From: an uncultured Lentisphaeria bacterium
Lineage (GTDB): Bacteria; Verrucomicrobiota; Lentisphaeria; Victivallales; UBA1829
Direction of reading: 5' to 3'
Assembly: GCA_949282305.1 (NCBI GenBank)
Contig: CASDPB010000027.1
Location: forward strand, 1 to 64,000
Length of the DNA stretch: 64,000 nucleotides
Shown: positions 1 to 64,000 of the stretch, one piece after another
Layout of the letters: the number at the start of each line of letters is the position of its first letter
Numbering within the stretch: the stretch's first letter is position 1
Notes under the pieces: generated by a model
Told to the model about the DNA's origin: nothing
Seen by the model: the letters and a program-made list of their open reading frames with translations, nothing else
Databases searched by the model: none
Translations under genes and position numbers: made by a program

Positions 1-137
1 GAACCGATGGCGGCGTGAACGTGAGGAATTTATGCACCCCCGTTACGAGCACGTGAGGATTTTCGCTCTTGTCAGAAAAAATAGGGATTTTATGACAGTC
101 TGCCAGTCTGATTTTTTCGTATGACAGGTCATGAGTA

Positions 138-168
138 GAGGTCGGAAGTTCGAATCTCTTTTCTATCA
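138..168 (+). other. Possible tRNA 3'-end remnant (att-like scrap)
   Basis: The segment contains a T-loop-like TTCGAAT preceded by a G-rich arm and followed by a short pyrimidine-rich arm ending in CTATCA, as in the 3' half of a tRNA. The would-be T stem has a mismatch and G-U pairs, and no 5' tRNA half is present in the window, so it is not a working tRNA. It lies about 100 bases from an integrase remnant, which is what an old attachment site would look like. This is an inference from shape only. Confidence 0.2.
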
Positions 169-223
169 TTTTCGCGATGTTCAAACTCTTTTTGAGGCAG
201 AATGAAGTTCCAGTTTCTCCCGG

Positions 224-361
224 AGAATTTTTCGAGAAGTGAAAATGCTCCTCCTTTTGAGACTCGAAAAATTCGCCATTTTGAGGTGGAGAGAATTTTT
301 CTGGAAAATAAAAAAATGCTCCACCAATTTTACACTCAAAAATATTGAAAAATTCCCCATT
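224..361. repeat. Imperfect tandem repeat, about 68-bp period
   Basis: Two AT-rich blocks share the same order of short motifs: AGAATTTTTC, then an A-rich stretch with AAATGCTCC, then CGAAAAATTC or GAAAAATTCC followed by CCATTT. The first block starts near 224 and the second near 292. The similarity is clear but broken by small insertions. The repeat underlies the 5' part of the integrase-like frame, so that part of the frame is probably not real protein. Confidence 0.45.
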
Positions 362-775
362 TGTCCCCATTTTTGCCTGGAAGTAGGCTTTGTATCCAAT
401 TCACTGCAACCGGCTGAAATACAACAGAGTAACCCAAAGACTTTCCTCCCTAAATATCTTCCGGTCCAGACAGTCCATGAAGTGACACCTCAAATTGCAG
501 AAGCATATTCAGCTTTTCTGAAAACGAAATCTCTTGCGGTTGACACACATAATCGAAAAATAAAAAGAGTCCGGAAAGTTTTCGATGTATTGAAAGATTA
601 TTATGCTCATGGGAATCCGTTTCATGCAAAGTCTCTTCTGAGGAGTGAGCGTGAGGAACAAGGAACTGTGGTTCGTCGTCTGGCTTTTACACGGGAAGAG
701 GAACAGGCACTGCTTCGTGAACTGAACAATCCGAAGCGTAAACTGATCAACAAACCTGAAACCATTGACATGTAG
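239..775 (+). pseudogene. Tyrosine recombinase/integrase N-terminal remnant
   Basis: The open frame encodes 178 residues. From about residue 80 onward it resembles the SAM-like core-binding domain of phage-type integrases: a helical stretch with AYSAFLKTKSLAVDTHNRK, then KRVRKVFDVL, then a Leu/Arg/Glu-rich linker of the kind that precedes the catalytic domain. The catalytic domain with its Arg...His-x-x-Arg...Tyr residues is absent; the frame ends at TAG 773-775. The first 60 or so residues read through AT-rich repeats and are unlikely to be native. It abuts a glycosidase remnant in the same frame, indicating a deletion or recombination join near 775. The family call rests on the core-binding pattern only. 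Confidence 0.5.
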
Positions 776-1683
776 CCGTTTGACTCGATCATCGACCAGG
801 CGCTTGCGGCGGGTTTCCCGCGTGAACGCCTGAAGCTCATGCTCGACTTCGTCTGCCTGAAATATATACGGTTCAGGAGCAACAAGACTGCCGTCCCCGA
901 AGGTTCGGACGCTTTCGCCAAGGCAGTCGCAAATACGTTGCACGTCTGGTTCAAACACTGGAAGGGAAAATACGGCATCACCGCAGACCGCATCCTCATC
1001 CAGCCAGTTGATGAAGCGGACGGTGATACGGATGTCCCCGAATCGTCGATTGCGCAATCGCTTCAGCTGGCACGGAGGCTGAAAGGAATTGATCCGTCGT
1101 TCCGGCTCATGCAGAACAGTCTCATGCTTTATAAAACACACAAAAAACAGTGCTGAAAAACATGCGCGCGCAAGCCGAATGTTTCGACATCTTCTGCTCC
1201 CTGCGCCGGAATCTGTCACGGGAGACGCAGGACATCTGGCGCGGAAAAGAGCTGTGGAGCTATCTGGTGCTCAGCAGCAATACACAGCCTTATATCTACC
1301 GGCGCATGTTCTGGCTGAACTTCCGGGACGGGATGAATGGACTCTGTCCGTTCTGGCACATGGAGGAACATGCGGGCGGGGACGGTTTCGAATTCTTCAC
1401 GGGGTGGGCAAACGGAATCCGTTCCAACTACGGGGCGGTCTATGCGGACATTACACACGGAGCCGTTCTGACATCCCGGAGACTGGAAGCCCACAATCTC
1501 GGACGGGAGGATTACAGGCTCATGGATTTCTGCCGCCGGAAACTGGCGGAACGCCCTGACGGGAAAATGAGCAGGGTATTGAAACAGCTCGTATCCGAAG
1601 CGGCATCCGGCGATGCCATGTCCGCACTGGATGCCGGACGTGTAAAACTGGACAGCTTGCGGGAACGGCTGGCGAAACGCTGA
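776..1683 (+). pseudogene. Glycoside-hydrolase-type C-terminal remnant, frameshifted
   Basis: Two frames join into one coherent protein. Frame 2 runs from 776 to about 1140 and includes FAKAVANTLHVWFKHWKGK and an ILIQPVDEAD segment, like the acid-residue strand of TIM-barrel glycosidases. Frame 1 continues from about 1141 to 1683 with IWRGKELWSYLVLSSNTQP and YRRMFWLNFRDGMNGLCPFW, typical of the late part of DUF4091-type hydrolases. The switch falls at an A6 run (1142-1147), consistent with a one-base indel. The 5' part of the gene is missing, replaced by the integrase remnant. No usable start precedes 839. I call it a truncated, frameshifted relic; the exact family is uncertain. Confidence 0.55.
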
Positions 1684-1698
1684 TCCGCATTTCCGGAA

Positions 1699-2337
1699 TC
1701 AGGCGAACAGGCTTCCGGGCGCTTTGAAAAAGTCTCCGAGAGTCTGGTAAAAATGACTGAAATGAATCCCGTCCACCAGTGAATGATTCGCCTGAATCGC
1801 CACGGGCAGTTTCTTATCCTCCTTCAGACGCCCCCAAGCAAGAATCACAATGCTCTGATCGGTTGTCAGCGCCGCCTGTGACAACGACTGAAAACTGAAC
1901 CACGGGACACAGCTTGCGCAAAAGAAGTCGTTCCGTTTCCTGACTTCAGGGTCGAACACCCCTCGTTTCGCCGCCGCGACAGCCGGTTCCGCCTGTTTCC
2001 GGAATTCATCAAACGTGCCGGCATACTCCGCCAGCGCCATGACAAACTCCTCATCGTCAGCCATGACAGGCGTCAGGACAGCCGTATGACGGAACTCAAT
2101 CACACGCCCGTCCGACAGGATTCTCTGCCGCAGCTGCGGAACGCTGTCCACCGCGCGCAGGACGGCGTAAAGAGTCAACAGGAAAAACGAGACGCCCCGG
2201 CTCTTTGCGCAATGATGCAGCGCCGAAGCATCCAGCTCAACCGTCAGGTTGACAAGCTGGTTCTGAAACGTCCGGTAATATTCAAATTTCGGACGCCTTT
2301 TCCAGCTTCTCAAGTCGATTTCCACAAAATCGTTCAT
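1699..2337 (-). CDS. Chloramphenicol acetyltransferase family protein
   Basis: This 212-residue protein has the size and fold pattern of type A chloramphenicol acetyltransferases, cytoplasmic trimeric enzymes that transfer acetyl from acetyl-CoA. The catalytic signature HSLVDG is at residues 185-190, with His185 as the expected base and Asp189 structural. The N-terminal FVEIDLRSWKRRPKFEYYR also matches the family start. It is the last gene of a tight minus-strand operon, starting 6 bases after the preceding gene. Many chromosomal members of this family in gut anaerobes acetylate unknown substrates, so a role in antibiotic resistance is not established. Confidence 0.85.
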   Translation of the reverse strand: MNDFVEIDLRSWKRRPKFEYYRTFQNQLVNLTVELDASALHHCAKSRGVSFFLLTLYAVLRAVDSVPQLRQRILSDGRVIEFRHTAVLTPVMADDEEFVMALAEYAGTFDEFRKQAEPAVAAAKRGVFDPEVRKRNDFFCASCVPWFSFQSLSQAALTTDQSIVILAWGRLKEDKKLPVAIQANHSLVDGIHFSHFYQTLGDFFKAPGSLFA

Positions 2338-2343
2338 GACGGA

Positions 2344-3504
2344 TCACTGCAGAGTCATAAAACCTTTGAACTCCGAGCCTTCCGCCGCAATCAGCTCCAG
2401 ACGCGCCCCCCTCGGGGCAAGCTGGCGGTTCGCCCAGCGTTTGAACTCCAGCAGGGAGGCAAGATCCCAATGCGGCAGCGAATGCAGTTTCGCACGTTCC
2501 ATGTGCCCGGCGGAAACACAGTAGTGCGGCAGAATATCCGTCACGGCGAAAACATCCCCCTCCTCAGCCGCCGCGAGATTGGTTCGGAGCCATTTTTTCA
2601 GGGTGTTCAACGCGCCCGAGGAACAGAGGCAGACCGGATTTTCCGTCTTCCCGCTCTTTTTCCTCTTCGCCGTCTTCCTGGCGGAAAGAACCGCACGGGA
2701 AGCCTCCTGCCAGTCGGCGGAATCCAGACTGAAAACGGATTTGAACACTCTCTTTTCCGTCTTCCCGGAAGAAGCCCTGTCGTGCCAGGAAGCCGCCCAT
2801 GTCAGCCGCCAGTTGCGCCCGGCGGGCATTTCCGTATCCGGCTTGAGCGTAAAAATCTGCCATGCAAACTGCAATGCGCCGTCCTTCTTCACAACGGTGA
2901 AGCGGGAAGTTCCGCCGATGCGCTCCGCATTCGTCCAGCGCCAGAAATCATCTCCGACAATCAGCTCAAACACCGACTGCTCCGACGCAATCACGAGTCC
3001 GAACGGAGGGAACGCCTCCTCATAAAACACCGTACCGTCAGCGGCGGCGGCAAAGTCCTTCTCCGGCGAAAAAACCGGTGTGAATTCCCCTTTCGGCGGC
3101 ATACCGGTCAGACGGACCGTCTCGACGGTACCGGAAATCACGACTCCGCCCGCGGAGATGTCCTTCATCTCATTCGACGCACGCATTTCAATGTCCATCG
3201 TCACATTCAGCAGATGCTCCGAGAGGCGGATTTTGCGCCTGATGACGGGTTCGCTTCCGAATGGAATCGCGTTTTCCTGTTCGATCAGGATTTCGTCTCC
3301 GGCTTCGGAGACATGCGGGCGGCGCTTCGCCTTCAGCGCCATGGATTCCGAAAGCTCTCCGAGGCGGACGGGAAGCGTGGACAAAGTGAAATCCTTTCCG
3401 GTTTTCAGCGTAAACGCATCCACGGACGGCGTATCGGTCGTCACGCTCAGAGATGCCGTTCTGCAGGAAACGGAACCGTCATCGGAATACTCGGTCTTCC
3501 ACAT
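2344..3504 (-). CDS. Conserved-type hypothetical protein
   Basis: I do not recognise this 386-residue protein. It has no signal peptide or membrane segment. The first 260 residues look beta-rich, with alternating hydrophobic and charged residues and several Trp (DFWRWTN, FAWQIFTLKP, NWRLTWAASWHDR). A Lys/Arg/Ser-rich linker around residues 270-300 leads to a more helical C-terminal third. The start is only 2 bases after the nitroreductase stop, so the two are probably translationally coupled. The position between a nitroreductase and an acetyltransferase gives no firm hint of function. Most other frames across this region are shadows of this gene. Confidence 0.7.
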   Translation of the reverse strand: MWKTEYSDDGSVSCRTASLSVTTDTPSVDAFTLKTGKDFTLSTLPVRLGELSESMALKAKRRPHVSEAGDEILIEQENAIPFGSEPVIRRKIRLSEHLLNVTMDIEMRASNEMKDISAGGVVISGTVETVRLTGMPPKGEFTPVFSPEKDFAAAADGTVFYEEAFPPFGLVIASEQSVFELIVGDDFWRWTNAERIGGTSRFTVVKKDGALQFAWQIFTLKPDTEMPAGRNWRLTWAASWHDRASSGKTEKRVFKSVFSLDSADWQEASRAVLSARKTAKRKKSGKTENPVCLCSSGALNTLKKWLRTNLAAAEEGDVFAVTDILPHYCVSAGHMERAKLHSLPHWDLASLLEFKRWANRQLAPRGARLELIAAEGSEFKGFMTLQ

Positions 3505-3506
3505 GG

Positions 3507-4013
3507 TCAGTCCACCACTTTGAAAAGTTCATCCAGCGGCTTTCTGTCGAACGGGCCGGGCTCCGCGGCGGCATATCCGAGCGGAGACATGGCGACCGTC
3601 TTATACTTCGGGTCAAGCCCGAGCGCCTTGTCGGCCTCCTCACGCCGGAACGCACAGATCCAGCAGGTGCCGAGCCCTTCCGCCGTCGCGGCAAGCATGA
3701 AATGCTCCATCGCAATCGCGGCATCCACGTCAATAATCGTATTGCCCTCCAGACGCTTCCATGCTTCGGACTCGCATCCGACGACCACGGCAATGACCGG
3801 TGCCTGCGCAAGCCATTTCTGCGGATAGACTTTCGCCAGCGCCGCCCGTTTCTCAGGGTTTCGGACAAGCAGTATCTGATAAGGCTGGCGGTTGCACGCG
3901 GTCGGCGCGGTTCTCACGGCTTCCCCGATTCTCCGGAGCGCATCCTCCGGAACGGCGTCCGGCTTGTATCCGCGAATGCTTCTGCGCTTGTTGACGACCT
4001 CATAAAAATCCAT
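3507..4013 (-). CDS. Nitroreductase family protein
   Basis: The protein begins MDFYEVVNKRRSIRGYKPD, the classic start of FMN-dependent nitroreductases, followed by an APTACNRQPYQILLV segment that would bind the flavin phosphate, and a C-terminal GLGTCWICAF and SPLGYAAAE. At 168 residues it is of the short class. A longer frame runs upstream, but the start at 4013 has a good ribosome-binding site (GAGGTG) and fits the family start. It lies 2 bases after murJ and 2 bases before the next gene. The natural electron acceptor cannot be told from sequence. Confidence 0.9.
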   Translation of the reverse strand: MDFYEVVNKRRSIRGYKPDAVPEDALRRIGEAVRTAPTACNRQPYQILLVRNPEKRAALAKVYPQKWLAQAPVIAVVVGCESEAWKRLEGNTIIDVDAAIAMEHFMLAATAEGLGTCWICAFRREEADKALGLDPKYKTVAMSPLGYAAAEPGPFDRKPLDELFKVVD

Positions 4014-4015
4014 GT

Positions 4016-5593
4016 TCACACCTCTTTCTTTCTGTTTCTGAAAAAACGGTTGCACAGCAGTTTCACTTCGTTCAAACGGAATAATATAGCAAGGATCAGG
4101 AAGATTGCAACAAAAACAGAGCCCCCCGCGCACAACGGAAGAAAATCCAGCGGAAGCGGAAGCCCCGCGGAGAGCGGCAGGACTTCGGCATAGACAACCC
4201 ACGCGGGATAAAGCGGAAGCAGGGAAATCAGCAGAAGCACTGCGATGAACTTCAGCATCTCCCTGACGGGAAGCCCGCCGATCGTCCGTTCCAGAATCAC
4301 CAGCAGCACCAGATTGTTCAGGTAGGAACTGATTACGGTCGCAAGCGCGATTCCGCCCTGTTTCAGCGGGTGCATCAGAATCAGGTTCAGGACGATATTG
4401 ATCCCGATGCAGATCACCGAAACATACATCGGCGTCTTCATCTCCTTGCGGGAATAGAAAGCGGCAAGCGTAATCTTCATCGCGGCGAAGGCAGGCACGC
4501 CGAAAGCGTAAAACAGAAAAGCCCATGACGTCTCGGCAAGCGCAGTCTCTCCAAACTGCCCGCGGTAATAGAGAAGGCGGATCAGGGCGGTATTGAACAG
4601 GCACATGAACGCCGCCAGCGGGACAGTAAGAAAAAGGAGAAAGCGCATTGAGGAAAACATCGTCGCGATCATGTCCTTGTAATTATGCCTGACCGCCATC
4701 TGCGACATTTCGGTAAGGGACACCGTTCCGAACGCCACGGCAAACACTCCAATCGGCAGGTAAATCAGGCGGTCGCTGTAGGTGAGAGCGGGCACGGCAT
4801 AAGGACCGATCCAGCACGCGATGCCGCGATCAACAATCACACTGACCTGATATGCAATCGCCCCGAAAAGTCCGGGCAGAGTCAAACGCCTGGTTTCCGT
4901 AATCGCCCGCAGATCCCAGAATGTCTTTCGGGAAAACACGGGAATCAGACGGTGTTTCTTGAGAAGCGCCAGCATCAGGATCAGTTCCAGCACACCGGAA
5001 ATCAAAACGGAAACGGCAAGCGCGTCAAGCATCTTCGGCGGATCGTCCAGAAACATCGGACAGACCAGCCAGAGACAGAGAATCATGCAGATATTCAGCC
5101 CGAGACTCACCAGAGCGGGCAGAAAAAACACTTTGATGCTGTTCATCAGCGAAGTCATCACCCCGATCAGGCAGATGAAAATACTGTAAGGCATGACAAG
5201 CGGAATCAGTTTCAGCGTCAGGATCACGCGCTCCGCCGTGGCAAACGGCACAAGCATCAGGGAAATCAGGGAGACCACGACGGTCAGCACACAGAGAATC
5301 ATGCTGAGCCAGATGAAAATCGTGGAAAAACGCCTCCGTGCAGTCTCATGCCCGCTCCGCTCCATCGTGTGCGTCACCATGGGAATCAGCACCGTTGCCA
5401 GCAGCCCCTCCCCGAAAACGCGGCGGCAGAGATTCGGAATCATGAACGCCAGAGTCCATGCGGAGGCAACCGTCCCGCCGCCGAGAATCGACGCGGTCAG
5501 CATCTCGCGGAAAAAACCGAGAAGGCGGCTGGCAAAAGTCGCACCCGCCAGACCGCCGACCCGCCTCAAAATACTGTTCAATACCGATGCCAA
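4016..5593 (-). CDS. murJ: Lipid II flippase MurJ
   Basis: This 525-residue, very hydrophobic protein has about 14 predicted membrane segments and the MurJ/MviN start, with LLGFFREMLTASILG near residues 24-38 and AFMIPNLCRRVFGEGL shortly after. MurJ flips lipid-linked peptidoglycan precursor across the inner membrane. The start is TTG, chosen because GGAGG sits 7 bases upstream and the protein begins where family members do. It follows ychF by 27 bases and heads directly into the nitroreductase. It complements the other cell-wall genes in the window (murD, murB-ddl). Confidence 0.93.
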   Translation of the reverse strand: MASVLNSILRRVGGLAGATFASRLLGFFREMLTASILGGGTVASAWTLAFMIPNLCRRVFGEGLLATVLIPMVTHTMERSGHETARRRFSTIFIWLSMILCVLTVVVSLISLMLVPFATAERVILTLKLIPLVMPYSIFICLIGVMTSLMNSIKVFFLPALVSLGLNICMILCLWLVCPMFLDDPPKMLDALAVSVLISGVLELILMLALLKKHRLIPVFSRKTFWDLRAITETRRLTLPGLFGAIAYQVSVIVDRGIACWIGPYAVPALTYSDRLIYLPIGVFAVAFGTVSLTEMSQMAVRHNYKDMIATMFSSMRFLLFLTVPLAAFMCLFNTALIRLLYYRGQFGETALAETSWAFLFYAFGVPAFAAMKITLAAFYSRKEMKTPMYVSVICIGINIVLNLILMHPLKQGGIALATVISSYLNNLVLLVILERTIGGLPVREMLKFIAVLLLISLLPLYPAWVVYAEVLPLSAGLPLPLDFLPLCAGGSVFVAIFLILAILFRLNEVKLLCNRFFRNRKKEV

Positions 5594-5620
5594 TCATCAC
5601 CCTCCGTGCAGACACCGCAC

Positions 5621-6721
5621 TCAAACCGAAAATCTGACGAAAACGGAATCGCCGTCCTGAACGACATATTCCTTGCCCTCAATGCGGAGACGCCCCGCCT
5701 CTTTCGCGCCGTTCCATGAACCGTATTTCATCAGGTCGTCATAGGAAACGACCTCCATGCGGATGAAGCCTTTCTGCATATCGGTATGAATTTTTCCGGC
5801 GGCTTCGGGCGCCGTCATGCCGCGGGTAATCGTCCAGGCGCGCGATTCCGTGGGACCGGCGGTAAAGAACGTGATATAATCCAGGAGACGGTAGCCGGTA
5901 TGGATCACGCGCTCCAGACCGCTTTCCGTCACGCCGATGTCCTCCAGAAACACCTGCGCCTCTTCCGGGGTCATCGTGCTGAGATCCTCTTCCAGTTTTG
6001 CGCAGACCGGCACCACTTCCAGACCGTGCCGGGCGGCGTCCTCAATCAATTTCCGGGATCTCTCGTCCTTGCCGAAGCTGCGGAAGGAGTCTTCATCCGT
6101 GTTCGCGCATACAAACGCGGGCATCAGGGTCAGAAGCTGAAGATCGGCAACCGCCTTTTTCACTTTCGGATCGCTCATATCCGGTCTGGGGAGCCTGCCG
6201 TTGCCGAGCTCTTCGACAAAAGAGGACGCCAGCTCGAACTCGAATTTCGCTTCGGCGTCCGCATTCCGCATCTGCTTGCGCGCACGTTCCAGCTTGTTGT
6301 TGAGGTGATCCAGATCGGCAAGCATGAGTTCGGTCAGGATCAGTTCGAGGTCATGGGCGGGATCGACGCGCCCGGCGACATGGACGATGTCCGGATCGTC
6401 GAAAAGACGCACGACATGTGCAATCGCATCGACTCCGCGAATGTGCCCGAGAAACTGATTTCCAAGTCCCTCGCCCTGACTCGCGCCTTCGACAAGTCCG
6501 GCAATATCAATGAATTTCAAGGTCGTCGGAACAATTTTCGCGGAATGTTCCATCTTTGCAAGCTCGTCCAGCCGCTTGTCCGGGACGGGAACAATCCCCG
6601 TATTCGGATCAATCGTGCAGAACGGAAAGTTTGCCGACGCCGCGCCGCCTTTGCACAGTGCATTGAAAAGAGTCGATTTCCCTACGTTCGGGAGTCCGAC
6701 GAAACCACATGCGAAACCCAT
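5621..6721 (-). CDS. ychF: Ribosome-associated ATPase/GTPase YchF
   Basis: At 366 residues the length matches YchF (Obg family). The P-loop GLPNVGKS is at residues 9-16 and the TGS domain occupies the last 85 residues, including TRGMTAPEAAGKIHTDMQKG. YchF binds ATP or GTP, associates with ribosomes and affects stress responses. A longer frame continues upstream, but the start at 6721 has GGAGTG at good spacing and matches the family N-terminus MGFxCGxVGLPNVGKS. It is probably the first gene of the operon that runs to position 1699. Confidence 0.95.
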   Translation of the reverse strand: MGFACGFVGLPNVGKSTLFNALCKGGAASANFPFCTIDPNTGIVPVPDKRLDELAKMEHSAKIVPTTLKFIDIAGLVEGASQGEGLGNQFLGHIRGVDAIAHVVRLFDDPDIVHVAGRVDPAHDLELILTELMLADLDHLNNKLERARKQMRNADAEAKFEFELASSFVEELGNGRLPRPDMSDPKVKKAVADLQLLTLMPAFVCANTDEDSFRSFGKDERSRKLIEDAARHGLEVVPVCAKLEEDLSTMTPEEAQVFLEDIGVTESGLERVIHTGYRLLDYITFFTAGPTESRAWTITRGMTAPEAAGKIHTDMQKGFIRMEVVSYDDLMKYGSWNGAKEAGRLRIEGKEYVVQDGDSVFVRFSV

Positions 6722-6898
6722 AGTATGTTCACTCCACTTTCTGAAAAAAACGTTATGCCTCCGGCGTCGCCGCCTGAAACTGAAATTCAAAAAAAAGACT
6801 CTTAAAAATACTTGCACATCGTGCTTTTTTCAATCCGTGAAGTATATTAAAATGCAAAAATAGAAAAAGAACTCTCCTCGATCAGTTTGGAATGCACT

Positions 6899-8281
6899 AT
6901 GAATCAGAATAACAGCGTTATGATCTGCGGTTTCGGGGTCAGCGGAAAAGCCGCCGCGCGACTCGCCGGATACCTCGGAAAACATATTGTCCTTGTCGAT
7001 GAAAACAACTCGCGTGAAATGCGCGATCAGGCGGCGGAAATCAAAAAACAGTATTCCTGCGAAATGGAGCCCTACTTCTCCTGGACGCCGGAAATCACCC
7101 TGCCCCGCTGCGATACCGCGGTCATGAGTCCCGGCATCCGCCGCGGCAGTCCGCTTTTCCTCGCTGCGGAACAGGCGGCTGGTCAGGTCATCAGCGAGCT
7201 GGAGTTCGCGTTCCGCCATATTGCCTGTCCAATCGCCGCGATCACCGGAACCAACGGCAAGACAACCACAACGGAGTTGACCACAGCCATTCTCAAAGCA
7301 TCCGCCATCCGCGCGGAATCGGCGGGCAACATCGGACATGCCCTCAGCGACTGCGCGATTGAAGTGCAGGAGCAGCGCGTCAAATATCTTGTGGTCGAAG
7401 TCAGTTCCTTTCAGATTGACACGATCTCAAAATTTCCGAAACACCCGGCCGCCATTCTCAATATTGCCGGCGATCATATCGACCGTCACGGCAGTATCGA
7501 CGCTTATGCCGCAACAAAATTCCGTATTTTCGCAGGTTCTCCGGACGCTCCGCCGGAGACCAGGATCATCAACAGCAATCTGACGGATTACAAAAACCGC
7601 TTTCTTCCGCCGGGACTTCCCGCAACCACGTTTTCCGCAACCGATCCACGGGCGGATTTCACTCTTGAAAACGGCATCATCAAGTTTCACGGAAAGGAAA
7701 TTCTGCCGTTTGCAGAATCCCGACTGAAAGGCGCTCACAACGCGGAGAACATCATGGCGGCGCTGGCACTGGTCCGCGCGTTTCTGGGAGAAGACGCCAT
7801 CTTCGCATCATGCGTCAAGGAGGCAATCCGCGCGTTCCAGCCCGATGCGCACCGCATGGAAGTCTTTCTCGAAAAGAACGGCGTAAAATACATCAACGAT
7901 TCCAAGGCAACCAATCCCCACGCGGTCAATGCGGCGGTCGCAACATTCGCCAACGGCAGAAACATACTCCTGATTCTGGGCGGTCTGGACAAAAACATGG
8001 ACTTCACTGAACTGGAAAAGAGTCTGCCCCATATCCGGCAGGCGTTTCTGATCGGGCAGTGCAAAGAGAAGATTTACGATGCCATCTCCCATGAAGTCAA
8101 ATGCAAAATGTCCAGCAGCCTGGAGTCGGCAGTCAAGGACGCCTGCTCGATCGCAAAACCCGGGGACTGCGTTATGCTCTCCCCCGCGACCGCCAGCATG
8201 GACATGTTCAGGAACTACGCCGAACGCGGCAGCCGCTTCAAAGAGATCGTGACGGAACTGCTGTCCGTGAAAAACACCTGA
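6899..8281 (+). CDS. murD: UDP-N-acetylmuramoylalanine--D-glutamate ligase
   Basis: This Mur ligase adds D-glutamate to UDP-MurNAc-L-Ala in the cytoplasm using ATP. The N-terminal nucleotide-binding domain starts MICGFGVSGKAAARLA; the ATP site GTNGKT is at residues 117-122; the later segments YINDSKATNPHAV and LILGGLDKNMDF are typical of MurD. Length 460 is normal. I use ATG 6899; an in-frame TTG at 6887 is possible and both have weak ribosome-binding sites. It is divergent from ychF, so both promoters lie in the short interval 6722-6898. Confidence 0.95.
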   Translation: MNQNNSVMICGFGVSGKAAARLAGYLGKHIVLVDENNSREMRDQAAEIKKQYSCEMEPYFSWTPEITLPRCDTAVMSPGIRRGSPLFLAAEQAAGQVISELEFAFRHIACPIAAITGTNGKTTTTELTTAILKASAIRAESAGNIGHALSDCAIEVQEQRVKYLVVEVSSFQIDTISKFPKHPAAILNIAGDHIDRHGSIDAYAATKFRIFAGSPDAPPETRIINSNLTDYKNRFLPPGLPATTFSATDPRADFTLENGIIKFHGKEILPFAESRLKGAHNAENIMAALALVRAFLGEDAIFASCVKEAIRAFQPDAHRMEVFLEKNGVKYINDSKATNPHAVNAAVATFANGRNILLILGGLDKNMDFTELEKSLPHIRQAFLIGQCKEKIYDAISHEVKCKMSSSLESAVKDACSIAKPGDCVMLSPATASMDMFRNYAERGSRFKEIVTELLSVKNT

Positions 8282-8312
8282 ATCCATCAGCGCAGGCAGT
8301 TCATTCCGCCAT

Positions 8313-8348
8313 AAAAAAAGGCGCGGGATTCGACTCCGGCGCCTTTTG
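8313..8348. terminator. Hairpin terminator between murD and the S24-type gene
   Basis: AAAAGGCGC (8316-8324) pairs perfectly with GCGCCTTTT (8339-8347) around a 13-base loop. It has an A tract on one side and a T tract on the other, so it can serve both converging genes. Confidence 0.8.
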
Positions 8349-8369
8349 TCACTGCGGAAAAACATCCGC

Positions 8370-9122
8370 TTATTTTTCATCCGCCACCGGAACAAGCCGG
8401 TTGTCAATCCATTTGTTTTCAGAAAGATTGACACGGATCTCATAAACGGGATACATCCAGACGAGATTCATGGAGTTTTCCTTTGCCGGCCACTCATAAA
8501 CCTCCTCCGTTCCAAGCTCGCAAAGCCTGATCCGGGCATCCTGCTTCCGGAAATGCGCAATCACGATTTTCCCGGATTCCCGCAGTTTCGCCACAACGAT
8601 GCCGCCGTCCTGCGGATATTCCCCCCAGGCAATCAGGAAAGTCGTCCCCGCCGGATAAACGGCGTTGACCGATTCATCCAGCGCCAGAGCGAAATATTCC
8701 TCCTTCAGCTTGCATGCAAAACCGGTGCACCCAGCGCCCGACGGACATTTCCGGACAAAGGAAACCGGGGACTCCACGAGAGGATCGAAATCGGCAAACT
8801 GCTCAAACGTCGTGACCGCAACGCTTGAAACGGGCGGAGGCTCGGAAGCCGCCCCGTACTGTGCACGCTCCTCCCTCAGCATATATTTTCCGGGATTCAG
8901 GCTTTCCATCTCTTTGTAATGGACGCCCCCCGGCGTGAACGGTTTCAGTCCCGGCTGAATTTTTTCCACCCAGAGCTTTCCGCTGATGTTTGTCGTCTTT
9001 CCGCTGCGCCAGAAGAGGATTGTGCTGTGTGCCACGCCAAGATTCTGCGCCAGCAGCGTGACATTGCCGTAATAGTCGCTTGCCCTGTCGATCGCGTCCA
9101 GAATTTCAGGAGTTATTTTCAT
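8370..9122 (-). CDS. HTH protein with S24/LexA-like C-terminal domain
   Basis: The first 65 residues form a short helix-turn-helix region (LLAQNLGVAHSTILFWRSGK). The C-terminal part follows the S24 peptidase plan: ALDESVNAVYPAGTTFLIAW resembles the active-site region of LexA/CI repressors, with a Ser at the nucleophile position, and GGIVVAKLRESGKIVIAHF matches the later strands. The Lys general base expected in the last strand is not obvious (AHF instead of VKR), so self-cleavage is doubtful. It stands alone, 45 kb from the phage-like region. A prophage-repressor relative or a domesticated regulator are both possible. Confidence 0.65.
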   Translation of the reverse strand: MKITPEILDAIDRASDYYGNVTLLAQNLGVAHSTILFWRSGKTTNISGKLWVEKIQPGLKPFTPGGVHYKEMESLNPGKYMLREERAQYGAASEPPPVSSVAVTTFEQFADFDPLVESPVSFVRKCPSGAGCTGFACKLKEEYFALALDESVNAVYPAGTTFLIAWGEYPQDGGIVVAKLRESGKIVIAHFRKQDARIRLCELGTEEVYEWPAKENSMNLVWMYPVYEIRVNLSENKWIDNRLVPVADEK

Positions 9123-9521
9123 GTTTTCATCTCATGTTGTTGTATGATACGTGTTCTTTGTCCGATGAAAGAATATAATAATCTGCAATTCTTCAAGATG
9201 CAAGGAATCTTTTTATCTTTTCCATAAAAAATTGTCAATCTTTCCAAAACCTGAATACAAATCCAATAAAACAGGCATGTAAAACAGAATATGTAGATCA
9301 TGTTGTCTGCAAAAAGTCAGAAATGTTGACTTTACACACTTTTACTTTTGAACACAGACAACAAAAATGAATATGAGTCGGAAACAAAGCGGCGGGAAAC
9401 AATTTTACCCGGCAGTCAAACGTATGCGGGCATCGGGAAAAATCCTGCCCGTCCCGGAATCCGGGCATAAAAAAACGCAGTCCCGGAAGACTGCGTTTTC
9501 ATACTCGCTCAGAGCGGAAAC
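9123..9521. other. Intergenic region with widely spaced inverted repeat
   Basis: No gene is convincing here. A perfect 9-base inverted repeat TGTTGTCTG (9301-9309) / CAGACAACA (9355-9363) brackets a segment with a TTGACT motif at 9326-9331. It could be an operator pair for the neighbouring regulator, whose start is at 9122, or a long hairpin. A small plus-strand frame beginning at 9367 lacks a ribosome-binding site. Confidence 0.4.
9473..9499 (-). terminator. Terminator of the aldolase gene
   Basis: AAAACGCAGTC and GACTGCGTTTT form an 11-base perfect stem around a 5-base loop, with a T run on the minus strand, 23 bases past the fba stop. Confidence 0.88.
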
Positions 9522-10538
9522 TTATTTGTCATAAGCATGTCCGGCGGAGCCGAGCACATTGATTACCTTGTGGGTATACATCGCCTTCATTCTGTCGCGA
9601 GCCGGACCGAGATACTTTCTCGGATCGAATTCGGCAGGTTTCTCTGCAAAGACCTTGCGGATTCCCGCGGTCATGGCAAGACGGGAATCGGAGTCGATGT
9701 TGATCTTGCAGACAGCGGACTTCGCGGCTTCGCGGAGCTGTTCCTCCGGAATGCCGACGGCTGCCTTGAGAGCTCCGCCGAATTTGTTGATGATGTCAAC
9801 TTCTTCCTGCGGAACGGAAGATGCGCCGTGAAGAACGATCGGGAAGCCCGGCAGTTCTTTTTCGATCGCCTTGAGGATATCGAATGCCAGCGGCGGCGGA
9901 ACCAGTTTGCCAGTCTTGGGATCGACGGTGCACTGTTCCGGAGTGAACTTGTATGCGCCATGGGATGTCCCGATGGAAATCGCGAGAGAGTCAACACCGG
10001 TCTTGGTCACGAAATCGACGACCTGTTCCGGCTTCGTGTAGTGGGACTCGGCGGAGGAAACTTCATCTTCGACGCCGGCAAGGACGCCGAGCTCGCCTTC
10101 CACCGTGACATCGCGGGGATGCGCATATTCGACAACCTTCTTCGTGAGAGCGACGTTTTCCTCATAGGGAAGAGCGGAACCGTCGATCATGACAGAGGAG
10201 AAACCGAAGTCGATGCAGGACTTGCAGAGCTCGAAGCTGTCGCCGTGGTCAAGGTGCAGAACAATCGGAACCGGTCCCTTGCCGTTGCTGATCTCTCTGG
10301 AGTATTCCACCGCGCCCTGCGCCATGTAGCGGAGAAGCGTCTGATTCGCGTAATTGCGGGCTCCTTTGGAGACCTGAAGGATCACCGGAGACTCATTTTC
10401 AGTGCATGCCTGAATGATTGCCTGGAGCTGTTCCATGTTGTTGAAGTTGAAAGCGGGGATCGCGTAGTTGCCCGCCATCGCCTTTTTGAACATCTCGCGA
10501 GAATTCACGAGACCGAGATCTTTGTAGCATACTGCCAT
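9522..10538 (-). CDS. fba: Class II fructose-bisphosphate aldolase
   Basis: The 338-residue protein carries the class II signature: NYAIPAFNFNNMEQLQAII at the start, the metal-binding IVLHLDHGD, VMIDGSALPYEENV and TVEGELG. It cleaves fructose-1,6-bisphosphate to dihydroxyacetone phosphate and glyceraldehyde-3-phosphate using zinc. The start has AAAGGA at good spacing. It has its own terminator, and a 157-base gap separates its start from the stop of the upstream hydrolase gene, so it is probably a single-gene unit. Confidence 0.96.
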   Translation of the reverse strand: MAVCYKDLGLVNSREMFKKAMAGNYAIPAFNFNNMEQLQAIIQACTENESPVILQVSKGARNYANQTLLRYMAQGAVEYSREISNGKGPVPIVLHLDHGDSFELCKSCIDFGFSSVMIDGSALPYEENVALTKKVVEYAHPRDVTVEGELGVLAGVEDEVSSAESHYTKPEQVVDFVTKTGVDSLAISIGTSHGAYKFTPEQCTVDPKTGKLVPPPLAFDILKAIEKELPGFPIVLHGASSVPQEEVDIINKFGGALKAAVGIPEEQLREAAKSAVCKINIDSDSRLAMTAGIRKVFAEKPAEFDPRKYLGPARDRMKAMYTHKVINVLGSAGHAYDK

Positions 10539-10695
10539 TTTGAAATCCTTTCTTTAAAGGTGAAAAATCTGTCCTCTACTTTATACGCCAAACAAAAAAT
10601 TTCAACCTTCGGAACATAAAAGTTTCGCAAATTGTAAAACGGAACGGAATGCGGGGAATCCCATCGCAACCCGCCCTCAGCGCATCCGGCAGTTC

Positions 10696-13600
10696 TTACC
10701 GGAACACAATCAGCCGGAAGCCCCACGGGGGAATCTCATCCCTCCAGTCGGACTTCAGCGCATAGGAGCGCTCCGGTTCCCATACATCCCTGCCCGTCAG
10801 CCCTTCCGCGACTCCGAGTTTTCCGCAGTCGAGCTTCACATCGACCGTCACCGTTTCCGGCGTGTCGTTGAGCACTGCCAGCATCAGACGCCCCGAATTG
10901 ACGTAGGCGGACGCGACAATCCGGTCCGAAACCGGCGCCATGACTCTGACCGCGTCCGAATCATACCAGGGAAAGAACTTTGTCTCGTCATTCCAGCCCA
11001 GCGCATCCTGTGCGTCATGCCAGCGTGCAATCAGTTCATTCCGGTCCCAGAGATCAACGTCATTGACTGCCGCAAGACCGATGTAGTGCAGAGTCGCCCG
11101 CCGCCAGACGGGATTGTCCATGCTGTAAGTCCGGTATTTCTGCGGACTCCCGATTTGCAGTCCGCGCCTCACCTGCGGAATCAGGGCGGTTTTCGCAGAC
11201 CAGAGATAAGGCGAGAACGTAGCGCAGAAGCTGTGCGGAGTCAGCAGATTGTAATACCCGTCGCGGGAAGCCACGTCGTGTTCCATTCCCTCGCCTCCGG
11301 CAAGCACATCGGCAAAACTCTGGAACGGCATCAGGCGCCACCACTCCGCATGATAGGCGATCTTGGCATCCGGTCCCTGGCGCTTGATCATCCGGTAAAC
11401 AGCAATCGCCATTTCGCGGAAACGGTCGATCAGCAGATGCGTCCGCTCCTGACCGGCGGCATCGCGCCAGAGCCTGCAACCGTGTTTTTCGTTGTAGCAG
11501 CTCTCCTCCCACGGCGCATCGAAATAGAAATTCCGGGTGCCGGGACGAAGAAGCGGATTGTCCGGGCGGGTAAGGAAGCTGTTCCAGTTGTTCAGGCGGA
11601 AGTTACGGTAGCTCTCTCCGTTGATGCAGCCCTCCGCATAGGCATCCTGCCCCTCCCCCGTCCATATTCCGTAAGTGCGGTTGTGCTTGATCTGCCGCCA
11701 GAGCTCCTCATACCAGATCCACTCAGGAGAAAACGGACCGGCAAAGTTGAAAGCGGAATAATGAAACAGTTCCCTGAACTGCCTGCGGGTCCGGTTGTAG
11801 TAGTCCATTCCGTTGTAGGGAGGTTCCATGCGGATGCGGTCAGGGTCAAGGAAATTGAAATCCGCCCACGGTGTAAACCACATCTGCCACTCTTTGCCGA
11901 TTCGCCGGCGGAGCAGAGAACGGTTCAGCGGTTTGGTCGGCGTGGGAGTCAGCCCGAAACGGTATTCACGGGGGGAACTGAATGTAAGCGGACTCGATGC
12001 CAGAAGCAGAGAAAGGCGCGCCGCTTCGGCGTCCCGTTTCATCATAACATGTTTTCCGCCCTGACGGAACTGCCAGCCGCAGAGATTTTCCGCCGTGAAA
12101 TTCAATCCGGTCCGGAAATTCCCGATCCAGAGGGCGGGCTGCGGCAGAAGCGAAACGGCAAAGGAATCGCCGGCTTTTCCCGACACGCCGCCGATCGCCC
12201 TGTTGTCGCGCACAAGTTTCACCTGCTCATTGCGCAGAGGCAGTTCCAGCGCAAGTTTCGCCACGCTGATTTTCCGTTTCGGAGTCAGTTTCAGCGTAAT
12301 CTGCGCATAGCCGTCGAAATGGATTCTGATACGGCTTTCCGCCGTCAGTTCCCGATATTCCGTCCGTTTTTCATATTCGGCATACAGAGAAGTCGAAGCA
12401 ATCTTCCTGACGGACGGCGCATTCAGGGGGACGAGGCGCTTTCCGTTCAGCACCAGAGCATCCGGCGCGGCGTACAGCTCCCCGCCCTGCGATGAAAGCG
12501 AAGAAAACAACACGCCGTCTTCCAAATTGAATTTGCGTCCCCAGACACTCGCAGACGCGGACTCCGCGACCACAGGAGTCCAGCCGCCCGGAGGCAGTTG
12601 ATCGCGGTCGGGATCGACGTAAGGACGGGTCAGAGGATCGTCGGCGGGAGGAATGCGGATCGCCTGTTCGTGGATTTTCAAAGTCTTTCCCGCCGGGTCC
12701 GTCAACTCCAACTGGAGCCGGTAGCTGCCCGGAGCCGCCTTGATGGGAAATTTCATATTGAAGAATGTCAAAGCCGGAACCGGAATGCTCTGTTCCTGCG
12801 TTGACCGGACCTTGCCGGCTTCATTGATGAAACTGACTTTGACCTTGCCGTCCGCCGCCCCCTGAAACGCAACCAGCAGTTCACGGCTGTCAAGCAGGGT
12901 GTAGAGGAACTTCACGACCAGCGGCAGGTTCCTGCGAACCGAAAGATCCGTGCGGTAGACAAGCCCGTTTCCGGAATTCAGGCGCAGGGAAGTCAGATTC
13001 CAGTCCGGGATGGAGTTCGTCTGATATGACAGCGGCGCGGCAAGCGGACGCGAAAGACGTTTATGCCCGTAGTTCTTTGTCGTATCGGTGTCGAAAGTTA
13101 CGGAAAGTCCGTCCGCCGCGGCAATCCGAAGCATGGTTCTGTTCCGCTCCAGATCATAAATGGAACCGATCGTCACGGGTGGCATGTCGCGGCGCAGCAT
13201 GAGTCTTGCGCCCCCGCCGAGATCGTCCTCCCCGGCAACAAGATTGATCGTCCAGCCGTTTGCCCCTTCCTTCAGCCCGGTCTCTTTCAGCGGAACCGCG
13301 ACTTTGAATTCGCCGGCGGCGGATGAAGCAAGCGGATATTCATATTTTTTCCCCTCCGGAGAATTCAGCTTAAGCAGAACGGACGGAGCATGTGTCTTCA
13401 CTCCCGCATAAAGAGCCGTGTCATCATAGCCGAGCGTGTAATGGCTCTGGCGGACCGACAGCTCCCCTGTTTTCCGGTTGCTGAATCCGGTGCTTCCGAA
13501 CGCCTCCCTGCCATATCCGACCGTAATCAGATTGAGCGGAGGATTCGGATTATCTTTCCGATACAGTTCCTTCACCTCATCAAGAGTCAGCATCCGGTCA

Positions 13601-14268
13601 AAAATTTTGAACTCATCCAGCAGACTCAGGCGCCCCGGCTGCTGATATTTGAAACTGTGCTTGAATTCTCCGAGCAGGAAGTCGCTTTTCGGCTCCAGAT
13701 TCCTGAGCGGAAAATGAATCCGCTGTTCCGTGACTAAGCGCCCGTCGATATACATGGACAACTGAACTGGATTCCAGTTGCAGACGACATGGTGCCATTC
13801 CCCCGGCTTCCACTCTCCCGGCTTGAACTGGGTGAAAAGCCAGAATCCAAGCTCGCCGCGCATGAAATAGAATGTCTCGCCGACACAGTATTTATAGATC
13901 ATGAAATGGTTTTTCCCGGCTCTCGCATCAAAGACAGGCACAAAAAATCCGGTGTCGCTTCCTTTCCAGTTGTCAGGCTTGAGCCAGAACGAGATCGCCC
14001 CCTCGGTCCAGTTGAGGTTCTTCTCATGCGGATAGGCGACTCCGTGCCGCACCCCCTGCGGATCGGTTCCGATGACAAGCGCCTTTCCCCGGATTCCTTC
14101 CTGAAAGCTGACAGGAGTTTCCGTTTTGAATGTTCTGCTCCCGCGAGCCGATGTCGGCTCAAGAGAACCGTCAAAGTCGGCATAAAAAATCGGTTCTGCG
14201 GCATGGATGGCAAACGAACATAAAAGGGAGGCGCCCATTGAGGCAAGTTTGGAAATCGTGTTTCTCAT
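10696..14268 (-). CDS. Secreted LamG-domain glycoside-hydrolase-like protein
   Basis: This 1190-residue protein has a Sec signal peptide (KLASMGASLLCSFAIHAAEP) and then a LamG/concanavalin-like jelly roll over residues 25-235, including WTEGAISFWLKPDNW and LDEFKIFDRMLTLDEV. The middle is beta-rich. From about residue 780 the protein is rich in Trp, Tyr and His (LWRQIKHNRTYGIWTGEG, KIAYHAEWWRLMPF), like the barrel of large glycan-active enzymes of the DUF6067/DUF4091 type. The last 80 residues look like a closing beta domain. It is the effector gene of cassette 1, 43 bases after the pilin-like gene. Substrate unknown; the hydrolase call is by resemblance. Confidence 0.75.
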   Translation of the reverse strand: MRNTISKLASMGASLLCSFAIHAAEPIFYADFDGSLEPTSARGSRTFKTETPVSFQEGIRGKALVIGTDPQGVRHGVAYPHEKNLNWTEGAISFWLKPDNWKGSDTGFFVPVFDARAGKNHFMIYKYCVGETFYFMRGELGFWLFTQFKPGEWKPGEWHHVVCNWNPVQLSMYIDGRLVTEQRIHFPLRNLEPKSDFLLGEFKHSFKYQQPGRLSLLDEFKIFDRMLTLDEVKELYRKDNPNPPLNLITVGYGREAFGSTGFSNRKTGELSVRQSHYTLGYDDTALYAGVKTHAPSVLLKLNSPEGKKYEYPLASSAAGEFKVAVPLKETGLKEGANGWTINLVAGEDDLGGGARLMLRRDMPPVTIGSIYDLERNRTMLRIAAADGLSVTFDTDTTKNYGHKRLSRPLAAPLSYQTNSIPDWNLTSLRLNSGNGLVYRTDLSVRRNLPLVVKFLYTLLDSRELLVAFQGAADGKVKVSFINEAGKVRSTQEQSIPVPALTFFNMKFPIKAAPGSYRLQLELTDPAGKTLKIHEQAIRIPPADDPLTRPYVDPDRDQLPPGGWTPVVAESASASVWGRKFNLEDGVLFSSLSSQGGELYAAPDALVLNGKRLVPLNAPSVRKIASTSLYAEYEKRTEYRELTAESRIRIHFDGYAQITLKLTPKRKISVAKLALELPLRNEQVKLVRDNRAIGGVSGKAGDSFAVSLLPQPALWIGNFRTGLNFTAENLCGWQFRQGGKHVMMKRDAEAARLSLLLASSPLTFSSPREYRFGLTPTPTKPLNRSLLRRRIGKEWQMWFTPWADFNFLDPDRIRMEPPYNGMDYYNRTRRQFRELFHYSAFNFAGPFSPEWIWYEELWRQIKHNRTYGIWTGEGQDAYAEGCINGESYRNFRLNNWNSFLTRPDNPLLRPGTRNFYFDAPWEESCYNEKHGCRLWRDAAGQERTHLLIDRFREMAIAVYRMIKRQGPDAKIAYHAEWWRLMPFQSFADVLAGGEGMEHDVASRDGYYNLLTPHSFCATFSPYLWSAKTALIPQVRRGLQIGSPQKYRTYSMDNPVWRRATLHYIGLAAVNDVDLWDRNELIARWHDAQDALGWNDETKFFPWYDSDAVRVMAPVSDRIVASAYVNSGRLMLAVLNDTPETVTVDVKLDCGKLGVAEGLTGRDVWEPERSYALKSDWRDEIPPWGFRLIVFR

Positions 14269-14311
14269 CGGTATTGTCCTTTCAAATCAGAGCTGTGATG
14301 TCAATGATGTG

Positions 14312-15247
14312 TTATCTGTCCCACGGTCTGTAACTGCCGGAGTCCCCGTTGCGCCAGAAGTAAGTGTATGCCGCCTGAGAATAGGTTCCGCGGCTCTCTC
14401 CGCTGATCCAGAACGGAATCTGGTTCCGGGTAAGACTGCGCACCGAACCGGAAAGATAAACGAAATTCGCCGTTCCGATATGCCGTTCCAGCCGGAGGGC
14501 GTCCCAGTCGTACACAGAGAAAATATCCATCTGGCGGTCTCCGAAATATACGGTTTTTTCAGGAAATTTCAGTTCCTCGTTCGGCAGATGATTCTGATTC
14601 GGTCTGTCCGGATAATAGGCTTTAAGATAGCCGTTGATTCCGTAATCGGTCGACTGATTGTAGCCCCATCCGCGTTTATACTGCCCGTTGTTCAATACCC
14701 CTTTCCAGGCAGGACACGTCAGAAGTTTCGGAGTTATGTTCGGTGCCGTCTCGCCCGCCCTGCATCCCGGCGCGGGTGGCACATAGCCTGTCATGATGAG
14801 AAGCACATGCCAGTAATCACTTGCGGCATAACCGTCCGGAGCGTAGCCGCAGGCTTTCAAGTGACTTGGAATCCGGCGTGTCTTGTAGTCGTCGCAATAC
14901 ATCGACACGGCGAAATACAGCTGCTTCATGTTGTTCACGCATGAAATCGACTTCGCCTTGTCACGCGCTTTCGACAAGGCAGGCAGAAGCATTCCCGCAA
15001 GAATCACAATGATCGCTATCACGATCAGAAGCTCGATCAGTGTGAAAATTCTCGTTTTCCCCCTGGAAGCAAGAACAGAAGGAACGGGGAAACAATCGAA
15101 CAATGGAACATTGGAACATTTAAACATTTGAAGGAAGAAGCAAGGCGGGAAACGGTGCAATGCCAGTCTTGAAATGGAGCCGTGACACCCCTCCCTGCAG
15201 GTTTTCCCCGCAAACAGCGGGATCAATGCGGCAGTTTTTCTCTTCAT
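14312..15247 (-). CDS. Prepilin-type protein with H-X9-D/SG motif (cassette 1)
   Basis: The protein has the type IV pilin/T2SS pseudopilin helix [20 protein letters not shown] followed by [16 protein letters not shown], the pattern of the prepilin-type H-X9-DG family common in Planctomycetes and Lentisphaerae. Near the end, [15 protein letters not shown] keeps the spacing but has Ser instead of Asp. A strong ribosome-binding site (GAGGAGG, inside the last codons of the GntR gene) supports the start at 15247, giving an unusual 67-residue leader before FTLIE; the residue before the Phe is Ile, not Gly. It lies 6 bases after the GntR gene. Function unknown; association with a type II secretion-like machine is a family-level inference. 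Confidence 0.8.
15093..15132. repeat. Five degenerate 8-bp repeats inside the pilin leader
   Basis: Five head-to-tail octamers, caatcgaa, caatggaa, cattggaa, catttaaa and catttgaa, lie within the leader-coding part of the cassette 1 pilin-like gene. Because 8 is not a multiple of 3, gain or loss of one unit would shift the frame upstream of the pilin helix. The copies differ from each other, so slippage may be rare. Confidence 0.75.
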
Positions 15248-15253
15248 ATCGTC

Positions 15254-16366
15254 CTATTCCTCCTCATAGATTGGACAGGTTGATTTTCCCTGAATCAGCT
15301 CTGCATGAAAAAGCGGCAGCCGGGAAAGCTCTTTTCCGGAGCGGACCGCTTCGATCCCTTCGCTCATAATCCGGTATCCCATTTCAAAACGCGGAATACG
15401 GAAATAGGTATATTGCGGCAGCAGCCCGCTGAAAGTCACACCGGTCGCAATGCCCGCGGTCTGAAAGTCGCGCCCGATCTTCAGACCGCACTGGAAAGCG
15501 GCTTCATACAGGTCCGCAACAAGATCGGAGTGCATGCAGTAAATGAAATCCGGGCGTTCCCCCATCAGCTTTTCCGCGAGAATCTCGTGGTCAACCGCAT
15601 CGAAGCGCCAGAAAAAACGGTCTTCCACAGCAATCCCGCACGCTTCGCAGGCGCTCTGAAACATCGCGGACTTTGCCGTTTCACCGGAATCCATCCCGAT
15701 CATGCCGGCTGTCCGGCATCCACAGGCGCGAATATGCCGCGCCATACGCCGGAAGACAGCATCTCTGTCATAATCCACCGGAATCATTGGCGCGGGGATC
15801 GTCTCGTTCTTGTCACCGACCATGCGGAATGCCGGAATGACACCGGCGATTTCCCGCTGAAGCTGTTCCAGCTGGTGGCCGACGAAAATCGCCATGTCGT
15901 ATTTTTTCAGTTCGGCGGTCTGCCGCTTCAAAAGTCCCGGCTCCGGGCAGTCCTCGAAATAGACAAACTGCAACACTGCATTTTTTCCTGCCGCCGCGCT
16001 CATAAGCCCCCGCTGAAGCTCCGAACTCAATGCCCAGTTCTCTTTCTGCAGAACCTTCGGCGACATCTCCTTTTCCGGAAAAGCAAAACAGATATTGAGC
16101 CGGCGCTTTTCCCGGCTCAGATGCTCCGACACATAAATGCCCTTCATTGGAATCCGCCGGATCAATGCCTCAGCCTCCAGAATATCCAGCGCCTTGATCA
16201 CCGTAACCGGGCTGACATCAAAATCACCGGCAAACTGCCGGACGCTGCCCAGACGTTTCCCCGGCGTATATTCTCCGGCAGCAATCCGTTCCCGGAGAAT
16301 ACCGCTGATCTGATCCGGCAGCGGCAAGGCTTCATCTTTTCGCAGCAGCAGTTCCGCGCTGTTCAT
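15254..16366 (-). CDS. GntR-family regulator with sugar-binding domain (cassette 1)
   Basis: Residues 15-80 form a GntR winged helix (LPDQISGILRERIAAGEYTPG, then RLGSVRQFAGDFDVSPVTV). The remainder resembles the periplasmic-binding-protein fold of LacI/AraR regulators (AIFVGHQLEQLQREIAG, TAGMIGMDSGE, PDFIYCMHSDLVADLYEA). Such proteins act as sugar-responsive repressors. It is the first gene of cassette 1, and its last codons hold the ribosome-binding site of the pilin-like gene. Repeated CTGTTA motifs directly before its start suggest it controls its own operon. Ligand unknown. Confidence 0.85.
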   Translation of the reverse strand: MNSAELLLRKDEALPLPDQISGILRERIAAGEYTPGKRLGSVRQFAGDFDVSPVTVIKALDILEAEALIRRIPMKGIYVSEHLSREKRRLNICFAFPEKEMSPKVLQKENWALSSELQRGLMSAAAGKNAVLQFVYFEDCPEPGLLKRQTAELKKYDMAIFVGHQLEQLQREIAGVIPAFRMVGDKNETIPAPMIPVDYDRDAVFRRMARHIRACGCRTAGMIGMDSGETAKSAMFQSACEACGIAVEDRFFWRFDAVDHEILAEKLMGERPDFIYCMHSDLVADLYEAAFQCGLKIGRDFQTAGIATGVTFSGLLPQYTYFRIPRFEMGYRIMSEGIEAVRSGKELSRLPLFHAELIQGKSTCPIYEEE

Positions 16367-16409
16367 CTGTTATATCCTGTTTTAACTGTTATTGTCTGTT
16401 ACACTGTTA
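16367..16409 (-). promoter_or_regulatory. CTGTTA repeat array before cassette 1
   Basis: CTGTTA occurs at 16367-16372, 16386-16391, 16396-16401 and 16404-16409, with a near copy CCTGTT at 16376. Three of the four intervals are close to one helical turn or two. An AT-rich ATTATAAT lies next to the array and could be the -10 element on the minus strand. This looks like a tandem operator for the adjacent GntR protein. Confidence 0.5.
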
Positions 16410-16554
16410 ATTATAATGACAAATCCGCTTTTGTCAATCCCTGCAGAGAAAAAAATGATTTTTTTTACGATCCCGCAATACAATGCAGGTGAGACCATCG
16501 GCGGAGAAATCAGGAATCAACTCTTGAGGCGGCGGGGAGAAAATCTTTCCGCCC

Positions 16555-17604
16555 CTACGGTTTGATCACGGTCTTCAGCATGGGATCACGGGGATCAATC
16601 TGACGCTCGAAAGCATGTTGAAGCTCTTCCAGCGGCAGAATGTCGGTCACATATTTTTCCGGATGGATCATTCCTTTGGCAATCAGGTCGATTGTCTCCT
16701 CAAATTCCACACGTGAACAGGAAACGCTGCCCAGCAGAGAAACCTCCTGCAGCACCGCGCGGTTCATGGCGAATGAGACTTCCGGTGTGATGGAATTGCC
16801 GATCATCACCACTTTGCCTCCGGGGCATACAGCGTTTACGCATGTATTCAATGCGGATGCCGCACCCGCCGCTTCAAATGCGATGTCAAAACCTCCCTGG
16901 GAAGCCGCCTTCAAACGCTCGGCGATTCCGGGATCACTGCCGTCGAAATATTCATCGAATATTCCGATTTCACGGGCTTTCCTGGTCTTGACTTCGCTGA
17001 TACTGCTCATCGCGACACAGGAAGCTCCCGCCTTCCTGGCGAGTTCTCCCAACATCTGCCCGATGATTCCGCTGCCGACAACCAGAACTTTGTCATGAAG
17101 CCGGATTTTCGAGCGATGGATTGCATGATATGCCACCATCAGAGGATCAATCAAGCCTGCCGCAACATCCGAAACGGAATCGGGCAGCAAGTAGGCGTTC
17201 GAGGCTTTGCCGACAAAACGTTCCGCATAGGCGCCGTTGCAGACGAAGCCGATGTAGTTGGTTCCATTGACTTCACGGCAGAGGTGTTCCCGGCCCGCCA
17301 TGCACTGATCGCACTTGCCGCAGTAAAGATTCGCCCAGAAGGTGACGCGATCACCAGGCTTGAAACTGCTGTCTCCGGGATTGGTGACGACTCCGCAGAA
17401 TTCATGCCCCATCACAAAACCGCAGTTTTCCTGTTTGCCCCAGCCTCTGCCGGCCGTCCACATGTGAACGTCGCTGCCGCAGACACCGCAAGCGGAAACT
17501 TTGATTTCCATCATACCCGGACCAACCGGAGTTACCGGAATTTGTTTGATCTCAATCTGCCGCGGACCGGTCAGAACCGCGGCTTTCATCAGGTCCTCTC
17601 TCAT
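16555..17604 (-). CDS. Zinc-dependent alcohol/polyol dehydrogenase
   Basis: This medium-chain dehydrogenase has 349 residues. Catalytic zinc ligands are visible in CGVCGSDVHMW and GHEFCGVV; the structural zinc loop YCGKCDQCMAGREHLC has four Cys; the nucleotide-binding segment is LVVGSGIIGQMLGELARKAG. The closest named relatives are sorbitol, threonine and other polyol dehydrogenases, so it probably oxidises a sugar alcohol or similar using NAD(P). The start at 17604 has AAAGGAG at 9 bases; a second Met at codon 6 (MKAAVL) is the classical family start and remains possible. Divergent from a nitroreductase. Confidence 0.88.
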   Translation of the reverse strand: MREDLMKAAVLTGPRQIEIKQIPVTPVGPGMMEIKVSACGVCGSDVHMWTAGRGWGKQENCGFVMGHEFCGVVTNPGDSSFKPGDRVTFWANLYCGKCDQCMAGREHLCREVNGTNYIGFVCNGAYAERFVGKASNAYLLPDSVSDVAAGLIDPLMVAYHAIHRSKIRLHDKVLVVGSGIIGQMLGELARKAGASCVAMSSISEVKTRKAREIGIFDEYFDGSDPGIAERLKAASQGGFDIAFEAAGAASALNTCVNAVCPGGKVVMIGNSITPEVSFAMNRAVLQEVSLLGSVSCSRVEFEETIDLIAKGMIHPEKYVTDILPLEELQHAFERQIDPRDPMLKTVIKP

Positions 17605-17736
17605 ACTTTACTACTCCTTTCTGTGGTTGAAAAGAATCCATCGGACTTCCGGACTAAATATAACCATTAGAGTTACTGTAAGGCAAGATCATTTTTTTAA
17701 AATTCATGATTTTCCGGAAAACGTAATTCGGGCAGC

Positions 17737-17764
17737 TTGACAAAATATTACCATATAGTATATT
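17737..17764 (+). promoter_or_regulatory. Sigma-70 promoter for the nitroreductase
   Basis: TTGACA (17737-17742) and TATATT (17759-17764) are separated by 16 bases and lie 58 bases before the start codon. Confidence 0.7.
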
Positions 17765-17821
17765 TCATTGCAATAATTTTCTATATCAAAACATCAGTCG
17801 TCAAAAACAGGGAGCACCGCC

Positions 17822-18442
17822 ATGGAGCTTTATGAAGCTATTGAAAAACGTCGCACGATCCGCGATTTCACGCAGCAGCATGTCCCGGATGAAATCCTGA
17901 ACCGCATTCTGGAAGCAGGTCTGAAGGCGCCGTCGCACGATCATGCCCGCGACTGGCATTTCGTCGTTGTCCGGAAACCGGAACGGATTGCGGAAATTCT
18001 CCGGCATGTCGCCGACGGTGCGGATGTGCAGATGGACATCATCAACCATTGGATTGAAGCCACGGAATGTCAGAAGTCCATGTACAGCGACGCAATCCCC
18101 AAACAGGTGAAAATGCTTTCGCAGAGTCAGTGCCTGGTACTGCCGCTGTTTCGCGCGGGAGCTGAACTGACGACTCCCCGCGACATCAGCTCTTTGAATT
18201 CCTTTGCTTCGATCTGGTGTCTCATTCAGAATATGCTCCTGGCAGTCACGGCGGAAGGACTGGCGTGCGCGCTGCGGATTCCGATCCGCGGGGAGGAACT
18301 CCATGTGCTGAAGACAATTCATGCGCCGGAGGGGTATCGGATGCCGTGTTATCTTGCGATCGGGTATGCCTCGCCGACAGCGAAAATCATCCGGCAGACA
18401 GAGATTTCCGCTGCGGAGCGCATTCACCGCGAAGACTGGTAG
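17822..18442 (+). CDS. Nitroreductase family protein
   Basis: The 206-residue protein starts MELYEAIEKRRTIRDFTQQ and continues with APSHDHARDWHFVVV, the FMN-binding pattern of nitroreductases; EGLACALRIPI and the final LAIGYASP fit the C-terminal half. It is longer than the nitroreductase at 3507-4013 and clearly a different subfamily. It is preceded by its own promoter and is divergent from the alcohol dehydrogenase. Substrate unknown. Confidence 0.9.
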   Translation: MELYEAIEKRRTIRDFTQQHVPDEILNRILEAGLKAPSHDHARDWHFVVVRKPERIAEILRHVADGADVQMDIINHWIEATECQKSMYSDAIPKQVKMLSQSQCLVLPLFRAGAELTTPRDISSLNSFASIWCLIQNMLLAVTAEGLACALRIPIRGEELHVLKTIHAPEGYRMPCYLAIGYASPTAKIIRQTEISAAERIHREDW

Positions 18443-18549
18443 AGCGATCATCCGCTGCCGCATGACAGGGGGCGGAACAGCTCCGCACCTGTCACTGCAA
18501 AATGCGGAAGCGCCGTTCTGAAAGAACGCAACGCAGAGATGCGTCTCTC

Positions 18550-19299
18550 TTATCTGACGGTGTATCCTCCATCGACGGCAATTCCCTGACCGACAATAAA
18601 ACTTGCATCCGGGCTGCAGAGCCAGAGCACTGTGGAGGCGACCTCCCCGGGATGCCCGAAACGCCCGATCGGTTCGGCAACCTCTTTGATTGCACCGGTC
18701 TTCAGCATTTTCTCCACCATCGGCGTTTCAATCGTTGCCGGGCAAACCGCATTGATGCGGATTCCCCGTGCCGCATATTCCAGCGCCGCGCATTTTGTCA
18801 TGCCAAGCACCGCATGTTTGGAAGCATGATAAGCGACACGCCCCGGCAGACCGATCAGCCCTCCGATGGAAGAGCAGTTGACAATGGCATAACCGCTGCC
18901 GCCCTGGCGAAGCATCTGCCGCAGCTCGTACTTCATGCAGAGAAACATACTGCGGAGATTGATGTTGATTACCCGGTCGAATTCAGAGGATTCCAGTTCG
19001 GCTGTCTCCACGTCATCACTCATGATTCCCGCATTATTGTAAGCATAATCAAGCCGCCCGAACGTTTCCGCGGTAAACTTCACCATGGCTTCGACCTGTT
19101 CCTCCTCCGTCACATCGCACACCATATATGCCGCACGAAGTCCCCTGGCAGTCAGGCTGTCCGTAATTTCCCGAAGCAAATTTTCTCTCCTGCCCGTCAG
19201 AACGACGGAAGCGCCCTTCTCTGCAAACATGACCGCCGTCGCTTTCCCGATCCCGCTGGTGGCACCGGCAACCAATGCTACTTTTCCGTTCATCTCCAT
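18550..19299 (-). CDS. Short-chain dehydrogenase/reductase
   Basis: A classical 249-residue SDR: NAD(P) site GATSGIGKA near residues 12-20, NNAG at about 90, and the catalytic YHASK at about 157 with the upstream Ser. The C-terminal VLWLCSPDASFIVGQGIAVDGGYTVR is the usual SDR ending. AGGAGG precedes the start. The substrate cannot be told; the nearby dehydrogenases and reductases suggest sugar or polyol oxidation. Confidence 0.93.
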   Translation of the reverse strand: MEMNGKVALVAGATSGIGKATAVMFAEKGASVVLTGRRENLLREITDSLTARGLRAAYMVCDVTEEEQVEAMVKFTAETFGRLDYAYNNAGIMSDDVETAELESSEFDRVININLRSMFLCMKYELRQMLRQGGSGYAIVNCSSIGGLIGLPGRVAYHASKHAVLGMTKCAALEYAARGIRINAVCPATIETPMVEKMLKTGAIKEVAEPIGRFGHPGEVASTVLWLCSPDASFIVGQGIAVDGGYTVR

Positions 19300-19411
19300 T
19301 GTGATCCTCCTGTTTTCAATTATGGTTTCAATTGGAACTCATGCAATTCCTCATTTTCCGATTTCCTGCGCCCCCTTTTCAGAATTCAATATAAAACCGT
19401 ACTTCAAAATG

Positions 19412-19456
19412 GCAAATACTTATTTGCTATACCGCGATATACTTATTTGCTATACC
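19412..19456. promoter_or_regulatory. Direct repeats and palindrome upstream of the aldo/keto reductase
   Basis: ATACTTATTTGCTATACC occurs twice, at 19416-19433 and 19439-19456, a 23-base period. The first copy is part of a perfect palindrome GCAAATA-CT-TATTTGC (19412-19427); the second has an imperfect version. This is typical of a regulator operator and lies between the divergent SDR and aldo/keto reductase genes. Confidence 0.55.
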
Positions 19457-19569
19457 GGACTTTCAGAAAAAAACGTTTTTTCCGAAACAGGCGCTTGACT
19501 TCCAGTTACTCTAACGTTTACGTTGTCCGGTAAACTCGCATGCAATCATAAAACAAAAGAGGTGTTTTC

Positions 19570-20808
19570 ATGAACAGACGTGAATTTTTGAAGGGAGCTT
19601 TCACGATCGCCGCGCTGGGTTCCGTCTCGACCCTGCTGGCACGCACCGGCTTGGGTGCGGGCGGCGAAAGCGGGACAGACGGCAATCCGTCAGAAAAAAA
19701 CGGCATGATCTACCGGACATTGGGACGCACCGGACTCAGGGTCAGCGCCATTGCGCTTGGCGTTGAAGGATTTCAGCGGCGTTCCCGCTCCGAAGTCAGG
19801 ACTCTGTTCCAGTATGCGGCGGATCGCGGCGTGAATTTCCTGGACATCTGCGTGGTTGATCCCGAAATTGTTGCGGGATTCGGAGACGTCATCCGGAAAA
19901 AACGCGACAGGTTCGTGATCCAGGGGCATATCGGTTCGATCTGGGAACACGGTCAATATCGCCGCACCCGCGACCTCGCCGCGACAAAGCGGGCGTTTGA
20001 AAGCATGTTGAAGAATCTCGGCACCGACTACATCGACGTCGGCATGATCCACTATGTCGACGACTCCGGGGATTATGACCGGATTTTCAATGGGGAAACC
20101 ATTCGCTATGTCAAAAAGCTGAAGGCGGAAAAAACTGTCCGTCATATCGGCTTGAGCACGCACAATCCGGAAATTGCCAGACGGGCGATTGCCGGCGGTC
20201 TGGTGGACGTGCTGATGTTCTCCGTCAATTTGAGCTACGACGCCGATCTCGCCGGAAATGCGCTGACCTTCAACAAGGAACGTCAACAGCTTTATGAGCT
20301 CTGCGAACGCAGGGGCATCGGGCTTGATGTGATGAAGGCATATGCGGGAGGCAATCTGCTGACCGACAATTCTCCGTTCGGAATGGCGTTCACGCCGGTT
20401 CAGTGCCTGCACTACGCCCTGACCCGTCCGGGAGTCGCGGCGGTGATGGCCGGCTGCCGGACCCCCGCCGAGATTGATTCCGCTCTTGCGTGGTGCACCG
20501 CTTCCGCCGCCGAGCGCGACTACTCAAAAGTGCTTGCCGGAGCAAGCAGAAATACCTGGACCGGCTACTGCCTTTACTGTGGTCACTGCGCCCCCTGCCC
20601 GAAGGAAATCGACATCGCGAGCGTCAACAAATACTTGAATCTCGCCCTTGCGCAGAAGGAGGTTCCCGATACGGTCCGCGATCATTACCGGCTGCTGAAA
20701 CATCATGCCTCGGAATGTATTCAATGCGGAGCGTGTGAAAAACGCTGTCCGTTCGGCGTCCCGGTCCGGCAGAAAATGAAAGAAGCCGCAAAAGTATTCG
20801 GTGTCTGA
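19570..20808 (+). CDS. Tat-type aldo/keto reductase with two Fe-S motifs
   Basis: The N-terminus MNRREFLKGAF has the twin-arginine motif and is followed by a hydrophobic stretch ending near residue 33, so export by the Tat pathway as a folded, cofactor-loaded protein is likely. Residues 45-320 are an aldo/keto reductase barrel (YRTLGRTGLRVSAIALG, LGTDYIDVGMIHYVDD, RHIGLSTHNPEIARR). The C-terminus has two iron-sulfur motifs: CLYCGHCAPCP from residue 334 and CIQCGACEKRCP from residue 383. This architecture is known among predicted oxidoreductases of anaerobes but the reaction is not defined. AGAGGTG precedes the start. Confidence 0.88.
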   Translation: MNRREFLKGAFTIAALGSVSTLLARTGLGAGGESGTDGNPSEKNGMIYRTLGRTGLRVSAIALGVEGFQRRSRSEVRTLFQYAADRGVNFLDICVVDPEIVAGFGDVIRKKRDRFVIQGHIGSIWEHGQYRRTRDLAATKRAFESMLKNLGTDYIDVGMIHYVDDSGDYDRIFNGETIRYVKKLKAEKTVRHIGLSTHNPEIARRAIAGGLVDVLMFSVNLSYDADLAGNALTFNKERQQLYELCERRGIGLDVMKAYAGGNLLTDNSPFGMAFTPVQCLHYALTRPGVAAVMAGCRTPAEIDSALAWCTASAAERDYSKVLAGASRNTWTGYCLYCGHCAPCPKEIDIASVNKYLNLALAQKEVPDTVRDHYRLLKHHASECIQCGACEKRCPFGVPVRQKMKEAAKVFGV

Positions 20809-20828
20809 CAAAAACCGGGTGCCCGGCA

Positions 20829-20854
20829 CGGAAGAATGTCCGCGCATTCTTCCG
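20829..20854. terminator. Hairpin after the aldo/keto reductase
   Basis: CGGAAGAATG and CATTCTTCCG form a perfect 10-base stem with a 6-base loop, 21 bases past the stop codon. There is no T tract, so termination would need other factors. Confidence 0.5.
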
Positions 20855-20973
20855 TCGCAAAAGCGGTCCCGGGATGCCCGGATGAAAGCCATGCAGGAAG
20901 ATTGCCCTTGAACTTCCGTGCTTTGCGATGTATTGTACCGGAATCCGAGAAAAAATGACAGGAGGGCAAAACA

Positions 20974-21573
20974 ATGAAAAAACATTTCTTATGTATCCTC
21001 GCCGCTGCAGCTGGAATCATCGTTCTGACGGTTCAGGCAAATTCCGGAGATACGGCGGAGGGCATGGTTTTCTCTTCGGGGAAAGCCGCAGTTGATGCCG
21101 TGGACAGGGATTGCGTCCAGATTCAGGTACTGCATTCCCGTGTCTGTCCGGATGTACGCCGCCATGCGGAAGGATGTTATGTTCAGGAAGCCGTGGGAAG
21201 AGTCGTTTTCGCCGGCGAAAAAGTCAAACATCTCCGGGTCGGGGACTGCGTCGGATTCAGAAACAGTTTCATTCCCTGCGGGGACTGCGCCAACTGCAGA
21301 GCCGGACGGAAAATGGACTGCCGCAATGCAGGCGGGGTGTGCGGAGAAAACTGCCGGAACCATACGGCAGGACAATGCAGAACCGTGATCGTCACGGCGG
21401 AGGGCAATGTGATGAAAGTCTCCGGGACGGAAAAAAGCGAACAGGTGTATTCCCGTCTTTGCGGAACAGCCGGACACTGTATCCGGCTTCGCTGTTATGA
21501 ACCGGCGGACAATGACATTTCCAGTCGCGGGCACCACGGGCATGGATGCAGACGCGACCGTCACTGCCGGTAA
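20974..21573 (+). CDS. Exported protein with a truncated dehydrogenase GroES-like domain
   Basis: A strong ribosome-binding site (AGGAGGG) precedes a clear signal peptide (MKKHFLCILAAAAGIIVLTV). The mature part contains EAVGRVVFAGEKVKHLRVGD followed by CGDCANCRAGRKMDC, which is the structural zinc loop and flanking strands of zinc alcohol dehydrogenases. The Rossmann domain is absent and the last 50 residues look unrelated and Cys/His/Arg-rich, so the frame may have been truncated or shifted near 21420. Zinc dehydrogenases are normally cytoplasmic, making the signal peptide odd. Either a decayed gene or a small exported metal-binding protein derived from one. Confidence 0.5.
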   Translation: MKKHFLCILAAAAGIIVLTVQANSGDTAEGMVFSSGKAAVDAVDRDCVQIQVLHSRVCPDVRRHAEGCYVQEAVGRVVFAGEKVKHLRVGDCVGFRNSFIPCGDCANCRAGRKMDCRNAGGVCGENCRNHTAGQCRTVIVTAEGNVMKVSGTEKSEQVYSRLCGTAGHCIRLRCYEPADNDISSRGHHGHGCRRDRHCR

Positions 21574-21690
21574 TTCAGTGATTCTGACGCGGAACATACG
21601 GAAACTGCCGGGGCAGATATTTCCGCCGCGTCAGATGCCTCCCGGAACGGTTTCACAGCGGGCGGAAAAAATTCCGCACAGCTCATGAAG

Positions 21691-23571
21691 TCAGTGAGAA
21701 CCGCGCCGGTAAGCGGCGTTCACCAGCATGGAGCAGAGTTCCGGGAAGGAAATTCCCGCGGCGCGCCCGGCTTTCGGAACCAGACTGTTTGCCGTGCATC
21801 CCGGAATGCTGTTGCCTTCCAGAACGCAGATGGAGTTGTCCTCGACAGACGCCATCACATCCACGCGCAGAATCTCCTCCGCTCCGGAAACTTCGTAGAA
21901 CTTCAACGCCGCAGCCTGGATTTTCTTCTGAAGTTCCTCCGGCAGATTTCGCGGAGGACAGAGATATTCCGTATCGCCCGAAGCGTGGGTGTATTTCGCG
22001 TCGTAGTCATAGATTTTGCCTTCATAGCGGATTTCGATCACCGGAAGCGCCTTTCCGTCAATGATCCCGACTGTCGTCTCCACCCCTTTGAAAAACTCTT
22101 CCACCAGAGCCCTGTTCCCGTAACGGAATACAAGCTCCATCGCTTTTTTCCAATCTTCCGGCGTCTCCACAAGAGTAATGCCGAAGGTGGAACCCTCATT
22201 GGAAGGCTTGACGATCAAAGGCAGCTTCATTCCTTCGGGAATCGTCTCCGACGGTTCAGTCAGCACCGCATATCCGGCATTCGGAATGCCGTGCAAGTCC
22301 ATCAGCTTCTTGCTCGCCACCTTGTCCATAATGAGGGCACAGGCGGCAGAACCGGAGCCGACAAAACGGATGCCGGCGTCCTCCAGCATTTTCTGAATAC
22401 GTCCGTCCTCTCCGTATCCGCCATGCAGAACCGGCCAGACTACATCCGCCCATTCTTTCATTTCCGGCGTGACGGCAAGCTCTTGGATGTCATACTCGCG
22501 CACCTCATATCCGGCTTCGCGAAGCGCATCCGCCACAGCTTTTCCCGACTCAAGAGACACCTCGCGCTCACTGCTGACGCCGCCTTTCAGGACAAGAATC
22601 TTTGAAGGCGCTTTTTTTTCCGTGGAAACCATATTCACAAACCTCACTTCAGGCTGCAATGCCATATTGTATTTCAATTGAACCCGCCGGATCATCTCCG
22701 CAACGAGCCTGGTAAAATCAGATTCAGTGCCGGGAACATCATCTCCGGCTTTCACGATCCAGTTCGCATGTGCTTCGCTCACCATGTAACTGCCGCGGCG
22801 GAGCCCCTTGCATCCGGCGCCTTCCAGCAGCATCCCCGCAGGACGGTCAGGCGCCGGATTGCGGAATACGCTCCCTGCGCTTCTGCCCTTCGGCGCTTTG
22901 CCGCGACGCGCAAGTTCCGCGGCGATGCGCTCCTTCTCCTCAGCCGGATCCACCGGGGAGAAACGCAGAACAAGCTCCGTGACAAGCACTTTTCCGCGAA
23001 TCACCGGAGAACTGCGATAGGCAAGTCCGAGCTCCCCGACAGAATATTCTTTCAATTGAGGCACCGCCTCCAGCGTGATACCTTTCGCGGAAACCAGAAA
23101 ATCGGAGAAGGAACTGCCCATCGCCCCGGCGTTCATGGCAAGAGCCCCGCCGAGAGCTCCCGGAATGCCGCAGAGTGCGGTGGCTCCGCCGAGAGCATGT
23201 CCCGCGGCAAAGCGGATGACCTCAAGCAGAGAACACGCGGCGCCGGCGCGGATCATGCCGCCGGGCAGGAGCTCCAGCCTGCCGAATTCCGACGCGGAGG
23301 GAAGTTTCAGAAAGACAAGACCGGGAACAGGGACGTCCGAACCGACAATGTTCGTCCCCTTCCCCAGAGGAAAGACTGTTTTTCCTGAAGAATATGCAAT
23401 CCGGACGGCATTCAGAGCGTCCCGCATATTGACAGGCTCAACCAGTAAAAAAGGGGCGGAACCCGCCCCTAAAGTGGTATAACGGGCCCATGAAGCAAAA
23501 TGAACCGCGGAACCGCCGGATATTCCGTTCAGAAATTCCCCGGGGATCTCCAGCAGCTCAGATGACGACAT
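21691..23571 (-). CDS. murB-ddl: MurB-Ddl fusion (enolpyruvoylglucosamine reductase + D-Ala-D-Ala ligase)
   Basis: One 626-residue frame encodes two wall-precursor enzymes. Residues 1-312 are MurB: FAD site GKGTNIVGSD, IPGALGGALAMNAGAMG, the catalytic Ser in SAGSVFRNP (231-239) and the terminal Glu in LQPEVRFV. Residues 324-626 are D-alanine--D-alanine ligase: LKGGVSSEREVSLESG, LHGGYGEDGRIQ, VKPSNEGSTFG, and the metal site EGNSIPGCTANSLVPK. A Met at residue 314 in the linker may mark the old ddl start. No stop or shift separates the halves. It follows hisI by 17 bases. MurB makes UDP-MurNAc; Ddl supplies the D-Ala-D-Ala added later. Confidence 0.95.
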   Translation of the reverse strand: MSSSELLEIPGEFLNGISGGSAVHFASWARYTTLGAGSAPFLLVEPVNMRDALNAVRIAYSSGKTVFPLGKGTNIVGSDVPVPGLVFLKLPSASEFGRLELLPGGMIRAGAACSLLEVIRFAAGHALGGATALCGIPGALGGALAMNAGAMGSSFSDFLVSAKGITLEAVPQLKEYSVGELGLAYRSSPVIRGKVLVTELVLRFSPVDPAEEKERIAAELARRGKAPKGRSAGSVFRNPAPDRPAGMLLEGAGCKGLRRGSYMVSEAHANWIVKAGDDVPGTESDFTRLVAEMIRRVQLKYNMALQPEVRFVNMVSTEKKAPSKILVLKGGVSSEREVSLESGKAVADALREAGYEVREYDIQELAVTPEMKEWADVVWPVLHGGYGEDGRIQKMLEDAGIRFVGSGSAACALIMDKVASKKLMDLHGIPNAGYAVLTEPSETIPEGMKLPLIVKPSNEGSTFGITLVETPEDWKKAMELVFRYGNRALVEEFFKGVETTVGIIDGKALPVIEIRYEGKIYDYDAKYTHASGDTEYLCPPRNLPEELQKKIQAAALKFYEVSGAEEILRVDVMASVEDNSICVLEGNSIPGCTANSLVPKAGRAAGISFPELCSMLVNAAYRRGSH

Positions 23572-23588
23572 GGACAGGCTCTACCGTT

Positions 23589-23972
23589 TTATTTCTTTTT
23601 ATAGACCTTGGCAGGATCAAAGACACGCTCGCCGATTACGGCAAGCTCGCCGTTCTTTTCCAGTCTGCGGAAGAAACAGGAACGGTATCCTTCATGACAC
23701 GCGGCACCGCCGATCTGGTCAACCTTGAAAATCACCGTGTCCTCGTCGCAGTCTACAAGGATTTCCTTGATGACCTGGGTATTGCCGGACTCCTCGCCTT
23801 TTTTCCAGAGTTTGTTTCTGGAACGGGACCAGTAAGTGGCAACACCGCTCCTGAGCGTTTCATTCCAGGACTCTTCATTGATATATGCGAGCATGAGCAC
23901 ATCGCCCGTCTTATAGTCCTGCGCGATAGCGGGAATCAACCCCCCGCTCTTCTTGAAATCCAGATTCAGCAT
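23589..23972 (-). CDS. hisI: Phosphoribosyl-AMP cyclohydrolase
   Basis: The 127-residue protein matches stand-alone His[51 protein letters not shown] and the zinc-binding [11 protein letters not shown]. It opens the ring of phosphoribosyl-AMP in histidine synthesis. There is no HisE domain. AGGAG precedes the start. It sits beside murB-ddl, away from other his genes except hisG at 41906. Confidence 0.95.
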
Positions 23973-24027
23973 TGGATTCTTCTCCTGATGTTTCGTATTG
24001 ATTATCTCGTGTTCGGCACATTCCTGC

Positions 24028-24906
24028 TCAATAGAAAGACTCGGTCAATTTGCCCTCTTCCTTCTTGAGCTCCTTTTCCGCCTTCTTTGCATCGGCTTTC
24101 AGCTCTTTTTTCACTTTTCCCGCATCGGCATCCGCCTTGGCTGCATCCGCCTTGACCTTTTTCTCAACGGCCTTGACATCCTTCCTTACATCAGCCTTGA
24201 CCTTTTTCTCAACGGCCTTGACATCCTTCCTTACATCAGCCTCCGCCTTCTTCACCTCATCCTTGACTTCCGCCGCAACCTTTCCGGCATCCGCCTTGAC
24301 TGCCGCTTTTTCCGGTTCAGCCTTTTTCACAGGAGCCTTCACGTCCGCCTTTGCGTTTTCAGCCGGAGCCGCCTTTTCCGCAGGCACGAGCTTCTGCTCC
24401 ATTTCATTCACCTTCGCAGGCGTTTCCTTCTTTACGGTCGGAACCTCGTATGCCTTCACATCCGGAACAGGCAGTTTCTCGCCTTTCTTGTAGAACTGGA
24501 CGAAGAGCTTGAACGATGTATATTTTTCCGCCGGGGCAATTCCGTGGAAACGGAAGATGTTTCCGGGAAGAGCCGAAGAGAACTGCCAGGGCAGACATGC
24601 CGCACGCCCCTGTTCGTCAATCCAGTCGAAGCGGTAGGCAAGTGTCAGCAGCGGATCGCCGTTAAAAATCCAGTACCAGAAGGAAGTGCGGCTGATTTCA
24701 ATCGTGACGTCCACGGTAAGCAATCCGTTGTCATCCGTCTTGGAAAGGACTTCCAGATTCCTCATGCCGAAATCCGAATTGCCTTTCAGCTCGACCCGTT
24801 CATCGGTGATGCCCTTCTGGATGACAAAGTTTTCCTCATTGCCTGCACAGCCGCAGACTGCGGCGGCAAGACTCAACGCACATACTGCACTCATTAAGAT
24901 TTTCAT
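24028..24906 (-). CDS. Lipoprotein, YcfL-like N-terminus with Lys/Ala-rich tail
   Basis: A signal peptide with a lipobox-like end (AAAVCGCAG) predicts lipidation at Cys18 or Cys20. Residues 25-150 resemble DUF1425 (YcfL) proteins: [40 protein letters not shown] and FKLFVQFYK. The last 130 residues are almost entirely Lys, Ala, Val, Asp and Glu, predicted as a long charged helix such as could span periplasm or bind wall or DNA phosphate. A 45-base tandem duplication lies in this tail. Stop at 24028; GGAG precedes the start. Confidence 0.75.
24152..24241. repeat. Perfect 45-bp tandem duplication in the Lys/Ala tail
   Basis: Positions 24152-24196 and 24197-24241 are identical. On the minus strand each copy encodes a 15-residue unit containing [15 protein letters not shown]. 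The identity at DNA level suggests a recent duplication or continuing length variation. Confidence 0.92.
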
Positions 24907-25004
24907 ACTTGTAGTTCTCCATTTCTTTCAAAATAACAAACAGACCTGTATCATGTAATATAGGTTCGTTTTGCAAAAAAAACACCCCGGGAACAACAAA
25001 AAAA

Positions 25005-25358
25005 TCAAGAATGTGCAACGATTGTCGCAAGAAGTTCCAGATTTTCCGTTCCGACCGCCTTGATTGAATGTCCCTCCCCGCTCCGTGTCAAAGTGCTGTC
25101 GCCGGGCGCCAGCTCCCTGACCGTGCCGTTGTCATTGGTTTCGGCACGTCCGCTGAGAATATAGTACAATTCATCCTCCCCCTCATGCACATGATAGCCG
25201 ATGGAATCGCCCGGTTTCAATACGATTCTGGCATAGAGACGCATATTCCGGTTCAATTCTCCGTCTTTCTTCCAGATGTGATTGAAATTTGCGTCACCGA
25301 CTCCGCCCCGCACACAGTTGCGGACTTCAAGGGTACAGTCATTTTTACTTTTGAACAT
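25005..25358 (-). CDS. Cupin-domain protein
   Basis: A 117-residue single-domain cupin: the metal-binding motif 1 is GYHVHEGEDELYYILSG, with two His and a Glu, and motif 2 is RSGEGHSIKAVG, with one His. Start 25358 has GGGAG at 9 bases; an ATG 13 codons further up lacks one. Such small cupins bind a metal and a small ligand or isomerise sugars. It follows the activator-dehydratase gene by about 90 bases and may be transcribed with it. Function unknown. Confidence 0.85.
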   Translation of the reverse strand: MFKSKNDCTLEVRNCVRGGVGDANFNHIWKKDGELNRNMRLYARIVLKPGDSIGYHVHEGEDELYYILSGRAETNDNGTVRELAPGDSTLTRSGEGHSIKAVGTENLELLATIVAHS

Positions 25359-25445
25359 GGCATATTTCTCCCATTTGCAATTCAGGGAAAGACGCATCGC
25401 GCGTCCTCCCTGTTACTCTAACACAATTTCCGGCACATGCAAGAC

Positions 25446-27521
25446 TCACTTTGCCACCGGGCCGAAGATATTCCCGTATTTCTTGCTGTTCAGGGACTCT
25501 ATGAAAGAACTGATCTTCGTGAAAGTGCTGCACGGGTCGGTCGTCGGGTCCATGCAGTCGCCGTCAAGAGTCAGCAGAGGCAGATTGACCTTGCGGAGCT
25601 CTTCGCGCAGGTGTTTGGCAAAACAGCTGTCCGAAAGCGAACAGCGCCCGAATCCGTGATTGTAGAGGATGCAGCCGTTGAGCTTTGCCGCGGCGGCATT
25701 CTGGCTGATATAGTTGACCCGGAGTTTCGGATCCAGATAACCGACGGTCAGAAGTTTTCTCGCAAGCGAACGGTAGGGCTCATCGGGATCCAGGTCAATC
25801 CAGTCGACAAAGTTCACTTCCTCGAAGACAATCGGCGCGTTGCAGGTATCCTCAATATAGTCCAGAATCTTCGTATCGTAGAAGGGCGGCAGATGCAGCC
25901 AGAGAATGCGGTGCGTATCCTCAATCGAATAACGCTGTTCCGCCCATTCCCTGCGCTCCAGCAGCTCGTTGTAGAACTGCTGCTGAATGTCAATCAGATC
26001 TTTTTTACCCCACAGCTGGGAAAAGAGAATCGCATTGTAGACGCCTTCCGCCCCGCGGATCAGCGGCGGGCTGGACCAGCGCAGGTCATTGCATTTTTTG
26101 GAGATCGCCGCCGCCTGATTGGAAAGATCGCAGGCCTCGGACAGCCTGCCGGGGTCCATCTTGAGTCCGAGCGCCTTCTCCATTTTGCGGACTGCGGTTT
26201 CAAGTCCCTCGGCAATCGTCTCCACCGCATTGTCGTCGTTCATGCTGACCGGCGTATGAAGCGAATAGAAACGGTCGGTAAAGTCATACTGCCGCGCAAG
26301 ATCCTGAAAAATGCGTTCCCCCTGCTGGCAGGGCTGCGAGGTGGAAACGCCGAAATCCGGTTTCGGCAGATCGCTTCCCTCCAGCACGCGCAGGAAGGAA
26401 CAGGTTTCCGCGGCGAACCCCTTGTAGGCGGCAACGTCAAGCGCTTTTTTGGTGCGTTTTGAATTGCGCGCAAACAAAGCGGCATACGTCTCAAGCGTCA
26501 GCATGCGGACGCCGAGCGCGTTCAGAATCTCCGTCGGGAAGAAGAGATTCCGCCATACCGTCGGCATTTTGCTGTTTTTGGAGAAGAACTCCCTTCTTGT
26601 GGAGTTTGCGCGCATCTGAATCGACTTCAGCGGCACGGGGGCATATTCCAGTTTCCGCCGGATCAGCTTGTCCTTCAGAGCCGCATATTTTCTTGCAAGG
26701 CAGGCGGTGCCGAGCGCACCCATGACGCGGTGAAATTCCGGGATAATAATATTGTTCCCGGTGATTTCGCGCAGATAATAGGCGACCGCGCGATTGGAGG
26801 CGACGCCGCCCTGGAACACCACATCCCCGTCATAGTGGAACAGGAGCTCCCCTACCCCGGAAATAATGGTTCTCGCCTGTGCACGGCACGCCCCGGCGAC
26901 AATCTGACCGAGCGGATAGCGGTTCTTGAACTTGTTGATGGAGGTCGCGCTCAAAACGGCGCAGACGCTGGAAAACTCAAGGTCGGAATCATAGTTGACT
27001 TTATCGGCCATCTCTTCGACGGGAATGTTCAGCTTGAGCGCGACGCTGTCGAGAAACGCTCCGGTTCCGGCGGCGCAGATGCCGCTCATCTTCGAGGTCC
27101 ACATCTGCATTCCGTCGTTGTAAATCATCGCCTTGCTGTCCTGCCCGCCGACATCCAGAATCGCGCGGCAGTTCGGGTAGTAATGAAGCGCGCCGGCCAC
27201 ATGCGCGGAAACTTCACTGACCTGAAAGTCAAAGTTCAGGAACTTCCGGGTGTCTTCCACAATCTGGCTGCCGGTTACAACGGTGCAGCAGACATTCTTC
27301 ATCGTCAGCCCCGCTTCCGCAAGAAACTCCTCCACGGTCTTCTTCAAGGCGCCGAGATTGCAGTGCCCGCAATTGCTGCACCGCCCGGAACAGGTGAGTT
27401 TGCCGGATTCCACGGGACGGGTCCTCCGGTAAACGGTATGCGTGACTTTTCCGTCCGAAGTCATCAATACCGCTTTAAATGTCGTTGACCCGACATCAAT
27501 CCCCAAATAATATTTCTCCAT
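25446..27521 (-). CDS. 2-hydroxyacyl-CoA dehydratase activator-subunit fusion
   Basis: Residues 1-270 are an ASKHA-type ATPase of the HgdC/BadF family (YYLGIDVGSTTFKAVL, ILDVGGQDSKAM, and GICAAGTGAFLD, whose Cys would hold the Fe-S cluster shared by a dimer). Residues 300-690 resemble the HgdB-like dehydratase subunit (STSQPCQQGERIF, HGFGRCSLSDSCFAKHL, LLTLDGDCMDPT). In known systems the activator passes a high-energy electron, powered by ATP, to the dehydratase. Here both are on one chain. ATG 27521 is used; a GTG at 27530 is possible. The substrate is unknown and a full two-subunit dehydratase is not seen nearby. Confidence 0.85.
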   Translation of the reverse strand: MEKYYLGIDVGSTTFKAVLMTSDGKVTHTVYRRTRPVESGKLTCSGRCSNCGHCNLGALKKTVEEFLAEAGLTMKNVCCTVVTGSQIVEDTRKFLNFDFQVSEVSAHVAGALHYYPNCRAILDVGGQDSKAMIYNDGMQMWTSKMSGICAAGTGAFLDSVALKLNIPVEEMADKVNYDSDLEFSSVCAVLSATSINKFKNRYPLGQIVAGACRAQARTIISGVGELLFHYDGDVVFQGGVASNRAVAYYLREITGNNIIIPEFHRVMGALGTACLARKYAALKDKLIRRKLEYAPVPLKSIQMRANSTRREFFSKNSKMPTVWRNLFFPTEILNALGVRMLTLETYAALFARNSKRTKKALDVAAYKGFAAETCSFLRVLEGSDLPKPDFGVSTSQPCQQGERIFQDLARQYDFTDRFYSLHTPVSMNDDNAVETIAEGLETAVRKMEKALGLKMDPGRLSEACDLSNQAAAISKKCNDLRWSSPPLIRGAEGVYNAILFSQLWGKKDLIDIQQQFYNELLERREWAEQRYSIEDTHRILWLHLPPFYDTKILDYIEDTCNAPIVFEEVNFVDWIDLDPDEPYRSLARKLLTVGYLDPKLRVNYISQNAAAAKLNGCILYNHGFGRCSLSDSCFAKHLREELRKVNLPLLTLDGDCMDPTTDPCSTFTKISSFIESLNSKKYGNIFGPVAK

Positions 27522-27763
27522 ACTTGCCACTTGCTTTTATCTTCAAAATTATTTTGTTTTTCAATAAATTTTAGTAATATATACTGAAAATTTATTTTTT
27601 CCATGAAACATGGCTGAAAAAGCAGAAGATAATTCAGTTTTTCGGCAAAGACGGACAGGACTTTTCAGAAAAAAAATCCGTTCCGCGGCAAAGGATTTTT
27701 GACTTTTGAGCGTCGCGAATATATGTTATGCGTCAATGGAACGGTAAAACAAACGGGCAGGTC

Positions 27764-28402
27764 ATGAAGCATCTACTGAAAATCCTGAGCATTTCATTTG
27801 CAGCCGCTCTCGCCGCCACGGCGTCTGCAGACAAGACATCGTGGCAGGAGCGGGCAAGAAGCCGGAAAAACGTTTCCAAAGCCGCACGGGAACTGAACGA
27901 CATGGCGCGCGGAACCAGAGTCGCAAGAAACGTCCGGGACCATCTGGAAAATCTGGGGCGGGCAGTCAACTACGCCTTGAAGCAGGAACAGCTGACCGGT
28001 TCGGAAGCACGTCAGATCAATTCCATTCGCAGAAATATCGAAAAATATCTGGATCAGATTGAGGAAGAAGGCGAACTCAGCCAGAGAGACGCGCAGAAAC
28101 TTTATTCCGAAATCAGCCGCGGATACAGTCTGCTCTGGTTCCTGCGCCGCAACAATGCCGGAAAGAAAGTCCGGATGTCCATTCTCGGAAAGGAGATCGC
28201 GCTCAAGGAGGAATATCAGAAAAAGGTGGACAGGAAGTCCCTTTCCAAAGATGAAACGGCAGATATTCTGAAAGCGTATTACAAGGCATTCCGCATCCGG
28301 GACAGAATGCAGATGATCTCCCTTTCTGCGGAGCAGAAGCAGAAAATGGAGCGTTCCTGTTTCGACACGCTTTCAGAATATTTTGAAATCATTGAAAAAT
28401 AA
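27764..28402 (+). CDS. Exported helical protein of unknown function
   Basis: I do not recognise this protein. From Met 27764 it starts with a clear signal peptide (MKHLLKILSISFAAALAATA). The remaining 190 residues are charged and predicted almost all helical (ARELNDMARGTRVARNVRDH, KYLDQIEEEGELSQRDAQKL). An upstream in-frame ATG at 27728 would add 12 residues before the signal peptide. The last 30 bases overlap the convergent DUF4838-type gene. No related gene is visible in the window. Confidence 0.7.
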   Translation: MKHLLKILSISFAAALAATASADKTSWQERARSRKNVSKAARELNDMARGTRVARNVRDHLENLGRAVNYALKQEQLTGSEARQINSIRRNIEKYLDQIEEEGELSQRDAQKLYSEISRGYSLLWFLRRNNAGKKVRMSILGKEIALKEEYQKKVDRKSLSKDETADILKAYYKAFRIRDRMQMISLSAEQKQKMERSCFDTLSEYFEIIEK

Positions 28403-47217: not shown

Positions 47218-48297
47218 ATGCCGCGGGCAAAGTACATCGGAGTGATTGAGGATCTGAAGGCAAAGATCGCATCGGGAAAGCTGGTTCCCGGCGACCGCAT
47301 CTCCTCAATCCGTGAAATGTGTGACACTTACAACGTCAGTTCCATCGTCGCGCTGCGCGTATTCCGGGAACTCTCCGATCAGGGGCTCATTGAAAAAAGG
47401 GACGGCGAAGGGTATTATGTCCTGCCGGCGGACGGCGACAATCACGCGGACAAGATCGTATGCGCCTTCCGTCCGCTGCGGGACGTGAATCTGACCGACA
47501 ACTTCGGAAACCGGATCATTTTCGGCATCATGGAATCCGCGCTCTCCAATCACAAGCATGTCGTGTTTCCGGAATCGTGCATGCGTCTGCGGAACCATAT
47601 TCCGGACGATGAGGATGTGAGGATTCTCGCGGATGAGGTGTTTTCGATTCAGGGCATTGCGGGGATCATACTGGATATGCGGATTCCGGATGAATCCATC
47701 CGGCGGCACATTCTGCCACGCGCGGGGCGCATCCCCGTGGTCGTCGCAGGCCGTACGGCAAGAGCCCCGGTGAAGGCGTCTTTCTTCCCGATGAAGGAAA
47801 TCGGCGCGGATGTTGCAAAGCTGGCACGCCGTTCCTCGGCAGCGGTCTTCCTTCTGTTTCCCGCCAGCGAGACCACGTTTTCCGACATGAGGCAGCTGGA
47901 ACATGCCTTTCTGGAAACACTTGCAGCCGATCCTTCCAGAATTTTCACAATCCGTGAGTTCACAACCATCGGCAGGGAAAAGGACAGGGAAGTTGCGGAG
48001 ACCGCCGCAAGACATATCGCCGCCGCACGCGGAAAGGCATTCGTGTTCTGCGGAGCGGACAGTATGGCGGGATATTTCCATGATCTGATGAAAGAACACG
48101 GCCTGACGGCGCCGCATGATTATATTCTGATGGGATTCGGAGGCTTTGAGCTTTCGGAGGTTCATACGCCGAAGCTCGCGACCGTGGCACTGGATCAGGC
48201 GGCGATCGGCAGGAATGCCGTGGAACTGGCGCTCGGCGGCAGTATGGAGAATTCCATTGCCGCGCCTTATGCAGTAAAATTCAATGAAACTTTTTAA
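47218..48297 (+). CDS. GntR-family regulator with sugar-binding domain (cassette 3)
   Basis: Residues 10-75 form the GntR winged helix (VIEDLKAKIASGKLVPGD, RISSIREMCDTYNVSSIVAL, LIEKRDGEGYYVLP). The rest is a periplasmic-binding-like ligand domain (IIFGIMESALSNHKHVVFPE, GKAFVFCGADSMAGYFHDL, DYILMGFGGFELSEVHTPKL). Start 47218 is the first ATG; a TTG at 47188 would add 10 residues and overlap the operator region. First gene of cassette 3 and probably autoregulated through the inverted repeat upstream. Confidence 0.88.
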   Translation: MPRAKYIGVIEDLKAKIASGKLVPGDRISSIREMCDTYNVSSIVALRVFRELSDQGLIEKRDGEGYYVLPADGDNHADKIVCAFRPLRDVNLTDNFGNRIIFGIMESALSNHKHVVFPESCMRLRNHIPDDEDVRILADEVFSIQGIAGIILDMRIPDESIRRHILPRAGRIPVVVAGRTARAPVKASFFPMKEIGADVAKLARRSSAAVFLLFPASETTFSDMRQLEHAFLETLAADPSRIFTIREFTTIGREKDREVAETAARHIAAARGKAFVFCGADSMAGYFHDLMKEHGLTAPHDYILMGFGGFELSEVHTPKLATVALDQAAIGRNAVELALGGSMENSIAAPYAVKFNETF

Positions 48298-48321
48298 AAT
48301 AAGGAAAAACGGGAGGGATTT

Positions 48322-49092
48322 ATGTTTTCGCGGGAAAGACGATATTTTACACTGATCGAACTTCTGATCGTTATTGCGATCATCGCGATTCTGGCATCGC
48401 TGCTGCTGCCCGCGCTGAACAAGGCAAGGGCATCCGCCAAAAGCGTTTCCTGCGCCGGCAATTTTTCCCAGCTGGGAAAAATAACCGCCCTTTACCTGGC
48501 GGACTATCATGACTACTTTCCGTATATCACCCTGCAGGCGGCCACATTCTGGAATATATGCACAAGTTCGCCGATCAGGGATTACATCAACTGGAAAGAC
48601 ACCGGCGGAAGCTATATCGGCGGACTCGACAACAACAATTCCGCCAGAGAACTGCGCACGGGTCCATTTCTCTGCCCGGAAGTCACTGACAGCGATTTCA
48701 ACCGGGTCACTGAATTCGGAAGGGATGTCAATAAGAAACTCGAAGATTACGTCTATCTCTCCCTCGCCCACAATAATAAAATGAAAGGCTATAAGACAGA
48801 AATCGACGGAGCCGAATACATCTACATCGTGAAGGCTTCCCGGATCAGGAAACCGTCGAGACTGATCTATATGGCGGACAGCAGCGGAAGCGGAAGCACG
48901 GATTACCGGTGCCGCACAACCAGCAGCTTCAACACGAACAACATTCCAGGCAGGCATAACGGTTCCGCGAACTTTCTTCATGCGGATTTTCATGTATCCG
49001 CCATCCGATGGGAAAACTTCCCGGCAACAGCCACCGGTGTAATACAGCACTATATGGATGCGGCATGGGAACCGCTGACCCCTGTAAACTGA
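48322..49092 (+). CDS. Prepilin-type protein with H-X9-D motif (cassette 3)
   Basis: Unlike its two relatives this one has a short conventional leader, MFSRERRY, before [20 protein letters not shown] and [36 protein letters not shown] near the end is the H-X9-D motif. The residue before Phe is Tyr rather than Gly, so prepilin-peptidase processing would be non-canonical. GGGAGGG precedes the start. It lies 24 bases after the GntR gene and 25 before the DUF4838 gene. Confidence 0.88.
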
Positions 49093-49117
49093 AAGTCCGA
49101 AAACAAGGAGGCAATCA

Positions 49118-51940
49118 ATGCAAAAAACTTTCAATGCACTGCTGGCGGCATGTGTGTTCGCATGTGGAACATTATTTGCCGGCAATCCGCTGGAACCGCA
49201 AAAAGCCAGAGTTGAAAAAATCGGGACGGAACCGGTTATGACACTGGTCAAAAACGGAGAAACCGGTTTTGAAATCGTGGCGGGAGAAACGCCGTCGGCA
49301 CGGTATGCCGCCGGGATCGCCGCAAAACAGCTCGGAAGGGTCTTCGGAAAACAGATTCCCATACTGAAGGCGCCGACCGGAAAAGTTCCAGCCCTCCTGT
49401 TCGGAACGGTGAAGCCCGACATACCGGACAGAGACGGCTTCATCATCCGGACAGAGGGGCAGAATGTAATCATCGCGGGACGGGACGATCCGAAGGGAAA
49501 ACCGGAAACTTCCGGCAGCGGACTCTCCCCTGAGCATGGAACCGTCAACGCCGCTTTCGAGTTTCTGGAACGTTTTGCGGGAATCCGTTTTTATTTTCCC
49601 GGCGACATCGGAACGGTTGCGCCGAAACGGACGGAATGGACGCTGCCCCAAATCGACATTTACGAACGCCCCGACTGGGTTCACCGGGACTTTTACAACG
49701 ACGTCTACAACGGACTCGGCAGATCGGTCACGCCGGAGGAAATGGTGTATTTGAGAAGAAGCACCATGCTGATCCCCTCCTGTCACGGGCTGGCATTTCT
49801 CGGCTTCCCCGCCCGTTTTGCCAAGACGCATCCGGAATATTTTGCCCTGAAAGATGACGGAACCCGTTTCACCGACGGAATCAAAGGAAAATCCAGCAGC
49901 TACGGGCATCTCTGCTTTTCCAGCGGAATCAAAGACGAGATCGCCAAAGACGCCATCGCGTTTCTTTCCGGACAGCCGGCTGCCAGCCGTGGCATACTCC
50001 TGAACGGAAAGTCTTACTGGTCCCCTTCGCGCTATCCCGCGGGAGTTCCGTATTTCGACATTATGCCGAACGACTCCTTCTACCGCTGCCGGTGCGCAGA
50101 ATGCCGGAAACACTTTTCGCAGGGGCCGAAGGCAACCAGCAATTTTATCTGGAGCTTTTTCATTGACATCGCCAATCAGGTCAAGACTTCCGGAGTAAAA
50201 GGCGGAGTCTCCACCATGGCATACGAGGATTACCGCCTGGTGCCGGATCAGGAGATTCCGGAAAACATTGAAGTCAAACTGGCTCTCCGGGGCCCTTGGA
50301 ATGAAAACAATCCGGCGGTCCGTGCCAAAGACATGGAAATTCTTGACGGCTGGTACCGGAAACTCGGCCGCAAACTCCGCCTGTGGGTCTACCCGAGCAA
50401 ATACGCGATTGACCTTCCGGGAATTCCTTATACGGCTCCCCGGGCATGCGCATCCTTCTGCAAACGGGTCGCCAAACAGTCCGGCGGAGGATTTTTTGAG
50501 GCTGGAAGCGATCGCCCCGCCCACAACTATCTGAACTTCTACGTCATCTCCAAAATCGCCTGGAACAACGGCACGGACGTGGAAAGTCTGCTGAAAGAGT
50601 ATTACCGCCTGATGTTCGGAGCCGCCGCCCCGGAAATGGAGGAGTTTGACCGTACGGTGGAAAAACACTGGATGCGGATCGTAAGCAACTCCGTGGAAAC
50701 CTCCGCGGGCCCCGTGACAATGCTCCCGCAGACATCCGTCATCTGGAATGAAATCTATTCCGAAAAAGAGATGAAACGGCTGGATGGACTGTTCCGGAAA
50801 GCCGTCTCCGCCGTCGGAAACGATCCGGAAAGCCTGAAACGTGTCCAGTTCATGAAACAGGAATTCCTGGACCCGGTTGCTGAAAAGCGCGCGGAATGGC
50901 TGAACTCCATGAACAACCGCAGACATTGGATCGCAAACGTTCCATCCTCCGTCACCCTCTTCCCCATGAAGGGCCCCGCTGAAGTCAGGACAACCGTCAG
51001 CATCTCCGCCGACGACGCGAATCTGATCTTCAAGTTCGACTGCGAAGAACCGCAGACCGACCGGATGTCTCTCGCCCAGCGCAAGGCGGACGATCCGAAT
51101 CTCTGGCAGGACTCCTGCGTGGAACTTTTCCTGAATCCTTCAGGCGACCGGAAAACTTATTATCAGATCGAAGTGAACGCCAATGGAAACTTGACCGATC
51201 TGAAACATGAAAACGGAGTGTCTGATTATCAGTGGAACAGCGGAGCAAAAGCCGTATGCAGGATCGTCAGGGGAAAAAGATGGACTGCCGAAATCACAGT
51301 TCCCCGGAAATCACTCGGGGTCATCGCTCCGACAGGATTCCCCGTTAATTTCTTCCGCTGGCGCGCCCTCAACGGCATTCAGGTTACACCGGGATACCAC
51401 TGGACACCGGGAGCAAACAGAAATTCGGACATCGAACGCTGGGGCAGCATATCGTTCATCCCGGACAACAGGGTCTCCCTGATTCAGAAAGGCGATTTTG
51501 AAGGAAAGCCCTACCGGAGGTTCCTGGGGCAAGGCGACGCAATGTGGTTCACCTCGAAACCTTTTCCGCTCGACACGACAATCTTCCTCCGGGGCGCAGC
51601 GTCTCTGAAGCTGGAGGGCGGAACCTACGTTGCCCAGTATTTGAAAACGCTGAAACCGGAAACGGAATATGTCCTGAGTTTCTACCTGAAAATGGAAAAC
51701 TTCAAGCCGCTTGACCCGACACGCGGATTCAATGTGCGCTTCGATGAAGGCAGCGGATACGTGCAGTATTTCCCGCGCACCGCAATCACCGGCTCCATGC
51801 CATGGAAACGAATGGAATTCCGGTTCAAGACACATCCGACCCCAGGAAGCAAAACGGTTCCTTACCTCCGTTTCCAGTTCCCGAAAGGCAGTGGTACCGC
51901 ATGGGTTGATCATGCAAGACTTTATGAAGTAAACTTCTGA
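49118..51940 (+). CDS. Secreted DUF4838 protein with binding modules (cassette 3)
   Basis: The 940-residue protein starts with a signal peptide (LLAACVFACGTLFAGN). The GH20-like domain (ARYAAGIAAKQLGRVFGKQI; HGTVNAAFEFLERFAGIRFY) is followed by a barrel with the DUF4838 motif NDSFYRCRCAECR at 318-330. A CBM9-like domain near 640-775 (TVSISADDANLIFKFDCEEP, QDSCVELFLNPSGD) and a C-terminal jelly roll (TYVAQYLKTLKPETEYVLSF) complete it. AAGGAGG precedes the start. The layout parallels the secreted DUF4838 protein of cassette 2, but sequence similarity is only moderate. Confidence 0.88.
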   Translation: MQKTFNALLAACVFACGTLFAGNPLEPQKARVEKIGTEPVMTLVKNGETGFEIVAGETPSARYAAGIAAKQLGRVFGKQIPILKAPTGKVPALLFGTVKPDIPDRDGFIIRTEGQNVIIAGRDDPKGKPETSGSGLSPEHGTVNAAFEFLERFAGIRFYFPGDIGTVAPKRTEWTLPQIDIYERPDWVHRDFYNDVYNGLGRSVTPEEMVYLRRSTMLIPSCHGLAFLGFPARFAKTHPEYFALKDDGTRFTDGIKGKSSSYGHLCFSSGIKDEIAKDAIAFLSGQPAASRGILLNGKSYWSPSRYPAGVPYFDIMPNDSFYRCRCAECRKHFSQGPKATSNFIWSFFIDIANQVKTSGVKGGVSTMAYEDYRLVPDQEIPENIEVKLALRGPWNENNPAVRAKDMEILDGWYRKLGRKLRLWVYPSKYAIDLPGIPYTAPRACASFCKRVAKQSGGGFFEAGSDRPAHNYLNFYVISKIAWNNGTDVESLLKEYYRLMFGAAAPEMEEFDRTVEKHWMRIVSNSVETSAGPVTMLPQTSVIWNEIYSEKEMKRLDGLFRKAVSAVGNDPESLKRVQFMKQEFLDPVAEKRAEWLNSMNNRRHWIANVPSSVTLFPMKGPAEVRTTVSISADDANLIFKFDCEEPQTDRMSLAQRKADDPNLWQDSCVELFLNPSGDRKTYYQIEVNANGNLTDLKHENGVSDYQWNSGAKAVCRIVRGKRWTAEITVPRKSLGVIAPTGFPVNFFRWRALNGIQVTPGYHWTPGANRNSDIERWGSISFIPDNRVSLIQKGDFEGKPYRRFLGQGDAMWFTSKPFPLDTTIFLRGAASLKLEGGTYVAQYLKTLKPETEYVLSFYLKMENFKPLDPTRGFNVRFDEGSGYVQYFPRTAITGSMPWKRMEFRFKTHPTPGSKTVPYLRFQFPKGSGTAWVDHARLYEVNF

Positions 51941-51985
51941 AACATTGCCCGGCATTCATAATCCGGGCATCACAGAATAAACCCC

Positions 51986-52009
51986 GTCCGGTGCCTCCCT
52001 GCACCGGAC
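51986..52009. terminator. Hairpin between convergent cassette 3 and GH4 genes
   Basis: GTCCGGTGC and GCACCGGAC form a perfect 9-base stem with a 6-base loop, between the stop of the DUF4838 gene and the stop of the GH4 gene. Confidence 0.7.
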
Positions 52010-52019
52010 GCAGTTTCCG

Positions 52020-53374
52020 TCATTCAAAAAACGCGGGGTCTATCTCCGAAGCCAATGCCTCGAACAGTTCGTCCGTCATTTCCTGAATCTCATCCAGCCC
52101 CAGAACCGCCGCGGTCAAAGGATCGGCGGCGACGGCATGGAAAATATCGCTCCGGCTGTGATTCAGCGCACCCTGCGCTCCGAGAATCTGCACATTGATC
52201 ATTCCACGGTTCAATGCTGCAAGCTGTTCCGGATAATCCTCAATTCGGGCGGGAAAAATTCCCCCGCCGTTGACCAGACACGGCACTTCGACACTGGCGC
52301 CCGGAGGCAGTGTTGGAATCAAACCGCGATTCATGACATTCAGGTTGGCGGAAAACGGCGCATTCTTTTCAATGGCGCGGATGATCTGAATACCATATTC
52401 CTGACTCGGTTTCGGCTCGATCTTCTCCGAACCGTCAAGAAGCCTCCGCAGTTTGTCTTCATTGTGCGCCTGAAGCTTTGCGCAAATCGTCAGAGACGCC
52501 CCCGGCACACCGGCGGACATCAGATAGCCGCAGCAATGATCTTCGGGATCAGCTGGCGCCGTCACGGAACAGAATTTCTCCAGCAGATCCCCGCGTTTGC
52601 GGAAGTAGGGATTGTATTCGCTGCCGTGACCACTGCTTTCCGTGGGGAAGTAACCGAAGTGCCGCATCAGTTCAAATCTGACTTTGTCCCGGTTGTAGAT
52701 TTCCGGACGGTCAAGACATTTCCGCAGTTCCGGGTACAGATCGCGTCCATCCGTCTCCAGTTTCAACATGAACGCCTGATGATTGACGCCCGCCGCATAA
52801 TAATGCAGTTTTTCCAACGGCACCTTCAGCCATTCGGCAATCGCCATGCCCGTCCCCTGCACGCTGTGGCACAAACCGATGACTTTCACAGTCTTCGCGT
52901 GCCGGCTCAGTGCAATGGTATTCATCGACATGGGATTCACATAATTCAGCAGGACAGCGCCGGGACACTCCGCTTCCATTGCATCCAAAACCTCGAACAG
53001 TGCTTTCAGAGTCCGCAGTCCACGGAACACGCCTCCCGGTCCGAGAGTGTCACCGACCACCTGCTTCACTCCGTACCGGGCGGGAATTTCATATTCAAGC
53101 CGCTGATGTTCCAATGTCCCGACGCGGAAAATCGTAATCACGTAATCCGCACCGCGGACGGCTTTTCTCAAATCAGTCGTCAGTTCCGGTTTGAACGCCA
53201 CGCCGAACTGTGCAGACATAATTTCCGCCATTTTTCCGGATTCTCAAGCCTTTCACGATCAATGTCCATCAATGTGACTTCACTCTGCCGCAGAAGTCCG
53301 TCCAGCAGAATATCCTTGATGAAATTCTGCGCAAAGATGACTCCGCCGGCACCGATCATCGCAATTTTAGCCAT
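52020..53374 (-). pseudogene. GH4 alpha-galactosidase/glucosidase-like gene, frameshifted
   Basis: Two frames make one GH4 enzyme. The first (53374 down to about 53235) encodes MAKIAMIGAGGVIFAQNFIK and LMDIDRERLENPEK, the NAD-binding start. The second (53231 to 52020) continues MAEIMSAQFGVAFKPELTTD and carries LLNYVNPMSMNTIAL, the metal Cys in LCHSVQGTGMA, GVNHQAFML and GHGSEYNPYFRKRGD. The break is at the T5/A5 run 53231-53235; one extra A would restore the frame. GH4 enzymes use NAD and Mn to cleave glycosides by oxidation-elimination. Mutation, sequencing error or slippage could explain the break. Divergent from an AraC gene. Confidence 0.85.
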
Positions 53375-53402
53375 TCTAAAATCCTCCTTGGGGTTGCTTT
53401 TT

Positions 53403-53446
53403 CTAATTATAGCACTAAATTAGAGCAAAAATACAGGATTTTTGCT
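53403..53446. promoter_or_regulatory. Inverted repeats between the GH4 and AraC genes
   Basis: AGCAAAAAT (53424-53432) and ATTTTTGCT (53438-53446) are a perfect 9-base inverted repeat with a 5-base spacer. Next to it CTAATT and AATTAG (53403-53423) form a second, 6-base pair. They fill most of the 94-base divergent gap and are likely regulator sites. Confidence 0.6.
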
Positions 53447-53468
53447 GTAAAAACTGGATTATGGATGC

Positions 53469-54296
53469 ATGAACAGAAAAAGCCCTCAAAACAGAAGCCA
53501 CGGTTATTTCCGGCCGGAGTTGAAGCAGTATCCGAACATCGACCTGCCAGTCTATCCGAGATCCATCGGGCATTTCATCCGGCAGCCCGGCAACAGGGAA
53601 GATGTGAAAGCCGGCGAGAAAAATTTTGTCCAGTTATTCTGGGGAATCCGAGGCAATCCGGAATTTGAACGGAACGGGAAATGTCATATCCTGCGCCCCG
53701 GACATGTGATTTACTGTCTGCCGAATGAGCCTTATGTGATCCGGACTCATCAGGAGGAATGCGAATACCGCTGGATCGTTTTCGACGGTCCAAACGCCGC
53801 CGGCTTCATGCTCTCTTTCGGATACCCGCGGACAGCGTTTCACGCGGGCCCCTGCCCGCACCAGAACTTCATCAACTTCGAGGAACATCTCCTTGTGCGT
53901 TCCCCTTACAGCTGGCGCCGCATGTTCTGCGAAATCTGCAATATCCTGGCAGCCGCGGGCGGCACGATGGACGCCCCGACTTTTGAAAATGAAAAACTTC
54001 ATGAAATCCTCATGATCTGCAGAGCCCGTTTCGGAGACCCGTCCCTGAATATCAAGACATTGTCCGACGAACTGAATCTTGACCGGACCACCCTGCTCCG
54101 CATTTTCCGTAAAAAAATGAATATCTCGCCATCGGAATACTTGAGTATGTTGCGTTTGCAGCGCGCATTGTCCCTGTTGCAGAATCCCCGTCTCTCGCTT
54201 TCGGAAATCGCGGAACAGTCCGGCTTCAGGGACAGCAATTATTTCTGCCGCTTCATCAGGAAAAACACAGGGAAACGTCCTTCTCAATGGAGATGA
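53469..54296 (+). CDS. AraC-family transcriptional regulator
   Basis: The 275-residue protein has a cupin-like N-terminal sensing half (CHILRPGHVIYCLPNEPYVI) and the double HTH of AraC regulators at the end (LNLDRTTLLRIFRKKMNISP, LSEIAEQSGFRDSNYFCRFI, RKNTGKRPSQWR). It is divergent from the GH4 gene, which it probably activates in response to a sugar. The ribosome-binding site is weak. Confidence 0.92.
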   Translation: MNRKSPQNRSHGYFRPELKQYPNIDLPVYPRSIGHFIRQPGNREDVKAGEKNFVQLFWGIRGNPEFERNGKCHILRPGHVIYCLPNEPYVIRTHQEECEYRWIVFDGPNAAGFMLSFGYPRTAFHAGPCPHQNFINFEEHLLVRSPYSWRRMFCEICNILAAAGGTMDAPTFENEKLHEILMICRARFGDPSLNIKTLSDELNLDRTTLLRIFRKKMNISPSEYLSMLRLQRALSLLQNPRLSLSEIAEQSGFRDSNYFCRFIRKNTGKRPSQWR

Positions 54297-54482
54297 AGCC
54301 ATCTGTAATATCCATCGTCCATATTGCACATGCCATGAAAATCTGCTGTAACAGCCTGATGATCCGCCATATCGCCGGCATGTTCCTGTCACGCGGGGAA
54401 GAAATATTGATTTTTTTTAGATTTCACGCTTGAAATTTATAATAATGCCAGTAAATTAGAGCCCCATAATGCAAACGGAGCT

Positions 54483-54556
<74 letters not shown>

Positions 54557-54573
54557 TTTCAGCATTCTACTTT

Positions 54574-54658
54574 GGTGGGGTTCCCGAGCGGCCAAAGGGG
54601 GCAGACTGTAAATCTGCTGTCGCTGACTTCGATGGTTCGAATCCATCCCCCACCACCA
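54574..54658 (+). tRNA. tRNA-Tyr (anticodon GTA)
   Basis: Acceptor GGTGGGG pairs with CCCCACC; the anticodon arm GCAGA-CTGTAAA-TCTGC shows GTA; a long variable arm and the T arm GATGG-TTCGAAT-CCATC follow, and CCA is encoded (54656-54658). It is the last host-type gene before the phage-like segment, and tRNA 3' ends are common integration sites. Confidence 0.97.
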
Positions 54659-54670
54659 ATTGAGATTTAG

Positions 54671-54712
54671 CCTCAAATCTGACATAAAAAAGCAGATTTG
54701 AGGATTTTTTTT
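54671..54712 (+). terminator. Terminator after tRNA-Tyr
   Basis: CCTCAAATCTG pairs with CAGATTTGAGG around an 11-base loop and is followed by a T-rich run. It lies 12 bases past the tRNA. Confidence 0.9.
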
Positions 54713-54752
54713 GATTTCCTTATTTTGCCTTGTTTTACCCTATGACAATCAA

Positions 54753-54866
54753 AATTCCCGGATAATTCCCGGATATAAAATTCTTGAGGCTGACGGCTTT
54801 TATTGAGTTGAAATGTCAGCATCCCGGGAAAATGGCGGTAATAAAGAATATCAGAATTCCCGGATA
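54753..54866. repeat. Three copies of AATTCCCGGATA beside tRNA-Tyr
   Basis: The 12-mer occurs at 54753-54764, 54764-54775 and 54855-54866, all in the same direction. Direct repeats this close to a tRNA 3' end resemble arm-type integrase sites. The remaining 54713-55054 interval shows no gene. Confidence 0.55.
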
Positions 54867-55054
54867 TAAAAACAAAACAGAGCTTTCTACGTGTTCGTGA
54901 AACAGCATTTTACTTTTGCAAGACTCGCAACAAATCGGCTTCCGTTATCGGGCATTTTTCAGTGAATGCCGGAATCCCGGAACCCCGGAGGGCTCCGGCT
55001 GGCATTTTCAACGATACAGAAAAATGCCGGAGAAAAAACCCCCGGCTCCCGATT

Positions 55055-55207
55055 TTACTTACACCAAATGCAAACGAGCAGAGCAATGAAAGAAAAAACA
55101 ATTGCACCCCCGGACATCCAAAGAGAAAGCGTTATCCGCTCTCTCTGAAGCTCCATCTTATCATTAACTATCTGCTTCACGTCATCATAGCTTAACGACT
55201 CTTTCAT
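55055..55207 (-). CDS. 50-residue single-pass membrane protein
   Basis: A short frame not previously obvious: ATG 55207 lies 1 base after the stop of the upstream gene with AAAGGTGG at 6 bases. The first 27 residues are charged and helical (YDDVKQIVNDKMELQRERIT); the rest is a hydrophobic segment (GGAIVFSFIALLVCIW) ending in Cys-Lys. Size and topology suit a phage or mobile-element membrane protein, for example a holin-like or superinfection-exclusion protein, but no family is recognised. Confidence 0.6.
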   Translation of the reverse strand: MKESLSYDDVKQIVNDKMELQRERITLSLWMSGGAIVFSFIALLVCIWCK

Positions 55208-55208
55208 G

Positions 55209-55616
55209 TTATGCCACCTTTCCTGTTTTGCTTTTCTTCATGTAATCGGCAAAAATACAGCAGATAGTGCTTGCTGAATCCTCGAAACAGGCATCATTTA
55301 TGAGAAGCTTCAGCAGATCATTGACAACATAATTAAAAGTGGTATTGATTACATCCTCTGTAATCTGCTTCATTTCCACGCCTGAATATATGGGATCGGG
55401 AATATTAAAGAATTCGCCGTAATACTTTATCTTCCTACTGTTGATGTAATCATTAACAAGTTTGTTTCTTTCTGCTTCCTCAAGGTATTTCCGTTCTGAA
55501 TCATTGATGAATTGCAGATAACGGCATTTGTCTTCTTCGGAAAAGGAATCTTTATTCTGAATAAACTCCCGGAGATTGCAGAGCGTCTTTTTTTTACCTT
55601 TAAGAAAAAATTCCAA
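55209..55616 (-). CDS. Unknown protein, probable 3' half of a frameshifted gene
   Basis: The track of coding sense extends upstream of the listed TTG: the same frame is open to a TAA near 55735 and reads TPEQQSEAAKEKDIFFHVYS and ELINSKYFTEKDQSN before continuing as EFFLKGKKKTLCNLREFIQ. There is no ATG, and it overlaps the end of the 233-residue frame. The charged helical sequence looks like the natural end of that protein, with the shift at the C4/G4 run 55727-55730. As a stand-alone gene it would start at TTG 55616 with 135 residues. Function unknown. Confidence 0.5.
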   Translation of the reverse strand: MEFFLKGKKKTLCNLREFIQNKDSFSEEDKCRYLQFINDSERKYLEEAERNKLVNDYINSRKIKYYGEFFNIPDPIYSGVEMKQITEDVINTTFNYVVNDLLKLLINDACFEDSASTICCIFADYMKKSKTGKVA

Positions 55617-55647
55617 TATGTTTGATTGGTCTTTTTCAGTAAAATAT

Positions 55648-56349
55648 TTACTGTTGATGAGCTCTGAATAAACATGAAAGAATATATCCTTTTCCTTTGC
55701 CGCTTCTGACTGCTGTTCCGGTGTTACCCCTGTTTATGGTATGGGGTATGGCTTCTTTTTCCGTTTGCGTGGCTTCTGCGGCGTTTTCTTCGGCATTACC
55801 ATCTGCCGCCGCGCTCCTGTCACTGATTATCTTTGAAAGCTCATCCAATGACAGATTATAAGTCGCTCCGGCTATGACCTGCCCGGACCGATCGGAAAGC
55901 CTGTAAAGCCCTTCATCTGCATCCGTGGCATGTTTCCGGCGGCTCTTTCTTACGACAAGCCCCTTTTTCGCCGCCATACACCGGAGCTGTTTTTCCCTGC
56001 GCTCTTTATCAGCAGATTTAATTTTGCATTTGGCGGTTTTACCGTTAACAGTTTCGTTAACGGCAGTTTTCATTCTTAGGGAGAACGGTTTTTCAACCGG
56101 CCATTTTCCAAGAAGAATATCAATAGTCTTAAGCATCCCGGAGATCATAAGGTCACCGTTAGCGTCAAAAACCATGTATTGCCCGTTAGCGCGGTTCTTC
56201 CTTACTCTAACTCCAAACGCTTTGGCATTGCGCCTCATCCGTATTATACATCTTTCCGGCGTATCTCCATTGATAGTTTCATCAACGGCAATTTCTTCGG
56301 CGGCTCCGGCGTTATTTCCGGCGGTTTTGGTCGTGCTGGTGTTACTCAT
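55648..56349 (-). CDS. Phage-type protein with two copies of a small domain
   Basis: Two segments of about 50 residues share a plan: AFGVRVRKNRANGQYMVFD...GDLMISG (about 44-75) and KGLVVRKSRRKHATDADEG...YRLSDRSGQVIAGATYNLSLD (about 128-170). Each has a basic VRK(S/N)R strand, an aromatic-centred strand and a G-rich turn, followed by a helix. A Glu/Ala-rich linker follows. The last 20 residues probably arise from a frameshift (see 55209-55616). Function unknown; similar small domains occur in phages and mobile elements. Confidence 0.6.
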   Translation of the reverse strand: MSNTSTTKTAGNNAGAAEEIAVDETINGDTPERCIIRMRRNAKAFGVRVRKNRANGQYMVFDANGDLMISGMLKTIDILLGKWPVEKPFSLRMKTAVNETVNGKTAKCKIKSADKERREKQLRCMAAKKGLVVRKSRRKHATDADEGLYRLSDRSGQVIAGATYNLSLDELSKIISDRSAAADGNAEENAAEATQTEKEAIPHTINRGNTGTAVRSGKGKGYILSCLFRAHQQ

Positions 56350-56637
56350 GGTGTGTTACCCCTTTGCCTTGATAATAAAAAAGCCGCTCTGCGGTCGGTG
56401 GTCATAACACCTTGCAGGACAGCACCACCCGTTACCCTGCTTCACGCAAAACGGCAAGTCATCAAGACATAAAAAAACGTTCTGGTTAACGCCGTGCGGG
56501 TTGGTAGCCCTTGAACGATTCGGCGGTTGCGCTTATGACTCGCAACGCCTTTATTTTACGCTGAAGTCTGAAAAAGTCAAGAGGGTAAATCCCAAAAAAG
56601 AAGCAAATTTTCGAAATAATTGAATATCCGAACGGAT
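56350..56637. other. Non-coding interval with hairpin
   Basis: No gene is seen. GTTGCG (56526-56531) and CGCAAC (56541-56546) form a hairpin with a 9-base loop, inside a GC-richer stretch (56470-56555) that stands out from its AT-rich surroundings. It may be a structured RNA or leader; it is not a recognisable tRNA. Confidence 0.35.
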
Positions 56638-56665
56638 TTGACATTTCCCACTTTGGGACTATATT
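56638..56665 (+). promoter_or_regulatory. Promoter/operator of the first toxin-antitoxin pair
   Basis: TTGACA (56638-56643) and TATATT (56660-56665) are 16 bases apart. The spacer holds the inverted repeat TCCCA-CTT-TGGGA (56646-56658), placed to let the HigA-type antitoxin repress its own promoter. Confidence 0.75.
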
Positions 56666-56685
56666 AAAGGAACGGAGCAGATAAA

Positions 56686-56970
56686 ATGGATTTGATCAAT
56701 AAGAACATTCTGGATGATTACAAGAAAAAGCATTCCGACAGCGTAAAGCCGCTTGCCAACTGGGAACGGCTGGTGCATTTGGCACAATGGAAAGCTCCGC
56801 AGGATATTAAAAACGCAATCAGAAGCGCGGATTTCCTTTCAGGGAACCGCGTCATATTCAATATTGGCGGCAATAAGCATAGGTTGCTTGTCGTTGTGGC
56901 ATATACAAAAGAGAAAATGATTGTCCGTTGGATTGGAACCCACGCGGAATACAGCAAAAAGAAGTTTTGA
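56686..56970 (+). CDS. higB: HigB-type mRNA interferase toxin
   Basis: The 94-residue protein matches the HigB family: VKPLANWERLVHLAQWKAPQ, NRVIFNIGGNKHRLLVVVAY and the end MIVRWIGTHAEYSK. Such RelE-fold toxins cut mRNA on the ribosome. The order is toxin first, antitoxin second, usual for higBA. It starts 21 bases after the -10 box and the antitoxin follows after 12 bases. Confidence 0.92.
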   Translation: MDLINKNILDDYKKKHSDSVKPLANWERLVHLAQWKAPQDIKNAIRSADFLSGNRVIFNIGGNKHRLLVVVAYTKEKMIVRWIGTHAEYSKKKF

Positions 56971-56982
56971 GGAGGTGCAAAC

Positions 56983-57351
56983 ATGGAAATCAGCATGATA
57001 AAGAATGACCAAGAATTAAAGGCAATGACGAAACGCCTGAATGCTTTTCTTGACGCACACGCGGAAGACTTGGAGCACTTGAGCCCGCAGGATGAAGAGG
57101 AAATGGAGCTTATGTGTCTTGTAATCAAGGCGTATGAGGATAAACGCTACCCACTGCCGGAAGTGAACCCGATAGACTTCATCAAATTCATGATGGAACA
57201 AAAGGGCTTGAAGATGAAAGACATTGCGCCGTGCTTCGGGACGCTCAGCCGCGCCTATGAGGTGTTAAGCGGCAAACGCAATCTTACCCTTGCCATGATC
57301 AAGAAACTCCGCGTTGTGCTCGAATGCCCGGCGGACGCACTGATAGCCTGA
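56983..57351 (+). CDS. higA: HigA-type antitoxin with HTH
   Basis: The N-terminal half is acidic and helical (HLSPQDEEEMELMCLVIK) and would bind the toxin. The C-terminal half is an HTH (IDFIKFMMEQKGLKMKDIAP; RAYEVLSGKRNLTLAMIKKL). GGAGGTG precedes the start. It probably represses the operon through the inverted repeat in the promoter. Confidence 0.9.
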   Translation: MEISMIKNDQELKAMTKRLNAFLDAHAEDLEHLSPQDEEEMELMCLVIKAYEDKRYPLPEVNPIDFIKFMMEQKGLKMKDIAPCFGTLSRAYEVLSGKRNLTLAMIKKLRVVLECPADALIA

Positions 57352-57478
57352 TGATACGCAGCCGGGATGAAAAACCATAAAAAGCATTTTTTTCAACTGT
57401 GGACGTTTCGTCCATACCTGCCAATTTGGCAGATATGAGTTGTGGGTGTTAGAACCATAACTGCTTTTCCCGCCTTCT

Positions 57479-57507
57479 GCAACTATGGGGGTAACACCCA
57501 TAGTTGC
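57479..57507. other. Strong hairpin, element copy A
   Basis: GCAACTATGGG pairs perfectly with CCCATAGTTGC around a 7-base loop containing GTAAC. It lies between the convergent first and second toxin-antitoxin pairs. A related hairpin lies at 59167-59195. It may terminate transcription, though there is no T tract. Confidence 0.7.
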
Positions 57508-57545
57508 CCCTGAAGCCATTTTTGGCTTGAGTGCCGCCACTTTTA

Positions 57546-57875
57546 TTATATGACTGCGGCTGCTGACTTGAAAGCCTTGATAAAGTCAAAGCGTTTTATC
57601 TTTCCTGTTTCCTGATCGTATTTGATACAATCCAATTCATAACGTGATTGAAGATTCAGCCAGAATTGCGCAGATGTTCCGAAAAATAAACCTAAACGCA
57701 TGGCTGTATCTGCCGTGATTGCCCGTTTTCCGTGAACAATTTCATTTATCCGGCGTGGAGGCACCCCCAAAGCCTTAGCAAGTGCATTCTGTGAAAGATT
57801 CAGCGGTTGTATAAATTCCGTGTTCAATATTTCGCCGGGATGAATCGGCTGCAAAAATTTTTCTTCTTTTGCCAT
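57546..57875 (-). CDS. HigA/VapI-family antitoxin
   Basis: The 109-residue protein begins in the family manner: FLQPIHPGEILNTEFIQPLN, then the HTH LSQNALAKALGVPPRRINEI and HGKRAITADTAMRLGLFFGT. It follows its toxin gene by 16 bases. It would neutralise the RelE-like toxin and repress the pair. Confidence 0.93.
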   Translation of the reverse strand: MAKEEKFLQPIHPGEILNTEFIQPLNLSQNALAKALGVPPRRINEIVHGKRAITADTAMRLGLFFGTSAQFWLNLQSRYELDCIKYDQETGKIKRFDFIKAFKSAAAVI

Positions 57876-57891
57876 GATTTCACCTCTTGTT

Positions 57892-58167
57892 TTAATGATA
57901 ATCCTCTATTTTTACGTTTTCCGCTCCGTCATTCCATGAAAACGTAATACGCCATTGGATATTAATTCTGATACTGAAAAAACCAGGTCTGCCGCTCAAT
58001 GCTTCAAATTTATTTCCGGGCGGTATTCTCAATTCCTCCGGCGCTATTGCGGCGTCAAGTGTCAATAACTTTCTTCTTGCGCTATCCTGAATATTTGCTG
58101 GCAGCTTTTTTGAAAGCTGCCGGTTAAATATCTTTTCCGCTTCTTTATCGCTAAAACTTTTAATCAT
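57892..58167 (-). CDS. RelE/HigB-like toxin
   Basis: Start 58167 (MIKSFSDKEAEKIFNRQLSK) has GGGAG upstream; a much longer frame upstream is a shadow. The 91 residues contain LDAAIAPEELRIPPGNKFEA, the spacing-conserved segment of HigB/RelE toxins, and end RINIQWRITFSWNDGAENVK. It is paired with the antitoxin that follows. Confidence 0.92.
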   Translation of the reverse strand: MIKSFSDKEAEKIFNRQLSKKLPANIQDSARRKLLTLDAAIAPEELRIPPGNKFEALSGRPGFFSIRINIQWRITFSWNDGAENVKIEDYH

Positions 58168-58324
58168 CTGCTTTTCTCCCTGTTTTAATATAACGCAACA
58201 CGTTATAAAATCAAGAAAAAAAACATTCCTGTATTGTATCTGCCATTTCAGCAGATACAAATCATCTGACAAAAAAATAAAGAAGACAAAGGCTATCGGG
58301 GCATCTGCCGGGAATAAGTCCGGC

Positions 58325-58684
58325 TTACAAAAGGGTAACAGCGACTTTCTTCCCGCAAGCCGCCGCATATCTTGATAATGTTCTGAAAGTGATGTTCTTC
58401 CGCCCCCGCTCCAAAGCGGCAATATAGGTTTGATTTGTTCCGAGACGTTCGGCAAGTTCCTTTTGTGTAAGTCCTGCCTCATGACGCGCTTTATACAGCG
58501 CTTCAACGGCTGCCATTCTTGCAAACATCGCCGCAACTTCCTCCGCGTTTGCAGGATCGTTGAAATAAGCGTCCCGTTCCGCTTCGTCGTCGCTGATTCT
58601 GCCCGCTTTTATATCTTCGGCAATTTGTGCGACTTCTGCGGCAATCTGTTCATCCGTCAAATATTCGGCGTGGTCTTTACTCAT
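58325..58684 (-). CDS. XRE-type antitoxin
   Basis: The first 65 residues are acidic and helical (SDDEAERDAYFNDPANAEEV); the rest is a Cro/CI HTH (ARHEAGLTQKELAERLGTNQ, TYIAALERGRKNITFRTLSR). Its ATG overlaps the toxin TGA (ATGA). Third antitoxin in the island. Confidence 0.9.
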   Translation of the reverse strand: MSKDHAEYLTDEQIAAEVAQIAEDIKAGRISDDEAERDAYFNDPANAEEVAAMFARMAAVEALYKARHEAGLTQKELAERLGTNQTYIAALERGRKNITFRTLSRYAAACGKKVAVTLL

Positions 58685-59031
58685 TTTACTAATCCTCCCT
58701 GTATAAGCTGTTTTAATACCTTTCGGGCTTGTTTTTTCTCTTTTTCCGGTATGGATTGCGTTTTCTTCACATAGCCATGAATACCGAAAATAAGGTTATC
58801 TATCCCGTAAACGTAAAAAATGCGAATGTTTGCCGCCTGAATCACGCGAATTGCAAAGAGATTTTTATCATCCAGCTTTTCCCCGTATGGCATCTCTAAA
58901 ACGCCCGTCATTTCCAGCTTGCATATAATCCCGTTCAACTCCTGTTTTGCGTCTCCCGACTGGTTGCGCATGAAGTCTTTTACTGCCTGCATCATGCGAA
59001 AATGCTTTTTCTTGTCTATCGGCTGTTTCAT
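58681..59031 (-). CDS. RelE-superfamily toxin, phage Gp49-like
   Basis: The 116-residue protein fits the phage-derived Gp49-like/HigB group: KLEMTGVLEMPYGEKLDDKN, LFAIRVIQAANIRIFYVYG and IHGYVKKTQSIPEKEKKQA. An AAGGGA site precedes the start. Coupled to the XRE antitoxin by a 4-base overlap. Confidence 0.9.
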   Translation of the reverse strand: MKQPIDKKKHFRMMQAVKDFMRNQSGDAKQELNGIICKLEMTGVLEMPYGEKLDDKNLFAIRVIQAANIRIFYVYGIDNLIFGIHGYVKKTQSIPEKEKKQARKVLKQLIQGGLVK

Positions 59032-59166
59032 TCGGCATTCCCTTGTTTCATATGTAATATATCCTATAAGATATTATTTTTCAATATAGAATCAGAAAGA
59101 AAATCCGTCTTTTCCATGTTTGCAGGAGACAGCAAAGGGGACACCGTTTCCGTGGCCTCCCCGCAT

Positions 59167-59195
59167 GGAACTATCACCGTTACGGGGATAGTTGC
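59167..59195. other. Hairpin, element copy B
   Basis: Read on the minus strand this is GCAACTATC, CCC, GTAAC, GGT, GATAGTTCC. The outer stem matches copy A at 57479, the loop core GTAAC is the same, and the inner stem is C/G here where copy A has G/C, so pairing is kept although bases differ. It lies between the third toxin-antitoxin pair and the small HTH gene. Confidence 0.6.
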
Positions 59196-59226
59196 ACCTA
59201 AACCGACAAATTGTCGAAACAGCTTC

Positions 59227-59502
59227 TTACAGAGTGCGAGGTCTTCCGCGCCGCTTCCTTCCGGCGTGCGGGTCAGGAATGGACGAACCAAGCCCCCGCG
59301 CCATTTCCGTTATATCCTGCTGCCTCTGATATGCCTTTGCTTCGTGTTCCAGAAGCGCACGCCATACAATCGGATTCACCTTGTGAAGTCCCATTCCATA
59401 TTGAAAAAATGTTGATTCTCCCATGCCACAAAGCGTAGCGGCTTCTTTGTAAGTCATATTTAACCGGTTAAGCGTAATTTTTAAGAGTTCTACATCCGTC
59501 AT
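59227..59502 (-). CDS. Small HTH-like phage regulator
   Basis: The 91-residue protein starts LLKITLNRLNMTYKEAATLC and continues GMGESTFFQYGMGLHKVNPI, a compact helix-turn-helix as in phage regulators. The C-terminus is Arg/Gly/Pro-rich (HAGRKRRGRPRTL), like an AT-hook. It is the last gene before a long non-coding interval. The role is not known; a control gene for the toxin island or the phage segment is plausible. Confidence 0.6.
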   Translation of the reverse strand: MTDVELLKITLNRLNMTYKEAATLCGMGESTFFQYGMGLHKVNPIVWRALLEHEAKAYQRQQDITEMARGLGSSIPDPHAGRKRRGRPRTL

Positions 59503-60239
59503 AGTTCCGCCCTTTCAGATTTTTATGAATGGAATATATCACGGCTATTTAATAAATCAAATTACATTTAGTTTATAATATTAACATAAAAGTATATGTC
59601 CTCATCTCTATTTCAATTTGAGGCTAACTCACTTAACATAAGGTATATTATGCGACGTTATAAAAGTCAAAAAATATTTACAACTTGCATATTTTCATAG
59701 AGTTACAAATAATCGGTTACATACATATTTTACCTCGCTACCTTTTATTAGGCATGGTGAATAATTGAGGCTAAAAAAAACAAGATGCAGCAAAAGCACC
59801 CGGTAACAGAAAAATGAGTTTTTTAAAAATGTTTATTTCCAGTTACCGGCTTTTCCGTTCCTGATTCTGCACGTTACGCGTTTTTTGCATACCCCCTCTG
59901 GCAATGAAAAAACCACCCTGCAAGTTTTGCAGAATGATTTAAATATACTACAAAATGTAGCACCCCCTCTACATAACCGACAATTCGTAGGTTTTGGAAG
60001 TCGGGGAATAGCGTCTGCGGAAATGGCAGATGCAAATTAAAATTTGCGTCCACCGAAACGGTGGGTATGAAACCAATCCCCCGAAAAAGGGGGTAAGGTC
60101 AATTCCACAATCCACGGGATTCGCGGGTTGTGTTGAATTAGATACCGGTAACAGATTTTACGCTTTATTTGAAAAATGCGTTTTTCTGTTACCGGATTTC
60201 TTACCCTTGATAAAACTATCAAAGGGGAGCCCCTGCAAA
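59503..60239. other. 737-bp non-coding interval with ordered hairpins
   Basis: No gene is supported. The left 250 bases are AT-rich. CCGGTAAC and GTTACCGG flank 59800-59849, and CCGGTAACAG and CTGTTACCGG flank 60145-60195, so the same motif occurs four times in two inverted pairs. Between 60032 and 60139 four hairpins follow each other: GCAAATT/AATTTGC, CCACCG-AAA-CGGTGG, CCCCC-GAAAAA-GGGGG, and an imperfect AATTC-CACAA/TTGTG-TT-GAATT. Another, CCCTTGATA/TATCAAAGGG, lies at 60204-60226 just after the tape-measure stop and could terminate it. Together this suggests a structured RNA or DNA element. Confidence 0.55.
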
Positions 60240-62732
60240 TCATACGAAAGCAAGGTCGTTTCCGGGAATTCCCTTCCTTATCGCCTTCACATCGCTTCTG
60301 ATTTGCTTTGTATTGGCAACTTCATTTTTCAGCTGAATTACAGCATCTTTCAGCTGCATCATGACAGCTTGTATATTCACATTCCCTCCGGAGCTTCTAA
60401 CGTTGGAAACACCGGTAGAGATGTTGCCGGTAACCGGATTCCCCGTTACACCTGTTCCCCCAGGATTTCTCCCTGGAGAAAGCAGATTATTTCCCGCTTC
60501 CTTTACGCCGGCTGCCACGCCGTTAATAGCATCCGCAAGACCGTTTCCGCTTCTTGTAATGACGTTTTCCGCGTCCGTTGACGGGCTGGTAAAATATACC
60601 CTGCTTTCCAGCTTCGCCGCTTCCATGCTTCCATACTCCACGGCTTCTGCCGCTGTTACAAACCCTTTTCCGGCATCTTTAACGGAGGTTGCAACTCTGC
60701 TGATTGATTCCGCAAGCTCTTTTCCGCTGTTCTGCACGTCGGCATTGCTTCCCGGCTGCCTGTTCCTGACCTTGTTCCGCAAGTCTTCATAATAGGCGGT
60801 GTTCTCGTTCAATCTGCGCCGCCTGTAATCGGCATCCGTCCAAGCTCTGCCGTTTCCTGAAGCAAGTTCCGGAAGGGGAGTTGCTCCAATTTCTTTCAAC
60901 GTCTTCGGCAGATTCTTTCCAACTTCTCCGAATCTCCGCGCCAGATTGTCCCCAAGCTCCCCCGCGACTTTCTTTGTATTTTCCCAAACGGGCTTGAAGC
61001 CGTCCGCCGCCGCTGCCGCAACTCTCTGATTGTGCGCTGCGATTTCGTTAACAATATCCTGTCCGAATGCCTTTGCATTTGCGCTGAACTCGAACCCGTC
61101 CCAGTTTTCCTTGACCTTTTCGGCGGTTTCCGCTATCGCCGTTGTATAGTCGTTCAGCACTCCGCCGATTGCTTCCGTAAAAGATTTCTTCCCTGTAATC
61201 AGGCTCCAGAAGTTGGAGCCAAGAGAAGCCGCCATTGTGCCGATGTTTTTGATTGAGGCTGCGAATAAATCCCAAATGCTGGCCAGCGTTCTTTTTCCGA
61301 TTTCAAACATATCGGAAAAAATTCCGCGCCAGTTCCGCCCGAATGAAGCAAGGATATTTCCCGCCGCCGTGAATGCCGATTGCCATGATGTCGTTATCAG
61401 GTTTCCGAATCCGGTAACGATCAAACGCAGATTTTCAAATCCGCCGTTGACAAGCGTTTCTGCGGAATCCATAACCGCACGCGGGATAAACAGAAAGAAG
61501 TCGAGAATATCCGTTCCGATCGCCGTTGCAACGCTTCCGAAGTTCTCAACCAGCGGCACCATGTTGTTAAACGCCCATTTCCCTATTGAAACAACGTTTT
61601 TGATTCCCGCGCCGATCCATGAAAAGACAGGTTCAAGGTAAACGCCTGTCTGTGAAGCGACTTCCGCGATATTCAAGCCTAGAATCTGAATGTCCTTCCC
61701 CCATTGCGCCCCGTTTGCTTTCAGGGTGTCGGAAAAACGTTTTACAGCTCCGGCAAGCTGATTAATCAGGGGGCTTGTCTGTATCACGGAGTCAATAAAC
61801 GCGCCGATGTTGATTTTCAGATCAAGCAGCCGGTTTCCAAGCAACCGGGACTGATTGGCTATTGAATCCTGATTTCTGGCAAAATCCCCAAGCACATGCG
61901 CTTTCTGCTGATAGATCGTAGCGGCTGCCGCAATTGCTTTTGCTTCCTGCGCGGTTGAAGCCTTGAACGTTCTTCCAAGTCCCGCAATATAAACGCCTGT
62001 ATCCTGCGCCTGTTTTGCAAGATTTCTGAATTCCGGGGTATCGGTTTTGATTGCAACGCCAAGCGATTTCGCCTGTTCCGTTTCCCCAAGCATGGCTTTA
62101 GTCAATGCAAACGTTGCCTGCTCCGCTCCTCCGCTGTAATTGGTGAAGCTGGCAATATCGGAACCCATCTTCGCAATCCCTGCGGATAATGCGACTACAT
62201 CGCCGCTTGCCATTCCGAACCCTTTCAGCAAGTCCCCCGTCTGCGCCATCATCCGCGTTGCGGCAAGTTCCGACTGTCCGAAATTGTTTACCAAATCCGC
62301 TACACCGGCTTCTGCTTCCTTGCTTACATCGGAAAAGACAATACCGAATTTCTGCGTCTCCTCCTGCATGTCGGAAAAGGCTTTTACTGCATTGTATGCG
62401 CCCTTCGTGACGGCGGAAACAGTAAAGCCCCCCGCAAGCGCCGCCGTTGCGCCTTTGGCGAATCGGGATAAACCGCCAAGTGTTCCGTTTATCTGGTTCA
62501 AGCTGCGCTGCGCTCTTTCCGCTCCCTTGACTCTTACCGGAACAGTTGCACCCTGAAGCCGTTTAAGTCTTTTTTCGAATGCGTCAAGCTGCTTCTTCGC
62601 GTCTTCGCCTATGGTGATTTTCGGATTAAGCGCAGTAAGTCCCTTCAAACGCTTATGGAATGCGTCAAGCTGCTTCTTCGCGTTTGCCGCCTTCACCTCG
62701 ATTGCCAATGTTACAATATCTGTTTCTGCCAT
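60240..62732 (-). CDS. Phage tail tape measure protein
   Basis: The 830-residue protein has an N-terminal helical repeat pair (AKKQLDAFHKRLKGL, AKKQLDAFEKRLKRL; the DNA keeps a 25-base direct repeat at 62578-62602 and 62659-62683), then the conserved tape-measure block (SDMQEETQKFGIVFSDVSKE, DLVNNFGQSELAATRMMAQT, AKSLGVAIKTDTPEFRNLAK), and a long middle with hydrophobic stretches. It sets tail length and helps DNA entry. Start 62732 has AAAGG at 7 bases; the longer frame is unlikely. Unusually, no tail genes follow it, only the structured interval. Confidence 0.93.
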   Translation of the reverse strand: MAETDIVTLAIEVKAANAKKQLDAFHKRLKGLTALNPKITIGEDAKKQLDAFEKRLKRLQGATVPVRVKGAERAQRSLNQINGTLGGLSRFAKGATAALAGGFTVSAVTKGAYNAVKAFSDMQEETQKFGIVFSDVSKEAEAGVADLVNNFGQSELAATRMMAQTGDLLKGFGMASGDVVALSAGIAKMGSDIASFTNYSGGAEQATFALTKAMLGETEQAKSLGVAIKTDTPEFRNLAKQAQDTGVYIAGLGRTFKASTAQEAKAIAAAATIYQQKAHVLGDFARNQDSIANQSRLLGNRLLDLKINIGAFIDSVIQTSPLINQLAGAVKRFSDTLKANGAQWGKDIQILGLNIAEVASQTGVYLEPVFSWIGAGIKNVVSIGKWAFNNMVPLVENFGSVATAIGTDILDFFLFIPRAVMDSAETLVNGGFENLRLIVTGFGNLITTSWQSAFTAAGNILASFGRNWRGIFSDMFEIGKRTLASIWDLFAASIKNIGTMAASLGSNFWSLITGKKSFTEAIGGVLNDYTTAIAETAEKVKENWDGFEFSANAKAFGQDIVNEIAAHNQRVAAAAADGFKPVWENTKKVAGELGDNLARRFGEVGKNLPKTLKEIGATPLPELASGNGRAWTDADYRRRRLNENTAYYEDLRNKVRNRQPGSNADVQNSGKELAESISRVATSVKDAGKGFVTAAEAVEYGSMEAAKLESRVYFTSPSTDAENVITRSGNGLADAINGVAAGVKEAGNNLLSPGRNPGGTGVTGNPVTGNISTGVSNVRSSGGNVNIQAVMMQLKDAVIQLKNEVANTKQIRSDVKAIRKGIPGNDLAFV

Positions 62733-62766
62733 GGAAAACCTTTCATGTTTTTCATATCCGAAGCTG

Positions 62767-63593
62767 TCAACTTGCAGCATCCTTGAGAATCCTGTTTGCA
62801 AGGTTTGCCTTGAACCTCATCCCTTCCGGAGATTGCAGCCAGTCCCCGCCCGCCGGCGCGTTCAGGTATTCGCCGCCGCTCCCGGAGGAAAGCCACTTTT
62901 CACCGTCTGGACTCGAAAGCCATTTCCGCCCGTCATCACTTGCAAGCCATTGATAATAAGCATGTTTTTGTTTCTCCCGCGCATCCGGCGTCATCAGTCG
63001 GCAGTCGTTCAGGTTGATTTGTTCAGCCTTGATTCCAAGCCCGGCTGATATGGCTGTTAAAAGCCTTACCGTTTCCATTGCGTAGAGCTCCCAACGCTCC
63101 GGCGGCAATTCCCCGTCCTGACAGGCTCTATCGTATGCAATCCATGCGTGAAGCTCCGGGAGCGGTATTTGTGCGGCATCCGCAAGAGAGATTCCCCGAT
63201 TCAGGGCAAGCCGGAAAAGAGCCTGCCCCGTCGGGGTGGTTATTTTTTTTCGGTGAAAGCCTCCGACGCTTCCCCGATTTTTGCGGCTTCTCCGGTCAGC
63301 GTATTGATCTCGCTGATAAGCCGTTCAGCGACGCCGGGCATTTTCCGGTAAAGAATCGCGGCGTTTTTCTCATCCAATGCAGGAGCAACAACACCTTTTC
63401 GGAGAATAAGAGCCGTTTTGCTTTTCAAGTTTATCGCCCCTGCGACTTCCAGCGATTCTTCCCCGTCCAGCCCCCGGACTTCAAAAACTCCGATTTCCGG
63501 AATTTCAATCTTCTTCTGCGGCATTCGGACAGCGAGGCATTTTTCCATAAGTGTTTCAAGGTTCAGTGTTTCGGTTGTGTGTTCGTTGTTCAT
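62767..63593 (-). CDS. Tail assembly chaperone, -1 frameshift product (gpGT-type)
   Basis: The long product is made by translating the 117-residue frame (63593 to about 63243) and slipping back one base at A AAA AAA. The zero frame reads GAA AAA AAA TAA; the -1 frame continues ATA ACC ACC CCG and stays open for about 160 codons to 62767. The extension contains LFRLALNRGISLADAAQIPL and LHAWIAYDRACQDGE, resembling the DUF4035-type domain of such extensions, and then a W-L-x-S-x-x-G repeat (WLASDDGRKWLSSPDGEKWL). As in lambda G/GT, the fused form would bind the tape-measure protein, whose gene follows after 34 bases. Confidence 0.85.
63240..63593 (-). CDS. Tail assembly chaperone, short form (gpG-type)
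   Basis: The 117-residue product begins MNNEHTTETLNLETLMEKCL and includes IEIPEIGVFEVRGLDGEESL. It ends TEKK directly at the slippery site, with TAA next. An AAAGGA site lies 10 bases before the start. Position just before the tape-measure gene and the overlapping -1 frame identify it as the short tail chaperone although its own sequence is not strongly diagnostic. Confidence 0.82.
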   Translation of the reverse strand: MNNEHTTETLNLETLMEKCLAVRMPQKKIEIPEIGVFEVRGLDGEESLEVAGAINLKSKTALILRKGVVAPALDEKNAAILYRKMPGVAERLISEINTLTGEAAKIGEASEAFTEKK

Positions 63594-63608
63594 TTTTAGA
63601 TTTTCCTT

Positions 63609-63797
63609 TCAATCATTTTCAATTTTGAATGTTAAAACATCTTCGGAATAAACGATTTCAGGTTCCGCGCTGAAATCAAATTTCCCGGTTGTAGTGTCCA
63701 TCGGGTAAAACTCACGCCGGATAAGTTTTTGGGGCTTATGCGGTGTTTTCCTTGCTTTTGCAAAGACGCGCTCAAGACGTCTTATCTTGTTCTGCAT
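63609..63797 (-). CDS. Small phage protein of unknown function
   Basis: Start 63797 (MQNKIRRLERVFAKARKTPH) has AAAGGA at 7 bases; a longer frame starts further up but without support. The 62 residues begin strongly basic and end acidic (EPEIVYSEDVLTFKIEND). It overlaps the end of the next upstream gene by 26 bases and precedes the tail chaperone by 15. No family recognised. Confidence 0.6.
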   Translation of the reverse strand: MQNKIRRLERVFAKARKTPHKPQKLIRREFYPMDTTTGKFDFSAEPEIVYSEDVLTFKIEND

Positions 63798-64000
63798 CTT
63801 CAATCCTTTCTGCCAACCTTTCGAGTTTTTCCAGCCGTTCCCAAACATCCAGTGCCACCGACGGCCCAAGAACACGGTCAAGAAGAAGCGTGATTGCCTT
63901 AACATCCCCCGAAAGAGCCTTTTCTTTCAGAACGTCAATCAGGGCGCGCATATCCTTTGGTGATACGCAATTGTAAAGCTCTTTACGCAAGCTGGCTACA
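63772..64000 (-). CDS. DUF5681/terminase-small-subunit-like protein, partial
   Basis: The frame is open to the right edge, so the N-terminus is missing. The visible 75 residues, LYNCVSPKDMRALIDVLKEK, ALSGDVKAITLLLDRVLGPS and a helical end, match the C-terminal pattern of small phage DNA-packaging or DUF5681-type proteins. A TTG at 63990 is inside the reading frame and need not be the start. It is the most upstream phage gene seen. Confidence 0.55.
   Translation of the reverse strand, partial: VASLRKELYNCVSPKDMRALIDVLKEKALSGDVKAITLLLDRVLGPSVALDVWERLEKLERLAERIEDAEQDKTS

Follow-up and report, generated by a model that had tools for sequence, protein, structure and literature searches.

In the window, the whole 64,000-nucleotide stretch of DNA analysed here, two overlapping frames on the minus strand very probably form a tail assembly chaperone gene of the lambda/HK97 type that uses programmed -1 ribosomal frameshifting, as judged from its sequence and from that of its relatives. 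A slippery heptamer followed by an open -1 frame proves little by itself, because a mechanical scan of the window returned about 30 coincidences of an open reading frame, a heptamer, and an open -1 frame. What stands above chance is the combination of homology on both sides of the junction, a downstream hairpin, a suitably spaced GGAGG, and an A run that is kept in relatives. The kind of system is already well known, and the genomic setting of this member is odd.

Gene structure and slip site

The zero frame (63593..63240, minus strand) encodes a G-like protein of 117 aa, which starts at ATG 63593, 3' of an AAGGA at 63608-63604 (minus), and ends in ...AFTEKK at TAA 63242-63240 (minus). Directly before this stop lies a run of eight A's (63250-63243, minus), read GAA AAA AAA TAA after the codon ACC, and within the run the slippery heptamer A_AAA_AAA is in phase with the zero frame at 63249-63243 (minus). 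In the -1 frame no stop interrupts the stretch between TGA 63327-63325 and TGA 62769-62767, which gives a -1 extension (63243..62767, minus) of 158 codons past the slip and a predicted GT fusion of 275 aa. Between 63327 and the slip, reading of the -1 frame found no ATG, GTG, TTG, CTG, or ATT, and the earliest ATG, GTG, or TTG in the frame is TTG 63108. The earlier note had described the heptamer, the adjoining zero-frame stop, about 160 open -1 codons, and the first start at TTG 63108; these features are as it described them, apart from the heptamer's position, which it gave one base off, at 63244-63250.

Homology of the G and T parts

A recognisable tail-chaperone extension in the -1 frame had also been claimed, and the profiles bear this out: the extension is a T domain of the HK97 gp14 type that is homologous from its first -1 codon. 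PHROG 337 ('tail protein') matches the extension at E 2.5e-4, and hhalign aligns T over 87 columns, at E 2.4e-7, with a profile built from HK97 gp14 and Hendrixvirinae T domains. In a tblastn search against phages, HK97 gp14 aligns from fusion residue 117, which is the junction, at weak single-sequence E values of 0.4-6, and the database record of gp14 has it translated by -1 frameshift. T domains share the conserved motif LALxxGxxL...ELxxWIxYDR, and translation from TTG 63108 would delete its LALxxGxxL...ELxxW core. At the C-terminus of the extension (window 62767-62930) there is a W-L-x-S/x-G repeat-like tail with a repeat of about 9-12 residues, G-x-x-W/Y-L-x-S/A (GRKWLSS, GEKWLSS, GEYLNA, GDWLQS), which is not found in HK97-type T domains.

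The window G resembles the G open reading frame 5' of the tape measure in the relative G041 (blastp E 2e-5), and no other related G was found. Profile scans gave no Pfam or PHROG match for G, neither Pfam nor NCBIfam contains a G/GT model, and similarity between G and HK97 gp13 was undetectable by hhalign (probability 0.2%). An AlphaFold model of G was too poor for use (pLDDT 51), which made a fold search of the PDB with it meaningless; a match to the solved structure 2ob9, obtained with an alignment that includes phage sequences, was not counted for the window G because the phage rows drive it.

The gene that follows T (62732..60240, minus; 830 aa) encodes a tape-measure protein, as the earlier note had supposed, with a match to PHROG 4070 at E 3e-6 and tblastn matches as good as E 2e-11 to phage proteins, several of which are annotated as tape measure. 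Directly 5' of G, at the place expected for the major tail protein gene, is a 62-aa open reading frame of no family (63797..63609, minus); no major tail protein gene was recognised 5' of G, and this small frame and a DUF5681-like gene are there instead. By our own reading of the open reading frames, a tail-tube-like gene lies upstream in the relatives G193, G066, G081, and G172. A by-eye search for tail-gene debris in the 0.7 kb past the window tape measure found only short, stop-ridden frames.

The surroundings of this cassette vary among relatives. At three loci (L023, L022, and L021) non-structural cargo genes lie between chaperone and tape measure, comparable to the HK97 gp15 moron, and G036 has its tape measure on the other strand, with flanking genes present as inverted near-copies (1247482 and 1256585). 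The genome that carries the window also has, on another contig (G000 contig 108, 28438-28881), a fragment of 147 aa that is related to the N-terminal part of the tape measure, adjoins a zinc-ribbon/TM2-like gene, and is likely a prophage remnant.

Candidate stimulators and proposed mechanism

Two classical stimulators that were absent from the earlier note flank the heptamer. A candidate stimulator, the internal Shine-Dalgarno-like element GGAGG (63264-63260, minus), precedes the heptamer by 10 nt, a spacing that falls in the stimulatory interval used by Sharma et al. (PMC4066793). The chance of a GGAGG at such a spacing is 1.3%, and that of any Shine-Dalgarno-like motif is 16%; a pattern search of the assembly for the host 16S 3' end, with its anti-Shine-Dalgarno sequence, gave no match. 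On the other side, a hairpin of 17 bp with one 2-nt bulge and a 7-nt loop (63236-63194, minus) begins 6 nt 3' of the heptamer, and stimulatory structures are placed 5-8 nt downstream of the slip site (PMC4066793). The hairpin, a candidate mRNA stimulator, has a free energy of -30.4 kcal/mol (z -4.9; 0 of 200 shuffles better), is the most stable downstream fold among the 79 A6N sites of the window, and was equalled in stability by 0 of 3000 random 55-mers. With a Shine-Dalgarno-like element, an A8 run, an immediate stop, a 6-nt spacer, and a strong hairpin, the signal is unusually complete.

In the mechanism that we propose, most ribosomes would end at TAA 63242-63240 and release the 117-aa G. 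A minority would pause, held back by pairing of GGAGG to the 3' end of the 16S rRNA and by a hairpin that is hard to unwind, and the two tRNA-Lys on A_AAA_AAA would then slip back one base, so that translation of 158 more codons would yield the 275-aa GT. Frameshift efficiency is usually a few per cent. In measurements by Antonov et al., two chaperone cassettes of the HK97-like type shifted at 6-7%, and a cassette with A_AAA_AAA from another gene family shifted at 10% (PMC3711429). By analogy with lambda, where G binds the tape measure and T recruits the tail-tube subunit (PMC5009743), G and GT would coat the product of the adjacent tape-measure gene, and the major tail protein would be recruited by the T part. 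For the window site, the occurrence and efficiency of frameshifting and the roles of the proteins are what we infer, and the lambda roles are carried over to this cassette because of the T homology and the gene order.

Junctions in related loci

Relatives were found via the tape measure, via distant T alignments, and by searching 198 genomes of the class with a profile of the T domain; junctions were read in loci of the class, including the window, as well as in loci from IMG/VR and from Serratia phages. None of the 198 class genomes, IMG/VR, or the GTDB contig scans yielded a close relative of the fusion. Conservation of the A run and of the frame offset in related prophages had been suggested as a check on the reading, and both are conserved: a run of seven to nine A's with a -1 offset is present at the junction in ten other prophage or viral-contig loci, nine from within the class, which brings the comparative set to eleven loci. 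The junction is A7-TAG in G193, A7-C-TGA in G041 and G055, A8-C-TGA in G081, and A9-T-TAA in G005, with the stop in each case abutting the run or one base further on; G142 has A8, and G066, G172, G043, and the IMG/VR locus L055 have A9, although L055 is near-identical to G172 here and so does not count as an independent case. In OS31-like phages the junction carries A_AAA_AAG.

Other relatives are arranged differently. In G085 (L069), a single-contig genome, a related chaperone pair has an A9 run and a +1 (or -2) offset, and in G036 (L063), G193 contig 90 (L064), and G166 (L067) G and T are fused in one frame, where the long form needs no frameshift. G062 has no G open reading frame overlapping T in the expected way, and the weak matches G038, G092, and G166-like are fragments or have unreadable junctions.

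Alternative explanations

The fusion could also arise by transcriptional slippage, in which the polymerase would add an A within the A8 run, so that part of the mRNA would carry A9 and ordinary translation would give the long product. We think this improbable for the window, even though polymerase slippage, efficient at nine A's or T's (PMC5009743), could also reach its run of eight, and even though A9 runs occur without a downstream hairpin in G066, G172, and G043 and with the +1/-2 offset in G085. The window site has GGAGG at ribosomal spacing and a hairpin 3' of the run, a structure still unmade while the polymerase sits on the run, and in G193, G041, and G055 only A7 is kept. Strong hairpins (z -5.5 to -2.6) accompany the five A7-A8 sites at which a stop follows the run at once or after one base, whereas most A9 sites have no strong hairpin (z about 0; G005 has -2.2), a contrast that is small and post hoc; in G142, an A8 site, there is a strong Shine-Dalgarno-like stretch instead of a hairpin. 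This pattern suggests that the A9 sites depend on the homopolymer itself, via slippage of the ribosome or of the polymerase, and related phages with A9 may have swapped ribosomal frameshifting for transcriptional slippage.

Programmed frameshifting also has to be set against decay or error, that is, one true or ancestral open reading frame broken by loss of one A in a pseudogene or in the assembly. The break would fall in a homopolymer run, decay is plausible because the element lacks most structural genes, and three homologues (G036, G193 contig 90, and G166) do encode G and T as one open reading frame; but the identical offset recurs at A7, A8, or A9 in ten other loci, and in the window the stimulators are intact and both frames are open. 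We regard this explanation as highly unlikely, and the relatives largely refute it. That T is made alone, from an internal start or by re-initiation past the TAA, seems barely conceivable. TTG 63108 exists, and in G041 an ATG overlaps the zero-frame stop, but the window has no start between TGA 63327 and TTG 63108, a start at that TTG loses the conserved core, and G193, G066, G081, and G005 also have no start ahead of the conserved region. The earlier note had named homologues whose second frame has its own start and ribosome-binding site as evidence that would count against frameshifting, and beyond the overlapping ATG of G041 there was no clear case among the homologues.

Comparison with known systems

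HK97 gp13/gp14 and the cassette of Serratia phage OS31 resemble the window in having a short protein with a -1 extension, a slip site where the first open reading frame ends, a T domain that begins at the junction and carries the same motif, and a tape measure downstream. The slip sites differ, with A8, an immediate stop, and a strong hairpin in the window compared with GGGAAAAG in HK97 and A_AAA_AAG in phages of the OS31 kind, with no hairpin of that sort. The window further differs from HK97 in a G that cannot be aligned to gp13, in its 158-codon T with a repeat-like tail, and in having no major tail gene upstream. The slip sequence of lambda G/GT is GGGAAAG, unlike the A_AAA_AAA of the window. 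Gene order and -1 logic are shared with lambda (PMC5009743), but lambda is a complete phage and the window element is not; the lambda G/GT arrangement that the earlier note had proposed is supported, with the correction that the host element has no complete tail module. In E. coli dnaX, whose protein is unrelated to G/GT, the shift shortens the product, whereas in the window it would lengthen it. The signals of dnaX and of the IS911 type are nevertheless like that of the window in joining an A-rich heptamer to an upstream Shine-Dalgarno-like element and a downstream stem-loop (PMC4066793).

The tRNA-Tyr island

The cassette lies in an integrated element of about 14.7 kb. A tRNA-Tyr gene (54574-54658, plus) marks its left end (att), and a 41-bp exact repeat of the tRNA 3' end is found past the window at contig 69299-69339, so that the element spans window 54574 to position 69339 of the contig (C27; L003 11339). 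Its genes include an integrase, an excisionase-like gene, DUF6291, RusA, the DUF5681-like gene, the chaperone, the tape measure, and toxin-antitoxin-like genes; capsid, portal, large terminase, and major tail genes were not recognised in it by scans that did not cover every small open reading frame. The left end of the island (window 56686-59031) has three consecutive toxin-antitoxin-like gene pairs, among them a HigA family antitoxin (57546-57875) with an NCBIfam match.

A small integrated element with an integrase and att sites and without a recognised capsid or large terminase answers to the description of a phage satellite, but so does a deleted prophage, and the latter is the simpler reading of this element. 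We consider it unlikely that the island is a working phage satellite whose only structural equipment is a tail-length cassette, composed of G/GT, the tape measure, and the DUF5681-like gene, with which it would redirect the tail length or assembly of a helper while the -1 signal sets the chaperone ratio. Under such a satellite reading, the DUF5681-like gene might act like a small terminase. Relatives of the integrase and excisionase recur in other small capsid-less islands whose lists of open reading frames were read, and the tail cassette is absent from the islands with these relatives; the contigs that carry the two nearest integrase relatives are short. At four loci (L048, L049, L050, and L052) integrases 42-57% identical lie in small islands in which structural genes were not seen, with a backbone of integrase, an open reading frame of about 270-340 aa, an excisionase of the LQPFIPELSP type, and often a putative primase/helicase of 720-824 aa. 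A literature search found no paper joining satellite, tail chaperone, and tape measure.

Implications

If programmed -1 frameshifting takes place at this site, the known range of the tail-chaperone frameshift would widen to prophages of a bacterial class that has had little study. Ordinary gene prediction would overlook GT here or call a false gene from TTG 63108. The presence of the cassette in a capsid-less element also poses the question of whether a satellite-like island can carry its own tail-length control.
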